NCBI GenBank assembly: GCA_035546775.1
Contig: DASZWD010000033.1
Coordinates: forward strand, 1-45,608
DNA from: Acidimicrobiales bacterium
GTDB taxonomy: Bacteria; Actinomycetota; Acidimicrobiia; Acidimicrobiales; JACCXE01
Direction: 5' to 3'
DNA length: 45,608 bases
Of the stretch, positions 1 through 45,608 are shown one piece after another. Positions within the stretch are counted from its first letter, which is position 1. Every line of letters starts with the position of its first letter. Both the position numbers and the translations under genes were made by a program. The notes beneath the pieces are model-generated. The model saw only the letters and a program-made list of their open reading frames with translations, did no database searches and was not told the DNA's origin.

Positions 1-90
1 TGGCGGAGGGGGTGGGATTTGAACCCACGGTGAGGTTGCCCCCACAACGGTTTTCGAGACCGTCCGATTCGGCCGCTCTCGCACCCCTCC
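1..90 (-). tRNA. tRNA-Ser (anticodon CGA)
   Basis: Read on the minus strand, the sequence folds as a class II tRNA. The acceptor GGAGGGG pairs with CCCCTCC, followed by discriminator G and an encoded CCA at positions 3-1. The anticodon stem ACGGT/ACCGT encloses the 7-nt loop CTCGAAA, giving anticodon CGA (reads UCG). A long variable arm and the T-arm GTGGGTTCAAATCCCAC are present. The D-arm and T-arm are nearly identical to those of the tRNA-Ser at 5921-6005, which lies on the other strand. Unlike that copy, this one encodes its CCA. Confidence 0.96.
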
Positions 91-123
91 CGGTACTGCA
101 GGTGTAACAGCGGAGCGATCAGA

Positions 124-576
124 TTACAGATTTCGGCGATCGGCGAAGAAGCCTGAGAGCAGGGCGGACGCTTCGTCGGCTCGCACGCCGTGCTGGAGTT
201 CGACCGTGTGGTTGAGCCGGGGATCGCTGCAGAGGTTGTAGAGCGACCCGCAGGCGCCTGCTTTCGGGTCAAATGCGCCGAAAACCAGCCGTTTCACCCG
301 CCCCGCGACCAGGGCGCCGGCGCACATCGGGCACGGCTCGAGGGTGACGACCAGCGTCGCGTTGGACAGGCGCCAGGTGCCGAGGGTTGCAGCTGCGTCA
401 CGAAGCGCGAGTACCTCGGCATGGGCGGTGGGGTCGCCAGTAAGCTCCCGCTCGTTGTGGCGCTGGGACACCACCTCTCCTTCTCGCAGTACGACCGCGC
501 CGACGGGTACGTCGCCGTGGGCGACGGCCGCGGCCGCCTCGAGGAGGGCGATTTCCATCGCCGCGTCGTCGGTCAT
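124..576 (-). CDS. tadA: tRNA-specific adenosine deaminase TadA
   Basis: This enzyme deaminates the wobble adenosine of tRNA-Arg(ACG) to inosine in the cytoplasm. The 150-aa product is the usual TadA length. It has the zinc deaminase signature: H52-A-E54 (zinc ligand and proton-shuttle Glu) and P-C82-P-M-C85 (two zinc ligands), followed by the GSLYNL segment typical of TadA. The frame stays open 64 codons upstream, but I start at the ATG ending at 576. The family homology begins there and an AGGA ribosome site lies just upstream; the extra residues look like a low-complexity shadow. It sits 33 bp from tRNA-Ser, a neighbourhood often seen in actinobacteria. Confidence 0.93.
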   Translation of the reverse strand: MTDDAAMEIALLEAAAAVAHGDVPVGAVVLREGEVVSQRHNERELTGDPTAHAEVLALRDAAATLGTWRLSNATLVVTLEPCPMCAGALVAGRVKRLVFGAFDPKAGACGSLYNLCSDPRLNHTVELQHGVRADEASALLSGFFADRRNL

Positions 577-722
577 CGAATTTCCTCGCGTTCTTTTCGG
601 GTGCAGCAGGAACTCACAGGTTCCCGGCCGAACTCTTCTTACATCGATCACTACGTTCGGGCGGCGCTGGGGCCGTCCGGTCGTCTCGAATGCCGGAGCT
701 ATCGCAGGGGTCTGATCGCGAC

Positions 723-1862
723 ATGAGGGGTCTCCGGCGTCGGGTAGCAGCGGCAGTAGCCGTCGCAACGGTCATGGGGCTGCTCGGGGGCGCGCCGGTG
801 CACGACTTGTCGTCGCTGGCGCAGCGCGCCCGTGGCACCGACCACCTGCCCCGCACGTCGCTCTCGCAGGACATGGCGCTGGCGCCGGTCGATCCGGTGG
901 CCTCCGACGGTCTTACGACGCAGGTCTCGGTCCTCCAGTCCGACACGGTGCCGGTCGACTCCGTGATCAAGACCGCGCCGCAGCAGTTCCACGGCGCCGC
1001 GCCGGCCCGCGTCGCTCCGCCGTCGTCGCTGGGCGACAGTTCGGTGTCGGCGCAGAGTGCACGCCAGGGCGGTACGTGGGCCGTCTCCATCGGCATCAAC
1101 GACTATCCGGGCACCGAGAACGATCTGAGCTCGGCGGTCAACGACGCCAACGACGTCGTGCAGGCGCTCGAGTCCCTGGGCGTTACCGGTGACCACATTC
1201 TCGAACTGCGCGACGGTCAGGTGAACCGCAGCACCCTGTTGCAGTCGGTGGCGTGGTTGGCCAATCACGCCGGACCCGACGCGGTCGCGGTCTTCTTCTA
1301 CGCCGGTCACGTCCGCAAGACGCAATATGGCAACGAGGAGATCGTGACGAGCGATGGCTCCTCGGTTTCCGACGCCGAGCTGGCGCGCGGCCTCGACCGC
1401 GTCGCCGCCAACCATGCGTGGATCGGCATCGCGTCGTGTTACGGCGGTGGTTTCACAGAAGTGCTCGACCGGCCGGGCCGCGTCCTGACCGCCGCCGCTG
1501 GCGCCAACTCGCTCGCCTACGAGAATTCGTCGATCGGACGCAGCTACATGGTCGAGTACATGGTGCACCAGGCGATCATCGAAGGCCGCGCGTCGACGAC
1601 CGTGGAGACGGCGTTTGACTACGCAGTGCAGCGCATCCAGCAGGAACACCCCGGCCGTGAACCCGTCGAGTACGAGACAGGCAACGGCGCGCTCGACCTG
1701 CGCCCGCCCGGTGCGGGGGCGCCGCCGCCGCAGTTCGACGGATCAGGTCCCGCCCCGTCGAACTCGCAGTCGCCGCCGACCACCGCCGCGCCCGAGTCGG
1801 GTGGCTCCGGTACCGGCCAGCACTGCACCGGCAAGGGCCTCTTCCGTTACTGCACGAACTAG
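723..1862 (+). CDS. Secreted caspase-like (C14/metacaspase-type) protein
   Basis: The product (379 aa) starts with an arginine-rich n-region and a hydrophobic stretch (about residues 6-23), so it is probably exported. After a linker of about 90 residues comes a caspase-fold domain (about 118-320). It opens with AVSIGINDYPG and carries a catalytic dyad, His196 in FFYAGH and Cys239 in IASCYGGG. The C-terminal 50 residues are Pro/Ser/Thr-rich and end in a short segment with two Cys that may form a disulfide. The ATG at 723 places the signal peptide at the N-terminus; an in-frame ATG at 690 is the alternative. The substrate is unknown. The gene converges on ppx, and the two share a CTAG stop. Bacterial members of this family are Arg/Lys- or Asp-specific peptidases, but nothing here settles specificity. 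Confidence 0.82.
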   Translation: MRGLRRRVAAAVAVATVMGLLGGAPVHDLSSLAQRARGTDHLPRTSLSQDMALAPVDPVASDGLTTQVSVLQSDTVPVDSVIKTAPQQFHGAAPARVAPPSSLGDSSVSAQSARQGGTWAVSIGINDYPGTENDLSSAVNDANDVVQALESLGVTGDHILELRDGQVNRSTLLQSVAWLANHAGPDAVAVFFYAGHVRKTQYGNEEIVTSDGSSVSDAELARGLDRVAANHAWIGIASCYGGGFTEVLDRPGRVLTAAAGANSLAYENSSIGRSYMVEYMVHQAIIEGRASTTVETAFDYAVQRIQQEHPGREPVEYETGNGALDLRPPGAGAPPPQFDGSGPAPSNSQSPPTTAAPESGGSGTGQHCTGKGLFRYCTN

Positions 1863-3394
1863 GACGGCTCGTCGACGAGTTCGATCGGTAGCCCGAAGGC
1901 CTTCTCGAACAGGCCGCGCTTGCGCCGCACGCCCCACCGTTCGAGGTCGGTGTCCTCGCTGCCTTCGATCACCAGTTCCACCTTGTCGTCGCGCACGACG
2001 GCCGTGACGAGGTCGACGGCGTCGTTGTGGCTGCGGTCGAGTCCGTCGGCGACGCGCAGGATGGCCACCAGTTTGGTGACGCGGTCGCGCTCGTCGTCGT
2101 CGAGCTGGCGCATCGGTTCGTAGGACGCCGGCTTCGGCGTGCCGCGGCGATGGAATCGGCAGATCGTCGCCAGCATCACCACTTCTTCGGGCGGGAAGCC
2201 GCGCAGGCGGCCGTGCTCGATCAGGTAGGCGCTGTGCTTGTCGTGATTGTCGACGGCGACGTGTTCGCCGATGTCGTGGAGCCACGCCGCGTGCTCGAGC
2301 AGTTCGCGGTCGACGGGCGACAGGCCGTGCAGGGCGATGGTGTCGTCGAAGATGGCGGTGGCGAAGCGGGCCACTTGATGGGCGTGCGCTTCGTTGCCGC
2401 CGTAGCGACGGAACAGCGCGTGCACGCTCTCGCGTCGCATCGAACGCGGGTCGACCCAGTCGAGCGCGTCGTGGTGCCCGATGGCGTCGAGGATCATGCC
2501 CTCGCGCATCGACCACTCACTGACCGTCAACTCGTCGAAGCCGAAGAGCTCCATCGCCACCTGCAATACGACCGAGCCCGCGGGCATGATGTCGGCGCGT
2601 CGGGCGTCGAGTCCTTCGATCGAGCGACGCTCGGCGACGGTCATTGTCTGCATGTCCTTGTGCACGCGCTCGAGTTCCTTCGCCGTCACCGTCAGCTGGT
2701 GCAGCGCGTTGGGAGTGGCGGTGGCGATGGTGGGCGCGGCGAGGCGGGCGAGCGACGTCAGGGTGCCGCTGGTGCCCACGAGCATGCCCGGGCGGAAGCG
2801 CTTGGTCGCTTGAGCGACGGGACCGAGCAGCGCGCGCGCCCGGTCGCGCACGCGGGTGAGCTCGATGGGATCCGGTGGGTCCGACGTCATGAACTCGGCG
2901 GTGAGCCGCGCCGCGCCGAGCTTGAGACTGGTGGCCCACAACATCCCCGAGGCGTCGCCCACCGACACCTCGAGGCTGCCGCCACCCTGGTCGATGCACA
3001 CCGCCGGCGGTTTGTCGATGAGCACGCTGGCGCGCACGGCGGCGAAAATCAGGCGCGCCTCGTCGAGCCCGGTGATGACCTGGATGCCGACGCCCGTCTC
3101 CTGCTCGATCAGATCGACGACCTCCGCGCCGTTCTCGGCTTCGCGCAGCGCGGAGGTGGCGTAGACCACCCATTCGTCGACGCCGATCGCTTCGCCATGC
3201 GCCCGCATGCGGCTGATGCTTTCGATGGCGGCATCGACCTTGTCGGGCGGGATGCGATGGGTGGTGGCGACGCTCTCGGCGAGGCGCAGCACGTCCTTCT
3301 CCCGCAACAGCGTCTCGAAGTGCCCGTCGGCGTGCGCCTCGACGACGATGAGGTGAAAGGAGTTGCTCCCGAGGTCGAGAGCGGCGATGCGCAT
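1859..3394 (-). CDS. ppx: Ppx/GppA-family exopolyphosphatase with C-terminal HD domain
   Basis: This protein (511 aa) probably hydrolyses terminal phosphates of polyphosphate, or pppGpp, in the cytoplasm. The N-terminal ASKHA-fold half has the phosphate-1 loop ALDLGSNSFHL (residues 5-15), a conserved acidic position in DEARLIF (about 111-117) and the glycine-rich loop DQGGGSLEV (about 135-143). The C-terminal half carries an HD-type segment with LHDIGEHV, as in long Ppx proteins. It lies 31 bp downstream of ppk1 on the same strand, so polymer synthesis and breakdown are probably co-expressed. A TACGGT hexamer 7 nt before the ATG suggests it can also be transcribed as a leaderless mRNA. Ppx and GppA activities cannot be told apart by sequence here. 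Confidence 0.9.
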   Translation of the reverse strand: MRIAALDLGSNSFHLIVVEAHADGHFETLLREKDVLRLAESVATTHRIPPDKVDAAIESISRMRAHGEAIGVDEWVVYATSALREAENGAEVVDLIEQETGVGIQVITGLDEARLIFAAVRASVLIDKPPAVCIDQGGGSLEVSVGDASGMLWATSLKLGAARLTAEFMTSDPPDPIELTRVRDRARALLGPVAQATKRFRPGMLVGTSGTLTSLARLAAPTIATATPNALHQLTVTAKELERVHKDMQTMTVAERRSIEGLDARRADIMPAGSVVLQVAMELFGFDELTVSEWSMREGMILDAIGHHDALDWVDPRSMRRESVHALFRRYGGNEAHAHQVARFATAIFDDTIALHGLSPVDRELLEHAAWLHDIGEHVAVDNHDKHSAYLIEHGRLRGFPPEEVVMLATICRFHRRGTPKPASYEPMRQLDDDERDRVTKLVAILRVADGLDRSHNDAVDLVTAVVRDDKVELVIEGSEDTDLERWGVRRKRGLFEKAFGLPIELVDEPS

Positions 3395-3401
3395 CCGTCA
3401 C

Positions 3402-3407
3402 ACCGTA
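3402..3407 (-). promoter_or_regulatory. Candidate -10 of a leaderless ppx promoter
   Basis: TACGGT on the minus strand lies exactly 7 nt before the ppx ATG, and no Shine-Dalgarno sequence is visible. This fits the TAnnnT -10 box of actinobacterial leaderless transcripts. It is read by eye only. Confidence 0.4.
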
Positions 3408-3425
3408 CGCCCGCCGGCGCGGCGG

Positions 3426-5576
<2,151 letters not shown>

Positions 5577-5582
5577 GGAGCC

Positions 5583-5588
5583 ACCCTA
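5583..5588 (-). promoter_or_regulatory. Candidate -10 of a leaderless ppk1 promoter
   Basis: TAGGGT on the minus strand ends 6 nt before the GTG start of ppk1. With no Shine-Dalgarno present, this geometry fits leaderless transcription. Confidence 0.4.
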
Positions 5589-5632
5589 GGCACCGGAAAA
5601 GTGAACGGGGGATGAACAATCCCAACGCGATG

Positions 5633-5664
5633 GGGTCCGGCCATCCAGAGCGACGACCAGGCGA
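5633..5664 (-). repeat. Exact 32-bp duplicate of the 3' end of the SRP RNA gene
   Basis: This stretch is identical to 5733-5764, which is the last 32 nt of the SRP RNA gene. It has the same orientation and a period of exactly 100 bp. It lies downstream of the RNA in the direction of transcription, separated by 68 nt (5665-5732). The matches stop at both edges. A duplicated 3' end of a stable RNA gene is the usual signature of site-specific integration, but the interval holds no gene, only a small CCCC/GGGG hairpin at about 5665-5677. It could instead be a local duplication. The copy can still pair with the RNA 5' end. Confidence 0.85.
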
Positions 5665-5732
5665 CCCCTGAGTGGGGACAGGGCGCCGCGTGCCGGAGAT
5701 CGGAGGACGACTTGTCGCGCCACAACGTCGAA

Positions 5733-5873
5733 GGGTCCGGCCATCCAGAGCGACGACCAGGCGATCTGCGGCACACAGCGTTATCCGCTGAGAGCTGCTG
5801 CCTTCCGGCCCTGACTCGGTTCACGGGGACGCCGTTGCGCAGGACCCGGCCGCCGCACTGCATGGTCGGACCC
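5733..5873 (-). ncRNA. ffs: Signal recognition particle RNA (small SRP RNA, ffs)
   Basis: This is the RNA scaffold of the signal recognition particle, which binds Ffh and targets membrane proteins. On the minus strand the conserved domain IV core reads GTCAGGGCCGGAAGGCAGCA (within about 5794-5815), with the GGAA tetraloop and the asymmetric internal loop. The ends pair: 5' GGGTCCG with 3' CGGACCC, then CCAT with ATGG after one mismatch. This defines an RNA of about 141 nt, longer than the 114-nt E. coli form. A TATCCT box lies 6 nt before the predicted 5' end. The neighbourhood with tRNA-Ser and tadA is typical of actinobacteria. Confidence 0.93.
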
Positions 5874-5879
5874 ACTCAG

Positions 5880-5885
5880 AGGATA
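5880..5885 (-). promoter_or_regulatory. Candidate -10 box of the SRP RNA promoter
   Basis: TATCCT on the minus strand is separated by 6 nt from position 5873, where the terminal helix of the SRP RNA begins. The spacing fits a normal -10 to start-site distance and supports the assigned 5' end. No clear -35 was recognised. Confidence 0.5.
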
Positions 5886-5920
5886 CCTTTACTGGCTGCG
5901 TTCACCGAAAGGTGGGCCTC

Positions 5921-6005
5921 GGAGGGATGCGAGAGCGGCCGAATCGGCACGACTGGAAATCGTGTGTCCTGCAAGGGACCGTGGGTTCAAATCCCACTCT
6001 CTCCG
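5921..6005 (+). tRNA. tRNA-Ser (anticodon GGA)
   Basis: This is a class II tRNA. The acceptor GGAGGGA pairs with TCTCTCC, with one G-U pair and discriminator G at 6005. The anticodon stem CACGA/TCGTG encloses CTGGAAA, giving anticodon GGA (reads UCC/UCU). A long variable arm and the T-arm GTGGGTTCAAATCCCAC are present. The next bases are CCG, so CCA is not encoded. A CoA-ligase gene follows on the other strand after 34 bp. No duplicate of its 3' end was seen elsewhere in the window. Confidence 0.95.
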
Positions 6006-6039
6006 CCGAAGAAACGAACACGTCGCGCATCGCGGCCGC

Positions 6040-7614
6040 TCAGTTGACTTGGCGACCGCCGGCGCTCCAGTAGCGCGCCCGTACCGCTTTGCGGTCGGGC
6101 TTGCCGAGACCGGTGAGCGGCAAGTCGGCCACGACCTCGAGCGTCTTCGGCGCGTACACCTTGCCCTTGCGTTCGCGCACGAGATCGATCAGCGACGCCG
6201 GGTCGGGCGTCGCGCCCGGGCGGGCGACGACGAAGGCGGTGACGGCTTCGCCCCAGCGTTCGTCGGGCACGCCGATCACGACGGCGGTGGCGACCTCGGC
6301 GTGGCTCGTCAAGACGTCCTCGATCTCGCGGGGGTAGATGTTGAACCCGCCCGAGATGACCATGTCCTTCTTGCGGTCGACGATGTAGAGGTACCCCTCG
6401 TCGTCGGCCGTCGCCATGTCGCCGGTGTGCAGCCAGTTGCTGCGGAACAACTCCTCGGTCAACTCGGGCCGCTTCCAGTAGCCGTGGGTGACGATGCGGC
6501 CGCGCACGCAGATCTCACCGGGCTCGCCGACCGGGACGGGTCGGTCGTCGTCGTCGAGCAACGCCACCTCCACGCCCGGTAGCGGCCGTCCGCACGAGCC
6601 GAACAGGTGCGGGCGGTTGACGTCGTGCTCCTGCTTGCGCAGCGTCGTGATGCACGCCGGAGCCTCGGCCTGGCCGTAGAGCTGGAGGAACACCGGACCG
6701 AAAACGTCGAGCGCCTCCCGCAGTCGCGTCGGGCTCATCGGCGCGGCGCCGTAGACGATCGTCTCGAGGCTCGACAGGTCAGCCGTGCGCACGCGGGGAT
6801 GGTCGAGCAGCACGTAGAGCATCGTGGGCACCATGAACGTCGAGGTGATGCGGTGCCGCTCGACCGCGTCGAAGAACGACTCCGCGGTGAAGCCGCGCTG
6901 CAACACGATCGTGCCGCCCTGCATCCACGTCGGCAGGACGAACGCGACGGCTGCGTGCGAGATCGGTGTGGCCGCGAGGAAGCGCATCTCGGCGGGCAGC
7001 TGCCAACCCGAACAGATCAGGTTGTTCATCTCCACGACCGTGCGGTGGCGCTGCATGATCCCCTTGGGCAGGCCGGTCGTGCCGCCCGAATAACCGAGGC
7101 TGCACAAGTCGTCGGCCTCCGCCTGCGAGCGCAGCGGGCCCGCCGGCTCTGCGTCGGCGAGCGCGCTCAGGTCCTCGCCGACGTCGCAGGGCCCGACCGA
7201 CAGGACGTGCTTCAGTCCCGGCACGCGGGCCGCGATCTCCGCCGCCGCGTCGCGGTACAGCGAGGGGTCGAACACGAGGCCGAGGGCTTCGCAGTCTTCG
7301 AGGATGAACGCCTGGTCGTCGACCGCGCCGAGCGGGTGCAGCGCGCCGGCCCAGCTGGCGAGGGTGCGCACCGCTAAGCCGACGAGGAGGGGCTCGGTCA
7401 TGTTGCCGGCGAGCACCATCAAACCGTTGCCCCGCCCGAACCCGAGCTTCGCCAGCGCGCTCGCCAGCTGCGAGATGCGGTCGCGCACCTGCGCGTACGT
7501 GAGCTCGACGTCGCCGTCGACGATGGCGACGTGGTCGGGGTAGCGCTCGAGCGCCCACAGCACGAGGTCGACGTAGGTCGCATCCCGGCGCAGTACTTGG
7601 TCGTTGACGGTCAC
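6040..7614 (-). CDS. FadD-like acyl-CoA synthetase (AMP-binding)
   Basis: This protein probably activates a carboxylic acid to its CoA thioester through an acyl-adenylate. It is about 524 aa, normal for class I adenylate-forming enzymes. Motifs seen are the P-loop YSGGTTGLPKG (about 175-185), the YGQAEAP turn, LHTGDMA, the hinge DRKKDMVISGGFNIYPREIE and a C-terminal GKPDRKAVR with the adenylation lysine. I chose the GTG at 7614 because a GGGGGAG ribosome site lies 9 nt upstream; an in-frame GTG at 7650 has none. It diverges from the CocE gene at 7693, with a TTAACG/CGTT palindrome between them. The acid substrate cannot be deduced. Confidence 0.88.
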   Translation of the reverse strand: MTVNDQVLRRDATYVDLVLWALERYPDHVAIVDGDVELTYAQVRDRISQLASALAKLGFGRGNGLMVLAGNMTEPLLVGLAVRTLASWAGALHPLGAVDDQAFILEDCEALGLVFDPSLYRDAAAEIAARVPGLKHVLSVGPCDVGEDLSALADAEPAGPLRSQAEADDLCSLGYSGGTTGLPKGIMQRHRTVVEMNNLICSGWQLPAEMRFLAATPISHAAVAFVLPTWMQGGTIVLQRGFTAESFFDAVERHRITSTFMVPTMLYVLLDHPRVRTADLSSLETIVYGAAPMSPTRLREALDVFGPVFLQLYGQAEAPACITTLRKQEHDVNRPHLFGSCGRPLPGVEVALLDDDDRPVPVGEPGEICVRGRIVTHGYWKRPELTEELFRSNWLHTGDMATADDEGYLYIVDRKKDMVISGGFNIYPREIEDVLTSHAEVATAVVIGVPDERWGEAVTAFVVARPGATPDPASLIDLVRERKGKVYAPKTLEVVADLPLTGLGKPDRKAVRARYWSAGGRQVN

Positions 7615-7651
7615 CGTCGTTGTCTCCCCCTGCACGTCGAACCCGCGCACA

Positions 7652-7665
7652 TTAACGTGCGTTTA
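7652..7665. promoter_or_regulatory. Candidate TetR-type operator (AACG-N2-CGTT)
   Basis: TTAACGTGCGTTTA lies between the divergent CoA ligase and CocE genes. It has perfect AACG/CGTT half-sites and fits the TnAAy-N4-GTTnA pattern seen at five other promoter regions in this window. It was recognised by eye, with no binding evidence. Confidence 0.4.
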
Positions 7666-7692
7666 CGCTCGGCAGCAACGAGGGGAGGGCGT

Positions 7693-9534
7693 ATGGGCGA
7701 CGACACCGAAGCGCGCGACGCGGCGTGGTGGTCGGGTGATCCGGCGCGCACGCCGGCGCGGATGTACGAACGGTCGGTACGCACGAGTCACTACGTCACC
7801 GTCCGGGATGGCACGCGCATCGCCGTCGACCTGTATCTGCCCGCGGGCGCGACGGGCCCGGTGCCCACGCTCCTGACGATCACGCCGTACTTCCGCTCGA
7901 TGGAATTCCGCGCCCCGGTCTTGAAAGCGGTGTTCCGGGCGGCGGGCATGGCGGCGACGGAGTGGGGGCACGAAATGGCGCGCTTCGGCTTCGCCACCGT
8001 CCTCATGGACATGCGCGGTGCCGGCGCGTCGTTCGGCCAGAAGAAGTCGATGATGATGTTCGACGTCGTCAACGACGGCTACGACGTCATCGACTGGATC
8101 GTGGCCCAGCCGTGGTCGAACGGGCGCGTCGGGTCGACGGGCATCTCCGCGCTGGGCATGACGGGCCAGTGGTTGGCCACGAGCAAGCACCCGGCGCTCA
8201 AGGCGATCGCGCCGCGCTTCACCGTGTTCGACATGTATCGCTCGCTCCACTGCAACGGCGTCCACTGCCAGCGCTTCGTCGCCGACGTCGGTCGAATGCT
8301 GCGGGCGATGGACTCGAACCGGTTATGGGACACCGTCGAGAACCCTGCGGCCAAGGCGATGTTCTTCGCGCTCGTGCAGGGTGTGACGCCCGTCGACGAC
8401 GACAAGGGACGCAAGTTGCTCGCCGCCGCCGTGGCCGAGCACGCCGACAACGAGGGTTTCGACGAGGACATCAGCGGCATCAGCTACCGCGACGACCTGT
8501 TGCCCGTCGCCGGCGGCGGCGCCACGCTCGACACGCAGGCGCCCGCGACCCACGCCTCCGACATGGAGGCCGCCGGGATCCCGATCTACGCCTACGGCGG
8601 TTGGTACGACGCGGCGTTCGGCCGCGAGATGATCAGCCTGCACAACACCGTGCGCACGCCGGGCAGCCGGTTGGTCCTCGGCCCGTGGGATCACGGCGCG
8701 AAGAACGACTGCAACCAACCGGTGAGCGGCAAGCGGCCCTCGGCGTTCGACCAAGCCGGCGAGCTGGCGCGGTTTTTCGACCTGCACCTGCGCGACGTCG
8801 ACCACGGCGTGATCGCCGAAGACCCCGTGCACTACTTCACCATGGGCGAGTGTGTGTGGAAGTCGGCGCCGGCGTGGCCGCCGCCGTCGGAACCGGTGCG
8901 GTGGTTCCTCGCCCCGGGCAACGCGCTGTCCACGTCGCCGCCGGCTAACGCGGCGGTCGACGCGTACCGCGTCGACTTCGACGCGGGTACGGGCGTGTGG
9001 TCGCGCTTCGGCAAGCACCTGTCCGGCGGGTTCGACCCGGCGTCGTATCCCGAACGCGCCGACCGCGACCACAAGCTGCTCGTCTACGAAACGGCACCGT
9101 TTGCCGAGCCGACAGAGGTGACCGGCCACCCGGTCGTGCGCCTGTTCGTGACGTCGTCGGAACCCGACGCGTCGGTGATCCTGTATCTCGAGGACGTCGC
9201 GCCCGACGGCACCGTCGTGAACGTCACCGAAGGCCACATGCGCCTGTCGCACCGCAAGCTCGCCGACCCGCCCGACTTCTGGCACACCGGCCCCTTTCAC
9301 AGCGGCAAGCGACAGGACTGCTCACCGGTCACGCCTGGCGAAACGGTGCAGCTCGACTTCGACCTCATCCCGGTGTCGTGGTTGTTCTGCCCGGGCCACG
9401 CGCTGCGCGTCGCCATCGCCGGCGCGGACAAGGACAACTTCGTGCGCATCCCGGCCACCGGCGACCCGGTCCTCGAGTTCGGGCGCGGGGGTGACGCCGC
9501 GTCCTACGTCGAGTTGCCCGTCGTCGCGCGGTGA
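7693..9534 (+). CDS. CocE/NonD family serine hydrolase (copy 1)
   Basis: This 613-aa protein is an alpha/beta hydrolase of the X-Pro dipeptidyl-peptidase/cocaine-esterase family, which cleaves esters or acyl peptides. The N-terminal domain has the nucleophile elbow GISALG with Ser152. Asp306 in GGWYDAAF and His334 in GPWDHGA complete the expected triad. The C-terminal third (from about 395) is the jelly-roll domain, with the TEVTGHPVVRLFV segment typical of the family. There is no signal peptide, so it is probably cytoplasmic. The ATG at 7693 follows GGGGAGGG. It overlaps the next gene, a paralogue, by 4 bp (GTGA). The actual ester or amide substrate is unknown. Confidence 0.9.
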   Translation: MGDDTEARDAAWWSGDPARTPARMYERSVRTSHYVTVRDGTRIAVDLYLPAGATGPVPTLLTITPYFRSMEFRAPVLKAVFRAAGMAATEWGHEMARFGFATVLMDMRGAGASFGQKKSMMMFDVVNDGYDVIDWIVAQPWSNGRVGSTGISALGMTGQWLATSKHPALKAIAPRFTVFDMYRSLHCNGVHCQRFVADVGRMLRAMDSNRLWDTVENPAAKAMFFALVQGVTPVDDDKGRKLLAAAVAEHADNEGFDEDISGISYRDDLLPVAGGGATLDTQAPATHASDMEAAGIPIYAYGGWYDAAFGREMISLHNTVRTPGSRLVLGPWDHGAKNDCNQPVSGKRPSAFDQAGELARFFDLHLRDVDHGVIAEDPVHYFTMGECVWKSAPAWPPPSEPVRWFLAPGNALSTSPPANAAVDAYRVDFDAGTGVWSRFGKHLSGGFDPASYPERADRDHKLLVYETAPFAEPTEVTGHPVVRLFVTSSEPDASVILYLEDVAPDGTVVNVTEGHMRLSHRKLADPPDFWHTGPFHSGKRQDCSPVTPGETVQLDFDLIPVSWLFCPGHALRVAIAGADKDNFVRIPATGDPVLEFGRGGDAASYVELPVVAR

Positions 9535-11429
9535 GCGCCACCACCGACACCGCCTGGTTCACCGGGCCACCGAGCGCGAGCCTGTGTTCTGTCGCACCCG
9601 AAACGGGTGCGACAGAACACAGGCTCGGCTCTAGCCAGCAGCCGGCACCCATCTACAGCGGCCACACGCGCGAGTCGCGGTACATCACGATGAGCGACGG
9701 CACGCGCCTGTCGGCCGACCTGTACATGCCGAAGGGCCTGCCGATGGGCGAGCGCATCCCGGCGCTGATCTCGCAGACGATCTACGGGCGCGGGCTCGAG
9801 TTCCGCACGCGGCTGTTCGAGCGGTTGGCGCGGCGTCTCATGCCGGGCGTCATCGACATCGGCGAGGACATGGCGCGTTACGGCTACGCGACGGTGGTGG
9901 TCGACCTGCGCGGCTCGGGCGCGTCCTTCGGCAACAAGCGTGCTCACCTCATGCCGGACGCCGTGGCCGACGGCGCGCAGGTCATCGACTGGATCGTCGC
10001 CCAGCCGTGGTCGAACGGCCGCGTCGGCGCCACCGGGATCTCGGCGTTGGGGATGGCGGCGATGTGGCTGGCGACGTCGGGTCATCCGGCGCTCAAAGCG
10101 GCGGCGCCGCGCTTCAGCATCTTCGACATCTTCGCCGGCACGCATCCTGGCGGGTTGCTGCTGAAGAACCTCGTGGGTGACGTCGGCGCCCGCCTGCGCG
10201 CCCTCGACCAGAACCGCGTGCACGAAGGCGGCGGTGCGCCGGTGACGAACGCGCTCATTCGCCTGCTCGTGCGCGGCAACCGTCCCGTCGACGCCGATCG
10301 CGACCGTTCGCTGCTCGCGCATGCCGTCGCCGCGCGCGGCGACAACGAGTATTTCGACGAGACGATCGCGTCGAGCCGCTACCGCGACGACGGTCCGGTC
10401 GCCGACGGCATGCCGTTGCTCGACGCGCTGAGCCCGGCGACCCACGTCGACGCGATCGCGGGCGCGGGCGTGCCCGTCTACACCGTGGCCGGCTGGGCTG
10501 ACTCGGCGTTCACGCGCGAGATGGCGAACATGTTCGCGACGCTGAGCCCGCGCGTCCCGGGCTGCCGGCTCACGATCGGTCCGTGGGATCACGGCGCAGC
10601 GCGGTTGCGCAGCCCGATGCAGGACAAGAGCCGTGCGCCCGACTTCGACTTCGCCGCCGACCTCGTGCGCTTCTTCGACCTGCACTTGCGCGACCGCGAC
10701 TGGGGCCTGGCCGACGAGGCGCCCGTGCACTACTTCACCCACGTCGAGGAGCGGTGGCACGAGGCGGACTCGTGGCCGCCGCGTGCGATGCCGCAGGTGC
10801 TCTACGCGGGTGACGGCTGCCTGCTCGTGCGCGAACCGCCGGCGGGAGCGGGCGCCGACCGGCTGGTCGTGGCGGGCGACGCCGGCGCGGGGCGACACTC
10901 GCGGTACGCGTCTCCCGGCCTCGGGCGCGCCGCGACCGAAGAGCCGGTCGAGGCGACGCCGCCGGGTAGCAGCCTGCTGTATCGCAGCGACGCATTCGGC
11001 GAGGACACCGAGGTCACCGGGCATCCGTCGGTCACGCTGTTCGTCGGCTGCGACCGCGACGACGCCGCGCTGTTCGCCTACCTCGAAGACGAAGGGCCCG
11101 ACGGCGCCCGCCGCCACGTGACCGAAGGGTTCCTGCTGCTGAGCCTGCGCGAGGTGCACGCCGACGCGCCGTACACCCAGGCGGGGCCGTGGCGGCCGAT
11201 GCGGCGTGCCGACGAGGAGCCGATGAAGCCCGACGCCGTCGAGGAGATAACGCTGGACCTGCTGCCGGCGTCGTGGCTGTTCGCCACCGGTCATCGCGCC
11301 GTGTTGCGCGTCGTGGGCGCTGACCCCGCCAACTTCGTGACGCCGCTCGAGCCGGCCCCCACGCTCACGCTGCACCGCGGCGTCGACCGACCCTCTCGGC
11401 TCGTCCTTCCCGTCGTCGAAAGGAGCTGA
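9531..11429 (+). CDS. CocE/NonD family serine hydrolase (copy 2) with an in-frame palindromic insertion
   Basis: This is a paralogue of the upstream gene (632 aa) with the same layout: nucleophile Ser171 in GISALG, Asp in GWADSAF, His in GPWDHGA and a C-terminal jelly-roll with TEVTGHPSVTLFV. The GTG start overlaps the previous stop. Its N-terminus aligns with copy 1 on both sides (TAWFTGPPS with AAWWSGDPA, then PIYSGHTRESRYIT with RMYERSVRTSHYVT). About 20 extra residues separate those blocks, and codons 16-33 of them are encoded by a perfect 51-bp palindrome. Translation could start later, but the flanking match argues that the insertion is inside the gene. It is followed after 2 bp by an amidase gene. 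Confidence 0.88.
   Translation: MSATTDTAWFTGPPSASLCSVAPETGATEHRLGSSQQPAPIYSGHTRESRYITMSDGTRLSADLYMPKGLPMGERIPALISQTIYGRGLEFRTRLFERLARRLMPGVIDIGEDMARYGYATVVVDLRGSGASFGNKRAHLMPDAVADGAQVIDWIVAQPWSNGRVGATGISALGMAAMWLATSGHPALKAAAPRFSIFDIFAGTHPGGLLLKNLVGDVGARLRALDQNRVHEGGGAPVTNALIRLLVRGNRPVDADRDRSLLAHAVAARGDNEYFDETIASSRYRDDGPVADGMPLLDALSPATHVDAIAGAGVPVYTVAGWADSAFTREMANMFATLSPRVPGCRLTIGPWDHGAARLRSPMQDKSRAPDFDFAADLVRFFDLHLRDRDWGLADEAPVHYFTHVEERWHEADSWPPRAMPQVLYAGDGCLLVREPPAGAGADRLVVAGDAGAGRHSRYASPGLGRAATEEPVEATPPGSSLLYRSDAFGEDTEVTGHPSVTLFVGCDRDDAALFAYLEDEGPDGARRHVTEGFLLLSLREVHADAPYTQAGPWRPMRRADEEPMKPDAVEEITLDLLPASWLFATGHRAVLRVVGADPANFVTPLEPAPTLTLHRGVDRPSRLVLPVVERS
9577..9627. repeat. Perfect 24-bp inverted repeat (3-nt loop) inside a coding region
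   Basis: Positions 9577-9600 and 9604-9627 are exact reverse complements around the loop AAA. The element is 51 bp, a multiple of three, so it adds 17 codons without a frameshift. Sequence comparison of the two adjacent CocE paralogues shows that the extra residues lie exactly here. No T-tract follows, so it does not look like an intrinsic terminator. No other copy was seen in the window. Confidence 0.95.
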
Positions 11430-11431
11430 CC

Positions 11432-12862
11432 GTGCACGACGAACTCGCGTTCACGCCCGCGCTCGAGTTGGCGCGGCGCATCCGCGCCAAGGAGTTGTCG
11501 CCGGTCGAACTGGTGACGGCGTACCTCGAGCGCATCGAGGCGCTCGACCCGCAGATCAACTCGTACATCACCGTGGCGGCGGACCAGGCGCTCGCGGCCG
11601 CGGCCGACGCCGCCGAGGCGGTCGGCGGTGACGAGTTGCCGCCGCTGCACGGCATCCCGATCGGCATCAAGGACCTCATCGACACCGCGGGCATCCGCAC
11701 GACCTGTGCCACCGCGGCGTGGCGAGAGCGGGTGCCCGCAGTCGACGCCGCGGTCGTCGCCAAGCTGCGCGCCGCGGGGTGCGTCATCCTCGGCAAGCAC
11801 AACACGCCCGAGTTCGCGGGCGGCACCTTCACCGAGCCGCTCGCCTACGGCGCGTGCCGCAACCCGTGGAACCTGCAGTACTCGCCCGGCGGATCATCCG
11901 GCGGTTCGGGCGCCGCCACCGCCGCGGGATTGTGCGCGCTGGCCCTCGGCAGCGACGACGGTGGTTCGATCCGCATCCCGTCGGGGTGGGGCGGGCTCGT
12001 GGGCATCAAGCCGACGCGGGGCCGCGTCTCGGCCGCGCCGGAACCGTCGGCGCTGTACTACACGCCCGGCCCGATGGCCCACACCGTCGCCGACGCCGCC
12101 GCCATGCTCGACGCGATCTCGGGCTATGTCGTGGGCGACGCCTTCTGGGCGCCGGATCCCGCCCGGCCGTTCCTCCAGGAGGTCGGCGCCGACCCCGGCC
12201 GGCTCCGCATCGCCTTCACCACCGCAGGTGCCGACGGGGTGCCGATCGCGCCGGGTAACGCGGCCGCGGTGCACGCGACGGCGCAGGTGCTCGCCAGGCT
12301 CGGCCACGACGTGTTCGAGGTCGACGACTGGCCGGGGCGCGGCATGTTTCCCGACGACCGCGCCCTCGGGCTGCACGCGGTGTACGGCGTGCGCTTCGCC
12401 GCGCTGACCGACCACGGCGAGATGCCGCCGGCCGACACGCTCGAACCGGGCCAGCAGATGCTCACGATGATCGGCCGCGACGTGAAGGCGACCGACCTGT
12501 TCTACGCGTCGTACCTCGAGGGAAAGTCGGCGCGCCAGATCGTCGCGGCGTTCTTCGACCGCTGGGACGTACTGCTCACACCGGTGATCGCGTCGCAACC
12601 GACGACGATCGGCGAGATCCAGGCGGACCCGGCCAAGGCGCTGGGCCTGCTCCAGTCCATCCAGTTCACCGGGCAGTTCAGCCAGACCGGTCAGCCCGCG
12701 ATCGCGGTGCCGGCCGACGTCGACGGCGACGGCCTGCCCGTCGGCGTGCAACTCGTGGGCCGTCCGGCCGACGAGGCCACGCTCATCCGCGTCGCGTCAC
12801 AACTCGAAGTCGCACAGCCGTGGGCCGGCCGCCACCCCGCGCTGGGTGGTGCGACGACCTAG
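11432..12862 (+). CDS. Amidase signature family enzyme (copy 1)
   Basis: This 476-aa amidase-signature hydrolase cleaves a carboxamide to acid plus ammonia or amine. The Ser-cisSer-Lys triad is visible: Lys80 in GIPIGIKDL, Ser155 in SPGGSSGG and Ser179 in DDGGSIRIPS, with the 75- and 24-residue spacings of the family. The GTG start is preceded by AAAGGAG. It lies 2 bp after the second CocE gene, so the three hydrolases probably form one operon. It converges on a substrate-binding-protein gene with a shared CTAG stop. Annotation as a GatA paralogue is possible, but no gatB/gatC is nearby, so a catabolic amidase is more likely. Confidence 0.9.
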   Translation: MHDELAFTPALELARRIRAKELSPVELVTAYLERIEALDPQINSYITVAADQALAAAADAAEAVGGDELPPLHGIPIGIKDLIDTAGIRTTCATAAWRERVPAVDAAVVAKLRAAGCVILGKHNTPEFAGGTFTEPLAYGACRNPWNLQYSPGGSSGGSGAATAAGLCALALGSDDGGSIRIPSGWGGLVGIKPTRGRVSAAPEPSALYYTPGPMAHTVADAAAMLDAISGYVVGDAFWAPDPARPFLQEVGADPGRLRIAFTTAGADGVPIAPGNAAAVHATAQVLARLGHDVFEVDDWPGRGMFPDDRALGLHAVYGVRFAALTDHGEMPPADTLEPGQQMLTMIGRDVKATDLFYASYLEGKSARQIVAAFFDRWDVLLTPVIASQPTTIGEIQADPAKALGLLQSIQFTGQFSQTGQPAIAVPADVDGDGLPVGVQLVGRPADEATLIRVASQLEVAQPWAGRHPALGGATT

Positions 12863-14334
12863 GGAACGTCGATGAGGCCGCCGGTGTAGCGGTAGCACGT
12901 GCACGCGTCGACGAACGCCAGCGGGCGTGCCTGGCGGGCGCCGTCGTAGCGGCCGGGACCGAACCGTGTGCCGAACGTCCACGGCGAGTCGTAGCTGGTG
13001 CCGAGCGTGTCGACCGCGGCCTTCAGTCCTGCGGCGGTGAAGACGGGCGACTTGTCGAGGGCGGCCTTGAGGAAGAACAGCCCGTCGCAGTACCGCTTGA
13101 CCTCGTCGCCGTTGCGCCGCGTGATGGCGTAGCAGAGGTCCTCCGCCGGGTTGGTCCCGTGGGCGATCTCTTTGTAGAAGAGGTCCGAGGCCGGGAGCCA
13201 CCCCAGCCCGATCGAGTTGTGGAGTTGTTCGGCGGGAGCGTTCTGCGTCACGAACGCCGGCACCTCGAGGCTGTTGAGCGCGTAGCGCGGGTTGTAGTTC
13301 TGCGAGTTGGCCGACGGCATGAACACAAACGGGATCGCCCCGCCGGTCGGCGACAGGATCACGTGGTTGATGCCCTCGGCCTTGAAGCGCAGCACGGCGT
13401 TGGACGCTTGGGTGAACAGCGCACCGACACCGGCGGCGGAATCGGGCGCATTGAACGCGACTTCGTCCGCGAGCTTGACGCCGTGCGCCGACAGGTGCGG
13501 CTTGATCACGTCGTTGGTGAAGTGGTGGTACACGCCGGTGTCCATCTCGACGAGACCGACCTTGGCGCTCGCGGCAAAGTAGCCCTGCGCGAACAGCGTG
13601 TCGATCCAAACGCCGAGGCGCTCGGCGCTGATCATGAAGGGCTGGAAGACCAGGCCCGGGTAGCGGTCGTACATCGTGTGGTCGAACAGCACCGCGGTCT
13701 GCGCGAGGAACGGCGTCCCCGACTTGGCGAGACAGTCGACCTCGTTGTCGGCGAGCACGGTGCCGATGACGGCGAACACCTTGTCGTCCTGCGTGAACGC
13801 GGTGCAGGCCTGCTCGGCTTGCGACTGGAACGTGCCCGCGGTGGGATCGGTGGAGTGATACACCGCCGTCACGGCGCGTCCGCCGATGCCGCCGTGCGTG
13901 TTGATCCACGACACGATCGGCTCGATGTAGGTCTTCCAGTCGTCGCCCGTCAGGTTGTTGGCACCGAAGGCGGCGTATGCCGCCGAGAGGTTCTTCGGAT
14001 ACCCGAAACCGATCTTGACCGATCCGTTCAGCGCGCTGTTGGGGGCGGCGGCCGGCTTCGGGGCCACCGCCTTGGTGTCGGCACCGGCGCCACCGGCGCC
14101 GCTCGTGCCGGCGGTGCCGCCGGCCGGATCTGTGGTCTCGGGGAGAGCCGTCGTGTCGAGGCCGCCGGTCTGCGCGTCGGCTCCGGTGCGCAGCGTCGCG
14201 CCGTCGCGCACCGGCGCGGCACCGGCGCGCAGCCGGGTGGTCGAGTTGCACGCCGCGAAGGCGAGGCATGCGACTGCGCACAGAACGACTCGAAGCGGCT
14301 TGACCACTTCGAGGTCGATTCGCGGGCTGCGCAT
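12859..14334 (-). CDS. Branched-chain-amino-acid-type ABC substrate-binding lipoprotein (1)
   Basis: This is a type 1 periplasmic-binding-protein fold (Leu/Ile/Val or amide family), 491 aa, anchored as a lipoprotein. A hydrophobic signal ends in the lipobox FAAC (Cys29), followed by NSTTRL and a Thr/Gly/Ala-rich linker. The domain includes KIGFGYPKN, GGIGGRAV and FTQDDKVFAVIG. The C-terminus has the local family motif PGRxDGA...CTC. I placed the start at the ATG ending at 14334, because it has a GGGGAG ribosome site and puts the signal at the N-terminus. No permease or ATPase gene is nearby, so its transporter, if any, is elsewhere or it acts as a sensor. Confidence 0.85.
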   Translation of the reverse strand: MRSPRIDLEVVKPLRVVLCAVACLAFAACNSTTRLRAGAAPVRDGATLRTGADAQTGGLDTTALPETTDPAGGTAGTSGAGGAGADTKAVAPKPAAAPNSALNGSVKIGFGYPKNLSAAYAAFGANNLTGDDWKTYIEPIVSWINTHGGIGGRAVTAVYHSTDPTAGTFQSQAEQACTAFTQDDKVFAVIGTVLADNEVDCLAKSGTPFLAQTAVLFDHTMYDRYPGLVFQPFMISAERLGVWIDTLFAQGYFAASAKVGLVEMDTGVYHHFTNDVIKPHLSAHGVKLADEVAFNAPDSAAGVGALFTQASNAVLRFKAEGINHVILSPTGGAIPFVFMPSANSQNYNPRYALNSLEVPAFVTQNAPAEQLHNSIGLGWLPASDLFYKEIAHGTNPAEDLCYAITRRNGDEVKRYCDGLFFLKAALDKSPVFTAAGLKAAVDTLGTSYDSPWTFGTRFGPGRYDGARQARPLAFVDACTCYRYTGGLIDVP

Positions 14335-14438
14335 GCGTGCTCCCCTCAGGCCCCCAGCGTGATTCCCCGTTAACGTAGCGGGTGATGGGGGTGGGGCGCG
14401 GTGCCTAGAGCCAAGGACAACTTCATCCACGTAGCGCG

Positions 14439-15872
14439 TTGAAGCGCGCCCGCCTCGTCGCCGGCGCCTTGGCGTTGGCCCTCGGGCTCGCGGCGTGCGC
14501 CGGCGGCGGTGGTCGTCGCGTCGATGTCAACGCGATGCTGCGGCGGGACGGCGCGACCGGGACCACCCTCGCCGGTGGCGACGCGACCCCGCCGGGCGGC
14601 GACGAGCCCCCGAAGACGGCGGCGACCGCGGCCAGTGTCGCGGCAACGGAATCGTCGTCCGCAACCACGGCGCGCTCGACGCGGGCCACCGCGGGGCGGT
14701 CGGCCGCGACCGGCGACGTCGTGATCGGCGTGCGCTACGCCACCGGTGGGGGCGCCGTCATCGGCAGCCTCGGCATCCAGGGCGTGTCGACCGGGGACCA
14801 GGAAGGCTTCGCGCAGGCGATGGTCGACCACATCAACGCCACGGGCGGCGCGGCAGGTCATCAGCTGCGGATCGTGTGGTCGCCATTACGCGCGTCCGAC
14901 GCGCTCGCCAATTCCGCGGGCGCCGACCAGGAGACGTGTTCGCAGTGGACCGAGGACAACCACGTGTTCGCGGCGGTGTCGCCGATGTACAGCACCGCCA
15001 CGTTGCAGAAGTGCCTCGCCCAGCGGCACGTGCCGTTCATCGAGGACAACTACAACTACTGGAACGGTGACGACAAGGCGATCACGCCGTCGTATTTCGT
15101 GCCCGCGTATCCCGACCAGCCGCGCCTGATGACCTTCTACGTGCAGTCGCTGCTCGACGACGGGTGGTTCGGACCGCACCCCAAAATCGGCGTCGGGCGG
15201 TCGTCGAACGAAAGCCGCGACCGCGCCGACGCCGGGCTGCGCAAGGCACTGGCGGCGCACGGACTCGCCGTCGCGGACACCGTCTCGTACACGACGCCCG
15301 AACAGGTGGCCGCGGGCGTCCTCAAGTTCAAGGCTGAGGACATCAACCGCGTCTTCGTCATCGACGGCTCGGGTGGCATCGAAGCGATGTTGTGGATGAC
15401 CGACGCCGAACAACAGAAGTTCCGGCCGCTGTACGCCGTCAACTCCCAGACCGGCCCCGTGCTGTTGGCGAACAACGTGCCCGCCGCGCAACTGCACGGG
15501 GCGCGGGGCGTCGGGTGGCTGCCGACCGTCGACGTCGACGCGCCCGCGCTGTCGGCGGCGGACATGGAGTGTCTTGACCTGATGCATCGGGCGGGCAAGG
15601 AGACACCGGACCAGACCGCCATGCGGTTCGCCCTCGCAACCTGCGACGTCTTCCGTTTCTTCGTGGAGGCGTACACGCGAGGCCACGGCACCACCGCGGC
15701 GGCGCTCATCAGCGGCGCCGAGTCGATCGGAACCGCGTTCGTGCCCACGGGATCGTTCGCGGCGCGGATCGGGCCGGGGCGCCACGACGGCACAGCCCAG
15801 GCGCGCAAGCTGGCCTTCGACGACGGCTGCCGTTGCTTCCGCTACGTGAGTGCGCCCTTCGACGTGGGGTAG
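14439..15872 (+). CDS. ABC substrate-binding lipoprotein (2)
   Basis: This is a second type 1 binding protein (477 aa). The TTG start gives MKRARLV followed by a hydrophobic stretch and the lipobox LAAC (Cys20). A Thr/Ala-rich linker reaches the domain at about residue 88 (VVIGVRYATGG). It shares WTEDNHVFAAV with its neighbours, and near the C-terminus PGRHDGTAQARKLAF followed by CRC. TTG is the only reasonable start that keeps the signal peptide whole, though no clear ribosome site is seen. It diverges from the substrate-binding gene at 12859-14334. The ligand is unknown. Confidence 0.82.
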   Translation: MKRARLVAGALALALGLAACAGGGGRRVDVNAMLRRDGATGTTLAGGDATPPGGDEPPKTAATAASVAATESSSATTARSTRATAGRSAATGDVVIGVRYATGGGAVIGSLGIQGVSTGDQEGFAQAMVDHINATGGAAGHQLRIVWSPLRASDALANSAGADQETCSQWTEDNHVFAAVSPMYSTATLQKCLAQRHVPFIEDNYNYWNGDDKAITPSYFVPAYPDQPRLMTFYVQSLLDDGWFGPHPKIGVGRSSNESRDRADAGLRKALAAHGLAVADTVSYTTPEQVAAGVLKFKAEDINRVFVIDGSGGIEAMLWMTDAEQQKFRPLYAVNSQTGPVLLANNVPAAQLHGARGVGWLPTVDVDAPALSAADMECLDLMHRAGKETPDQTAMRFALATCDVFRFFVEAYTRGHGTTAAALISGAESIGTAFVPTGSFAARIGPGRHDGTAQARKLAFDDGCRCFRYVSAPFDVG

Positions 15873-15906
15873 CCGCGGCCGCGGGGTACAGAACGTGAAT
15901 CGTCGC

Positions 15907-15912
15907 TAACAT
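15907..15912 (+). promoter_or_regulatory. Candidate -10 of a leaderless promoter
   Basis: TAACAT is followed by 7 nt and then the GTG at 15920. No Shine-Dalgarno is visible, so the downstream lipoprotein gene may be expressed from a leaderless transcript. Confidence 0.45.
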
Positions 15913-15919
15913 CGGCCGT

Positions 15920-17398
15920 GTGCGGATCCGGGGCGTCGTCGCCTGCCTGTGCCTGGCGTTGTTGGCCTCGGCGTGCAACTCGACCACCCGCCTCACCGCC
16001 GCACATCAATCGGCGCCCCGCTTCGACGTCGCGGGCGGCAAGCCCGGCATCGCCGAGGACGAGATCACCGAGGACACGTCGCTCGACGGCGCCGACGCGT
16101 CGACCAGCGTCACCGGCGGCTCAACGGCGCCCGGCAGCCCGACTTCGTCGACACCGGGCCCGAAGGCCGCCTCGGCCACGCTGGCGATGGGTACCGGTGT
16201 CACCGCCAAGAGCATCCTCATCGGCGTCGAGACCGCGAAGGACATCAACGCCGCCACGGCCGCCGTCGGCGCGTCCACCGACAACCCCGAAGAAGGGGCG
16301 GTAGCGCAAGCGGTGATCAACTACGTGAACAAGCACGGCGGCATCGCCGGGCGCCAGGTGAAGGCGGTGTTCCACGAGAAGGACACCACGCAGGGCTCCT
16401 GGGAGGTGCACGCCGCGGCTACGTGCGCGGCCTTCACCGAGGACAACCACGTGTTCGCGGCGATCGACAGCAGCGTCGGCGGCAACGACGCGCTGGCGTC
16501 GTGCCTCGCGCAGCACGGCGTGCCGCTCGTGGAGACGGACTTCTGGCCCTTCGACGCCGAGGCGTACAAACGGCTCGGCCATTTCCTCTACCAGCCGAGC
16601 CGCATGGCACCCGAGCGAGCCATGGCCGTGTACGTCGACGGCTTGGTCTCGCTCGGCTACTTCGCCAACGGCGCCAAGGTCGGCCTCATCGGCTTCGACG
16701 CGGCGCCGTTCCAGCGCATGACCGCGGCCGTGAAAGCGCGCCTGGCGTCGCACCACCTTGCGTTGACCGACGAGCGCACGACGATCACGCCCCACGGGGT
16801 GACGGACTTCGGCGAGCTCGGCGCGCAGATCCAGAACGCGATCATCAGCTTCCGCTCGCGGGGAGTCGATCACGTGATCTTTTCCGAGTACGCCGGCCAG
16901 CTGCCGTTCCTGTTTCTCAAGGCGGCCGACGCGCAGGGATTCCACCCTCGGTACGGCTTCAACAGCATGAGCCGCGCGAACACGCAGGCGAGCCAGGGTC
17001 CGGCGTCGATGTCCGGCGCGGTCAACGTCGGCTGGCTGCCGACCGACGACGCGGACGTGACGCAGGAGTACCGCGGCGGGGCCTTCGCCACGTGCATGGA
17101 CGCCGCGAAGCAAGGCGGCATCTCGGGCAGCGCGTCGGGCCAGCGGCTCTACACCTCCATCTTCTGCGACGCGCTGCTGTTCTTGAAGGCGGGCTTGGAG
17201 CAGGCGACCGCGCTCACCCCGGCCGGCTTCGAGGACGCCGTCGGCCGGCTCGGCCGCAGTTTCGACTCGCCCGGGACCTACGCCACCAACTTCTTCCCCG
17301 GCCGCCACGACGGCGCCGCGGCCGTGCGCTACACGAAGTACAACGCCGGCTGCGAGTGCATGGTGTACGCCAACGACAAGCTCGACCCAGTCGGATGA
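15920..17398 (+). CDS. ABC substrate-binding lipoprotein (3)
   Basis: This is a third type 1 binding protein (492 aa) with a GTG start. The signal peptide ends at the lipobox ASAC (Cys19), and the mature N-terminus CNSTTRL is identical to that of the protein encoded at 12859-14334. A Ser/Thr-rich linker is followed by the binding domain from about residue 97 (ILIGVETAKD), with GGIAGRQVKAVF and FTEDNHVFAAI. The C-terminus has FPGRHDGAA and a CEC pair. It follows copy 2 by 47 bp and has its own TAACAT box. No ABC permease accompanies it. Confidence 0.85.
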   Translation: MRIRGVVACLCLALLASACNSTTRLTAAHQSAPRFDVAGGKPGIAEDEITEDTSLDGADASTSVTGGSTAPGSPTSSTPGPKAASATLAMGTGVTAKSILIGVETAKDINAATAAVGASTDNPEEGAVAQAVINYVNKHGGIAGRQVKAVFHEKDTTQGSWEVHAAATCAAFTEDNHVFAAIDSSVGGNDALASCLAQHGVPLVETDFWPFDAEAYKRLGHFLYQPSRMAPERAMAVYVDGLVSLGYFANGAKVGLIGFDAAPFQRMTAAVKARLASHHLALTDERTTITPHGVTDFGELGAQIQNAIISFRSRGVDHVIFSEYAGQLPFLFLKAADAQGFHPRYGFNSMSRANTQASQGPASMSGAVNVGWLPTDDADVTQEYRGGAFATCMDAAKQGGISGSASGQRLYTSIFCDALLFLKAGLEQATALTPAGFEDAVGRLGRSFDSPGTYATNFFPGRHDGAAAVRYTKYNAGCECMVYANDKLDPVG

Positions 17399-17410
17399 GC
17401 GCGGTAGCTG

Positions 17411-18640
17411 CTAGCGCGGCACGCCCACCCGCAGGGCCATGTCGACCAGGAGTTCGCGGGCCCGCTCCTCGCTGACGCCCGCCGCGTGCTGGCTGCCTTC
17501 GATGATCATCCCGTACAAGCCGGTGATCATCGTGAACAGCTCCGTGTTCGGCTGTTCGGGCCGGACGCGTGCGAGCACCGCCACCCACTGTCGGGCGCGG
17601 TTGCGGTTGAACTCGAGGAGGCGGGCGCGGGCGTCGGGCGCGAGGCTGCGCTGCTCGTTCCACGCCACGCGCGCGTGCGCCGGGTGGTTGCGCACCTCGT
17701 TCACCAGCGCAACGAGCGCGTTGCGGAACACGACTTCCGGCTTGCCCTCGGCCGTGAGGGCGCCCTGGTCGACCAGCAGCAGATGCTCGACCGCCTGGTC
17801 GATCACGCTCTGCAACAGGTCCTCCTTGCCGGCGAAGTGGCGGTAGATCCCGGGGCCGGTGATGCCGGCGGCGGTGCCGATCTCGTCGATGCCCGTGTCG
17901 ACGTAGCCGCGCTCGGCGAACATCTCCGCGGCGACGTTCAGGATGACGTCGCGGCGCCGCAGGCGCGGCGCGCGGCCAGCCGCGCGGCGCGCCGGACTCG
18001 CCGCCGCACCGTTCGACGACGCGCGTTTCCCGGGCCGGTCGCCGAGCAGGCTCGCCTCGGCCATCTCCTGCATCAGGGCCTCGAGCCGGGTCCGGCTCAC
18101 GCGGGCGGGAGCGCGGATGACCGCGGCGAGCAGACCCGCCGTCGCGTAGACCCGCATCCGGCGCTCGGCCGCGGGAATGTCGGGCCGCAGGGCCTTCAGT
18201 GGCTTGATCCACTGGTTGAAGTGGTGCCGCTCGGCGTCGTCGACCATCTGGCGCGTCTCGGGGGTGAACACCCGCCGGTCGTTGAGCAGGATCGAGGCCA
18301 GTTCCGGGTCGTTCAGCGTCGCCCGGATGAAGTTGCGGATCAGTTGCCGCAGCGTGTCCTCGGGCGTCGCCGCGTGGCTGACGATGTCGTCGACGCGGTG
18401 GAGGATCTGCGAGATGCCGAGTTCCAGCGCGGTCGAGAGGATGTCGTCCTTGCCGGTGAAGTGGCGGTAGATGCCCGGACCGGTGATGCCAGCGGCCTGC
18501 CCGATGTCATCGATGCCCGTCTCGTGGAAGCCGCGTTCGTAGAACAGGTGCACCGCAACTTTCAGCAGTTGGTCCTTGCGCGACGGCTTGCGTTTGCGGC
18601 GCGCGCCGGCCGCGGTGGGGGTCGAGGTCGGCGGGCTCAC
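17411..18640 (-). CDS. Double-headed TetR-family regulator (two fused TetR units)
   Basis: This 409-aa protein is about twice the usual TetR length and contains two complete TetR units. The first HTH (about 23-67) and second HTH (about 231-275) share the 13-residue segment AAGITGPGIYRHF around the recognition helix. Each is followed by a helical regulatory domain of about 130-140 residues, with an Arg/Ala-rich linker (about 200-230) between. A single chain could therefore act as a pseudo-dimer on a palindrome. The GTG start has GATACT 7 nt upstream and no ribosome site. It diverges from an amidase gene across a 39-bp gap containing a TGTTCA half-site. The ligand is probably an acyl-CoA by context, which is inference. 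Confidence 0.9.
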   Translation of the reverse strand: MSPPTSTPTAAGARRKRKPSRKDQLLKVAVHLFYERGFHETGIDDIGQAAGITGPGIYRHFTGKDDILSTALELGISQILHRVDDIVSHAATPEDTLRQLIRNFIRATLNDPELASILLNDRRVFTPETRQMVDDAERHHFNQWIKPLKALRPDIPAAERRMRVYATAGLLAAVIRAPARVSRTRLEALMQEMAEASLLGDRPGKRASSNGAAASPARRAAGRAPRLRRRDVILNVAAEMFAERGYVDTGIDEIGTAAGITGPGIYRHFAGKEDLLQSVIDQAVEHLLLVDQGALTAEGKPEVVFRNALVALVNEVRNHPAHARVAWNEQRSLAPDARARLLEFNRNRARQWVAVLARVRPEQPNTELFTMITGLYGMIIEGSQHAAGVSEERARELLVDMALRVGVPR

Positions 18641-18662
18641 GCCGGCCAGTATCGCAGTTAGG

Positions 18663-18676
18663 TGAGTTACTGTTCA
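18663..18676. promoter_or_regulatory. Candidate regulator-binding site between the double TetR and amidase genes
   Basis: TGAGTTACTGTTCA sits 3 nt before the amidase ATG and 22 bp upstream of the double TetR start. It shares its right half (CTGTTCA) with the site at 23844-23857 and partly fits TnAAy-N4-GTTnA. The position would suit autoregulation, but the left half is degenerate. Confidence 0.3.
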
Positions 18677-18679
18677 CTG

Positions 18680-20230
18680 ATGGGGGACACACTCGACTTT
18701 CGGACGCGCTCGCTCGCGGAGTGGGCCGGTGCCGTCCGCGGCCGCGCCACCTCCGCGCGCGAACTGACTGACGCCGCGCTCGCCAACATCGCGGCCTGGG
18801 ACAAAAAGGTCAACGCCTTCACCGCGGTCGATGCCGAGCGCGCCCGCGCCGAGGCCGACGCCGTCGACGCGCGCATCGCCGCGGGCGAGGACGTCGGGCC
18901 GCTCGCCGGTATCCCGATCGGCGTCAAGGACCTCGAGGACGCGCGCGGTTTCGTGACCTCGATGGGATCGGCGGCCCACGCCGGTGACAAACCGTCCGAG
19001 CGTGACTCGGTGCTGGTGGCGCGGTTGCGCGCCGCCGGCTGCGTGGTGCTGGGCAAGACGAACGCACCCGAGTTCGGCCTCAAACCGCAGACGGACAACC
19101 CCACGTTCGGCGTCACCCGCAACCCGTGGAATCTCGACGTGACGCCCGGCGGGTCGTCGGGCGGCACCGCCGCGGCGATCGCCGCGGGCATCGTGCCGCT
19201 GGCGACGGGTTCCGACGGCGGCGGGTCGATCCGCATCCCCTCGGCGGTGTGCGGCCTGTCGGGTCTCAAGACGTCGCTCGGGCGCGTGCCGTCGGCCGAT
19301 CCGAACCCGCCGGGGTGGGGTTCGCTGTCGACGAAGGGTCCGATGGCGCGCTGCATCCGCGACGTCGCCCTGGCCCTCGACGCCGTGGTCGGCCCGAGCG
19401 CCCGCGACCTGCGTTCGCTGCCGCCCAAGGCCGAGTCGTGGCTCGACGCCATCGCCGCACCGCGCCCGCCCGTGCGCGTCGCGTGGTCGCCCACGCTCGG
19501 GTACATGGAAGTCGACGCCGAGATCGTGGCCGCGTGCGAGGCGGCGGTGCAGGCGCTCGCCGACGCCGGCGCCGAGGTCGTCGAGATCGACAAGGTGTTC
19601 GCCACCGCTCCCGGAGCGGTGATCGGTGCACTCGTGTCGAGCTACACCCGGCGCAGCATCGAGCCCTATCGCAACACGCCGCTGTGGGATCAGCTCGACC
19701 CACTCGTCGTCGTCAGCGCCGAGATGGCGCGGGCGACGATCAGCGGGCTCGACGTGGTCGCCGCCGAAGACAGTTGCCACCGCGTCAACTGGGAGCTGCA
19801 GGACGTGCTCGACCAGGCGCCGCTGCTGCTGTGCCCGACCACGTCGGGCATCACGCCGAACGCCTACATGCCCACGACCGTCGACGTACTGCTCGAAGGT
19901 CTCGCCACCGCGGGCGTGTACGACTTGTCGGACATCGATCCCGCGGTCGACATCACCGCGATCCTCGACTGGCTGCGCACCAAGGACGCCATCAACATCC
20001 CCATGGGCATGGTCAACGGCAAGCCGGTACTCGACTGGACCGGCATGACCCAGCCGTTCAACCTCACGCGTTCACCCGCGGGCACGGTGTGCGCGGGGTT
20101 CACCCGCGGCGGCTTGCCGATCGGCCTGCAGGTCGTCGGGCGGCAACACGCCGACGTCGAGGTGCTCTCGGCGATCGCTTTCCTGGAGGAAGCACTGGCG
20201 CTCGACACCGTCGCGCCGTTCGTTCCCTAG
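18680..20230 (+). CDS. Amidase signature family enzyme (copy 2)
   Basis: This 516-aa amidase has Lys83 in GIPIGVKDL, Ser159 in TPGGSSGG and Ser183 in SDGGGSIRIPS, the family triad. The long C-terminal part is typical of actinobacterial catabolic amidases. The ATG at 18680 is preferred to an in-frame GTG at 18662, because homology begins with DFRTRSLAEWAGAVR. It is divergent from the double TetR gene and so is a good candidate target of that regulator. It converges on the PhyH gene with a shared CTAG stop. The substrate is unknown. Confidence 0.9.
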   Translation: MGDTLDFRTRSLAEWAGAVRGRATSARELTDAALANIAAWDKKVNAFTAVDAERARAEADAVDARIAAGEDVGPLAGIPIGVKDLEDARGFVTSMGSAAHAGDKPSERDSVLVARLRAAGCVVLGKTNAPEFGLKPQTDNPTFGVTRNPWNLDVTPGGSSGGTAAAIAAGIVPLATGSDGGGSIRIPSAVCGLSGLKTSLGRVPSADPNPPGWGSLSTKGPMARCIRDVALALDAVVGPSARDLRSLPPKAESWLDAIAAPRPPVRVAWSPTLGYMEVDAEIVAACEAAVQALADAGAEVVEIDKVFATAPGAVIGALVSSYTRRSIEPYRNTPLWDQLDPLVVVSAEMARATISGLDVVAAEDSCHRVNWELQDVLDQAPLLLCPTTSGITPNAYMPTTVDVLLEGLATAGVYDLSDIDPAVDITAILDWLRTKDAINIPMGMVNGKPVLDWTGMTQPFNLTRSPAGTVCAGFTRGGLPIGLQVVGRQHADVEVLSAIAFLEEALALDTVAPFVP

Positions 20231-21129
20231 GTGTAGGGCGTGAACCGGAACGGGCGCGCCAGCAGCTTGGCGTAGTCGGGCCCTTCGGTTTCCCAGTCGA
20301 GGACGTCGTGGCCCATCAACGTGGCGAAGCGGGCGCCGCGCCGTCGCACGACGTCGGCGGGCATGTCGCGGCCGACGGGCTCGTGCGGGTGCATGTACTC
20401 GCGGTGAAACGCCGTCGCCATGCCGGTGCGCAACCCCGGGGTCGTGCGCGGGTACGAGCCGTGCCACGTGTTGCCGTGCCACACCACGAGCGAACCCGCC
20501 GGCGCTTCGATCGCGACGGCGCGCTCGACGCCTTCGCGGCCCTGCGGCTGGCGGCACAGGCGGTGGCTACCGGGCACGAAGGCGAGTGCGCCGGCGTCCT
20601 TCGTGTAGTCCGACAGCAACCACGTGACGTTGCACGCGTGGGCGAGCATCGGGAACGGTTCCGGGATCGTGACGTTGTCGCTGTGCAGGCCGAGTTGGAG
20701 GCCGCTGCCGTTCTTGGTCACGAGAAGTCCCGCCTCGCCGTTCGCCGGGCCCTTCATGAACAGTTCAGTGCCGGCGATGACCGAGCGCGCGCCGACGAGC
20801 ATCGTGGCGAGCGCCAGCGCCATGTCGTGGCTGACGAGGTCCTGGAACGACTCGTCCTCGTGGAGGAAGTGGTGCAGGCTCGGCGTGACGACGCCGACGT
20901 GGGTCGCGCCGCCGACCACATCAGGACGCGTGCCCGTCCGCTGCTCGATCAGGTCGCAGGCGCGGCCGAAGGCGCGCGCACACACGTCGGCCATGCCGGT
21001 GCGATCAGCCGTTACGACGGTGAGGCCGAACACCTCGAGTTCGTACACCGCCCGCTCGAGGCCGAGGCGGGCGACCTCGCGCGCCGCGGCGGTGAGATCA
21101 CCGTCGGGCCACGACGCGGGATCGAACAC
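20227..21129 (-). CDS. Phytanoyl-CoA dioxygenase (PhyH) family protein (copy 1)
   Basis: This is a probable Fe(II)/2-oxoglutarate-dependent dioxygenase of about 300 aa. The facial triad is visible: His149-x-Asp151 in LGLHSDN and His223 in GNTWHG, with Arg234 in TPGLR as a likely 2-oxoglutarate anchor. LLSDYTKDAGALAFVPGSH is the conserved strand region. The open frame extends upstream inside the crotonase gene; I use the GTG ending at 21129, 7 nt after the crotonase stop, because homology starts there. The pair is co-transcribed. PhyH enzymes hydroxylate CoA-bound or free lipids; the substrate here is unknown. A paralogue lies at 40834-41706. Confidence 0.85.
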   Translation of the reverse strand: MFDPASWPDGDLTAAAREVARLGLERAVYELEVFGLTVVTADRTGMADVCARAFGRACDLIEQRTGTRPDVVGGATHVGVVTPSLHHFLHEDESFQDLVSHDMALALATMLVGARSVIAGTELFMKGPANGEAGLLVTKNGSGLQLGLHSDNVTIPEPFPMLAHACNVTWLLSDYTKDAGALAFVPGSHRLCRQPQGREGVERAVAIEAPAGSLVVWHGNTWHGSYPRTTPGLRTGMATAFHREYMHPHEPVGRDMPADVVRRRGARFATLMGHDVLDWETEGPDYAKLLARPFRFTPYT

Positions 21130-21136
21130 CGGCCGC

Positions 21137-21943
21137 CTACTCGCCGGTGAATACGGCGGCGCGCTTCTCCAAAAACGCAGCCGAGGCTTCGGCGTGGTCC
21201 TTGGTCGTGAACAGCCGCGCCAGGCCGTTGCCCACGAACGCCGCCAGTTCGTCGAGGTCGCCGTAGCCGAGGCCGTTGCCGCGCCGCAGCCCCTCCTTGA
21301 TGTAACGCACGCCAAGCGGCGGGTTGGCGGCGATGCGCGCCGCGATCGCGCGCGCGTCCTGCATGAGGTCGTCGCCGGGCACGACGCGCGACACGAGGCC
21401 GATGCGTTCGGCCTCGGCGGCGTCGATGATGTCGCCGGTGAACAACAGCTCGGACGCCTTCGCCAGGCCGACGAGCTGGGGCAGGCGCCAGTAGCCGGTG
21501 AAGTCGGCCATCAGCCCCATCTTCACGAACAGCTGGCCGAACTTCGCCCGGTCAGACGCGATGACGAAGTCGCACACGACGGCGAGGTCCATCCCGATCC
21601 CGAGCGCCGAGCCGTTGACCGCGGCGATCGTCGGTACGCGGCAGTCGAGGATCGCCTTGGACTCCGGAGTGATGGGCGGGCGGGCGTCGGCGAGTTCGCG
21701 CATCGTCTCGGCCATGCGGGGATCGCCCCACGCCGCCTCCACGTCGTCTCCGGTGCAGAAATGCTTGCCCGCGCCCGTGAGGATGACGACGCGCGCATCG
21801 CGGTCTTTGTCGGCGCGGCGGAACGCCTCCTGCAGCTGCTCGCCCAACTCGAAGGTGGCGGCGTTGCCGCGCTCGGGGCGGTTGAGCGTGATGGTCGCGA
21901 CATGGTCGGAGACCTCGTAGAGCACTACCGGTTCGTCGGTCAT
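21137..21943 (-). CDS. Enoyl-CoA hydratase/isomerase family protein (crotonase, copy 1)
   Basis: This 268-aa crotonase-fold enzyme acts on a CoA thioester. The oxyanion-hole segments GKHFCTGDDV and NGSALGIGMDLAVVCDF are present. The usual catalytic Glu of the FGxPE motif is absent (the sequence is FGQLFVKMGL). An Asp lies in the following loop (GLMADFTG), as in PaaG/dienoyl-CoA-isomerase-like members, so isomerase or another activity is as likely as hydration. It heads an operon with PhyH and diverges from a second crotonase, with a perfect 9-bp inverted repeat between the two starts. Confidence 0.88.
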   Translation of the reverse strand: MTDEPVVLYEVSDHVATITLNRPERGNAATFELGEQLQEAFRRADKDRDARVVILTGAGKHFCTGDDVEAAWGDPRMAETMRELADARPPITPESKAILDCRVPTIAAVNGSALGIGMDLAVVCDFVIASDRAKFGQLFVKMGLMADFTGYWRLPQLVGLAKASELLFTGDIIDAAEAERIGLVSRVVPGDDLMQDARAIAARIAANPPLGVRYIKEGLRRGNGLGYGDLDELAAFVGNGLARLFTTKDHAEASAAFLEKRAAVFTGE

Positions 21944-21954
21944 GGGCGCACGCT

Positions 21955-21976
21955 AACGCGAACGACGGTTCGCGTT
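21955..21976. promoter_or_regulatory. Perfect 9-bp inverted repeat, candidate operator between divergent crotonases
   Basis: AACGCGAAC and GTTCGCGTT are exact reverse complements separated by GACG. The element lies 11 bp upstream of the minus-strand ATG and 9 bp before the plus-strand -10 box. Its core AACGACGGTT recurs exactly at 32367-32376. The symmetry suits a TetR dimer. Part of the core (CGACGG) also lies 17 bp from the -10 and could be a -35. Confidence 0.55.
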
Positions 21977-21985
21977 CGGGGCCGG

Positions 21986-21991
21986 TAACGT
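21986..21991 (+). promoter_or_regulatory. Candidate -10 of a leaderless crotonase promoter
   Basis: TAACGT is followed by 6 nt and then the GTG at 21998. There is no ribosome site. CGACGG lies 17 bp upstream, as it does for the TAACGT box at 32392. Confidence 0.5.
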
Positions 21992-21997
21992 GCGGCC

Positions 21998-22786
21998 GTG
22001 AAAACCGACGTTGTCGAGCTAACCGTCGATGCCGGCCTGGCGACGATCACGCTGAATCGTCCCGATGCCGGCAACGCCATCGACCTCGCGGTAGCGCAGG
22101 GCCTGTGCGCCGCCGCCACCGAATGCACGGAGCGCCGAGACGTGCGGGCGATCCTTCTGCGGGGCGCCGGGCGCAACTTCTGCGTCGGCGGCGACCTCAA
22201 GAGCTTCATCCCGTACGGCGACGACATGGGCCGGCACCTGAAGGACGTCACCACGGCGCTGCACCCGGCGATCTCGCGCCTGGCCCGCGCCGACGCGCCG
22301 GTCATCGCCGCGGTCAACGGCAGCGCTGCCGGCGCCGGCTTCAGTCTCGTGTGCTCGGCTGATCTCGTCGTGGCCGCAGCCTCGGCGCGCTTCTTGATGG
22401 CGTACACCAAGATCGGGCTCAGTCCCGACGGATCGGGGACGTGGTTCCTGCCGCGCCTCGTCGGCGCGCGGCGCGCCGCCGAACTCACGCTCACCAACCG
22501 CATGCTCGACGCCGCCGAGGCGCTCGCGTGGGGGATCGTGACGCAGGTCGTCGCCGACGCGGAGCTCGACGCCGCGGCGACGACGCTCGCCCGCGCGATC
22601 GCCGACGGACCGCGCGAAGCGCAAGCGGCGTCGAAACGGTTGCTGCGCGGCAGCTTCGACACGACCCTCGAAACCCAGATGGAGTTGGAGACGCTCGCAC
22701 TGTCCGAGTGCGCCAACTCGGCCGACGGCAAGGAGGGCATCGCCGCGTTCCTGGAGAAGCGCCCACCCCACTACGGCGGCGAATGA
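21998..22786 (+). CDS. Enoyl-CoA hydratase/isomerase family protein (crotonase, copy 2)
   Basis: This 262-aa crotonase has oxyanion-hole segments GRNFCVGGDLK and NGSAAGAGFSLVCSADLV, then YTKIGLSPDGSGTWFLPRL. The Asp in SPDGSG, with no upstream catalytic Glu, resembles PaaG-type 1,2-epoxyphenylacetyl-CoA or enoyl-CoA isomerases. The GTG start has no ribosome site but has a TAACGT box 6 nt upstream. It overlaps the following gene by 4 bp (ATGA) and so starts a short operon. It diverges from crotonase copy 1. Confidence 0.88.
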   Translation: MKTDVVELTVDAGLATITLNRPDAGNAIDLAVAQGLCAAATECTERRDVRAILLRGAGRNFCVGGDLKSFIPYGDDMGRHLKDVTTALHPAISRLARADAPVIAAVNGSAAGAGFSLVCSADLVVAAASARFLMAYTKIGLSPDGSGTWFLPRLVGARRAAELTLTNRMLDAAEALAWGIVTQVVADAELDAAATTLARAIADGPREAQAASKRLLRGSFDTTLETQMELETLALSECANSADGKEGIAAFLEKRPPHYGGE

Positions 22787-23847
22787 AGCTGCGCCACCCC
22801 GGGCGGGTCGTCGCCGTCGTCCTCGCGGCGGCGCTGGCGCTCCTCGTTGTGCGCCACGAGCGATCCCAGGACACGGCGCTGAACGCGCCGGCGGCGTCGC
22901 TCGCCGGTTTCTCGGTCGAATACCGCGTCGAGACCCGCGCCGGCGGCACGCGGACCGAGACCCGCAACGTGCAGGTGCGCCGGCCCTTCGACGGCCGTGA
23001 CGCTTCGTTCGACCCGACTCTCTCGTTGGGCAACTCGGCGTTCGTGAGCAACGGGCGCCATCTCTACAGCCAGACCGGGACCAGCGCCCTCGACTACGGC
23101 GAACGCATCGGCGCGCCGCCCGGCGACTACCGGCTCGAGGCGATCGCCGGTGACCTCGTGCGGTTGGGCCTCGCGCGGGCGAGGGGGACGCGCACCGTCG
23201 CCGGTCGCGTGTGTCGCGTGTACCGCACCGGGGCGCCACTCGGTGACCCGTTCAAGGGCGCGACGGCCAAGGAGTACGCCGACCTGTGCGTCGGCAAGGA
23301 CGGTTTGCTGCTCGCCGAGCGCTGGTACCTCAACGGCAAGCTGCTGAGAGACACCGAGGCCACCTCCGTCGACACTTCGGTGCCCGGCGACGCTGCCTTC
23401 GCGCCCCCGGTCGGCGACCTCACGGCGAACCCGACGAGCTTCGGGGCGGTGAAGGAGTTGTCGCTGACCAAGCCGCCGAACACCGGGTTGCCGTACTGGA
23501 CGGCGCGCCGGCCGCCCTGGGGTTTCGCGTTACGGAGTCGGGCGCGGACCATCACGTCGAGCACCACCAGCGGCAGCCCGCAGGTCACCGACATCGCGTA
23601 CGTCGACACGTACCAGCGCGGCCACGACGCGATCACCGTGACCCATCGTGAGCTGTCCGCGGCGGGCGCGCCGCCCCGCGGCGTCGAGCAGGTCGACGCC
23701 GGCGCGCTCGGTGCCGGCCAGGTGACACTGACGACCTCGGGCGCCGCGATCGCGTTTCGCGCCGGCAAGTGGGTCGTGACCGTGCAAGGCCCGTTCGATG
23801 TCGCGCACCTGCGGTTCTTCGCGGCGTCGCTGCGACGCGTTGGTTAA
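22783..23847 (+). CDS. Membrane-anchored or exported protein of unknown function
   Basis: This 354-aa protein is not recognised. Residues 8-22 form a hydrophobic segment after a short basic start, so it is secreted or N-anchored. The rest is rich in beta-prone stretches (FSVEYRVETR, LYSQTG, YRLEAIAGDLVRLGL, CRVYRTG, LLLAERWYLNGKLLRDTEA). That layout recalls LolA/RseB-like lipid-binding folds, but this is a guess. Two Cys (in GRVCRVY and DLCVGKDG) could form a disulfide. The ATG overlaps the stop of the crotonase gene, so it is co-transcribed with it. The next gene starts 11 bp after its stop. Confidence 0.7.
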   Translation: MKLRHPGRVVAVVLAAALALLVVRHERSQDTALNAPAASLAGFSVEYRVETRAGGTRTETRNVQVRRPFDGRDASFDPTLSLGNSAFVSNGRHLYSQTGTSALDYGERIGAPPGDYRLEAIAGDLVRLGLARARGTRTVAGRVCRVYRTGAPLGDPFKGATAKEYADLCVGKDGLLLAERWYLNGKLLRDTEATSVDTSVPGDAAFAPPVGDLTANPTSFGAVKELSLTKPPNTGLPYWTARRPPWGFALRSRARTITSSTTSGSPQVTDIAYVDTYQRGHDAITVTHRELSAAGAPPRGVEQVDAGALGAGQVTLTTSGAAIAFRAGKWVVTVQGPFDVAHLRFFAASLRRVG

Positions 23848-23857
23848 TGTCTGTTCA
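23844..23857. promoter_or_regulatory. Candidate regulator-binding site before acyl-CoA dehydrogenase
   Basis: TTAATGTCTGTTCA overlaps the stop codon of the preceding gene and ends 1 nt before the dehydrogenase ATG at 23859. It fits TnAAy-N4-GTTnA and shares CTGTTCA with the site at 18663. The TTAATGT part could also serve as a -10. Confidence 0.35.
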
Positions 23858-23858
23858 C

Positions 23859-24977
23859 ATGAACTTCGCGTTGTCGGACGAACAAGTCGAGCTGCGACGC
23901 ACGGTTCGCTCGTTCCTCGAACAGAAGTCGCCGGAGGCCGAGGTGCGCCGTCTCATGGACACCGACGAGGGCTACGACGCCACCGTGTGGCAGCAGATGG
24001 CGAGCCAGCTGGGGCTGCAAGGCCTCGCCATCCCCGAGGAGTTCGGTGGTTCGGGGTTCAGCATGCTCGAACTCGGCATCGTGCTCGAGGAGATGGGTCG
24101 GGTGCTGCTGTGCGCCCCGTTCTTCTCGACCGCGGTACTCGCCACCAGCGCGCTGCTGGCCTGCGGTGACGACGCGGTGCGCAAGGCGCTGCTGCCGGGC
24201 ATCGCGGCGGGCGACACGATCGCCGCGCTGGCGCTGCTCGAAGAGCACGGCGGTTGGAGCGCCGAGGACGTGTCCACCCAGGCGCGGCCGAGCGGCGACG
24301 GCTGGACGCTCGACGGCGTGAAGAGCTACGTCGTCGACGGGTGGGTCGCCGACACCGTGCTCGTGGCGGCGCGGGCGCCGCAGGGCGTGAGCCTCTTCGT
24401 CGTCGCCGGCGACGCGCCCGGGCTCGCGCGCACGCCGCTGGTGTCGCTCGACCAGACGCGCAAGCTGGCGCGCCTGTCCTTCACGGCCACGCCGGCGCAG
24501 CTGATCGGCGCCGAGGGCCAAGGCTGGCCCGTGGTCGAGCAGGCGCTGCGCGTGGCGTCCGTCGCGCTCGCCAACGAACAGGTCGGCGGCGCCCAGCGCT
24601 GCATGGAGATGTCGGTCGACTACGCCAAGACCCGGATCCAGTTCGGCCGCCCGATTGGGACGTTCCAAGGCGTGAAGCACCGCTGCGCCGACATGCTCGT
24701 GCAGGTCGAGATGGCGAAGTCGGCGGCGTACTACGCGAACTCGTGCCTCGCGGCGGGCGATCCGGACGCCGCGGTCGCTGCCCCGATGGCGCGCTCGTAC
24801 TGCTCCGACGCGTACATGCGCATCACCGAGGACACGATCCACGTCCACGGCGGGATCGGCTTCACGTGGGAGCACCCGGCGCACCTCTACTACAAGCGCG
24901 CCAAGTCGGGTCAGCTCCTGCTCGGCGACCCGCGACACCACCGCAAGCTGCTCGCGCGCGAGCTCGATCTCGTTTAA
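23859..24977 (+). CDS. Acyl-CoA dehydrogenase (FadE family, copy 1)
   Basis: This 372-aa flavoprotein oxidises an acyl-CoA to the 2-enoyl-CoA. The N-terminal helical domain opens with MNFALSDEQVELRRTVRSF. LALLEEHGG lies at the flavin-contact region, and the C-domain has ANEQVGGAQRCMEMSVDYAKTR, QFGRPIGTFQGVKHR and HVHGGIGFTWEHPAHLYYKR. The last segment replaces the usual YEGT motif and is typical of actinobacterial heteromeric FadE partners. The ATG at 23859 gives the canonical N-terminus; an in-frame ATG at 23847 would add MSVH. It is followed 10 bp later by MaoC and SDR genes, a beta-oxidation set. Confidence 0.9.
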   Translation: MNFALSDEQVELRRTVRSFLEQKSPEAEVRRLMDTDEGYDATVWQQMASQLGLQGLAIPEEFGGSGFSMLELGIVLEEMGRVLLCAPFFSTAVLATSALLACGDDAVRKALLPGIAAGDTIAALALLEEHGGWSAEDVSTQARPSGDGWTLDGVKSYVVDGWVADTVLVAARAPQGVSLFVVAGDAPGLARTPLVSLDQTRKLARLSFTATPAQLIGAEGQGWPVVEQALRVASVALANEQVGGAQRCMEMSVDYAKTRIQFGRPIGTFQGVKHRCADMLVQVEMAKSAAYYANSCLAAGDPDAAVAAPMARSYCSDAYMRITEDTIHVHGGIGFTWEHPAHLYYKRAKSGQLLLGDPRHHRKLLARELDLV

Positions 24978-24987
24978 AGGAGACCCC

Positions 24988-25839
24988 GTGCCCATCGATC
25001 CCGCGAAGGCGCTCGGCGCCGAGATCCCCGAGACCTACGCGCAGTGGGACGCCGACGACGTGATCCTGTATCACCTCGGCCTCGGTGCCGGCGTGCCGGC
25101 GACCGATCCCCGCGAACTCGCCTACGTCTACGAGGACGGGCTCAAGGTGTTGCCGAGCTACGGCGTCATCCCGCTCGGCGACTTCCTCGGCGGCGTGAGT
25201 TCCATCGACGGCCTGCAGTTCGACCTTGCGATGCTGCTGCACGGCGAGCAGGACCTCGAGATCCGCAAGGCCATCCCGACGGCCGCGAAGGTGTCGAACA
25301 CCGGTCGCATCGCCGGCGTCTACGACAAGGGCAAGGCCGCCCTCGTCATCGCCGAGACCGAGACGAAGGACGAGCAGGGCGACGTGTTGTTCGTCAACCG
25401 GTTCTCGCTGTTCATCCGCGGCGAGGGTGGCTGGGGTGGCGAGTCGGGACCGAAGGTCGGCAACGAGGCGCCCGACCGCGCGCCCGACCTCGTCGTCGAG
25501 TCGCCGACGCTGCCGCAGCAGGCGCTGATCTACCGGCTCAGCGGCGACAAGAACCCACTGCACGTCGATCCGGGGTTCGCCAGGCTCGGCGGCTTCGACG
25601 CGCCGATCCTCCACGGCCTGTGCAGCTACGGCATCGTGTGCAAGGCCGTCGTCGACAACGTGCTCGACGGCGACACGTCCAAGGTGGCGCGGTACCAAGT
25701 GCGCTTCGCCGGCGTCGTGTTCCCCGGCGAGACGATCGTCACCTCGATCTGGAACGAAGGCGACAAGCTGCTGATCAGCGCATCGGCGAAGGAACGCAAC
25801 ACACCGGCGATCACCAACGCCGCCATCACCATTCGATAA
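24988..25839 (+). CDS. MaoC-family (R)-specific enoyl-CoA hydratase 2
   Basis: This 283-aa double-hotdog protein is of the MFE-2 hydratase type and hydrates 2-enoyl-CoA to (R)-3-hydroxyacyl-CoA. The hydratase-2 motif YRLSGDKNPLHVDP (about 182-195) contains Asp187 and His192, the catalytic pair, and GFDAPILHGLCSYG follows. The N-terminal half is the catalytically silent hotdog. The GTG start follows AAAGGAGA. It sits between the acyl-CoA dehydrogenase and an SDR that matches MFE-2 dehydrogenases, so the three genes encode successive beta-oxidation steps. Confidence 0.92.
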   Translation: MPIDPAKALGAEIPETYAQWDADDVILYHLGLGAGVPATDPRELAYVYEDGLKVLPSYGVIPLGDFLGGVSSIDGLQFDLAMLLHGEQDLEIRKAIPTAAKVSNTGRIAGVYDKGKAALVIAETETKDEQGDVLFVNRFSLFIRGEGGWGGESGPKVGNEAPDRAPDLVVESPTLPQQALIYRLSGDKNPLHVDPGFARLGGFDAPILHGLCSYGIVCKAVVDNVLDGDTSKVARYQVRFAGVVFPGETIVTSIWNEGDKLLISASAKERNTPAITNAAITIR

Positions 25840-25850
25840 GGGGACAAGAC

Positions 25851-26801
25851 ATGGGAGCACTCGACGGGCGCGTGGCGATCATCACCGGCGCGGGGCGCGG
25901 CATCGGCCGCGAGCACGCGCTGCTGTTCGCCTCGGAGGGAGCGAAGGTCGTCGTCAACGACCTCGGCGGCGCGACCGACGGCAGCGGCAGTGACAAGACC
26001 GCCGCCGAACAGGTCGTCGCCGAGATCGAGGCGATGGGCGGGCAAGCCGTGGCCAACGGCGACAGCGTGACCGACTGGGACGGCGCGCAGCGTCTCGTCG
26101 CCGCCGCCGTCGAGGCCTTCGGCGACTTGCACGTGCTCGTCAACAACGCCGGGATCCTGCGCGACCGCTTCAGCTTCAACATGAGCGAGGAGGAGTGGGA
26201 CGCCGTCGTCGCCGTGCACATGAAGGGTCATTTCTGCCCCACGCGCATGGCCGCCGCCTACTGGCGCGACCAGACCAAGGCCGGCAAGACGGTCAACGCC
26301 GCGATCGTCAACACCACCTCGGCCGCCGGACTGCTCGGCAACGCCGGTCAGCTCAACTACACCGCCGCCAAGGCGGGCATCGCCGGCATGACGATGGTCG
26401 AGGCGATGGAACTCGGCCGCTACGGCGTGCGCGCCAACTGCATCGCACCGGTCGCCCGGACGCGCCTCACGCTGCAGACGCCGGGCCTGGGCGACAACGT
26501 CGCCGCGCCCGAGGACGCGGCGGAGTTCGACGCGCTCGACCCGGCCAACATCTCACCGCTGGTCGCCTACCTGGCTACCGCCGACTGCCCGTTCACCGGT
26601 GGCGTCTTCCACGTGATGGGTGACGAGGTCGCCCTGTTCGAAGGCTGGAGCGTGACCAACCGCATCAAGAACGACGGCGAACGCTGGAGCGTCGCCGGCC
26701 TGGCGGCCGAAGGCAAGCGCCTCCTCGAAGGCCGCCCCGCCTTCGCCTCCCAAGGCACGGACATGACCGACCTCATCGGCGGGATGCTGGGGTCGAACTA
26801 A
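25851..26801 (+). CDS. SDR-family 3-hydroxyacyl-CoA dehydrogenase (MFE-2 type)
   Basis: This short-chain dehydrogenase is 316 aa, longer than classical SDRs. The NAD-binding motif TGAGRGIG (12-19) is followed by VNDLGG, the NNAG motif (98-101) and the catalytic set Ser157, Tyr170 and Lys174 in YTAAK. It resembles the dehydrogenase part of peroxisomal MFE-2 and would oxidise the (R)-3-hydroxyacyl-CoA made by the MaoC enzyme upstream. The AAGGGGA ribosome site lies in the 11-bp gap after the MaoC stop. It is the last gene of the operon; a 183-bp non-coding gap follows. Confidence 0.9.
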   Translation: MGALDGRVAIITGAGRGIGREHALLFASEGAKVVVNDLGGATDGSGSDKTAAEQVVAEIEAMGGQAVANGDSVTDWDGAQRLVAAAVEAFGDLHVLVNNAGILRDRFSFNMSEEEWDAVVAVHMKGHFCPTRMAAAYWRDQTKAGKTVNAAIVNTTSAAGLLGNAGQLNYTAAKAGIAGMTMVEAMELGRYGVRANCIAPVARTRLTLQTPGLGDNVAAPEDAAEFDALDPANISPLVAYLATADCPFTGGVFHVMGDEVALFEGWSVTNRIKNDGERWSVAGLAAEGKRLLEGRPAFASQGTDMTDLIGGMLGSN

Positions 26802-26984
26802 GCCGCAAGGCTCATGATGTTGGGATTTCCGTCGATAGCGATTGGGAGAAACATCAGACTCATTTGGCCTCCTGTTGGGAGGTCGGCCAAAAGTTTGCCG
26901 TGATCGCGGTGAACCTCCTAAGCGCGCGCCCAGATTTGAGATCTCGCGCCTTAGCTTCTGTGGGATTGCGTCGATGTTTGTTGG
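26802..26984 (+). other. Intergenic leader with repeated TGTTGGG, relatively AT-rich
   Basis: This 183-bp gap before the CAP gene is visibly less GC-rich than its surroundings. TGTTGGG occurs at 26818, 26873 and 26979, and again at 27001 and 27011 inside the first codons of the next gene. TGTTGGGATTT occurs twice (26818 and 27001). CCTCC/GGAGG can form a hairpin at about 26869-26883. No known riboswitch was recognised. It may contain the promoter and leader of the CAP gene. Confidence 0.4.
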
Positions 26985-27719
26985 GTGAAAGCACGCACTC
27001 TGTTGGGATTTGTTGGGTTGGCGCTGCTGGTGAGCGGCGCGGCGTCGGTGTGGGCGGTTGCCTCGCCACTGTCGCCGGGCTGCGCGGCGGCCGCTGAGGT
27101 CGGACCGACCGGTCCGTCGCCGAGCGAGGCGCAGGCGTTCGTGGCCAAGCTCAACGAGTTGCGCGTCTCGAAGGGCCTCAACGCACTGATCGTCGACTCC
27201 AACCTCACGGCGATCGCCCAGGAGTGGTCAGCGCAGATGGCGTCCAACGGCGCCATCTCGCATCGCAGCAACCTCAGCGCCGGTGTGACCTCGAACTGGC
27301 GGCGTCTGGGCGAGAACGTCGGCGTCGGCCCGACCGTCGACAACCTGATGGCGGCCTTCACGGCGAGCGCGACGCACTACGCCAACATGGTCGACCCGAG
27401 CTTCACCCACATCGGCGTCGGCACCTACCGGACCGCCGACGGCGTCGTCTACACGGCCCACGAGTTCGCCTACATCAAGGCGTCCGCTCCGGCTCCCGCG
27501 CCGGCTCCGGCCGTAACGCCGGCGGCCGCGTCGGCTCCGGCACCGCGGCGCGCCGCGGCCGTCACCGTCGCACCGGCGCCGTCGACCACGGCCGCACCGA
27601 CCAGCACCACTGCGGCGCCGACGACGACGACCGCGCCGCCGACCACAGTCGCGCCGCCCGTGACCGCGCACGCCACCGCGGCGCCGGCGCACCACGCCGG
27701 CCGCAGCTGCAACGCCTAG
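26985..27719 (+). CDS. Secreted CAP-domain (SCP/PR-1-like) protein
   Basis: This 244-aa exported protein has a signal peptide (about residues 3-25, LLGFVGLALLVSGAASVWA). The CAP domain (about 46-164) has VAKLNELRVSKGL, AQEWSAQMASNGAISHR (His93), WRRLGENVG (Glu110), HYANMVDPSFTHIGVG and AHEFAYI, matching the CAP cavity His/Glu residues. The remaining 80 residues are a Pro/Ala/Thr low-complexity tail ending in a single Cys. Function in bacteria is poorly defined (cell-wall or lipid association is suggested). The GTG start at 26985 overlaps a TGTTGGG repeat, and there is no clear ribosome site. It converges on the thiolase gene. Confidence 0.85.
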   Translation: MKARTLLGFVGLALLVSGAASVWAVASPLSPGCAAAAEVGPTGPSPSEAQAFVAKLNELRVSKGLNALIVDSNLTAIAQEWSAQMASNGAISHRSNLSAGVTSNWRRLGENVGVGPTVDNLMAAFTASATHYANMVDPSFTHIGVGTYRTADGVVYTAHEFAYIKASAPAPAPAPAVTPAAASAPAPRRAAAVTVAPAPSTTAAPTSTTAAPTTTTAPPTTVAPPVTAHATAAPAHHAGRSCNA

Positions 27720-27725
27720 CGGCGA

Positions 27726-28928
27726 CTACGCGTTGGGCTCTGAGCCCACCACGCTGATAAACGAGACGCACTCGCCGGGGGCGCCGCCGAGGTTGTGCGT
27801 GAGCCCGAGCTTCTTGCCGGCCTTGACCGATGCGATGGCGCGTTCGTCGGGCGCTTCGTTGCGCAGTTGGAGCCAGCACTCGAACAGCATCCGCAGGCCC
27901 GACGCGCCGATGGGGTGACCGAAGGACTTGAGGCCGCCGTCGGGGTTGACCGGCAGTTCGCCGCCGAGGTCGTAGGTGCCGGCGATCGCTTCTTTCCACG
28001 CCATGCCGCGCTCCGCGAAGCCGAGGTCTTCCATCAGGACGAGTTCGGTCGGCGTGAAACAGTCGTGGACTTCGGCCATCGCGAGCGACGCCCGCGGGTC
28101 GTCGATGCCCGCTTGCTTGTAGGCGTCTTCGGCCGAGCGCACGACTTCGGTGAAGGTGGTGTAGTCGTACTCGGGGTCGATCGGCCCGTTGGCCGGACCG
28201 GCGACGAAGCTGAGTGCCTTCACGAACAGCGGCTTGTCGGTGTAGCGGTGCGCGTCTTCGGCGCGCACGATGACCGCGGCGGCGGAGCCGTCGCTCACGC
28301 CTGAGCAGTCGAAGATGCCGAGTGGGCCGGCGACCAGTGGCGAATTGCAGATCGCCTCCTTCGACACTTCCTTGCGGAACTGGGCGCGGGGGTTCCGCGC
28401 GCCGTTGTAGTGGTTCTTCCACGCGATGCGCGTCAGCACGTCTTTCATCTCGTCGTCGGTGACGCCGTACTTCTTGCAGTACGCCGGCGCCAGGAGCGAG
28501 AACATCGCCGGTGCCGTCATCGCCGCCTGGGTGCCGTCGCCGGCGACGTCTCCCACGACGAGACCCGAGAACCCCGAGTCCTTCAGCTTCTCGACGCCGA
28601 TCGCCATCACGATGTCGTACGCGCCCGACGCCACGGCGTAGCAGGCGTTGCGGAACGCCTCGGAGCCGGTGGCGCAGAAGTTCTCGACGCGCGTGACGGG
28701 CTTGTAGTCGATCTTGAGCGGCCGGGCGAGGGTGAGGCCGCTGTAGCCCGATCCCATCGTGCCGAGCCAGAACGCGTCGATGTCGTCCTTGGCGACGCCC
28801 GCCGACGCGAACGCCGCGGTGGCGGCGTCGACGAGGAGGTCGTCGGCCGACTTGTCCCAGTGCTCGCCGAAGGGCGTGCAGCCCATGCCGACGATCGCGA
28901 CCTGATCGCAGATTCCCTTGGACGCCAT
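27726..28928 (-). CDS. SCP2-type thiolase (acetyl-CoA acetyltransferase family)
   Basis: This 400-aa thiolase of the SCPx/lipid-transfer family probably carries out thiolytic cleavage of 3-oxoacyl-CoA. Catalytic residues appear intact: Cys85 in NFCATGSEAF, His289 in EVHDCFTPTE, His338 in FGHPIGASG and Cys387 in GGAPGECVSF. The ATG is preceded by AAGGAGAG. It lies 1 bp after the HMG-CoA-synthase-like/OB gene and is the last gene of a five-gene minus-strand operon. Its paralogue at 42150-43319 has lost the His positions, a useful contrast. Confidence 0.9.
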   Translation of the reverse strand: MASKGICDQVAIVGMGCTPFGEHWDKSADDLLVDAATAAFASAGVAKDDIDAFWLGTMGSGYSGLTLARPLKIDYKPVTRVENFCATGSEAFRNACYAVASGAYDIVMAIGVEKLKDSGFSGLVVGDVAGDGTQAAMTAPAMFSLLAPAYCKKYGVTDDEMKDVLTRIAWKNHYNGARNPRAQFRKEVSKEAICNSPLVAGPLGIFDCSGVSDGSAAAVIVRAEDAHRYTDKPLFVKALSFVAGPANGPIDPEYDYTTFTEVVRSAEDAYKQAGIDDPRASLAMAEVHDCFTPTELVLMEDLGFAERGMAWKEAIAGTYDLGGELPVNPDGGLKSFGHPIGASGLRMLFECWLQLRNEAPDERAIASVKAGKKLGLTHNLGGAPGECVSFISVVGSEPNA

Positions 28929-28929
28929 G

Positions 28930-30354
28930 TCAGCGCTCTCCTTCAGTCGTGGCGCGGATCGGCCGCGCCTTCCAGAAATAGTTCTGTACGCCCTGCGTCT
29001 CGTACAGCCGGCGGAACGTCATCTCGACGCGGTCGCCGATACGCACCGCGGCCGGGTCGACGTCGGTGAGCTCGCACTGGAAGCGGCCGCCGCCGTCGAA
29101 GTCGAGCACCGCCACGACCACCGGCGGGTTGAGCGAGAACGCGAGGCGGTCGACGGTGTAAGTGGCGATGGTGGCCTGCGCGTTCGCCAGCGACTCGGTC
29201 GACATGTGGTCGACGGCGCCGCAGCGCACGCACACACGCTGCGGCGGCAGGTGGCGCGTCGTGCAGTCGTCGCAGCGGCTGGCGACGAAGCCGAACTTCC
29301 AGTGCTCGCTGCGGAACGACGGCGGCGCGGCCGGGCGCAATGGTTCGGGCCGGCGCGGCGGCTCGCGGTGCAGCACGCCGCGCCACGTGAGGAACGACGC
29401 GTACGGCAGGGCGTCGTTGCCCGACGCCACGAGCGACGCCACCGACGCCGGCCGGCGCGCCGCGGTGATCGCGTCGGTGACGCGGAATACCAGCGCGTCG
29501 GCGCCGTCGGCGACCGACACCGCGAGGATCAACTGGCCGGGCGTGGCGCGGTCGAGGGCGTCGGCGAGGCCGAGACCGAGGAAGGCTGCGCCGGCGTTGC
29601 CCACGGTTGCGGTTAGGTCGGCCCCGAACGCATCGGCGCGCACGCCGAGGCCGCCGGCAATGACGCGGTTGGCGCGCGTGTGCAGCCCGCCGATCACGAC
29701 GGCGTCGATCTCGTCGGCGGTGACACCGGCGCTTTTGAGCGCATCGTTGACGGCGTTGTGGGCCAGCGGCACGTACGCCTGCTCGCCGAAGCGCTCCTCC
29801 CACTGGCCCGACGACGTCGCGCCGGGCACGCGCCACCGGTCGAGGAACTCGGCGCTGGAAGCACCGGTGCCGATCAACTCCGCGATCACGTTGTCGCCGG
29901 ACCCGATCAGGAACGCGGCGGCGGCGTCGCCGCCGCCGGCTTCGTCGGCGCCGCCGGGCAAACCGATGCGGATGTCGGATGTCACGACCAGACTCGGTGC
30001 GTCGCCGCGCAGCGCGAGGCGCAACGCGCCGACCGCAGATCGCGTCGCGCCGAGCGCGTCGAACGCGGGAACCGACTCGTCGAGCATGAGCGCGGCGTGG
30101 ATCGCGGTGGCGTTGGTCTTGTCGAGGTACGCCGGCGCGGTCGTCGCGAACACGACGGCCTCGGGATGGGCGCCGTCGGGCGCGGCCGCGAGGCAGGCGC
30201 GCGCCGCTTCGACGCCCATCGACGTGGAGTCCTCGTCGTACGACGCCACCGCGCGCGTCCCACGGCCACCGCCGGCGCCGAGCACGGCGGTGATGGCGCT
30301 GCGCTGCAAGCGGTTGTACGGGACGTAAGCGCCGTAGCTGATGAGCCCCGTCAT
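28930..30354 (-). CDS. HMG-CoA-synthase-like protein fused to a DUF35 zinc-ribbon/OB domain
   Basis: This 474-aa fusion has a thiolase-fold HMG-CoA-synthase-like part (about 1-335), opening with ISYGAYVPYNRLQRSAI. A DUF35 module follows, with a zinc ribbon (Cys361, Cys364, Cys375, Cys378) and an OB fold ending near the C-terminus. At the position where HMG-CoA synthase has its acyl-Cys (EACYAATAG in bacterial enzymes), this protein has GATRSAVGAL, so the nucleophile appears to be Thr104. It may be a retro-aldolase or binding partner rather than a synthase. I start at the ATG ending at 30354, which overlaps the upstream stop; the longer frame lies inside the upstream gene. Confidence 0.82.
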   Translation of the reverse strand: MTGLISYGAYVPYNRLQRSAITAVLGAGGGRGTRAVASYDEDSTSMGVEAARACLAAAPDGAHPEAVVFATTAPAYLDKTNATAIHAALMLDESVPAFDALGATRSAVGALRLALRGDAPSLVVTSDIRIGLPGGADEAGGGDAAAAFLIGSGDNVIAELIGTGASSAEFLDRWRVPGATSSGQWEERFGEQAYVPLAHNAVNDALKSAGVTADEIDAVVIGGLHTRANRVIAGGLGVRADAFGADLTATVGNAGAAFLGLGLADALDRATPGQLILAVSVADGADALVFRVTDAITAARRPASVASLVASGNDALPYASFLTWRGVLHREPPRRPEPLRPAAPPSFRSEHWKFGFVASRCDDCTTRHLPPQRVCVRCGAVDHMSTESLANAQATIATYTVDRLAFSLNPPVVVAVLDFDGGGRFQCELTDVDPAAVRIGDRVEMTFRRLYETQGVQNYFWKARPIRATTEGER

Positions 30355-30653
30355 GCGAACACCGTCGGCACGTCGGACTCGATCCACAAGTCGCGGCTCA
30401 ACTTCTCCGGGTCGATGCCGGCGCGCTGGAGGAACTCGGCACGCTGCTCCATGTCGTATTTGGCGAACGCCTGCTCGAAGGCTTCCACGCTCTCCCACCG
30501 CTCGACGAAGGTGACGCGGTTGGGGTTGCCGTGGGCCTGGAACACCTCGAGCGACACGAAGCCTTCGGGGTGCGCAACCTGACCGTTGAGCCAGATCATG
30601 GCGTCGCGGAAGGCCTCGTAGCTGGGCACCTCAGCGCTTGCTTGCAGCAACAT
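30351..30653 (-). CDS. Small ABM-domain (antibiotic biosynthesis monooxygenase-like) protein
   Basis: This 100-aa protein has the dimeric alpha/beta-barrel layout of ABM/EthD-like proteins: a beta strand (MLLQASAEV), helix (YEAFRDAMIWLNGQV), strand (GFVSLEVFQ), strand (RVTFVERWESVEAFEQAFAK) and a C-terminal helix. It overlaps the acyl-CoA dehydrogenase upstream by 23 bp and the HMG-synthase-like gene downstream by 4 bp, so it is translationally coupled within the operon. It may be a small oxygenase or a ligand-binding protein. No catalytic residues can be assigned. Confidence 0.72.
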   Translation of the reverse strand: MLLQASAEVPSYEAFRDAMIWLNGQVAHPEGFVSLEVFQAHGNPNRVTFVERWESVEAFEQAFAKYDMEQRAEFLQRAGIDPEKLSRDLWIESDVPTVFA

Positions 30654-31869
30654 GCATGTCTCCTAGTTCGCGGAACGGTACGTCGCGGTCGAAACTCGGC
30701 TCGCGCGGAAGCCCGAGGACGGTTTCGCCGATGATGTTGCGCTGGATCTCGTCGGTGCCGCCGCCGATGTGCATGGCGAAGCTGGCGAGGATGCTGTCGC
30801 CCCAGCGCGTCGCTTCGGCGTCGTGGTCGCCGAGCAACATGCCCGCCGCACCCACCAAGCCCGCGCCCGCGAGTGCGACGTCGGTGCCGGCGATGGCGGC
30901 GAACAGTTTCAGCACCGACACTTCGGGGCCGGGGATCGCGTTGCGCGACAGCGCGGTCCGCACGCGGGCGGTCGTCAGGTCGAACAAGCGCGCCAGCGTG
31001 TAGGCCCGTGCCACGCGCTGGCGGGCGACGGTGTCGGCCCGCGTCTCGCGCGCCAGGGTGAGGAGCGGCGCGATCGTGTCGCTCATCGGCACCATCGCAC
31101 CGGCGGACAACCGCTCGTTCATCATCGTGGTGCGCGCCACGCGCCAGCCGTCGTTGTAGTCGCCGACCAGGTTCGCCGCCGGCAGGCGCACGTCGTTGAA
31201 GAACACCTCGTTGAAATGTGACGCGCCGTTGAGTTGCTTCAGCGGGCGCACCTCCACGCCGGACGTGTCCATCGGGACGATGAAGGCCGAGATGCCGTGG
31301 TGCTTCGGCACGTCCGGATCGGTGCGGAAGACGCCGAGGCCGAGGTCGCAGTAGTGCGCGCCGCTCGTCCACACCTTCTGGCCGTTGAGGACGAAGTCGT
31401 CTCCGTCGCGCTCGGCGCGGGACTTCAGCCCCGCGAGATCGGACCCGGCATCGGGCTCGCTCCACAGCTGGCACCAGATCTCGTCGCCGGTCGCCATCGG
31501 GGGCAGGTAGCGCTGCTTCTGCTCGTCGCTGCCGTGGGCGATGATCGTGGGCCCGATCATGCCGAGGCCGATCGTGAAGAGCTGGACGGGCACGTCGTAG
31601 CGCGCCAGTTCCTCGTTGTAGACGATCGACTCGAGCGGTCCGGCGCCGCGGCCCCCGTATTCCTTCGGCCAGGTCAGCGCGCCCCAACCCGCGTCGAACA
31701 GCTCGCGCTGCCACTTCTTGCCGAGCGCGATGCCTTCGGGCGTGTCGTCGAAGCCCTGGAGCACCGACAGCGACTGCGATGCCGTGTCCTTCAGCTCGGC
31801 GTGCGCGTCGAACCAGGCGCGCACCTCGGCGCGGAACGCGGCCTCGGTGGGAGAGTCTTCGAAGTCCAC
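30631..31869 (-). CDS. Acyl-CoA dehydrogenase (FadE family, copy 2)
   Basis: This 412-aa flavoenzyme has MDFEDSPTEAAFRAEVRAWF at the N-terminus, then WCQLWSEPDAGSDLAGL and LNGQKVWTSGAH in the middle domain, and IGGGTDEIQRNIIGE near the C-terminus. The Glu that precedes GT in MCAD-like enzymes is Gly here, as in the group with GGTDEIQ, so the base must come from another helix. The GTG start lies 5 bp after the preceding stop. It is co-transcribed with the ABM, HMG-synthase-like and thiolase genes. Copy 3 at 39638-40837 is its close paralogue. Confidence 0.9.
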   Translation of the reverse strand: MDFEDSPTEAAFRAEVRAWFDAHAELKDTASQSLSVLQGFDDTPEGIALGKKWQRELFDAGWGALTWPKEYGGRGAGPLESIVYNEELARYDVPVQLFTIGLGMIGPTIIAHGSDEQKQRYLPPMATGDEIWCQLWSEPDAGSDLAGLKSRAERDGDDFVLNGQKVWTSGAHYCDLGLGVFRTDPDVPKHHGISAFIVPMDTSGVEVRPLKQLNGASHFNEVFFNDVRLPAANLVGDYNDGWRVARTTMMNERLSAGAMVPMSDTIAPLLTLARETRADTVARQRVARAYTLARLFDLTTARVRTALSRNAIPGPEVSVLKLFAAIAGTDVALAGAGLVGAAGMLLGDHDAEATRWGDSILASFAMHIGGGTDEIQRNIIGETVLGLPREPSFDRDVPFRELGDMHVAASKR

Positions 31870-31874
31870 GGCGC

Positions 31875-32345
31875 TCAGCCCTGCCGCGGGCTGGTCATGG
31901 CCACGACGGCGTTGTGCAACCAGTGCATCCCGCCGAGCGCGTCGCGCAGCTGCGGGGGCATCGGGGTGCGCACGATTCGCTCGAGCTTCCCGTCGGCTTC
32001 GAGCTGGGCGGCGAGTGTGCCGACTTCGGCGTCGCGCGCCGTGTCGGCGCCGAAGACGTGGTGGGCGAGCGGTTCGACGGTTTCCCAGTCGGCGATGTTG
32101 TTGCTGTCGGCGTCGGCCGGCGGCAGTTCGACCGCGGAGGTCACGACACCGTCACGGACGCGCACGACCCACCCGACGCGTTCGGCGCCCGCCGGCAACA
32201 GCCGCGGCGGGACGTCGACGAACTCCTCGCCGAACACGTAGTCGACACCGCGCAGGTCCACCCCGGAGTCGGCGACCTTCTTGTCGATCAGGTCACACAG
32301 CGCCTGGAGCCACGCCTGGCTCGCGAACTCGTGCGTCTGCGTCAT
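31875..32345 (-). CDS. Small SCP2-like protein of uncertain function
   Basis: This 156-aa protein begins EFASQAWLQALCDLIDKKVA and continues with VGWVVRVRDGVVTSAVE and a C-terminal helical region. The opening helix followed by strands recalls SCP2 sterol-carrier domains, but the match is weak and may be wrong. The ATG is preceded by GAGGGG. It is the first gene of the operon running to the thiolase at 27726. It diverges from the DinB-like gene, with a candidate operator 20-33 bp upstream of its start. Confidence 0.6.
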   Translation of the reverse strand: MTQTHEFASQAWLQALCDLIDKKVADSGVDLRGVDYVFGEEFVDVPPRLLPAGAERVGWVVRVRDGVVTSAVELPPADADSNNIADWETVEPLAHHVFGADTARDAEVGTLAAQLEADGKLERIVRTPMPPQLRDALGGMHWLHNAVVAMTSPRQG

Positions 32346-32364
32346 GCACCCCTCGCTCTCGATG

Positions 32365-32378
32365 TAAACGACGGTTGA
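32365..32378. promoter_or_regulatory. Candidate TetR-type operator between divergent operons
   Basis: TAAACGACGGTTGA fits TnAAy-N4-GTTnA. It shares the exact 10-mer AACGACGGTT with the perfect inverted repeat at 21955-21976, and it aligns at 16 of 20 positions with 36811-36830 (including the CTCTAG that follows). It lies the same distance (14 bp) from a TAACGT -10 box as the 21959 site does. Confidence 0.45.
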
Positions 32379-32391
32379 CTCTAGCGTGGGT

Positions 32392-32397
32392 TAACGT
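32392..32397 (+). promoter_or_regulatory. Candidate -10 for the DinB-like gene
   Basis: TAACGT lies 10 nt before the GTG at 32408. CGACGG lies 17 bp upstream. The mRNA leader would be only a few nt long. Confidence 0.4.
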
Positions 32398-32407
32398 CCG
32401 CGTCGCC

Positions 32408-33190
32408 GTGGACATCCTCGCTGACCTCGCCGACGAATACGCCGCACTCGACGCGCTCGTCGCCGACCTCGACGCGGCGGGCCTCGACACGCTCACGCCC
32501 GCCGAGGGGTTCACCGTGCGCGACGAGTTGTCGCACCTCGCATTCAGCGAGGAGTTGGCGTCGCTCGCCGCGCTGGACGCCGATGCGTTCCGGGCCAAGC
32601 TCGACGACCTGCTCGCCGATCTCCTCAGCGCCGAGGGCGGCCCGAAGCTGCGGGCGGCGTCGATGGCGCCCGCCGAGTTGATCGGGTGGTGGCGCACCGA
32701 ACGGCAGCGCACGCTCGACGCGTTGCGCGCCCACGCCGTCACGGACCGCATCCCGTGGGTCGTCGGCGACATGAGCGTGACGTCGTTCGCCACCGCCCGT
32801 CTGATGGAGACGTGGGCGCACGGCCAGGACGTCGTCGATGCGTTGGGTCTCGACCGCGCGCCCACGGCGCGGCTGCGTCACATCGCGGAGCTCGGCGTGC
32901 GGACGCGCGGCTTCAGCTACGCCGTGCGCGGGATGGCGAAACCCGACGCCGACGTGCGCGTTGCGCTCACCGGTCCCGACGGCGACGCGTGGGAATGGGG
33001 CGCGCCCGATGCGGCCGACTCCGTCACCGGCCCGGCGCTCGACTTCTGCCTCGTCGTCACCCAGCGCCGCCACGTGCTCGACACCGCGCTCGAGGTGACG
33101 GGCGCCGCCGCCGATGAGTGGATGGCGATCGCCCAGGCCTTCGCCGGCCCCCCGACCGACGGCCGCCCCGCCGGCAGCTTCCCTCGTTAG
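32408..33190 (+). CDS. DinB-like metal-binding protein (TIGR03084 / mycothiol-dependent maleylpyruvate isomerase family)
   Basis: This 260-aa protein has a four-helix DinB-type domain with metal-ligand His43 in LSHLAFSEE and His138 in ETWAHGQDVVDALG, the pattern of the mycothiol-dependent maleylpyruvate isomerase family. The C-terminal part (WEWGAPDAADSVTGPALDFCLVVTQRR) matches the usual C-terminal layout. The GTG at 32408 is the best start; the frame is open far upstream but the homology is not. Members are found mainly in mycothiol-producing actinobacteria. The reaction is unknown. It is divergent from the SCP2-like gene and appears monocistronic. Confidence 0.85.
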   Translation: MDILADLADEYAALDALVADLDAAGLDTLTPAEGFTVRDELSHLAFSEELASLAALDADAFRAKLDDLLADLLSAEGGPKLRAASMAPAELIGWWRTERQRTLDALRAHAVTDRIPWVVGDMSVTSFATARLMETWAHGQDVVDALGLDRAPTARLRHIAELGVRTRGFSYAVRGMAKPDADVRVALTGPDGDAWEWGAPDAADSVTGPALDFCLVVTQRRHVLDTALEVTGAAADEWMAIAQAFAGPPTDGRPAGSFPR

Positions 33191-33809
33191 CCGGCCTTCG
33201 CGAGCGCGGGTCGAACCGTCCCACCACGACACGACGCCGGCACTCCCCGAACGTCACTTTTGCGACGCTTTCTGGGGGGCGAATTGGGCTCCGAGCACCG
33301 GTTTCACCCCCGCAAACGGGCGTGAGTCTTGTGGGTCCCCGGCCGCCGGCTCGTGGCGCCGCTCGGGTCATTTAGCCGGCATTCGGTTCGAGGCGTTGCA
33401 GGACCCATCGGGGCCCACCCCGTGGTCTTGGGTGTTTCCGGTTGAGCCGACAAATACGCGACGAGGTCGTCCTCGGTGTACAGATCGCACCAAGCCCCGA
33501 CCCGAACGACGCGCAAAGTCACCATCAGATCGTGGTCGATGGATGGTTCCCAAGGCGCGTCCTAGCGCCGGACAGGAAAACGTCCCCTCGGGACTTCGCG
33601 ACCCAAGGGCTGTTCCGCGAACCGCCTTGGCGGAGCGCGAGAAGTGCCGCTCTCGCGTGGTCAGGTAGGCCGCGCAGGCGTCGCCTGCCGGAGCCCGTTG
33701 GCGACGACAGTCGCGCCACACCTGTTTCTTTCACGGAGCGATGCCGATCTCGACAGTCGCGAAAGTGGAGAAGAATCCACATTGTGGCTCGTCGGTGTCG
33801 GCGGCGCTT
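33191..33809. other. 619-bp stretch with no convincing gene
   Basis: No frame here gives a protein that I recognise. Structures seen are a 7-bp stem CGCGAGA/TCTCGCG with an 8-nt loop (about 33635-33660), a dyad GCAGGCG-T-CGCCTGC near 33675-33689, and the 11-mer CGACAGTCGCG twice (33705-33715 and 33751-33761). A minus-strand frame (33304-33525) begins with a short helix-turn-helix-like stretch (LYTEDDLVAYL) and then loses coding character. The segment could be a decayed mobile element or an old gene remnant. It is the longest gene-free stretch in an otherwise very compact window. Confidence 0.55.
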
Positions 33810-35234
33810 CTATGACGACGGGGCGAGCTTCGGCCAGGGGTGGAGTTCTTCGAAGCGGGCGGCGACGGCGAGGGCGAGTGCGTCATCGTGACGGCGCGCC
33901 ACGATCTGCATCCCGACGGGTAACCCGTCGACGAAGCCCGCGGGGACCGACACGACGGGATTGCCGGAGAAGTTGAACGGCGCCACGAACGCGGCTGGTG
34001 CCGCCGGGCCGATCTCTTCGCCGTCCACTACCCGCGGGATGGGGCCGGCGGCGCCGAAGGCGGTCATCGGCATCGTCGGCATGAGGATGACGTCGACCTC
34101 GTCGAAGAGCGACGCGATCGCCATGTTCACTGCGTGGCGCGCCTGGTGATTGGCGGCCACGCCCTCGATGGTGAGGGCCGACGGGTCGAAGGACCCCATG
34201 AGCAGGTCGGCGGCGCCCTCGGTGTTCATCATGTTGGTCATGACCTCGGGCATGGCATCGACGGTGGTCGGGTCCCAGTCGGCGCGCACGAGCGCGCCGC
34301 CGAGGGTCAGCATCGGCGGCAGGTCGAGCGCCAGGCCGTCGACGCGCCGCAAACCGGTGCCGGCGATCAGAGTTGTGGCCGCGGCCTCGACGACGTCTCC
34401 GACCGCCGGTTCGGACGGCGAGAGGCTGTTGCGCCGCAGCACGGCGACGCGAACGCCGCTGAGGTCGATCTCCTCGATGGCGCGCTCGAAGGGCACCTCA
34501 GGTGCGGGCAGCGACATCGGGTCGCGCTGGTCGACGCCGGCGGCGCAGTCGAGATAGCGCGCCGCGTCGCCCACCGACCGCGCCAGCGGCCCGTAGTGCG
34601 TGAGATTGGCCCCGCCGAGGTACCCGGGGCCGCGGGGGATGCGACCGAGGGTTCCCTTCACGCCGACGACGCCACAGCAGGCGGACGGCGTGCGGATCGA
34701 GCCGCCCATGTCGCTGCCGGTCGCGAGGGCTACGAGCCCCGCGACGAGCGATGCCGCCGCGCCGCCGCTCGAGCCGCCGGGGGTGCGTTCGAGGTTCCAC
34801 GGGTTGCGGGTCACGCCGTGCAGGACCGAGTTGGTGAAGAACAGCAGGCCGAGTTCGGGCGACGCGGTGAGGCCGACGGGCACGGCGCCGGCGGCGAGCA
34901 GGCGCGCCGACATGGTGGTGGTGTGCGTGGCGATGTTGTCCTTGAACGCGGTGCTGGCCCGCGTCTCGGGCCACCCCTCGACCGACTCGAGTTCCTTGAT
35001 GCCGAGCGGGACGCCGGCGAGCGGGCCCGGGTCCTCGCCGCGCTTGACCGCGGCGTCGACGTCGGCGGCGACGCCGCGCGCCCGCGCTTCGTCGAGGAAG
35101 ACCATCGCGTTGATGGCGTCGTTGTGCGACTCGATGCGGGCGAGGTGCTCGTCGAGGACGTCGACGGCGCTGAGCTTTCCGGCGCGAACTTCGTCGGCGA
35201 TGGTGCGGGCGTCGAGCCCGATCGAGGTGTCCAT
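33810..35234 (-). CDS. Amidase signature family enzyme (copy 3)
   Basis: This 474-aa amidase has Lys80 in GVPLGIKEL, Ser155 in TPGGSSGG and Ser179 in SDMGGSIRTPS, with family spacing intact. The ATG ending at 35234 overlaps the TGA of the upstream FadD-like gene (TGATG), so translation is coupled: amide hydrolysis may release the acid that the ligase activates. The open frame extends further upstream but only inside the ligase gene. It ends at the 619-bp gene-free stretch. The substrate is unknown. Confidence 0.9.
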   Translation of the reverse strand: MDTSIGLDARTIADEVRAGKLSAVDVLDEHLARIESHNDAINAMVFLDEARARGVAADVDAAVKRGEDPGPLAGVPLGIKELESVEGWPETRASTAFKDNIATHTTTMSARLLAAGAVPVGLTASPELGLLFFTNSVLHGVTRNPWNLERTPGGSSGGAAASLVAGLVALATGSDMGGSIRTPSACCGVVGVKGTLGRIPRGPGYLGGANLTHYGPLARSVGDAARYLDCAAGVDQRDPMSLPAPEVPFERAIEEIDLSGVRVAVLRRNSLSPSEPAVGDVVEAAATTLIAGTGLRRVDGLALDLPPMLTLGGALVRADWDPTTVDAMPEVMTNMMNTEGAADLLMGSFDPSALTIEGVAANHQARHAVNMAIASLFDEVDVILMPTMPMTAFGAAGPIPRVVDGEEIGPAAPAAFVAPFNFSGNPVVSVPAGFVDGLPVGMQIVARRHDDALALAVAARFEELHPWPKLAPSS

Positions 35235-36790
35235 CAGTTGACCCGCCGCGCTTTGCCCTCCCAGAAGGGGGCGCGCAGTTCGCGCTTGAGGATCTTGCCG
35301 CTCGGGTTGCGGGGCAGCACGTCGACGACGTCGACCGACGTCGGGCACTTGTAGTGAGCGAGTCGCTCGCGAGCGAACGCGATGATCTCGGTCTCGTCGA
35401 TGGTCGCGCCCGGCGCCGCCACCACCATCGCCTTGGGCGTCTCGCCCCAGCGCTCGCTCGGCACGCCGATGACAGCGACGTCGGCGATCGCGGGATGCGA
35501 CATCAGCGCGTTCTCGATCTCGGCCGGATAGATGTTCTCGCCGCCGGAGATGATCATGTCCTTCACGCGGTCGTGGATGTAGACGTAGCCGTCGGCGTCG
35601 AGGTAGCCGGCGTCACCGGTGCGCAGCCAGCCGTCGGCGATCAGCGTCTCGGCGGTGGCTTCGGGCAGGTTGTGGTAGCCGATCATGTTCTGCGGGCTGC
35701 GGATGAGGATTTCGCCGACCTCGCCCGCCGGCACCGCCTCGAGCGTCTCGGCGTCGACGACCTTGACCTCGCTGCCCGGCATCGCCTTGCCGGCGGCGCG
35801 CAGGCGGTGCTTGTTGGGCCCGGCGGGGTCGTGGTCCTCCGGCGGTAGCAGCACGACGCCGCCGGTGGTCTCGGTCATGCCGTACGCCTGGACGAACGAG
35901 CAGCCGAACGTGCGCACGGCGTCGACGAGTACTTCCTCGGAGATCGGCGACGCGCCGTAGACGAGCACCTCCATGCTGGTGAAGTCGGCGGTGCGCGCCT
36001 GGGGGAGTTGCAGCACGAACTGGATGACCGCCGGCACGAGGACGGTGTGGGTGATGCGGTGCTGCTCGATGACGTCGATGACCGCCGCCGGGTCGACCTC
36101 GCGCATGAGCACGTTGGGGCAGCCGTTGTACAGACCGACGATGCCCCACGCGCCGCCGGCGACGTGGAAGGTCGGCATGGCGACGAGATTCACGGACGCA
36201 TCGGTGAATCCGAGCATCTCGTTGTTGGCGTGCACGCTGGCGAACAGGTTCTCGTTGGTGAGCATGACGCCCTTGGGCCGTCCGGTGGTGCCCGACGAGT
36301 AGAACTGCAGCGCGACGTCATTGGGCGCCGGGTCGATGCGGGGATCCTCGGAGGGCTGGCGCGCCAGCCAGGTCTCGTAGCTCTCGTCCGCCGGGCTGTT
36401 GCCGAGCACCAGCACCTTCTGGATTGTCGTGAGTTCGCCGCGGATGGCGTCGAGCATCGGCAGGAACTCTTCGCTGACGATCAGCAGCTTCGCCTGCGAG
36501 TCGTTGATGACGTAGGCCGCTTCGGGTGGTGCCAGGCGCCAGTTGACGGCGCACAGCACGGCGTTGAGCTTTGCCGTGCCGAACACCGCCTCGAAGTACT
36601 CGGGGCCGGTCTTGTCGAGGAAGGCGACGCGGTCCTGGGCGCCGAGCCCCTCGCTGCGGATGCCTTGCGCGAACCGGTTCGAGCGCGCGTCGAGCTCGGC
36701 GTAGGTGATGGTGCGCTCGTCGTCGACGAGCGCGGCGCGATCGGGCACCGCCTTCGCGTGACCGCGCACGATGTCAGCAAGGCTCTCCAC
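35234..36790 (-). CDS. FadD-like long-chain/aryl acyl-CoA ligase
   Basis: This AMP-forming CoA ligase (518 aa) has the P-loop FYSSGTTGRPKGVM, YGMTETTGGV, LRTGDAGYLD, the hinge HDRVKDMIISGGENIYPAEIE and a C-terminal NPSGKILKRELR with the catalytic Lys. I use the GTG at 36790 because GGAGGGGG lies just upstream; an in-frame ATG at 36805 (MEGENVES) overlaps that ribosome site and is the alternative. It is co-transcribed with amidase copy 3. It diverges from the M20 operon, with a candidate operator between them. Confidence 0.9.
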   Translation of the reverse strand: MESLADIVRGHAKAVPDRAALVDDERTITYAELDARSNRFAQGIRSEGLGAQDRVAFLDKTGPEYFEAVFGTAKLNAVLCAVNWRLAPPEAAYVINDSQAKLLIVSEEFLPMLDAIRGELTTIQKVLVLGNSPADESYETWLARQPSEDPRIDPAPNDVALQFYSSGTTGRPKGVMLTNENLFASVHANNEMLGFTDASVNLVAMPTFHVAGGAWGIVGLYNGCPNVLMREVDPAAVIDVIEQHRITHTVLVPAVIQFVLQLPQARTADFTSMEVLVYGASPISEEVLVDAVRTFGCSFVQAYGMTETTGGVVLLPPEDHDPAGPNKHRLRAAGKAMPGSEVKVVDAETLEAVPAGEVGEILIRSPQNMIGYHNLPEATAETLIADGWLRTGDAGYLDADGYVYIHDRVKDMIISGGENIYPAEIENALMSHPAIADVAVIGVPSERWGETPKAMVVAAPGATIDETEIIAFARERLAHYKCPTSVDVVDVLPRNPSGKILKRELRAPFWEGKARRVN

Positions 36791-36810
36791 GTTTTCCCCC
36801 TCCATTGCTG

Positions 36811-36824
36811 TGAACGGCGGCTTA
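36811..36824. promoter_or_regulatory. Candidate TetR-type operator between FadD and M20 operon
   Basis: TGAACGGCGGCTTA fits the degenerate TnAAy-N4-GyTnA pattern. The 20-mer from 36811 matches 16 of 20 positions of the segment starting at 32365. It overlaps a possible -10 (TACTCT, 36823-36828) of the plus-strand operon, so a bound repressor would block it. Confidence 0.4.
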
Positions 36825-36837
36825 CTCTAGTCTCGCC

Positions 36838-38160
36838 ATGGTGAGCGACGTTGTGGGGATCGTCCAGCAGCTGATCCGAAACCGGTGTGTCAACGACGGA
36901 ACGCCCGAATCGGGCGAGGAACTACGCAATGCCGACGTGCTCACCAACTTCCTCGAAGGCGCGGGGCTCGAGGTCGAGCGCATCACGACCGCCCCGGGCC
37001 GGGCCAACGTCGTGGCCCGCATCGAAGGCTCGGATCCGAACGCACCGACGCTGTGCCTGCTCGGCCACACCGACGTCGTGCCGGTCAACGAGGAGCGCTG
37101 GCAGCACGACCCGTTCTGTGGCGACCTGATCGACGGCTACGTATGGGGTCGCGGTGCCATCGACATGTTCAACCTCACCGGCTCCATGGCCGTGGCGATG
37201 AAGCACCTCGCGGCGTCGGGCTTCACGCCGAAGGGCACGCTGATCTACGCCGCCGTGGCCGACGAAGAGGCCGGGGGGCACTACGGCGCCGAACAACTCG
37301 TCGAGCACGAGGCTGACCACGTTCGCTGCGACTACGTCATCACCGAGTCCGGCGGCATGCCGCTCGACTCGCCCGCCGGCCTGCGCCTGCCCGTCCTCAC
37401 CGACGAGAAGGGTCCGATGTGGAGCCGTCTGCGCGTCAACGGCACGCCCGGCCACGGCTCGATGCCCTACGAAGCCGACAACGCGCTCATCAAGGCGGCC
37501 GAGATCGTGCGCCGCCTTGCCGAGTGGCGCCCGGTGGCCCGCATCGACGACGTATGGCGCGGTTTCGTCGAGGGCCTCGGCATCCCGGCGGAGCTGGCGG
37601 AGCCGATGCTGCGCGCCGAAGGCTTCGAAGAGGGCATCGCCGTCCTGCCGCCGGGGCTCAAGAAGATGGCGTACTCGTGCACCCACACGACGATCACCCC
37701 GACGGTGATGCACGGCGGGAGCAAGGTCAACATCATCCCCGAGACCGTCGACATCGACTTCGACGTCCGCACGCTGCCCGGCCATGGGCGGGCCGATGTC
37801 GAAGCGATGCTCGCCGAGGTGATCGGCGACCTCGCGGATTGCGTCGAGATCCAGGTGGGGCGGGAGGACGCGGCAACCGAGTCACCGATCGACACGCCGC
37901 TGTGGGATTCGATGACGCGCGTCGCCCGGCAGTTCTACGCCGACGCCACGCTGCTGCCGATGCGGATGCCGGGGACCACCGACGCACGGCACTTCCGCCG
38001 CGCCGGCGCGGTCGGTTACGGGTTCGGCCTGTTCAGCCGGAACATGGGCCTCGAGGAACTCGCCACGATGGGCCACGGCGACAACGAGCGCGTCGACGTC
38101 GAGTCGCTCGAGATGTGCACGCAGCTGTTCGAGAGCCTCGCCCGGGACTTCCTCGGATGA
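36838..38160 (+). CDS. M20-family metallohydrolase (ArgE/DapE/CPG2-like)
   Basis: This 440-aa zinc amidohydrolase/peptidase removes an acyl or aminoacyl group from amide-linked substrates. Metal ligands visible are His77 in LLGHTDVVP, Asp109 in GRGAIDM, the catalytic/ligand Glu143-Glu144 in VADEEAGG, and a C-terminal GHGDNERV. The dimerisation lid lies around VNGTPGHGSMPYE. It heads the long plus-strand operon and overlaps the next gene by 4 bp (ATGA). No strong ribosome site precedes the ATG, so a very short leader is possible. The substrate is not identifiable; carboxypeptidase, N-acyl-aminoacid hydrolase and deacylase activities all occur in M20. Confidence 0.88.
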   Translation: MVSDVVGIVQQLIRNRCVNDGTPESGEELRNADVLTNFLEGAGLEVERITTAPGRANVVARIEGSDPNAPTLCLLGHTDVVPVNEERWQHDPFCGDLIDGYVWGRGAIDMFNLTGSMAVAMKHLAASGFTPKGTLIYAAVADEEAGGHYGAEQLVEHEADHVRCDYVITESGGMPLDSPAGLRLPVLTDEKGPMWSRLRVNGTPGHGSMPYEADNALIKAAEIVRRLAEWRPVARIDDVWRGFVEGLGIPAELAEPMLRAEGFEEGIAVLPPGLKKMAYSCTHTTITPTVMHGGSKVNIIPETVDIDFDVRTLPGHGRADVEAMLAEVIGDLADCVEIQVGREDAATESPIDTPLWDSMTRVARQFYADATLLPMRMPGTTDARHFRRAGAVGYGFGLFSRNMGLEELATMGHGDNERVDVESLEMCTQLFESLARDFLG

Positions 38161-39641
38161 GCCTTCCCGCGTTCATCTCGATCGGCGCCCACGTCACGAT
38201 GTGGGCGCAGGAAAAGCCCGACGACGTCGCGCTGATCGTCGTGGCGCGCGACCGCAGCGAGCGCAGCCTCACGTGGCGTGAACTCGACGAGGCGTCGAAC
38301 CGGTACGCGCGGTTGTTGCAGTCGAAGGGTGTCGACGCGGACAGCACCGTCGGCATCGGTCTACCGAACTCGATCGAGCACGTCGTCACGCTGATCGCCA
38401 CGTGGAAGCTCGGCGCGTGCGTGCTGCCCCTCGACGCCCGCATGCCCGCGCCCGAGCGCGACGCGCTGCTCGACCTCGCGAAGCCCGCGGCCGTTGTCGC
38501 CGCGTGGACCGACGTACCCGGCGTGGTCGACGTCGCCGATGCCGCGTCGTTCCCGGCGGACGCATTGCCAGACGTCACTCCGCATCCCGGACGGGCCATC
38601 GCGTCGGGCGGCTCGACGGGACGGCCCAAGATCATCGTGGACCCGATGCCGCTCGCGGTACCGAAGGGCGCGTACGCGTTCGGCCTCGCCGACCTCGGTG
38701 TGACGCACGGCCAGCGCCACCTCGTCGGCTCGCCGCTGTTCCACAACTTCGGCAACGGCCAGGTGATGGTCGGCGTGTACGAGGCGCACACGCTGATCGT
38801 GATGGAGCGCTTCGACGCCGAGCTCGCGCTCGACATCGTCGAGCAGCACCGCGTCCAGTACATGACGACGGTCCCCACGATGATGCAGCGCATGCTGCGC
38901 GTGCCCGACGTGGCGCAGCGTGACCTGTCGAGCGTCGAGGGCCTGCTGCACACCGCTGCGGTGTGCCCGCCGTGGGTCAAGCGTGGCTGGATCGACCTCA
39001 TCGGCGCCACCAAGGTGCACGAGGTGTTCGGGTCGACCGAAGCGGTCGGCGCCTGCCTCATCCACGGCGACGAGTGGCTCGAGCGCCCGGGCAGCGTCGG
39101 TCGCCCGATGCGCTCGCAAGTGCGCGTCCTCGACGACGACGGCAACGACCTGCCGCCCGGTGAAGTCGGCGAGATCTTCATGCGACAGGAAGGGCTGCTG
39201 CCGACCAGCGACGGGTCCGGCCCGTCGTTCCAGTACCTCGGCGGCGCGTCGATCAAAGGTACCGACGACGGGTTCTCCAGCGTGGGCGACCTCGGCTGGC
39301 TCGACGACGAAGGGTTCCTCTTCCTCGCTGACCGCCGCGTCGACATCGTGATCACGGGCGGCTCCAACGTGTACCCCGCGGAAGTCGAGGCCGCGCTGTC
39401 CGAGCACCCCGGCGTGGTCGACGTCGGCGTCGTCGGGGTGCCCGACGACGACCTCGGCAAGCGCGTGCACGCCATCGTGCAACCGGCCGACCCCGCGCCG
39501 ACGGCGGAGGAGTTGCGCGCACACTGCACGGCGCGCCTCACGCAATACAAGGTGCCGCGCAGTTTCGAGTTCGTCGAGAAGTTGCCGCGCAACGACGCCG
39601 GCAAGCTGCGCCGCTCGGCATTGGTGGCCGAACGCTCGTGA
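38157..39641 (+). CDS. AMP-dependent CoA ligase (GGSTGRPK variant)
   Basis: This 494-aa adenylate-forming ligase has the P-loop SGGSTGRPKIIV (about 150-161) in place of the usual SSGTTGxPKG, FGSTEAVGA as the acid-binding turn, SVGDLGWLD, the hinge DRRVDIVITGGSNVYPAEVE and a C-terminal RNDAGKLRRSAL. The altered P-loop sets it apart from the two other ligases of this window. The ATG overlaps the M20 stop. It would activate an acid released by the M20 enzyme, by context. The next gene overlaps its stop by 4 bp (GTGA). Confidence 0.88.
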   Translation: MSLPAFISIGAHVTMWAQEKPDDVALIVVARDRSERSLTWRELDEASNRYARLLQSKGVDADSTVGIGLPNSIEHVVTLIATWKLGACVLPLDARMPAPERDALLDLAKPAAVVAAWTDVPGVVDVADAASFPADALPDVTPHPGRAIASGGSTGRPKIIVDPMPLAVPKGAYAFGLADLGVTHGQRHLVGSPLFHNFGNGQVMVGVYEAHTLIVMERFDAELALDIVEQHRVQYMTTVPTMMQRMLRVPDVAQRDLSSVEGLLHTAAVCPPWVKRGWIDLIGATKVHEVFGSTEAVGACLIHGDEWLERPGSVGRPMRSQVRVLDDDGNDLPPGEVGEIFMRQEGLLPTSDGSGPSFQYLGGASIKGTDDGFSSVGDLGWLDDEGFLFLADRRVDIVITGGSNVYPAEVEAALSEHPGVVDVGVVGVPDDDLGKRVHAIVQPADPAPTAEELRAHCTARLTQYKVPRSFEFVEKLPRNDAGKLRRSALVAERS

Positions 39642-40837
39642 AGGACTGGCTCGACGACGCCACTGCCTGGCTCGACGCCAACGCGCCCCGGCGCGCGTCC
39701 GTCGCGGAGGTCGAATGGGGCGAAGGCAGCGACGCCGTCGCCGTGTTCCGCAACCTTCCCGCCGCCGCCGAACGCGCCCACATCGACGCGCTGCGCGCCT
39801 GGCAGCGCAAGAAGTTCGACGCCGGCTACGGCGCCATCGCGTGGCCGACCGACGTCGGCGGCGCCGGCCTCACGCCGGCACACGCGAACGCGTTCGCCGT
39901 ACTCGAAGCCGGCTACGCGACGCCCGAGAGCCACGAGGCGTTCACCATCAGCATGGAGTTGGTCGGGCCGACGATCCTCACGTGCGGCACGCCCGAACAA
40001 CAGCAGCGCTACGTCCCGCCGCTTCGCCGCGCGGACGAGATGTGGTGCCAGCTGTTCTCCGAGCCGAGCGCGGGTTCCGATCTGGCTGCGCTGGCGACCT
40101 CCGCGGTGCGCGACGGCGACACATGGGTCCTCAACGGCCAGAAGGTGTGGACGTCGGGCGCGCAGTATGCCGACTTCGGCTACATCCAGACCCGCACCGA
40201 TCCGTCGGCGCCGAAGCACGCGGGCATGACGGCGTTTCTGGTCCCGATGGACGCGCCCGGTGTCGAGGTGCGCCCGCTGCGCCAGATGAGCGGTGGCTCG
40301 TCGTTCAACGAAGTGTTCCTGACCGACGTGCGCGTACCCGACGCCGACCGGCTCGGCGACGTCGGCGGCGGGTGGGGCGTCGCGCTCACGACGCTCGGAT
40401 TCGAGCGGATGGCGGCGAGCGAGGGCGGCGAAGGCGGCGAATCCGATCCCGTCGACCGCCTCGTCGCGCTCTCGCGCCACCTCGGGCGCGCGCAGGACGG
40501 TGTCGTGCGCCAGCAGCTCGCGGCGGCGTGGACGGCCCGGACGGTGCACGCGCTCACCCTCGAACGCGCCGCGCAGGCGCATAAGGCCGGCGGCGTGCCT
40601 GGTCCCGAAGGATCGCTCGGCAAGCTCGGCAAGACGCGCGAGCTGCAACTCACCGCGGCCGCAGCTGCGAACGTGCTCGGCCCTCGACTCGGCGCCGACA
40701 GCGGCGAGTGGGGCACCTACGCGTGGAGCGAGTTCGTGAGTGGGCTGCCCGGCTTCCGCATCGCCGGCGGCACCGACGAGATCCAGCGCAACATCATCGG
40801 CGAGCGCGTGCTCGGACTGCCACGGGAGCCGCGATGA
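39638..40837 (+). CDS. Acyl-CoA dehydrogenase (FadE family, copy 3)
   Basis: This 399-aa acyl-CoA dehydrogenase has WCQLFSEPSAGSDLAAL, LNGQKVWTSGAQYADFG and IAGGTDEIQRNIIGERVLGL. It is closely related to copy 2 (31869-30631) through the middle domain and the C-terminal GGTDEIQ motif, again without the MCAD-type Glu. The GTG start overlaps the ligase stop and the stop overlaps the PhyH start (ATGA), so this part of the operon is fully coupled. It would introduce the alpha-beta double bond in the CoA ester made by the ligase. Confidence 0.9.
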   Translation: MKDWLDDATAWLDANAPRRASVAEVEWGEGSDAVAVFRNLPAAAERAHIDALRAWQRKKFDAGYGAIAWPTDVGGAGLTPAHANAFAVLEAGYATPESHEAFTISMELVGPTILTCGTPEQQQRYVPPLRRADEMWCQLFSEPSAGSDLAALATSAVRDGDTWVLNGQKVWTSGAQYADFGYIQTRTDPSAPKHAGMTAFLVPMDAPGVEVRPLRQMSGGSSFNEVFLTDVRVPDADRLGDVGGGWGVALTTLGFERMAASEGGEGGESDPVDRLVALSRHLGRAQDGVVRQQLAAAWTARTVHALTLERAAQAHKAGGVPGPEGSLGKLGKTRELQLTAAAAANVLGPRLGADSGEWGTYAWSEFVSGLPGFRIAGGTDEIQRNIIGERVLGLPREPR

Positions 40838-41706
40838 CACCCGACGCCATCACCGAAGACCTCCGCGCCGTCCAGGCCGCGCTCGCCGAGCACGACCTGC
40901 TCGCCAACGCGCTCGAACTCGACACCGTCGGCTACACGGTCGTGCCGCCAGAGAAGGCCGCGCCTGCGGGTTTCGTCGACGAGGTGCGCGAGCGGCTGCT
41001 CGACGTGGCCGAGCGCCGCGAAGGCGCGCGCCCCGACGTGACCGGCGGGTCGACGCACGAGAACCACAAGCTGCCGAACTACTACTACCTGCTGTTCGAA
41101 GACCCGATCTTCGAGCAGTTGCTGATGCAGCCGAGCGCGTTGGCGCTTGTGACGCAGCTGTGCGGGTGGAGTTGCGTGTTGAGCACGTCGACGGCGCTGA
41201 TCAAAGGCCCGTCGACGAAGGATCCCGAGCGGCTCGACATCGCCCTGCACTGCGACACCGAAATGCACCCGCCGCCATTCCCGCTGTACGCGCAGTACGC
41301 CAACGCCACATGGTTGCTGAGCGACTACTCGCGCGAGGGCGGCTCGCTCGGGTTCGTCCCCGGGAGCCACTTGCTTTGCCGCCAGCCCAACGGCGGCGAA
41401 GGCCTCGACCGTCTCGTGCCCCTCGAAGCACCGGCCGGTTCGCTCGTCGTCTGGCACGGCAACACGTGGCACGGCGCGTACCGGCGCCAGACGCCGGGCC
41501 TGCGCATGGCGATCGCATTCCTCTTCGCCCGCCGCTACCTGCTGCCGCGCGAGCCCTACCGCGAGGACACGACCCCCGAGATGCTCGACCGCAACCCGCC
41601 GCGCTTCGCCACGCTCATGGGCCAGCACGTCATGGCCGGGTGGCGCGCCGAGGGCCCGGACTACTCACGCCTGGACACGCGTGCCGTGCCCACGGTGTTC
41701 ACCTAG
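40834..41706 (+). CDS. Phytanoyl-CoA dioxygenase (PhyH) family protein (copy 2)
   Basis: This 290-aa paralogue of the PhyH protein encoded at 20227-21129 keeps the Fe(II) triad His139-x-Asp141 (ALHCDTE) and His213 (GNTWHG), plus Arg224 in TPGLR. GSLVVWHGNTWHG is identical in the two proteins, and FVPGSH and LLSDY are shared. Copy 1 has His-Ser-Asp where this one has His-Cys-Asp. It is flanked by an acyl-CoA dehydrogenase and the DUF35 gene, so hydroxylation of a CoA-bound intermediate is plausible but not shown. Confidence 0.87.
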   Translation: MTPDAITEDLRAVQAALAEHDLLANALELDTVGYTVVPPEKAAPAGFVDEVRERLLDVAERREGARPDVTGGSTHENHKLPNYYYLLFEDPIFEQLLMQPSALALVTQLCGWSCVLSTSTALIKGPSTKDPERLDIALHCDTEMHPPPFPLYAQYANATWLLSDYSREGGSLGFVPGSHLLCRQPNGGEGLDRLVPLEAPAGSLVVWHGNTWHGAYRRQTPGLRMAIAFLFARRYLLPREPYREDTTPEMLDRNPPRFATLMGQHVMAGWRAEGPDYSRLDTRAVPTVFT

Positions 41707-41716
41707 GAGGTTGACC

Positions 41717-42139
41717 ATGCAACGCGCGATCGACGAATCGCTCTTCACCTGGCCGGCGGACGAGCCGCGCCTGATCGGTTCCAAATGCGATGGGTGTGGA
41801 ACCGCCACGTTCCCCCGCGCCCGCAGCTGCCCGCGCTGCGGCGCGGCCGACATGCCGACGCTGGAGTTGTCGCCGGAGGGCACCCTGTGGACCTTCACCA
41901 CCCAGGAGTTCGAACTGAAGGAGCCCTACCGCCTCGCCGGCCAACGCCAGTTCGAGACGTTCGGCCTCGGCTACGTCGAGTTGCCCGACAACGTGAAGGT
42001 CGAGACCCGCCTCACCGAGAGCGACCCCGAGAAGCTCGAGATCGGCATGGACATGAAGCTCGTTTTCATCCCCGCCTACACCGACCCCGACGGCACCGAA
42101 GTGATGACCTTTGCCTTCGCGCCCGCGCAGAAAGTCTGA
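41717..42139 (+). CDS. DUF35 zinc-ribbon/OB-fold protein
   Basis: This 140-aa protein has a rubredoxin-like zinc ribbon (CDGCG, then CPRCG) followed by an OB fold with TLWTFTTQEFELKEPY and GYVELPDNVKVETRL. DUF35 proteins usually partner thiolase-fold enzymes; in actinobacterial steroid degradation a DUF35 domain is required by an Ltp aldolase. A thiolase homologue follows 10 bp later. The ATG is preceded by TAGGAGG. The partnership is inferred from adjacency and family knowledge. Confidence 0.9.
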   Translation: MQRAIDESLFTWPADEPRLIGSKCDGCGTATFPRARSCPRCGAADMPTLELSPEGTLWTFTTQEFELKEPYRLAGQRQFETFGLGYVELPDNVKVETRLTESDPEKLEIGMDMKLVFIPAYTDPDGTEVMTFAFAPAQKV

Positions 42140-42149
42140 GGAGTAAACC

Positions 42150-43319
42150 ATGGAAATTGCAGACGTCGCCATCGTCGGCATCGGCATCTACCCGTTCGGA
42201 CGCCACGAGGGCGTGGCCGCCGTCGACATGGGCGCCATTGCCGTGCGCAACGCGATGCGCGACGCCGGCGTCGAGTTCAACGACCTGCAGTTCGCCTTCG
42301 GGGGCAGCCTCGGCGGCATGCTCGGCCACGACTCGCCGACGGCCGACACGCTCGTCAACGAGCTGGGGCTCACCGGCCTGCAGTTCATCAACGTGATGAA
42401 CGGGTGCGCGACGGCGGGCTCCGCGCTGTCGATGGCGGCCACCACCGTCGCGTCGGGACAGTTCGACCTCGGCCTCGCCGTGGGGTTCGACAAGCATCCG
42501 CGCGGACACTTCAACGCCGACCCCGCAACCGCCGGCATCGGCCCGTGGTACGGCGAACAAGGCCTCATGGTGACCACCCAGTTCTTCGCCATGAAGATCA
42601 ACCGCTACATGCACGAGCACGGCATCTCGCACTCGACGCTGGCGAAGGTGGCGGCCAAGGCCTACCGGAACGGGTCGATGAACCCAAACGCCTGGCGGCG
42701 CGAACCCATGACGGAGGAGCAGATTCTCAACTCGCGGATGCTCAACTATCCGCTGACGCAGTTCATGTTCTGCTCGCCCGACGAGGGTGCGGCCGCGGTC
42801 ATCGTGGCGCGGGCCGACAAAGCGCACCTCTACACCGACAAGCCCGTGTACATCCGCGGCGCCACCGTGCGCTCGCGCCGCTTCGGGTCCTTCGAAGTGT
42901 TCAGCCCATGGGTGGCGGGCGAGATGGCCGAGAGCCCGACGGTCGACGCGTCCCGCGCGGTGTACGAGATGGCGGGCATCGGTCCCGAAGACGTCGACGT
43001 CGCCCAGATCCAGGACAGCGAAGCCGGTGCGGAGATCATCCACATGGCGGAGAACGGCTTTTGCAAGGACGGCGAGCAGGAGGCGCTGATCCAGGCGGGC
43101 GAGACCGAGATCGGCGGCAAGCTGCCGATCAACACCGACGGCGGCCTCATCGCCAACGGCGAGCCGATCGGTGCATCGGGCATGCGCCAGATCTACGAGA
43201 CCGTGCTCCAGCTGCGCGGCGACGCCGGCCCGCGGCAGGTGCCGAACAATCCGCGCGTCGGCTACACGCAGGTGTACGGCGCTCCGGGAATCGGCGCGTG
43301 CACGATCCTGACGCGGTGA
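42150..43319 (+). CDS. Ltp-type thiolase homologue, probable aldolase partner of DUF35
   Basis: This 389-aa thiolase-fold protein of the SCPx/lipid-transfer family keeps a Cys at the nucleophile position (Cys86 in NGCATAGSAL). The catalytic His motifs have changed: HDxF is QDSEAGAE (about 288) and GHPxGASG is NGEPIGASG (Glu338). The C-terminal Cys loop reads YGAPGIGACTI. These losses argue against thiolysis. Together with the adjacent DUF35 gene they suggest a retro-aldolase like the Ltp proteins of sterol side-chain catabolism. The ATG follows GAGGAGT. Its stop overlaps the next gene (GTGA). Aldolase activity is inference. Confidence 0.85.
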   Translation: MEIADVAIVGIGIYPFGRHEGVAAVDMGAIAVRNAMRDAGVEFNDLQFAFGGSLGGMLGHDSPTADTLVNELGLTGLQFINVMNGCATAGSALSMAATTVASGQFDLGLAVGFDKHPRGHFNADPATAGIGPWYGEQGLMVTTQFFAMKINRYMHEHGISHSTLAKVAAKAYRNGSMNPNAWRREPMTEEQILNSRMLNYPLTQFMFCSPDEGAAAVIVARADKAHLYTDKPVYIRGATVRSRRFGSFEVFSPWVAGEMAESPTVDASRAVYEMAGIGPEDVDVAQIQDSEAGAEIIHMAENGFCKDGEQEALIQAGETEIGGKLPINTDGGLIANGEPIGASGMRQIYETVLQLRGDAGPRQVPNNPRVGYTQVYGAPGIGACTILTR

Positions 43320-44797
43320 CACTTCGCCGCGGCGCGCTGGTGATCGCCGCGCTGCTCGCGCTGACCGCGTGCGGGTCAGGCGGCGGGCGCCCGCTGAACA
43401 TGGCGGACGCGTTCTCCCGCGACACCACCACTACGACGGCCGCCGCGGTCCCGGCGACCACGGACACGTCGGTCGGCGCGGCCGACACGGCGGGGTCGGG
43501 TGTGGCGGTGGCAGGCCGCAGCGCTGTTGCCACCAGCACGAGCCACGCGACGTCCGTGACCCGCGCCGGTAAGACCGTGCTGGCGCGCGGCGTGAAGTCG
43601 GATCGCATCATCCTGGGCTGGGAAGGGCTCTCCGACAGCGCGGCTGGCGCGGTGGCTGCCGTCGGTGTCACGGCACGCGAGGTGTCCGAGGCCGACCAGA
43701 AGGCGCAGGTCGACGCGATGGTGAAGGACATCAACGCCCGCGGCGGCATCGGCGGGAAGAAGGTCGTGATGCTGTACCACTTCGTGGACGTCACGCAGGG
43801 CACCGCGGATACGCGCGCCCAGCAGACGTGCGAGTTCTTCACCAACGACAACGAGATCTTCGCGCTGGTGTTGCGGGCCAATCACAACGGGACGCTGTCG
43901 GCGTGCATGGCCCAGCACAAGACACCGGTGATCGACGTGAGTTCCACGGTGCTGCCCGTCGACCAGAAGGACCTCGACGAGCGCTACCCCTACCTGTACC
44001 TGCCGCTGCACGTGAACCTGAGCCGTCTCGGGGCGTACATCGACGCCCTGGCACAGCAGCACTTCCTCGACGGCGGGGCCCGCGTCGGTCTGCTGCGCTA
44101 CGACATGCCCGCCCACAAGCGCGCCCGTGACCAGGTCATCGTGCCGGCGCTCGCACGCCACGGATCCAAGCTGACCGACGAGTTCGCCTTCACGCCGGTG
44201 CGCGAGGTCGCCGACCTCGGCCAGGAAGGTACACAGGCGGCGAATGCGGCGCTGCGCTTCAAAGCCGAAGGCATCAACCGGGTGATCTTCCTTCCCTCGG
44301 CGTGGACGATTCTGACTGTCTTCCCGAAAGAGGCGAACTCGGCCGGCTACAAGCCGCGCTACGGCGTCGACAGTTGGGAGTCGCCCGAGTACCTGCGGAA
44401 CAACGCGCCCGCCGCGCAGCTCCAGGGCGCTGTCGGCCTTGGGTGGTTGCCGCACGACGACGTCCCGCCGAACGTTGCGCTCGCCGAGGAGCGGACGCTG
44501 CCCGACTGGAGTCACTGCGCCGCCGCGCTGAAAGCCGCGGGCTACCCGGAAGACTTCGCGACATACTGCACGCCGTTCCTTTTCCTCAAGGAGGCGATGG
44601 CGCGTGGGACTGGGCTCACCGCAGCGGGGTTGCGTGCTGGCGCCGACAAGCTGGGCGCGGCGCCGTACTCGACCGCGAATTTCGGCACGTTCTTCGGCCC
44701 GGGTCGTAGCGACGGCGCGAGCCTGGGGCGCAACATCGCGTTCGACGGTGGGTGCGCGTGCTTCACGTACGTGAGCGCGCCGTACCCCATCCCATGA
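43316..44797 (+). CDS. ABC substrate-binding lipoprotein (4)
   Basis: This 493-aa type 1 binding protein has a GTG start overlapping the Ltp stop. The signal is MTLRRGALVIAALLALTAC with lipobox Cys19, followed by a long Thr/Ala/Ser-rich linker (to about residue 95). The domain contains GGIGGKKVVMLYHFV, FTNDNEIFALVL and GWLPHDDVPP. The C-terminal family motif GPGRSDGA and a CAC pair are present. It is translationally coupled to catabolic genes and so probably binds the substrate of this operon. No permease or ATPase appears in the window. Confidence 0.85.
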   Translation: MTLRRGALVIAALLALTACGSGGGRPLNMADAFSRDTTTTTAAAVPATTDTSVGAADTAGSGVAVAGRSAVATSTSHATSVTRAGKTVLARGVKSDRIILGWEGLSDSAAGAVAAVGVTAREVSEADQKAQVDAMVKDINARGGIGGKKVVMLYHFVDVTQGTADTRAQQTCEFFTNDNEIFALVLRANHNGTLSACMAQHKTPVIDVSSTVLPVDQKDLDERYPYLYLPLHVNLSRLGAYIDALAQQHFLDGGARVGLLRYDMPAHKRARDQVIVPALARHGSKLTDEFAFTPVREVADLGQEGTQAANAALRFKAEGINRVIFLPSAWTILTVFPKEANSAGYKPRYGVDSWESPEYLRNNAPAAQLQGAVGLGWLPHDDVPPNVALAEERTLPDWSHCAAALKAAGYPEDFATYCTPFLFLKEAMARGTGLTAAGLRAGADKLGAAPYSTANFGTFFGPGRSDGASLGRNIAFDGGCACFTYVSAPYPIP

Positions 44798-45608
44798 GGC
44801 GCGTGCTCGTCGTCGTGGTGACGGTCCTGTTCTTCAGCGGGCTCGTGGGCCTGTCGGTGCACTCGACGTTCGGCGAGTCGGCGAGCCAGGGCACCGACGA
44901 CACTGCGCTGAGCGTCGGCGGCGGCCCCGCCGTGGACGACACCACGCCGGCGGACTTGGGCGCGAGCGGCGACGCGTCGGTGGGCGGCGTCGTGGCGACC
45001 GATGCCGGAGGGGCAACGGGAGCGACGACCGCGCCGCTACAGCGTCGTACGACGACCAGTGTCGCCAAGAGCAGTGCCACCAAACCGATCGTGATCGGCA
45101 TTCACGACGACAACACCGCATCCGCCGCGCAGGCCTACGGCGTCAAGGGACTCCAAGGCAGCCAGATGCCCTGGATCAACGAAGTCATCGACTGGATCAA
45201 CAAGAACGGCGGGATGGGCGGGCGCAAGCTCGAGGTAGTGGCGCACGTGACGGAAAACCTCAACGGGACCTTCGACCAGCAGGCGCAAGAAGCGTGCGTC
45301 GACTTCACGGAAGACCATCACGTCGTCGCGGTCGTGGGCGGCGCCAAGATCCCGACGCTCAACCTCGTCGACTGCCTGGCCAAGCACAAGACGCCGCTGG
45401 TGTGGGACTACCACTTCATGGCCGACGGCGCGACGCTCGACCGTTACGCCGACTACCTCTACATGCCCACGATGGTGCGCCTCGAGCGCATGGGTGTGTG
45501 GATCGACGCGATCGCGGAGCGCGGGTTCTTCGCCAACAGCAAGATCGGCCTCGTCCGCTACGACGAACCGCTGTCGAAGCGCCTGGCCGATCAGGTGATC
45601 AAGCCGCG
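44794..45608 (+). CDS. ABC substrate-binding protein (5), truncated by the window end
   Basis: The frame opens at the ATG overlapping the previous stop (ATGA) and runs to the last base, so at least 271 codons are present and the C-terminus lies outside. The N-terminal hydrophobic segment (VLVVVVTVLFFSGLVGLSV) has no lipobox Cys, unlike the four related proteins, so it is either cleaved by signal peptidase I or membrane-anchored. After a Gly/Ala/Thr linker the domain starts with IVIGIHDDNTASAAQAYGVK, then GGMGGRKLEVVAHV and FTEDHHVVAVVGG, clearly the same family. It is the eighth gene of the operon starting at 36838. Confidence 0.82.
   Translation, partial: MRRVLVVVVTVLFFSGLVGLSVHSTFGESASQGTDDTALSVGGGPAVDDTTPADLGASGDASVGGVVATDAGGATGATTAPLQRRTTTSVAKSSATKPIVIGIHDDNTASAAQAYGVKGLQGSQMPWINEVIDWINKNGGMGGRKLEVVAHVTENLNGTFDQQAQEACVDFTEDHHVVAVVGGAKIPTLNLVDCLAKHKTPLVWDYHFMADGATLDRYADYLYMPTMVRLERMGVWIDAIAERGFFANSKIGLVRYDEPLSKRLADQVIKP

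Follow-up and report, generated by a model that had tools for sequence, protein, structure and literature searches.

The 51-bp palindrome that lies in frame within a CocE/NonD family hydrolase gene of an Acidimicrobiales bacterium is, we consider it likely, a copy of a short, dispersed and non-autonomous REP-like palindromic repeat, which spreads in the genome, is kept mostly at gaps between convergent genes and is tolerated in protein linkers and tails. The best-documented in-frame palindromic inserts are those of Rickettsia and Wolbachia and, among REPs, those of a few other genomes. Here, the same element was present in convergent junctions and in interdomain linkers of a compact acidimicrobiid genome. 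Its copies, some perfect and others decayed to varying degree, constitute a natural series for testing repeat spread and the supply of linker peptides to proteins.

The palindrome and its host gene

Within the window, the whole stretch of 45,608 nucleotides that was analysed, the repeat at 9577-9627 ranked first among 41 inverted repeats (Table 1). Its arms are complementary in 24 of 24 nt (100%) around a 3-nt loop, which bears out the perfect 51-bp palindrome of the preliminary description. The chance expectation for such a palindrome is about 3e-9 per window on the basis of base composition, and in third-order Markov controls (10 x 360 kb) the top score never exceeded 15, compared with 24 for this repeat. 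The copy can be read openly in all three frames of both strands. In Rfam no match at 9577-9627 reached the gathering score; only sub-threshold miRNA hairpin matches were obtained, which were taken as chance.

The reading frame of the host gene runs unbroken from the GTG at 9531 to 11429 with the palindrome inside, and its product matched TIGR00976 (E 4e-84) and Peptidase_S15. The two neighbouring CocE paralogues (7693-9534 and 9531-11429) align on either side of the element, the second having 20 additional residues, in agreement with the approximate number given earlier. These residues are also absent from an orthologue in a named Acidimicrobiaceae MAG (L290, PKXH01000002.1, 43% identity), which is exactly 20 residues shorter at the element site, so that orthologue and paralogue both present the empty site. 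Twenty extra residues correspond to an insert of 60 bp, of which the palindrome accounts for 51 bp; the remaining 9 bp add three residues to the 17 encoded by the element.

The preliminary description had raised the possibility that translation begins past 9627. This is countered by homology upstream of the element, where the residues DTAWFTGPP align with DAAWWSGDP of the paralogue and DAAWWVGDP of the L290 orthologue, and which supports the start at 9531. Downstream, the residues YSGHTRESRYITMSDGTRL match the homologues as well, and no in-frame ATG, GTG or TTG occurs between 9627 and the ATG at 9691, a codon that already falls within a conserved strand of the protein. Given the homology on both sides and the lack of an earlier start codon, translation through the element is the best reading of the sequence. 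In an AlphaFold model (11 sequences), residues 1-34 had pLDDT values below 50 and the fold started near residue 45; the element (residues 17-33) is therefore predicted to occupy a disordered N-terminal extension.

Table 1 Features of the host gene, its palindrome and further repeats (positions refer to the window)
Feature	Position	Strand	Family	Description
CocE/NonD family hydrolase, host gene	9531..11429	+		GTG start overlaps the preceding gene's stop; S15 domain begins at residue 56
CocE paralogue	7693..9534	+		Neighbouring gene without element; empty-site comparison
Palindromic repeat	9577..9627	.	A	51 bp, in frame, covering CocE codons 17-33 approximately
Left arm	9577..9600	+	A	24 nt
Loop	9601..9603	+	A	3 nt
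Right arm	9604..9627	+	A	24 nt
Core TGTGTTCTGTCGCACCCGAAACGGGTGCGACAGAACACA	9583..9621	.	A	39 bp; same core at the convergent-junction copy G000:C30:330699
Peptide stretch SLCSVAPETGATEHR				Putative stretch of the CocE protein across the element
Fused E1 alpha/beta			A	Between E1_dh and Transket_pyr
PriA			A	Ahead of the recognised part
ABC-F			B	In the linker that joins the second ABC domain to the C-terminal domain
PadR			B	Directly past the last domain
Biotinyl-carboxyltransferase			G	Between its two domains
CoA-transferase III			E	Directly ahead of the domain
Prim-Pol				Shorter palindrome, after Prim-Pol
Family B			B	CGAACTGGTCCTGTCCAGCACCGG-AAA-
Family C			C	TGGCGGCCAT...CGCGTC-TAY-
Family E			E	TTCTGTGAAGG...
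Family G			G	Loop AAAGACC

Copies in the host genome

BLAST, pattern and covariance searches for the arm and core recovered at least 13 copies that share the 39-bp core in the host genome (G000; 3.75 Mb, 75 contigs, 97.5% complete). With copies in coding regions and empty sites in homologues, this dispersed family, named A, supports the proposal of a mobile palindromic family tolerating coding regions, its usual site being the convergent gap. The consensus is TGTGTTCTGTSGCACMC-GWWWC-GKGTGCSACAGAACACA with the conserved symmetric core TGTGTTCTGT...ACAGAACACA. The copy at C30:330699 is identical to that of the window at 39 of 39 core positions, and the flanks are unrelated. The loop centre GAAAC of the window copy returns in other copies and appears as GTTTC in those read the opposite way, i.e. 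both orientations are present. The stem was shown to be under structural constraint: five pairs were altered on both sides of the arms, and the covariation score of the family was equalled by one of 500 shuffles.

According to a simple codon-usage gene caller (own script), the 13 family-A copies occupy nine convergent gaps, one co-directional gap and three open frames. Those in convergent gaps mostly lie 0-23 bases from both stop codons. Nine of ten intergenic copies at convergent junctions represent a strong enrichment (p ~8e-7, by junction number), since convergent gaps make up merely 0.4% of the sequence in the sampled contig C30; the sampled 360 kb of the genome were about 96% coding. Family A was thus shown to prefer convergent gaps, with coding copies in the minority.

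The three intragenic copies of family A are in frame within the CocE/NonD hydrolase, a fused E1 alpha/beta dehydrogenase and PriA. Their arms contain zero, two and five mismatches, respectively, a graded decay that suggests insertions of different age. Across several families, all eight intragenic copies (CocE included) were located outside domain envelopes, with a rough p of ~2e-5 that was calculated post hoc under the assumption of uniform sites. The coding copies were shown to be restricted to linkers or tails. For E1 and ABC-F, linkers with the element are no longer than those of the nearest orthologues; judged by these about equal lengths, the element looks like a replacement of linker sequence rather than a pure addition.

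Further palindrome families

A scan for all palindromes in 0.85 Mb of the host genome (23%) revealed at least four more families of similar behaviour, consisting of near-perfect palindromes of mostly 47-53 bp. Like family A, the families B, C, E and G reside mostly in convergent or co-directional gaps, with some copies inside genes. Although 51 bp is the exact size of several copies in several families, palindrome ends varied between 37 and 59 bp in the scan, and a fixed element length is therefore just a suggestion.

Family-B copies were located at G000:C30:76380-76426, C42:30516-30566 and C14:38158-38210, and their CGAACT ends resemble those of some family-A copies. The two in-frame copies of family B, in the ABC-F linker and the PadR tail, encode the near-identical peptide TGxVQHRKPVLDRT. 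In family G (G000:C30:23704, C30:320446, C60:55340 and C60:70330) the arms vary around a constant 7-nt loop AAAGACC, and one copy is in frame within the biotinyl-carboxyltransferase gene. Family E, defined by TTCTGTGAAGG ends, comprised six copies in the 0.85 Mb sampled (G000:C30:174792, C30:257677, C17:37679, C17:70058, C57:44983 and C14:31396), five at convergent gaps and one within the CoA-transferase III gene. A separate palindrome with 18-bp perfect arms (G000:C30:205785-205823) was observed in a DUF222/HNH endonuclease gene, just upstream of the matched domain region.

Occurrence in relatives

The nearest genome available for comparison, of the same genus (G001), has an ABC-F protein of just ~77% identity. 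In the genomes G002 and G014, the junction that corresponds to the C55 copy is no more than a short gap that holds no long palindrome, and the only hairpin of G007 at the C49-orthologous junction is small and different. Two hairpins were read by eye: at the C31 junction G001 has an imperfect one that differs from the element and has family-B-like ends, and at the C55 junction G007 has another. Judging from the junctions of G002, G014 and G007, the family-A element is lineage-specific, yet hairpins return at the same places. In two distant relatives (200 kb sampled each) mainly shorter GC-rich stems of 14-16 bp were present, which are of the ordinary terminator type.

The core pattern (22 fixed bases) had no match beyond the host genome in the genome and viral contig collections. 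In the search of relatives that the preliminary description had suggested, BLAST in 58 relatives gave no match, and a covariance model run on 397 genomes of the order, of limited sensitivity with few candidates scored, found one distant look-alike in G204. The sensitivity of the searches beyond the host was limited in general. In G204, a relative from another family of the order, a palindrome with CGAACCTGTGCCCGTTTCGCACC... (L097, G204:C27:40785-40840) is in frame within an amidohydrolase gene and indicates that the habit is wider than the host species.

In G001, a palindrome with CCGAACCCG-type ends lies inside a predicted gene (L276:6193-6253, G001:C463). Both genes converging at the C55 junction end at or near contig ends in the same genome (G001:C63 and G001:C417; L244, L248), possibly because a hairpin or repeat interrupted the assembly there.

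Relation to known elements

Rickettsia palindromic elements (RPEs), which measure about 100-150 bp, enter Rickettsia proteins in frame (PMC3767692, PMC2229807, PMC10969869). Like these and the Wolbachia palindromic elements, the repeats described here form several palindromic families per genome, with in-frame sites in unrelated conserved genes and additional intergenic copies. The likeness to RPEs seen in the preliminary description holds for the presence in conserved protein genes without a break of frame. It does not extend to length, as the repeats are near-perfect hairpins of 47-53 bp, nor to the main habitat at convergent junctions or the host, which belongs to a different phylum. With 51 bp against about 100-150 bp and a different phylum, the resemblance is presumably one of behaviour, not membership.

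GTAG and CGTC REPs are enriched in convergent and co-directional gaps and are also located within genes; several types coexist per genome, the intragenic copies have been explained through tolerance in modular proteins, and CGTC REPs have no dedicated transposase (PMC3733652). Short palindromes of multiple types in such gaps, some of them intragenic, were likewise observed here, and with 10 of 13 family-A copies extragenic the repeats fall under the general REP definition. They differ by longer, more perfect stems and loops of 1-7 nt. On reading the aligned copies and flanks, no GTAG tag was present at the stem foot, and no CGTC tag was noticed in the copies read. GTAG REPs are normally partnered by RAYT, whereas a search for Y1/RAYT transposases (PF01797), positive in E. 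coli and other controls, gave no match in the host genome at 97.5% completeness. The repeats join the behaviours of RPEs and REPs and fully correspond to neither definition.

With MITEs and with SPRITE of Streptococcus pneumoniae, which is terminator-like (PMC10969869), the repeats share the form of short, non-autonomous inverted repeats. They are distinguished by few loop bases between the arms and by the lack of target duplications and parental IS ends. Thirty elements of five families yielded one 4-bp direct repeat, fewer than in the random control, so the target duplications sought at the insertion sites did not materialise. Arm matches with 0-1 mismatch were all located within palindrome copies, and lone matches with 2-3 mismatches were near control level. 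In the absence of target duplications and Y1/RAYT, transposition is a candidate route only. In the literature covered, which was incomplete, no account of such elements in Acidimicrobiia was found.

Spread, retention and alternative readings

Copies of a REP-like repeat would spread within the genome through some copying process, perhaps by way of a hairpin intermediate. Most would be retained in convergent gaps. There, both transcripts would carry a stable hairpin without harm, and the mRNA 3' ends of either strand may be protected or defined by it. A copy would occasionally land within a gene and survive there if the frame stayed open, the net length change was divisible by three and the insertion point was a linker or disordered tail, with selection then removing harmful insertions. 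The CocE protein of the window would in this manner have gained the 17 element-encoded residues and three more in its N-terminal extension.

It is quite possible, if less probable, that termination is the main role of the repeats: bidirectional intrinsic terminators of convergent genes would have been copied around, and the coding copies would be accidental; this overlaps with the reading preferred here. As with such terminators, stable hairpins of up to -50 kcal/mol stand between convergent stop codons, nine copies of family A and several of the other families filling convergent gaps to within a few bases of both, and the T-tail is good at the C31 junction, on one strand, and moderate at C49. 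However, tail scores were low on most strands, most copies have no T-tract on either strand, and the window copy was not called in terminator prediction. Since most copies are without a U-tract, the main explanation does not lie in classical intrinsic termination. Actinobacterial terminators without U-tracts exist, which leaves some room for termination. Yet terminators do not require the 39-bp sequence common to these loci, the intragenic copies lie in translated DNA, and orthologous junctions elsewhere manage without a palindrome.

A bolder proposal, which we regard as unlikely, unites the families in a superfamily of roughly 51-bp (17-codon) hairpins with differing arms, a common length and partly common ends (CGAACY...RGTTCG). 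Propagating in this actinobacterial lineage without RAYT or target duplications, it would imply a new transposition or template-copying route. If so, hairpin elements would supply proteins with ready-made in-frame linkers.

Selection for a palindromic binding site of a nucleoid protein or regulator could have spread a conserved symmetric core such as that of family A. This is a very improbable explanation, as the arms vary with compensation and several unrelated families occupy the same habitat, both of which point to the hairpin structure rather than a single binding sequence. A translational-control hairpin of the CocE gene had also been proposed: the element begins 46 nt past the start codon, but the same sequence occurs at 12 other sites unrelated to start codons, after stops and deep in other proteins including mid-E1, and is not conserved in homologues, which with the start at 9531 upheld by homology renders this role scarcely credible. 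Long palindromes can cause assembly errors in a draft genome, but a chimeric hairpin, or a wrongly placed start that would leave the element intergenic, is equally far-fetched in view of the coding homology on either side, the lack of an in-frame start codon between 9627 and 9691, and the 13 copies, whose flanks differ and whose variation is compensatory.
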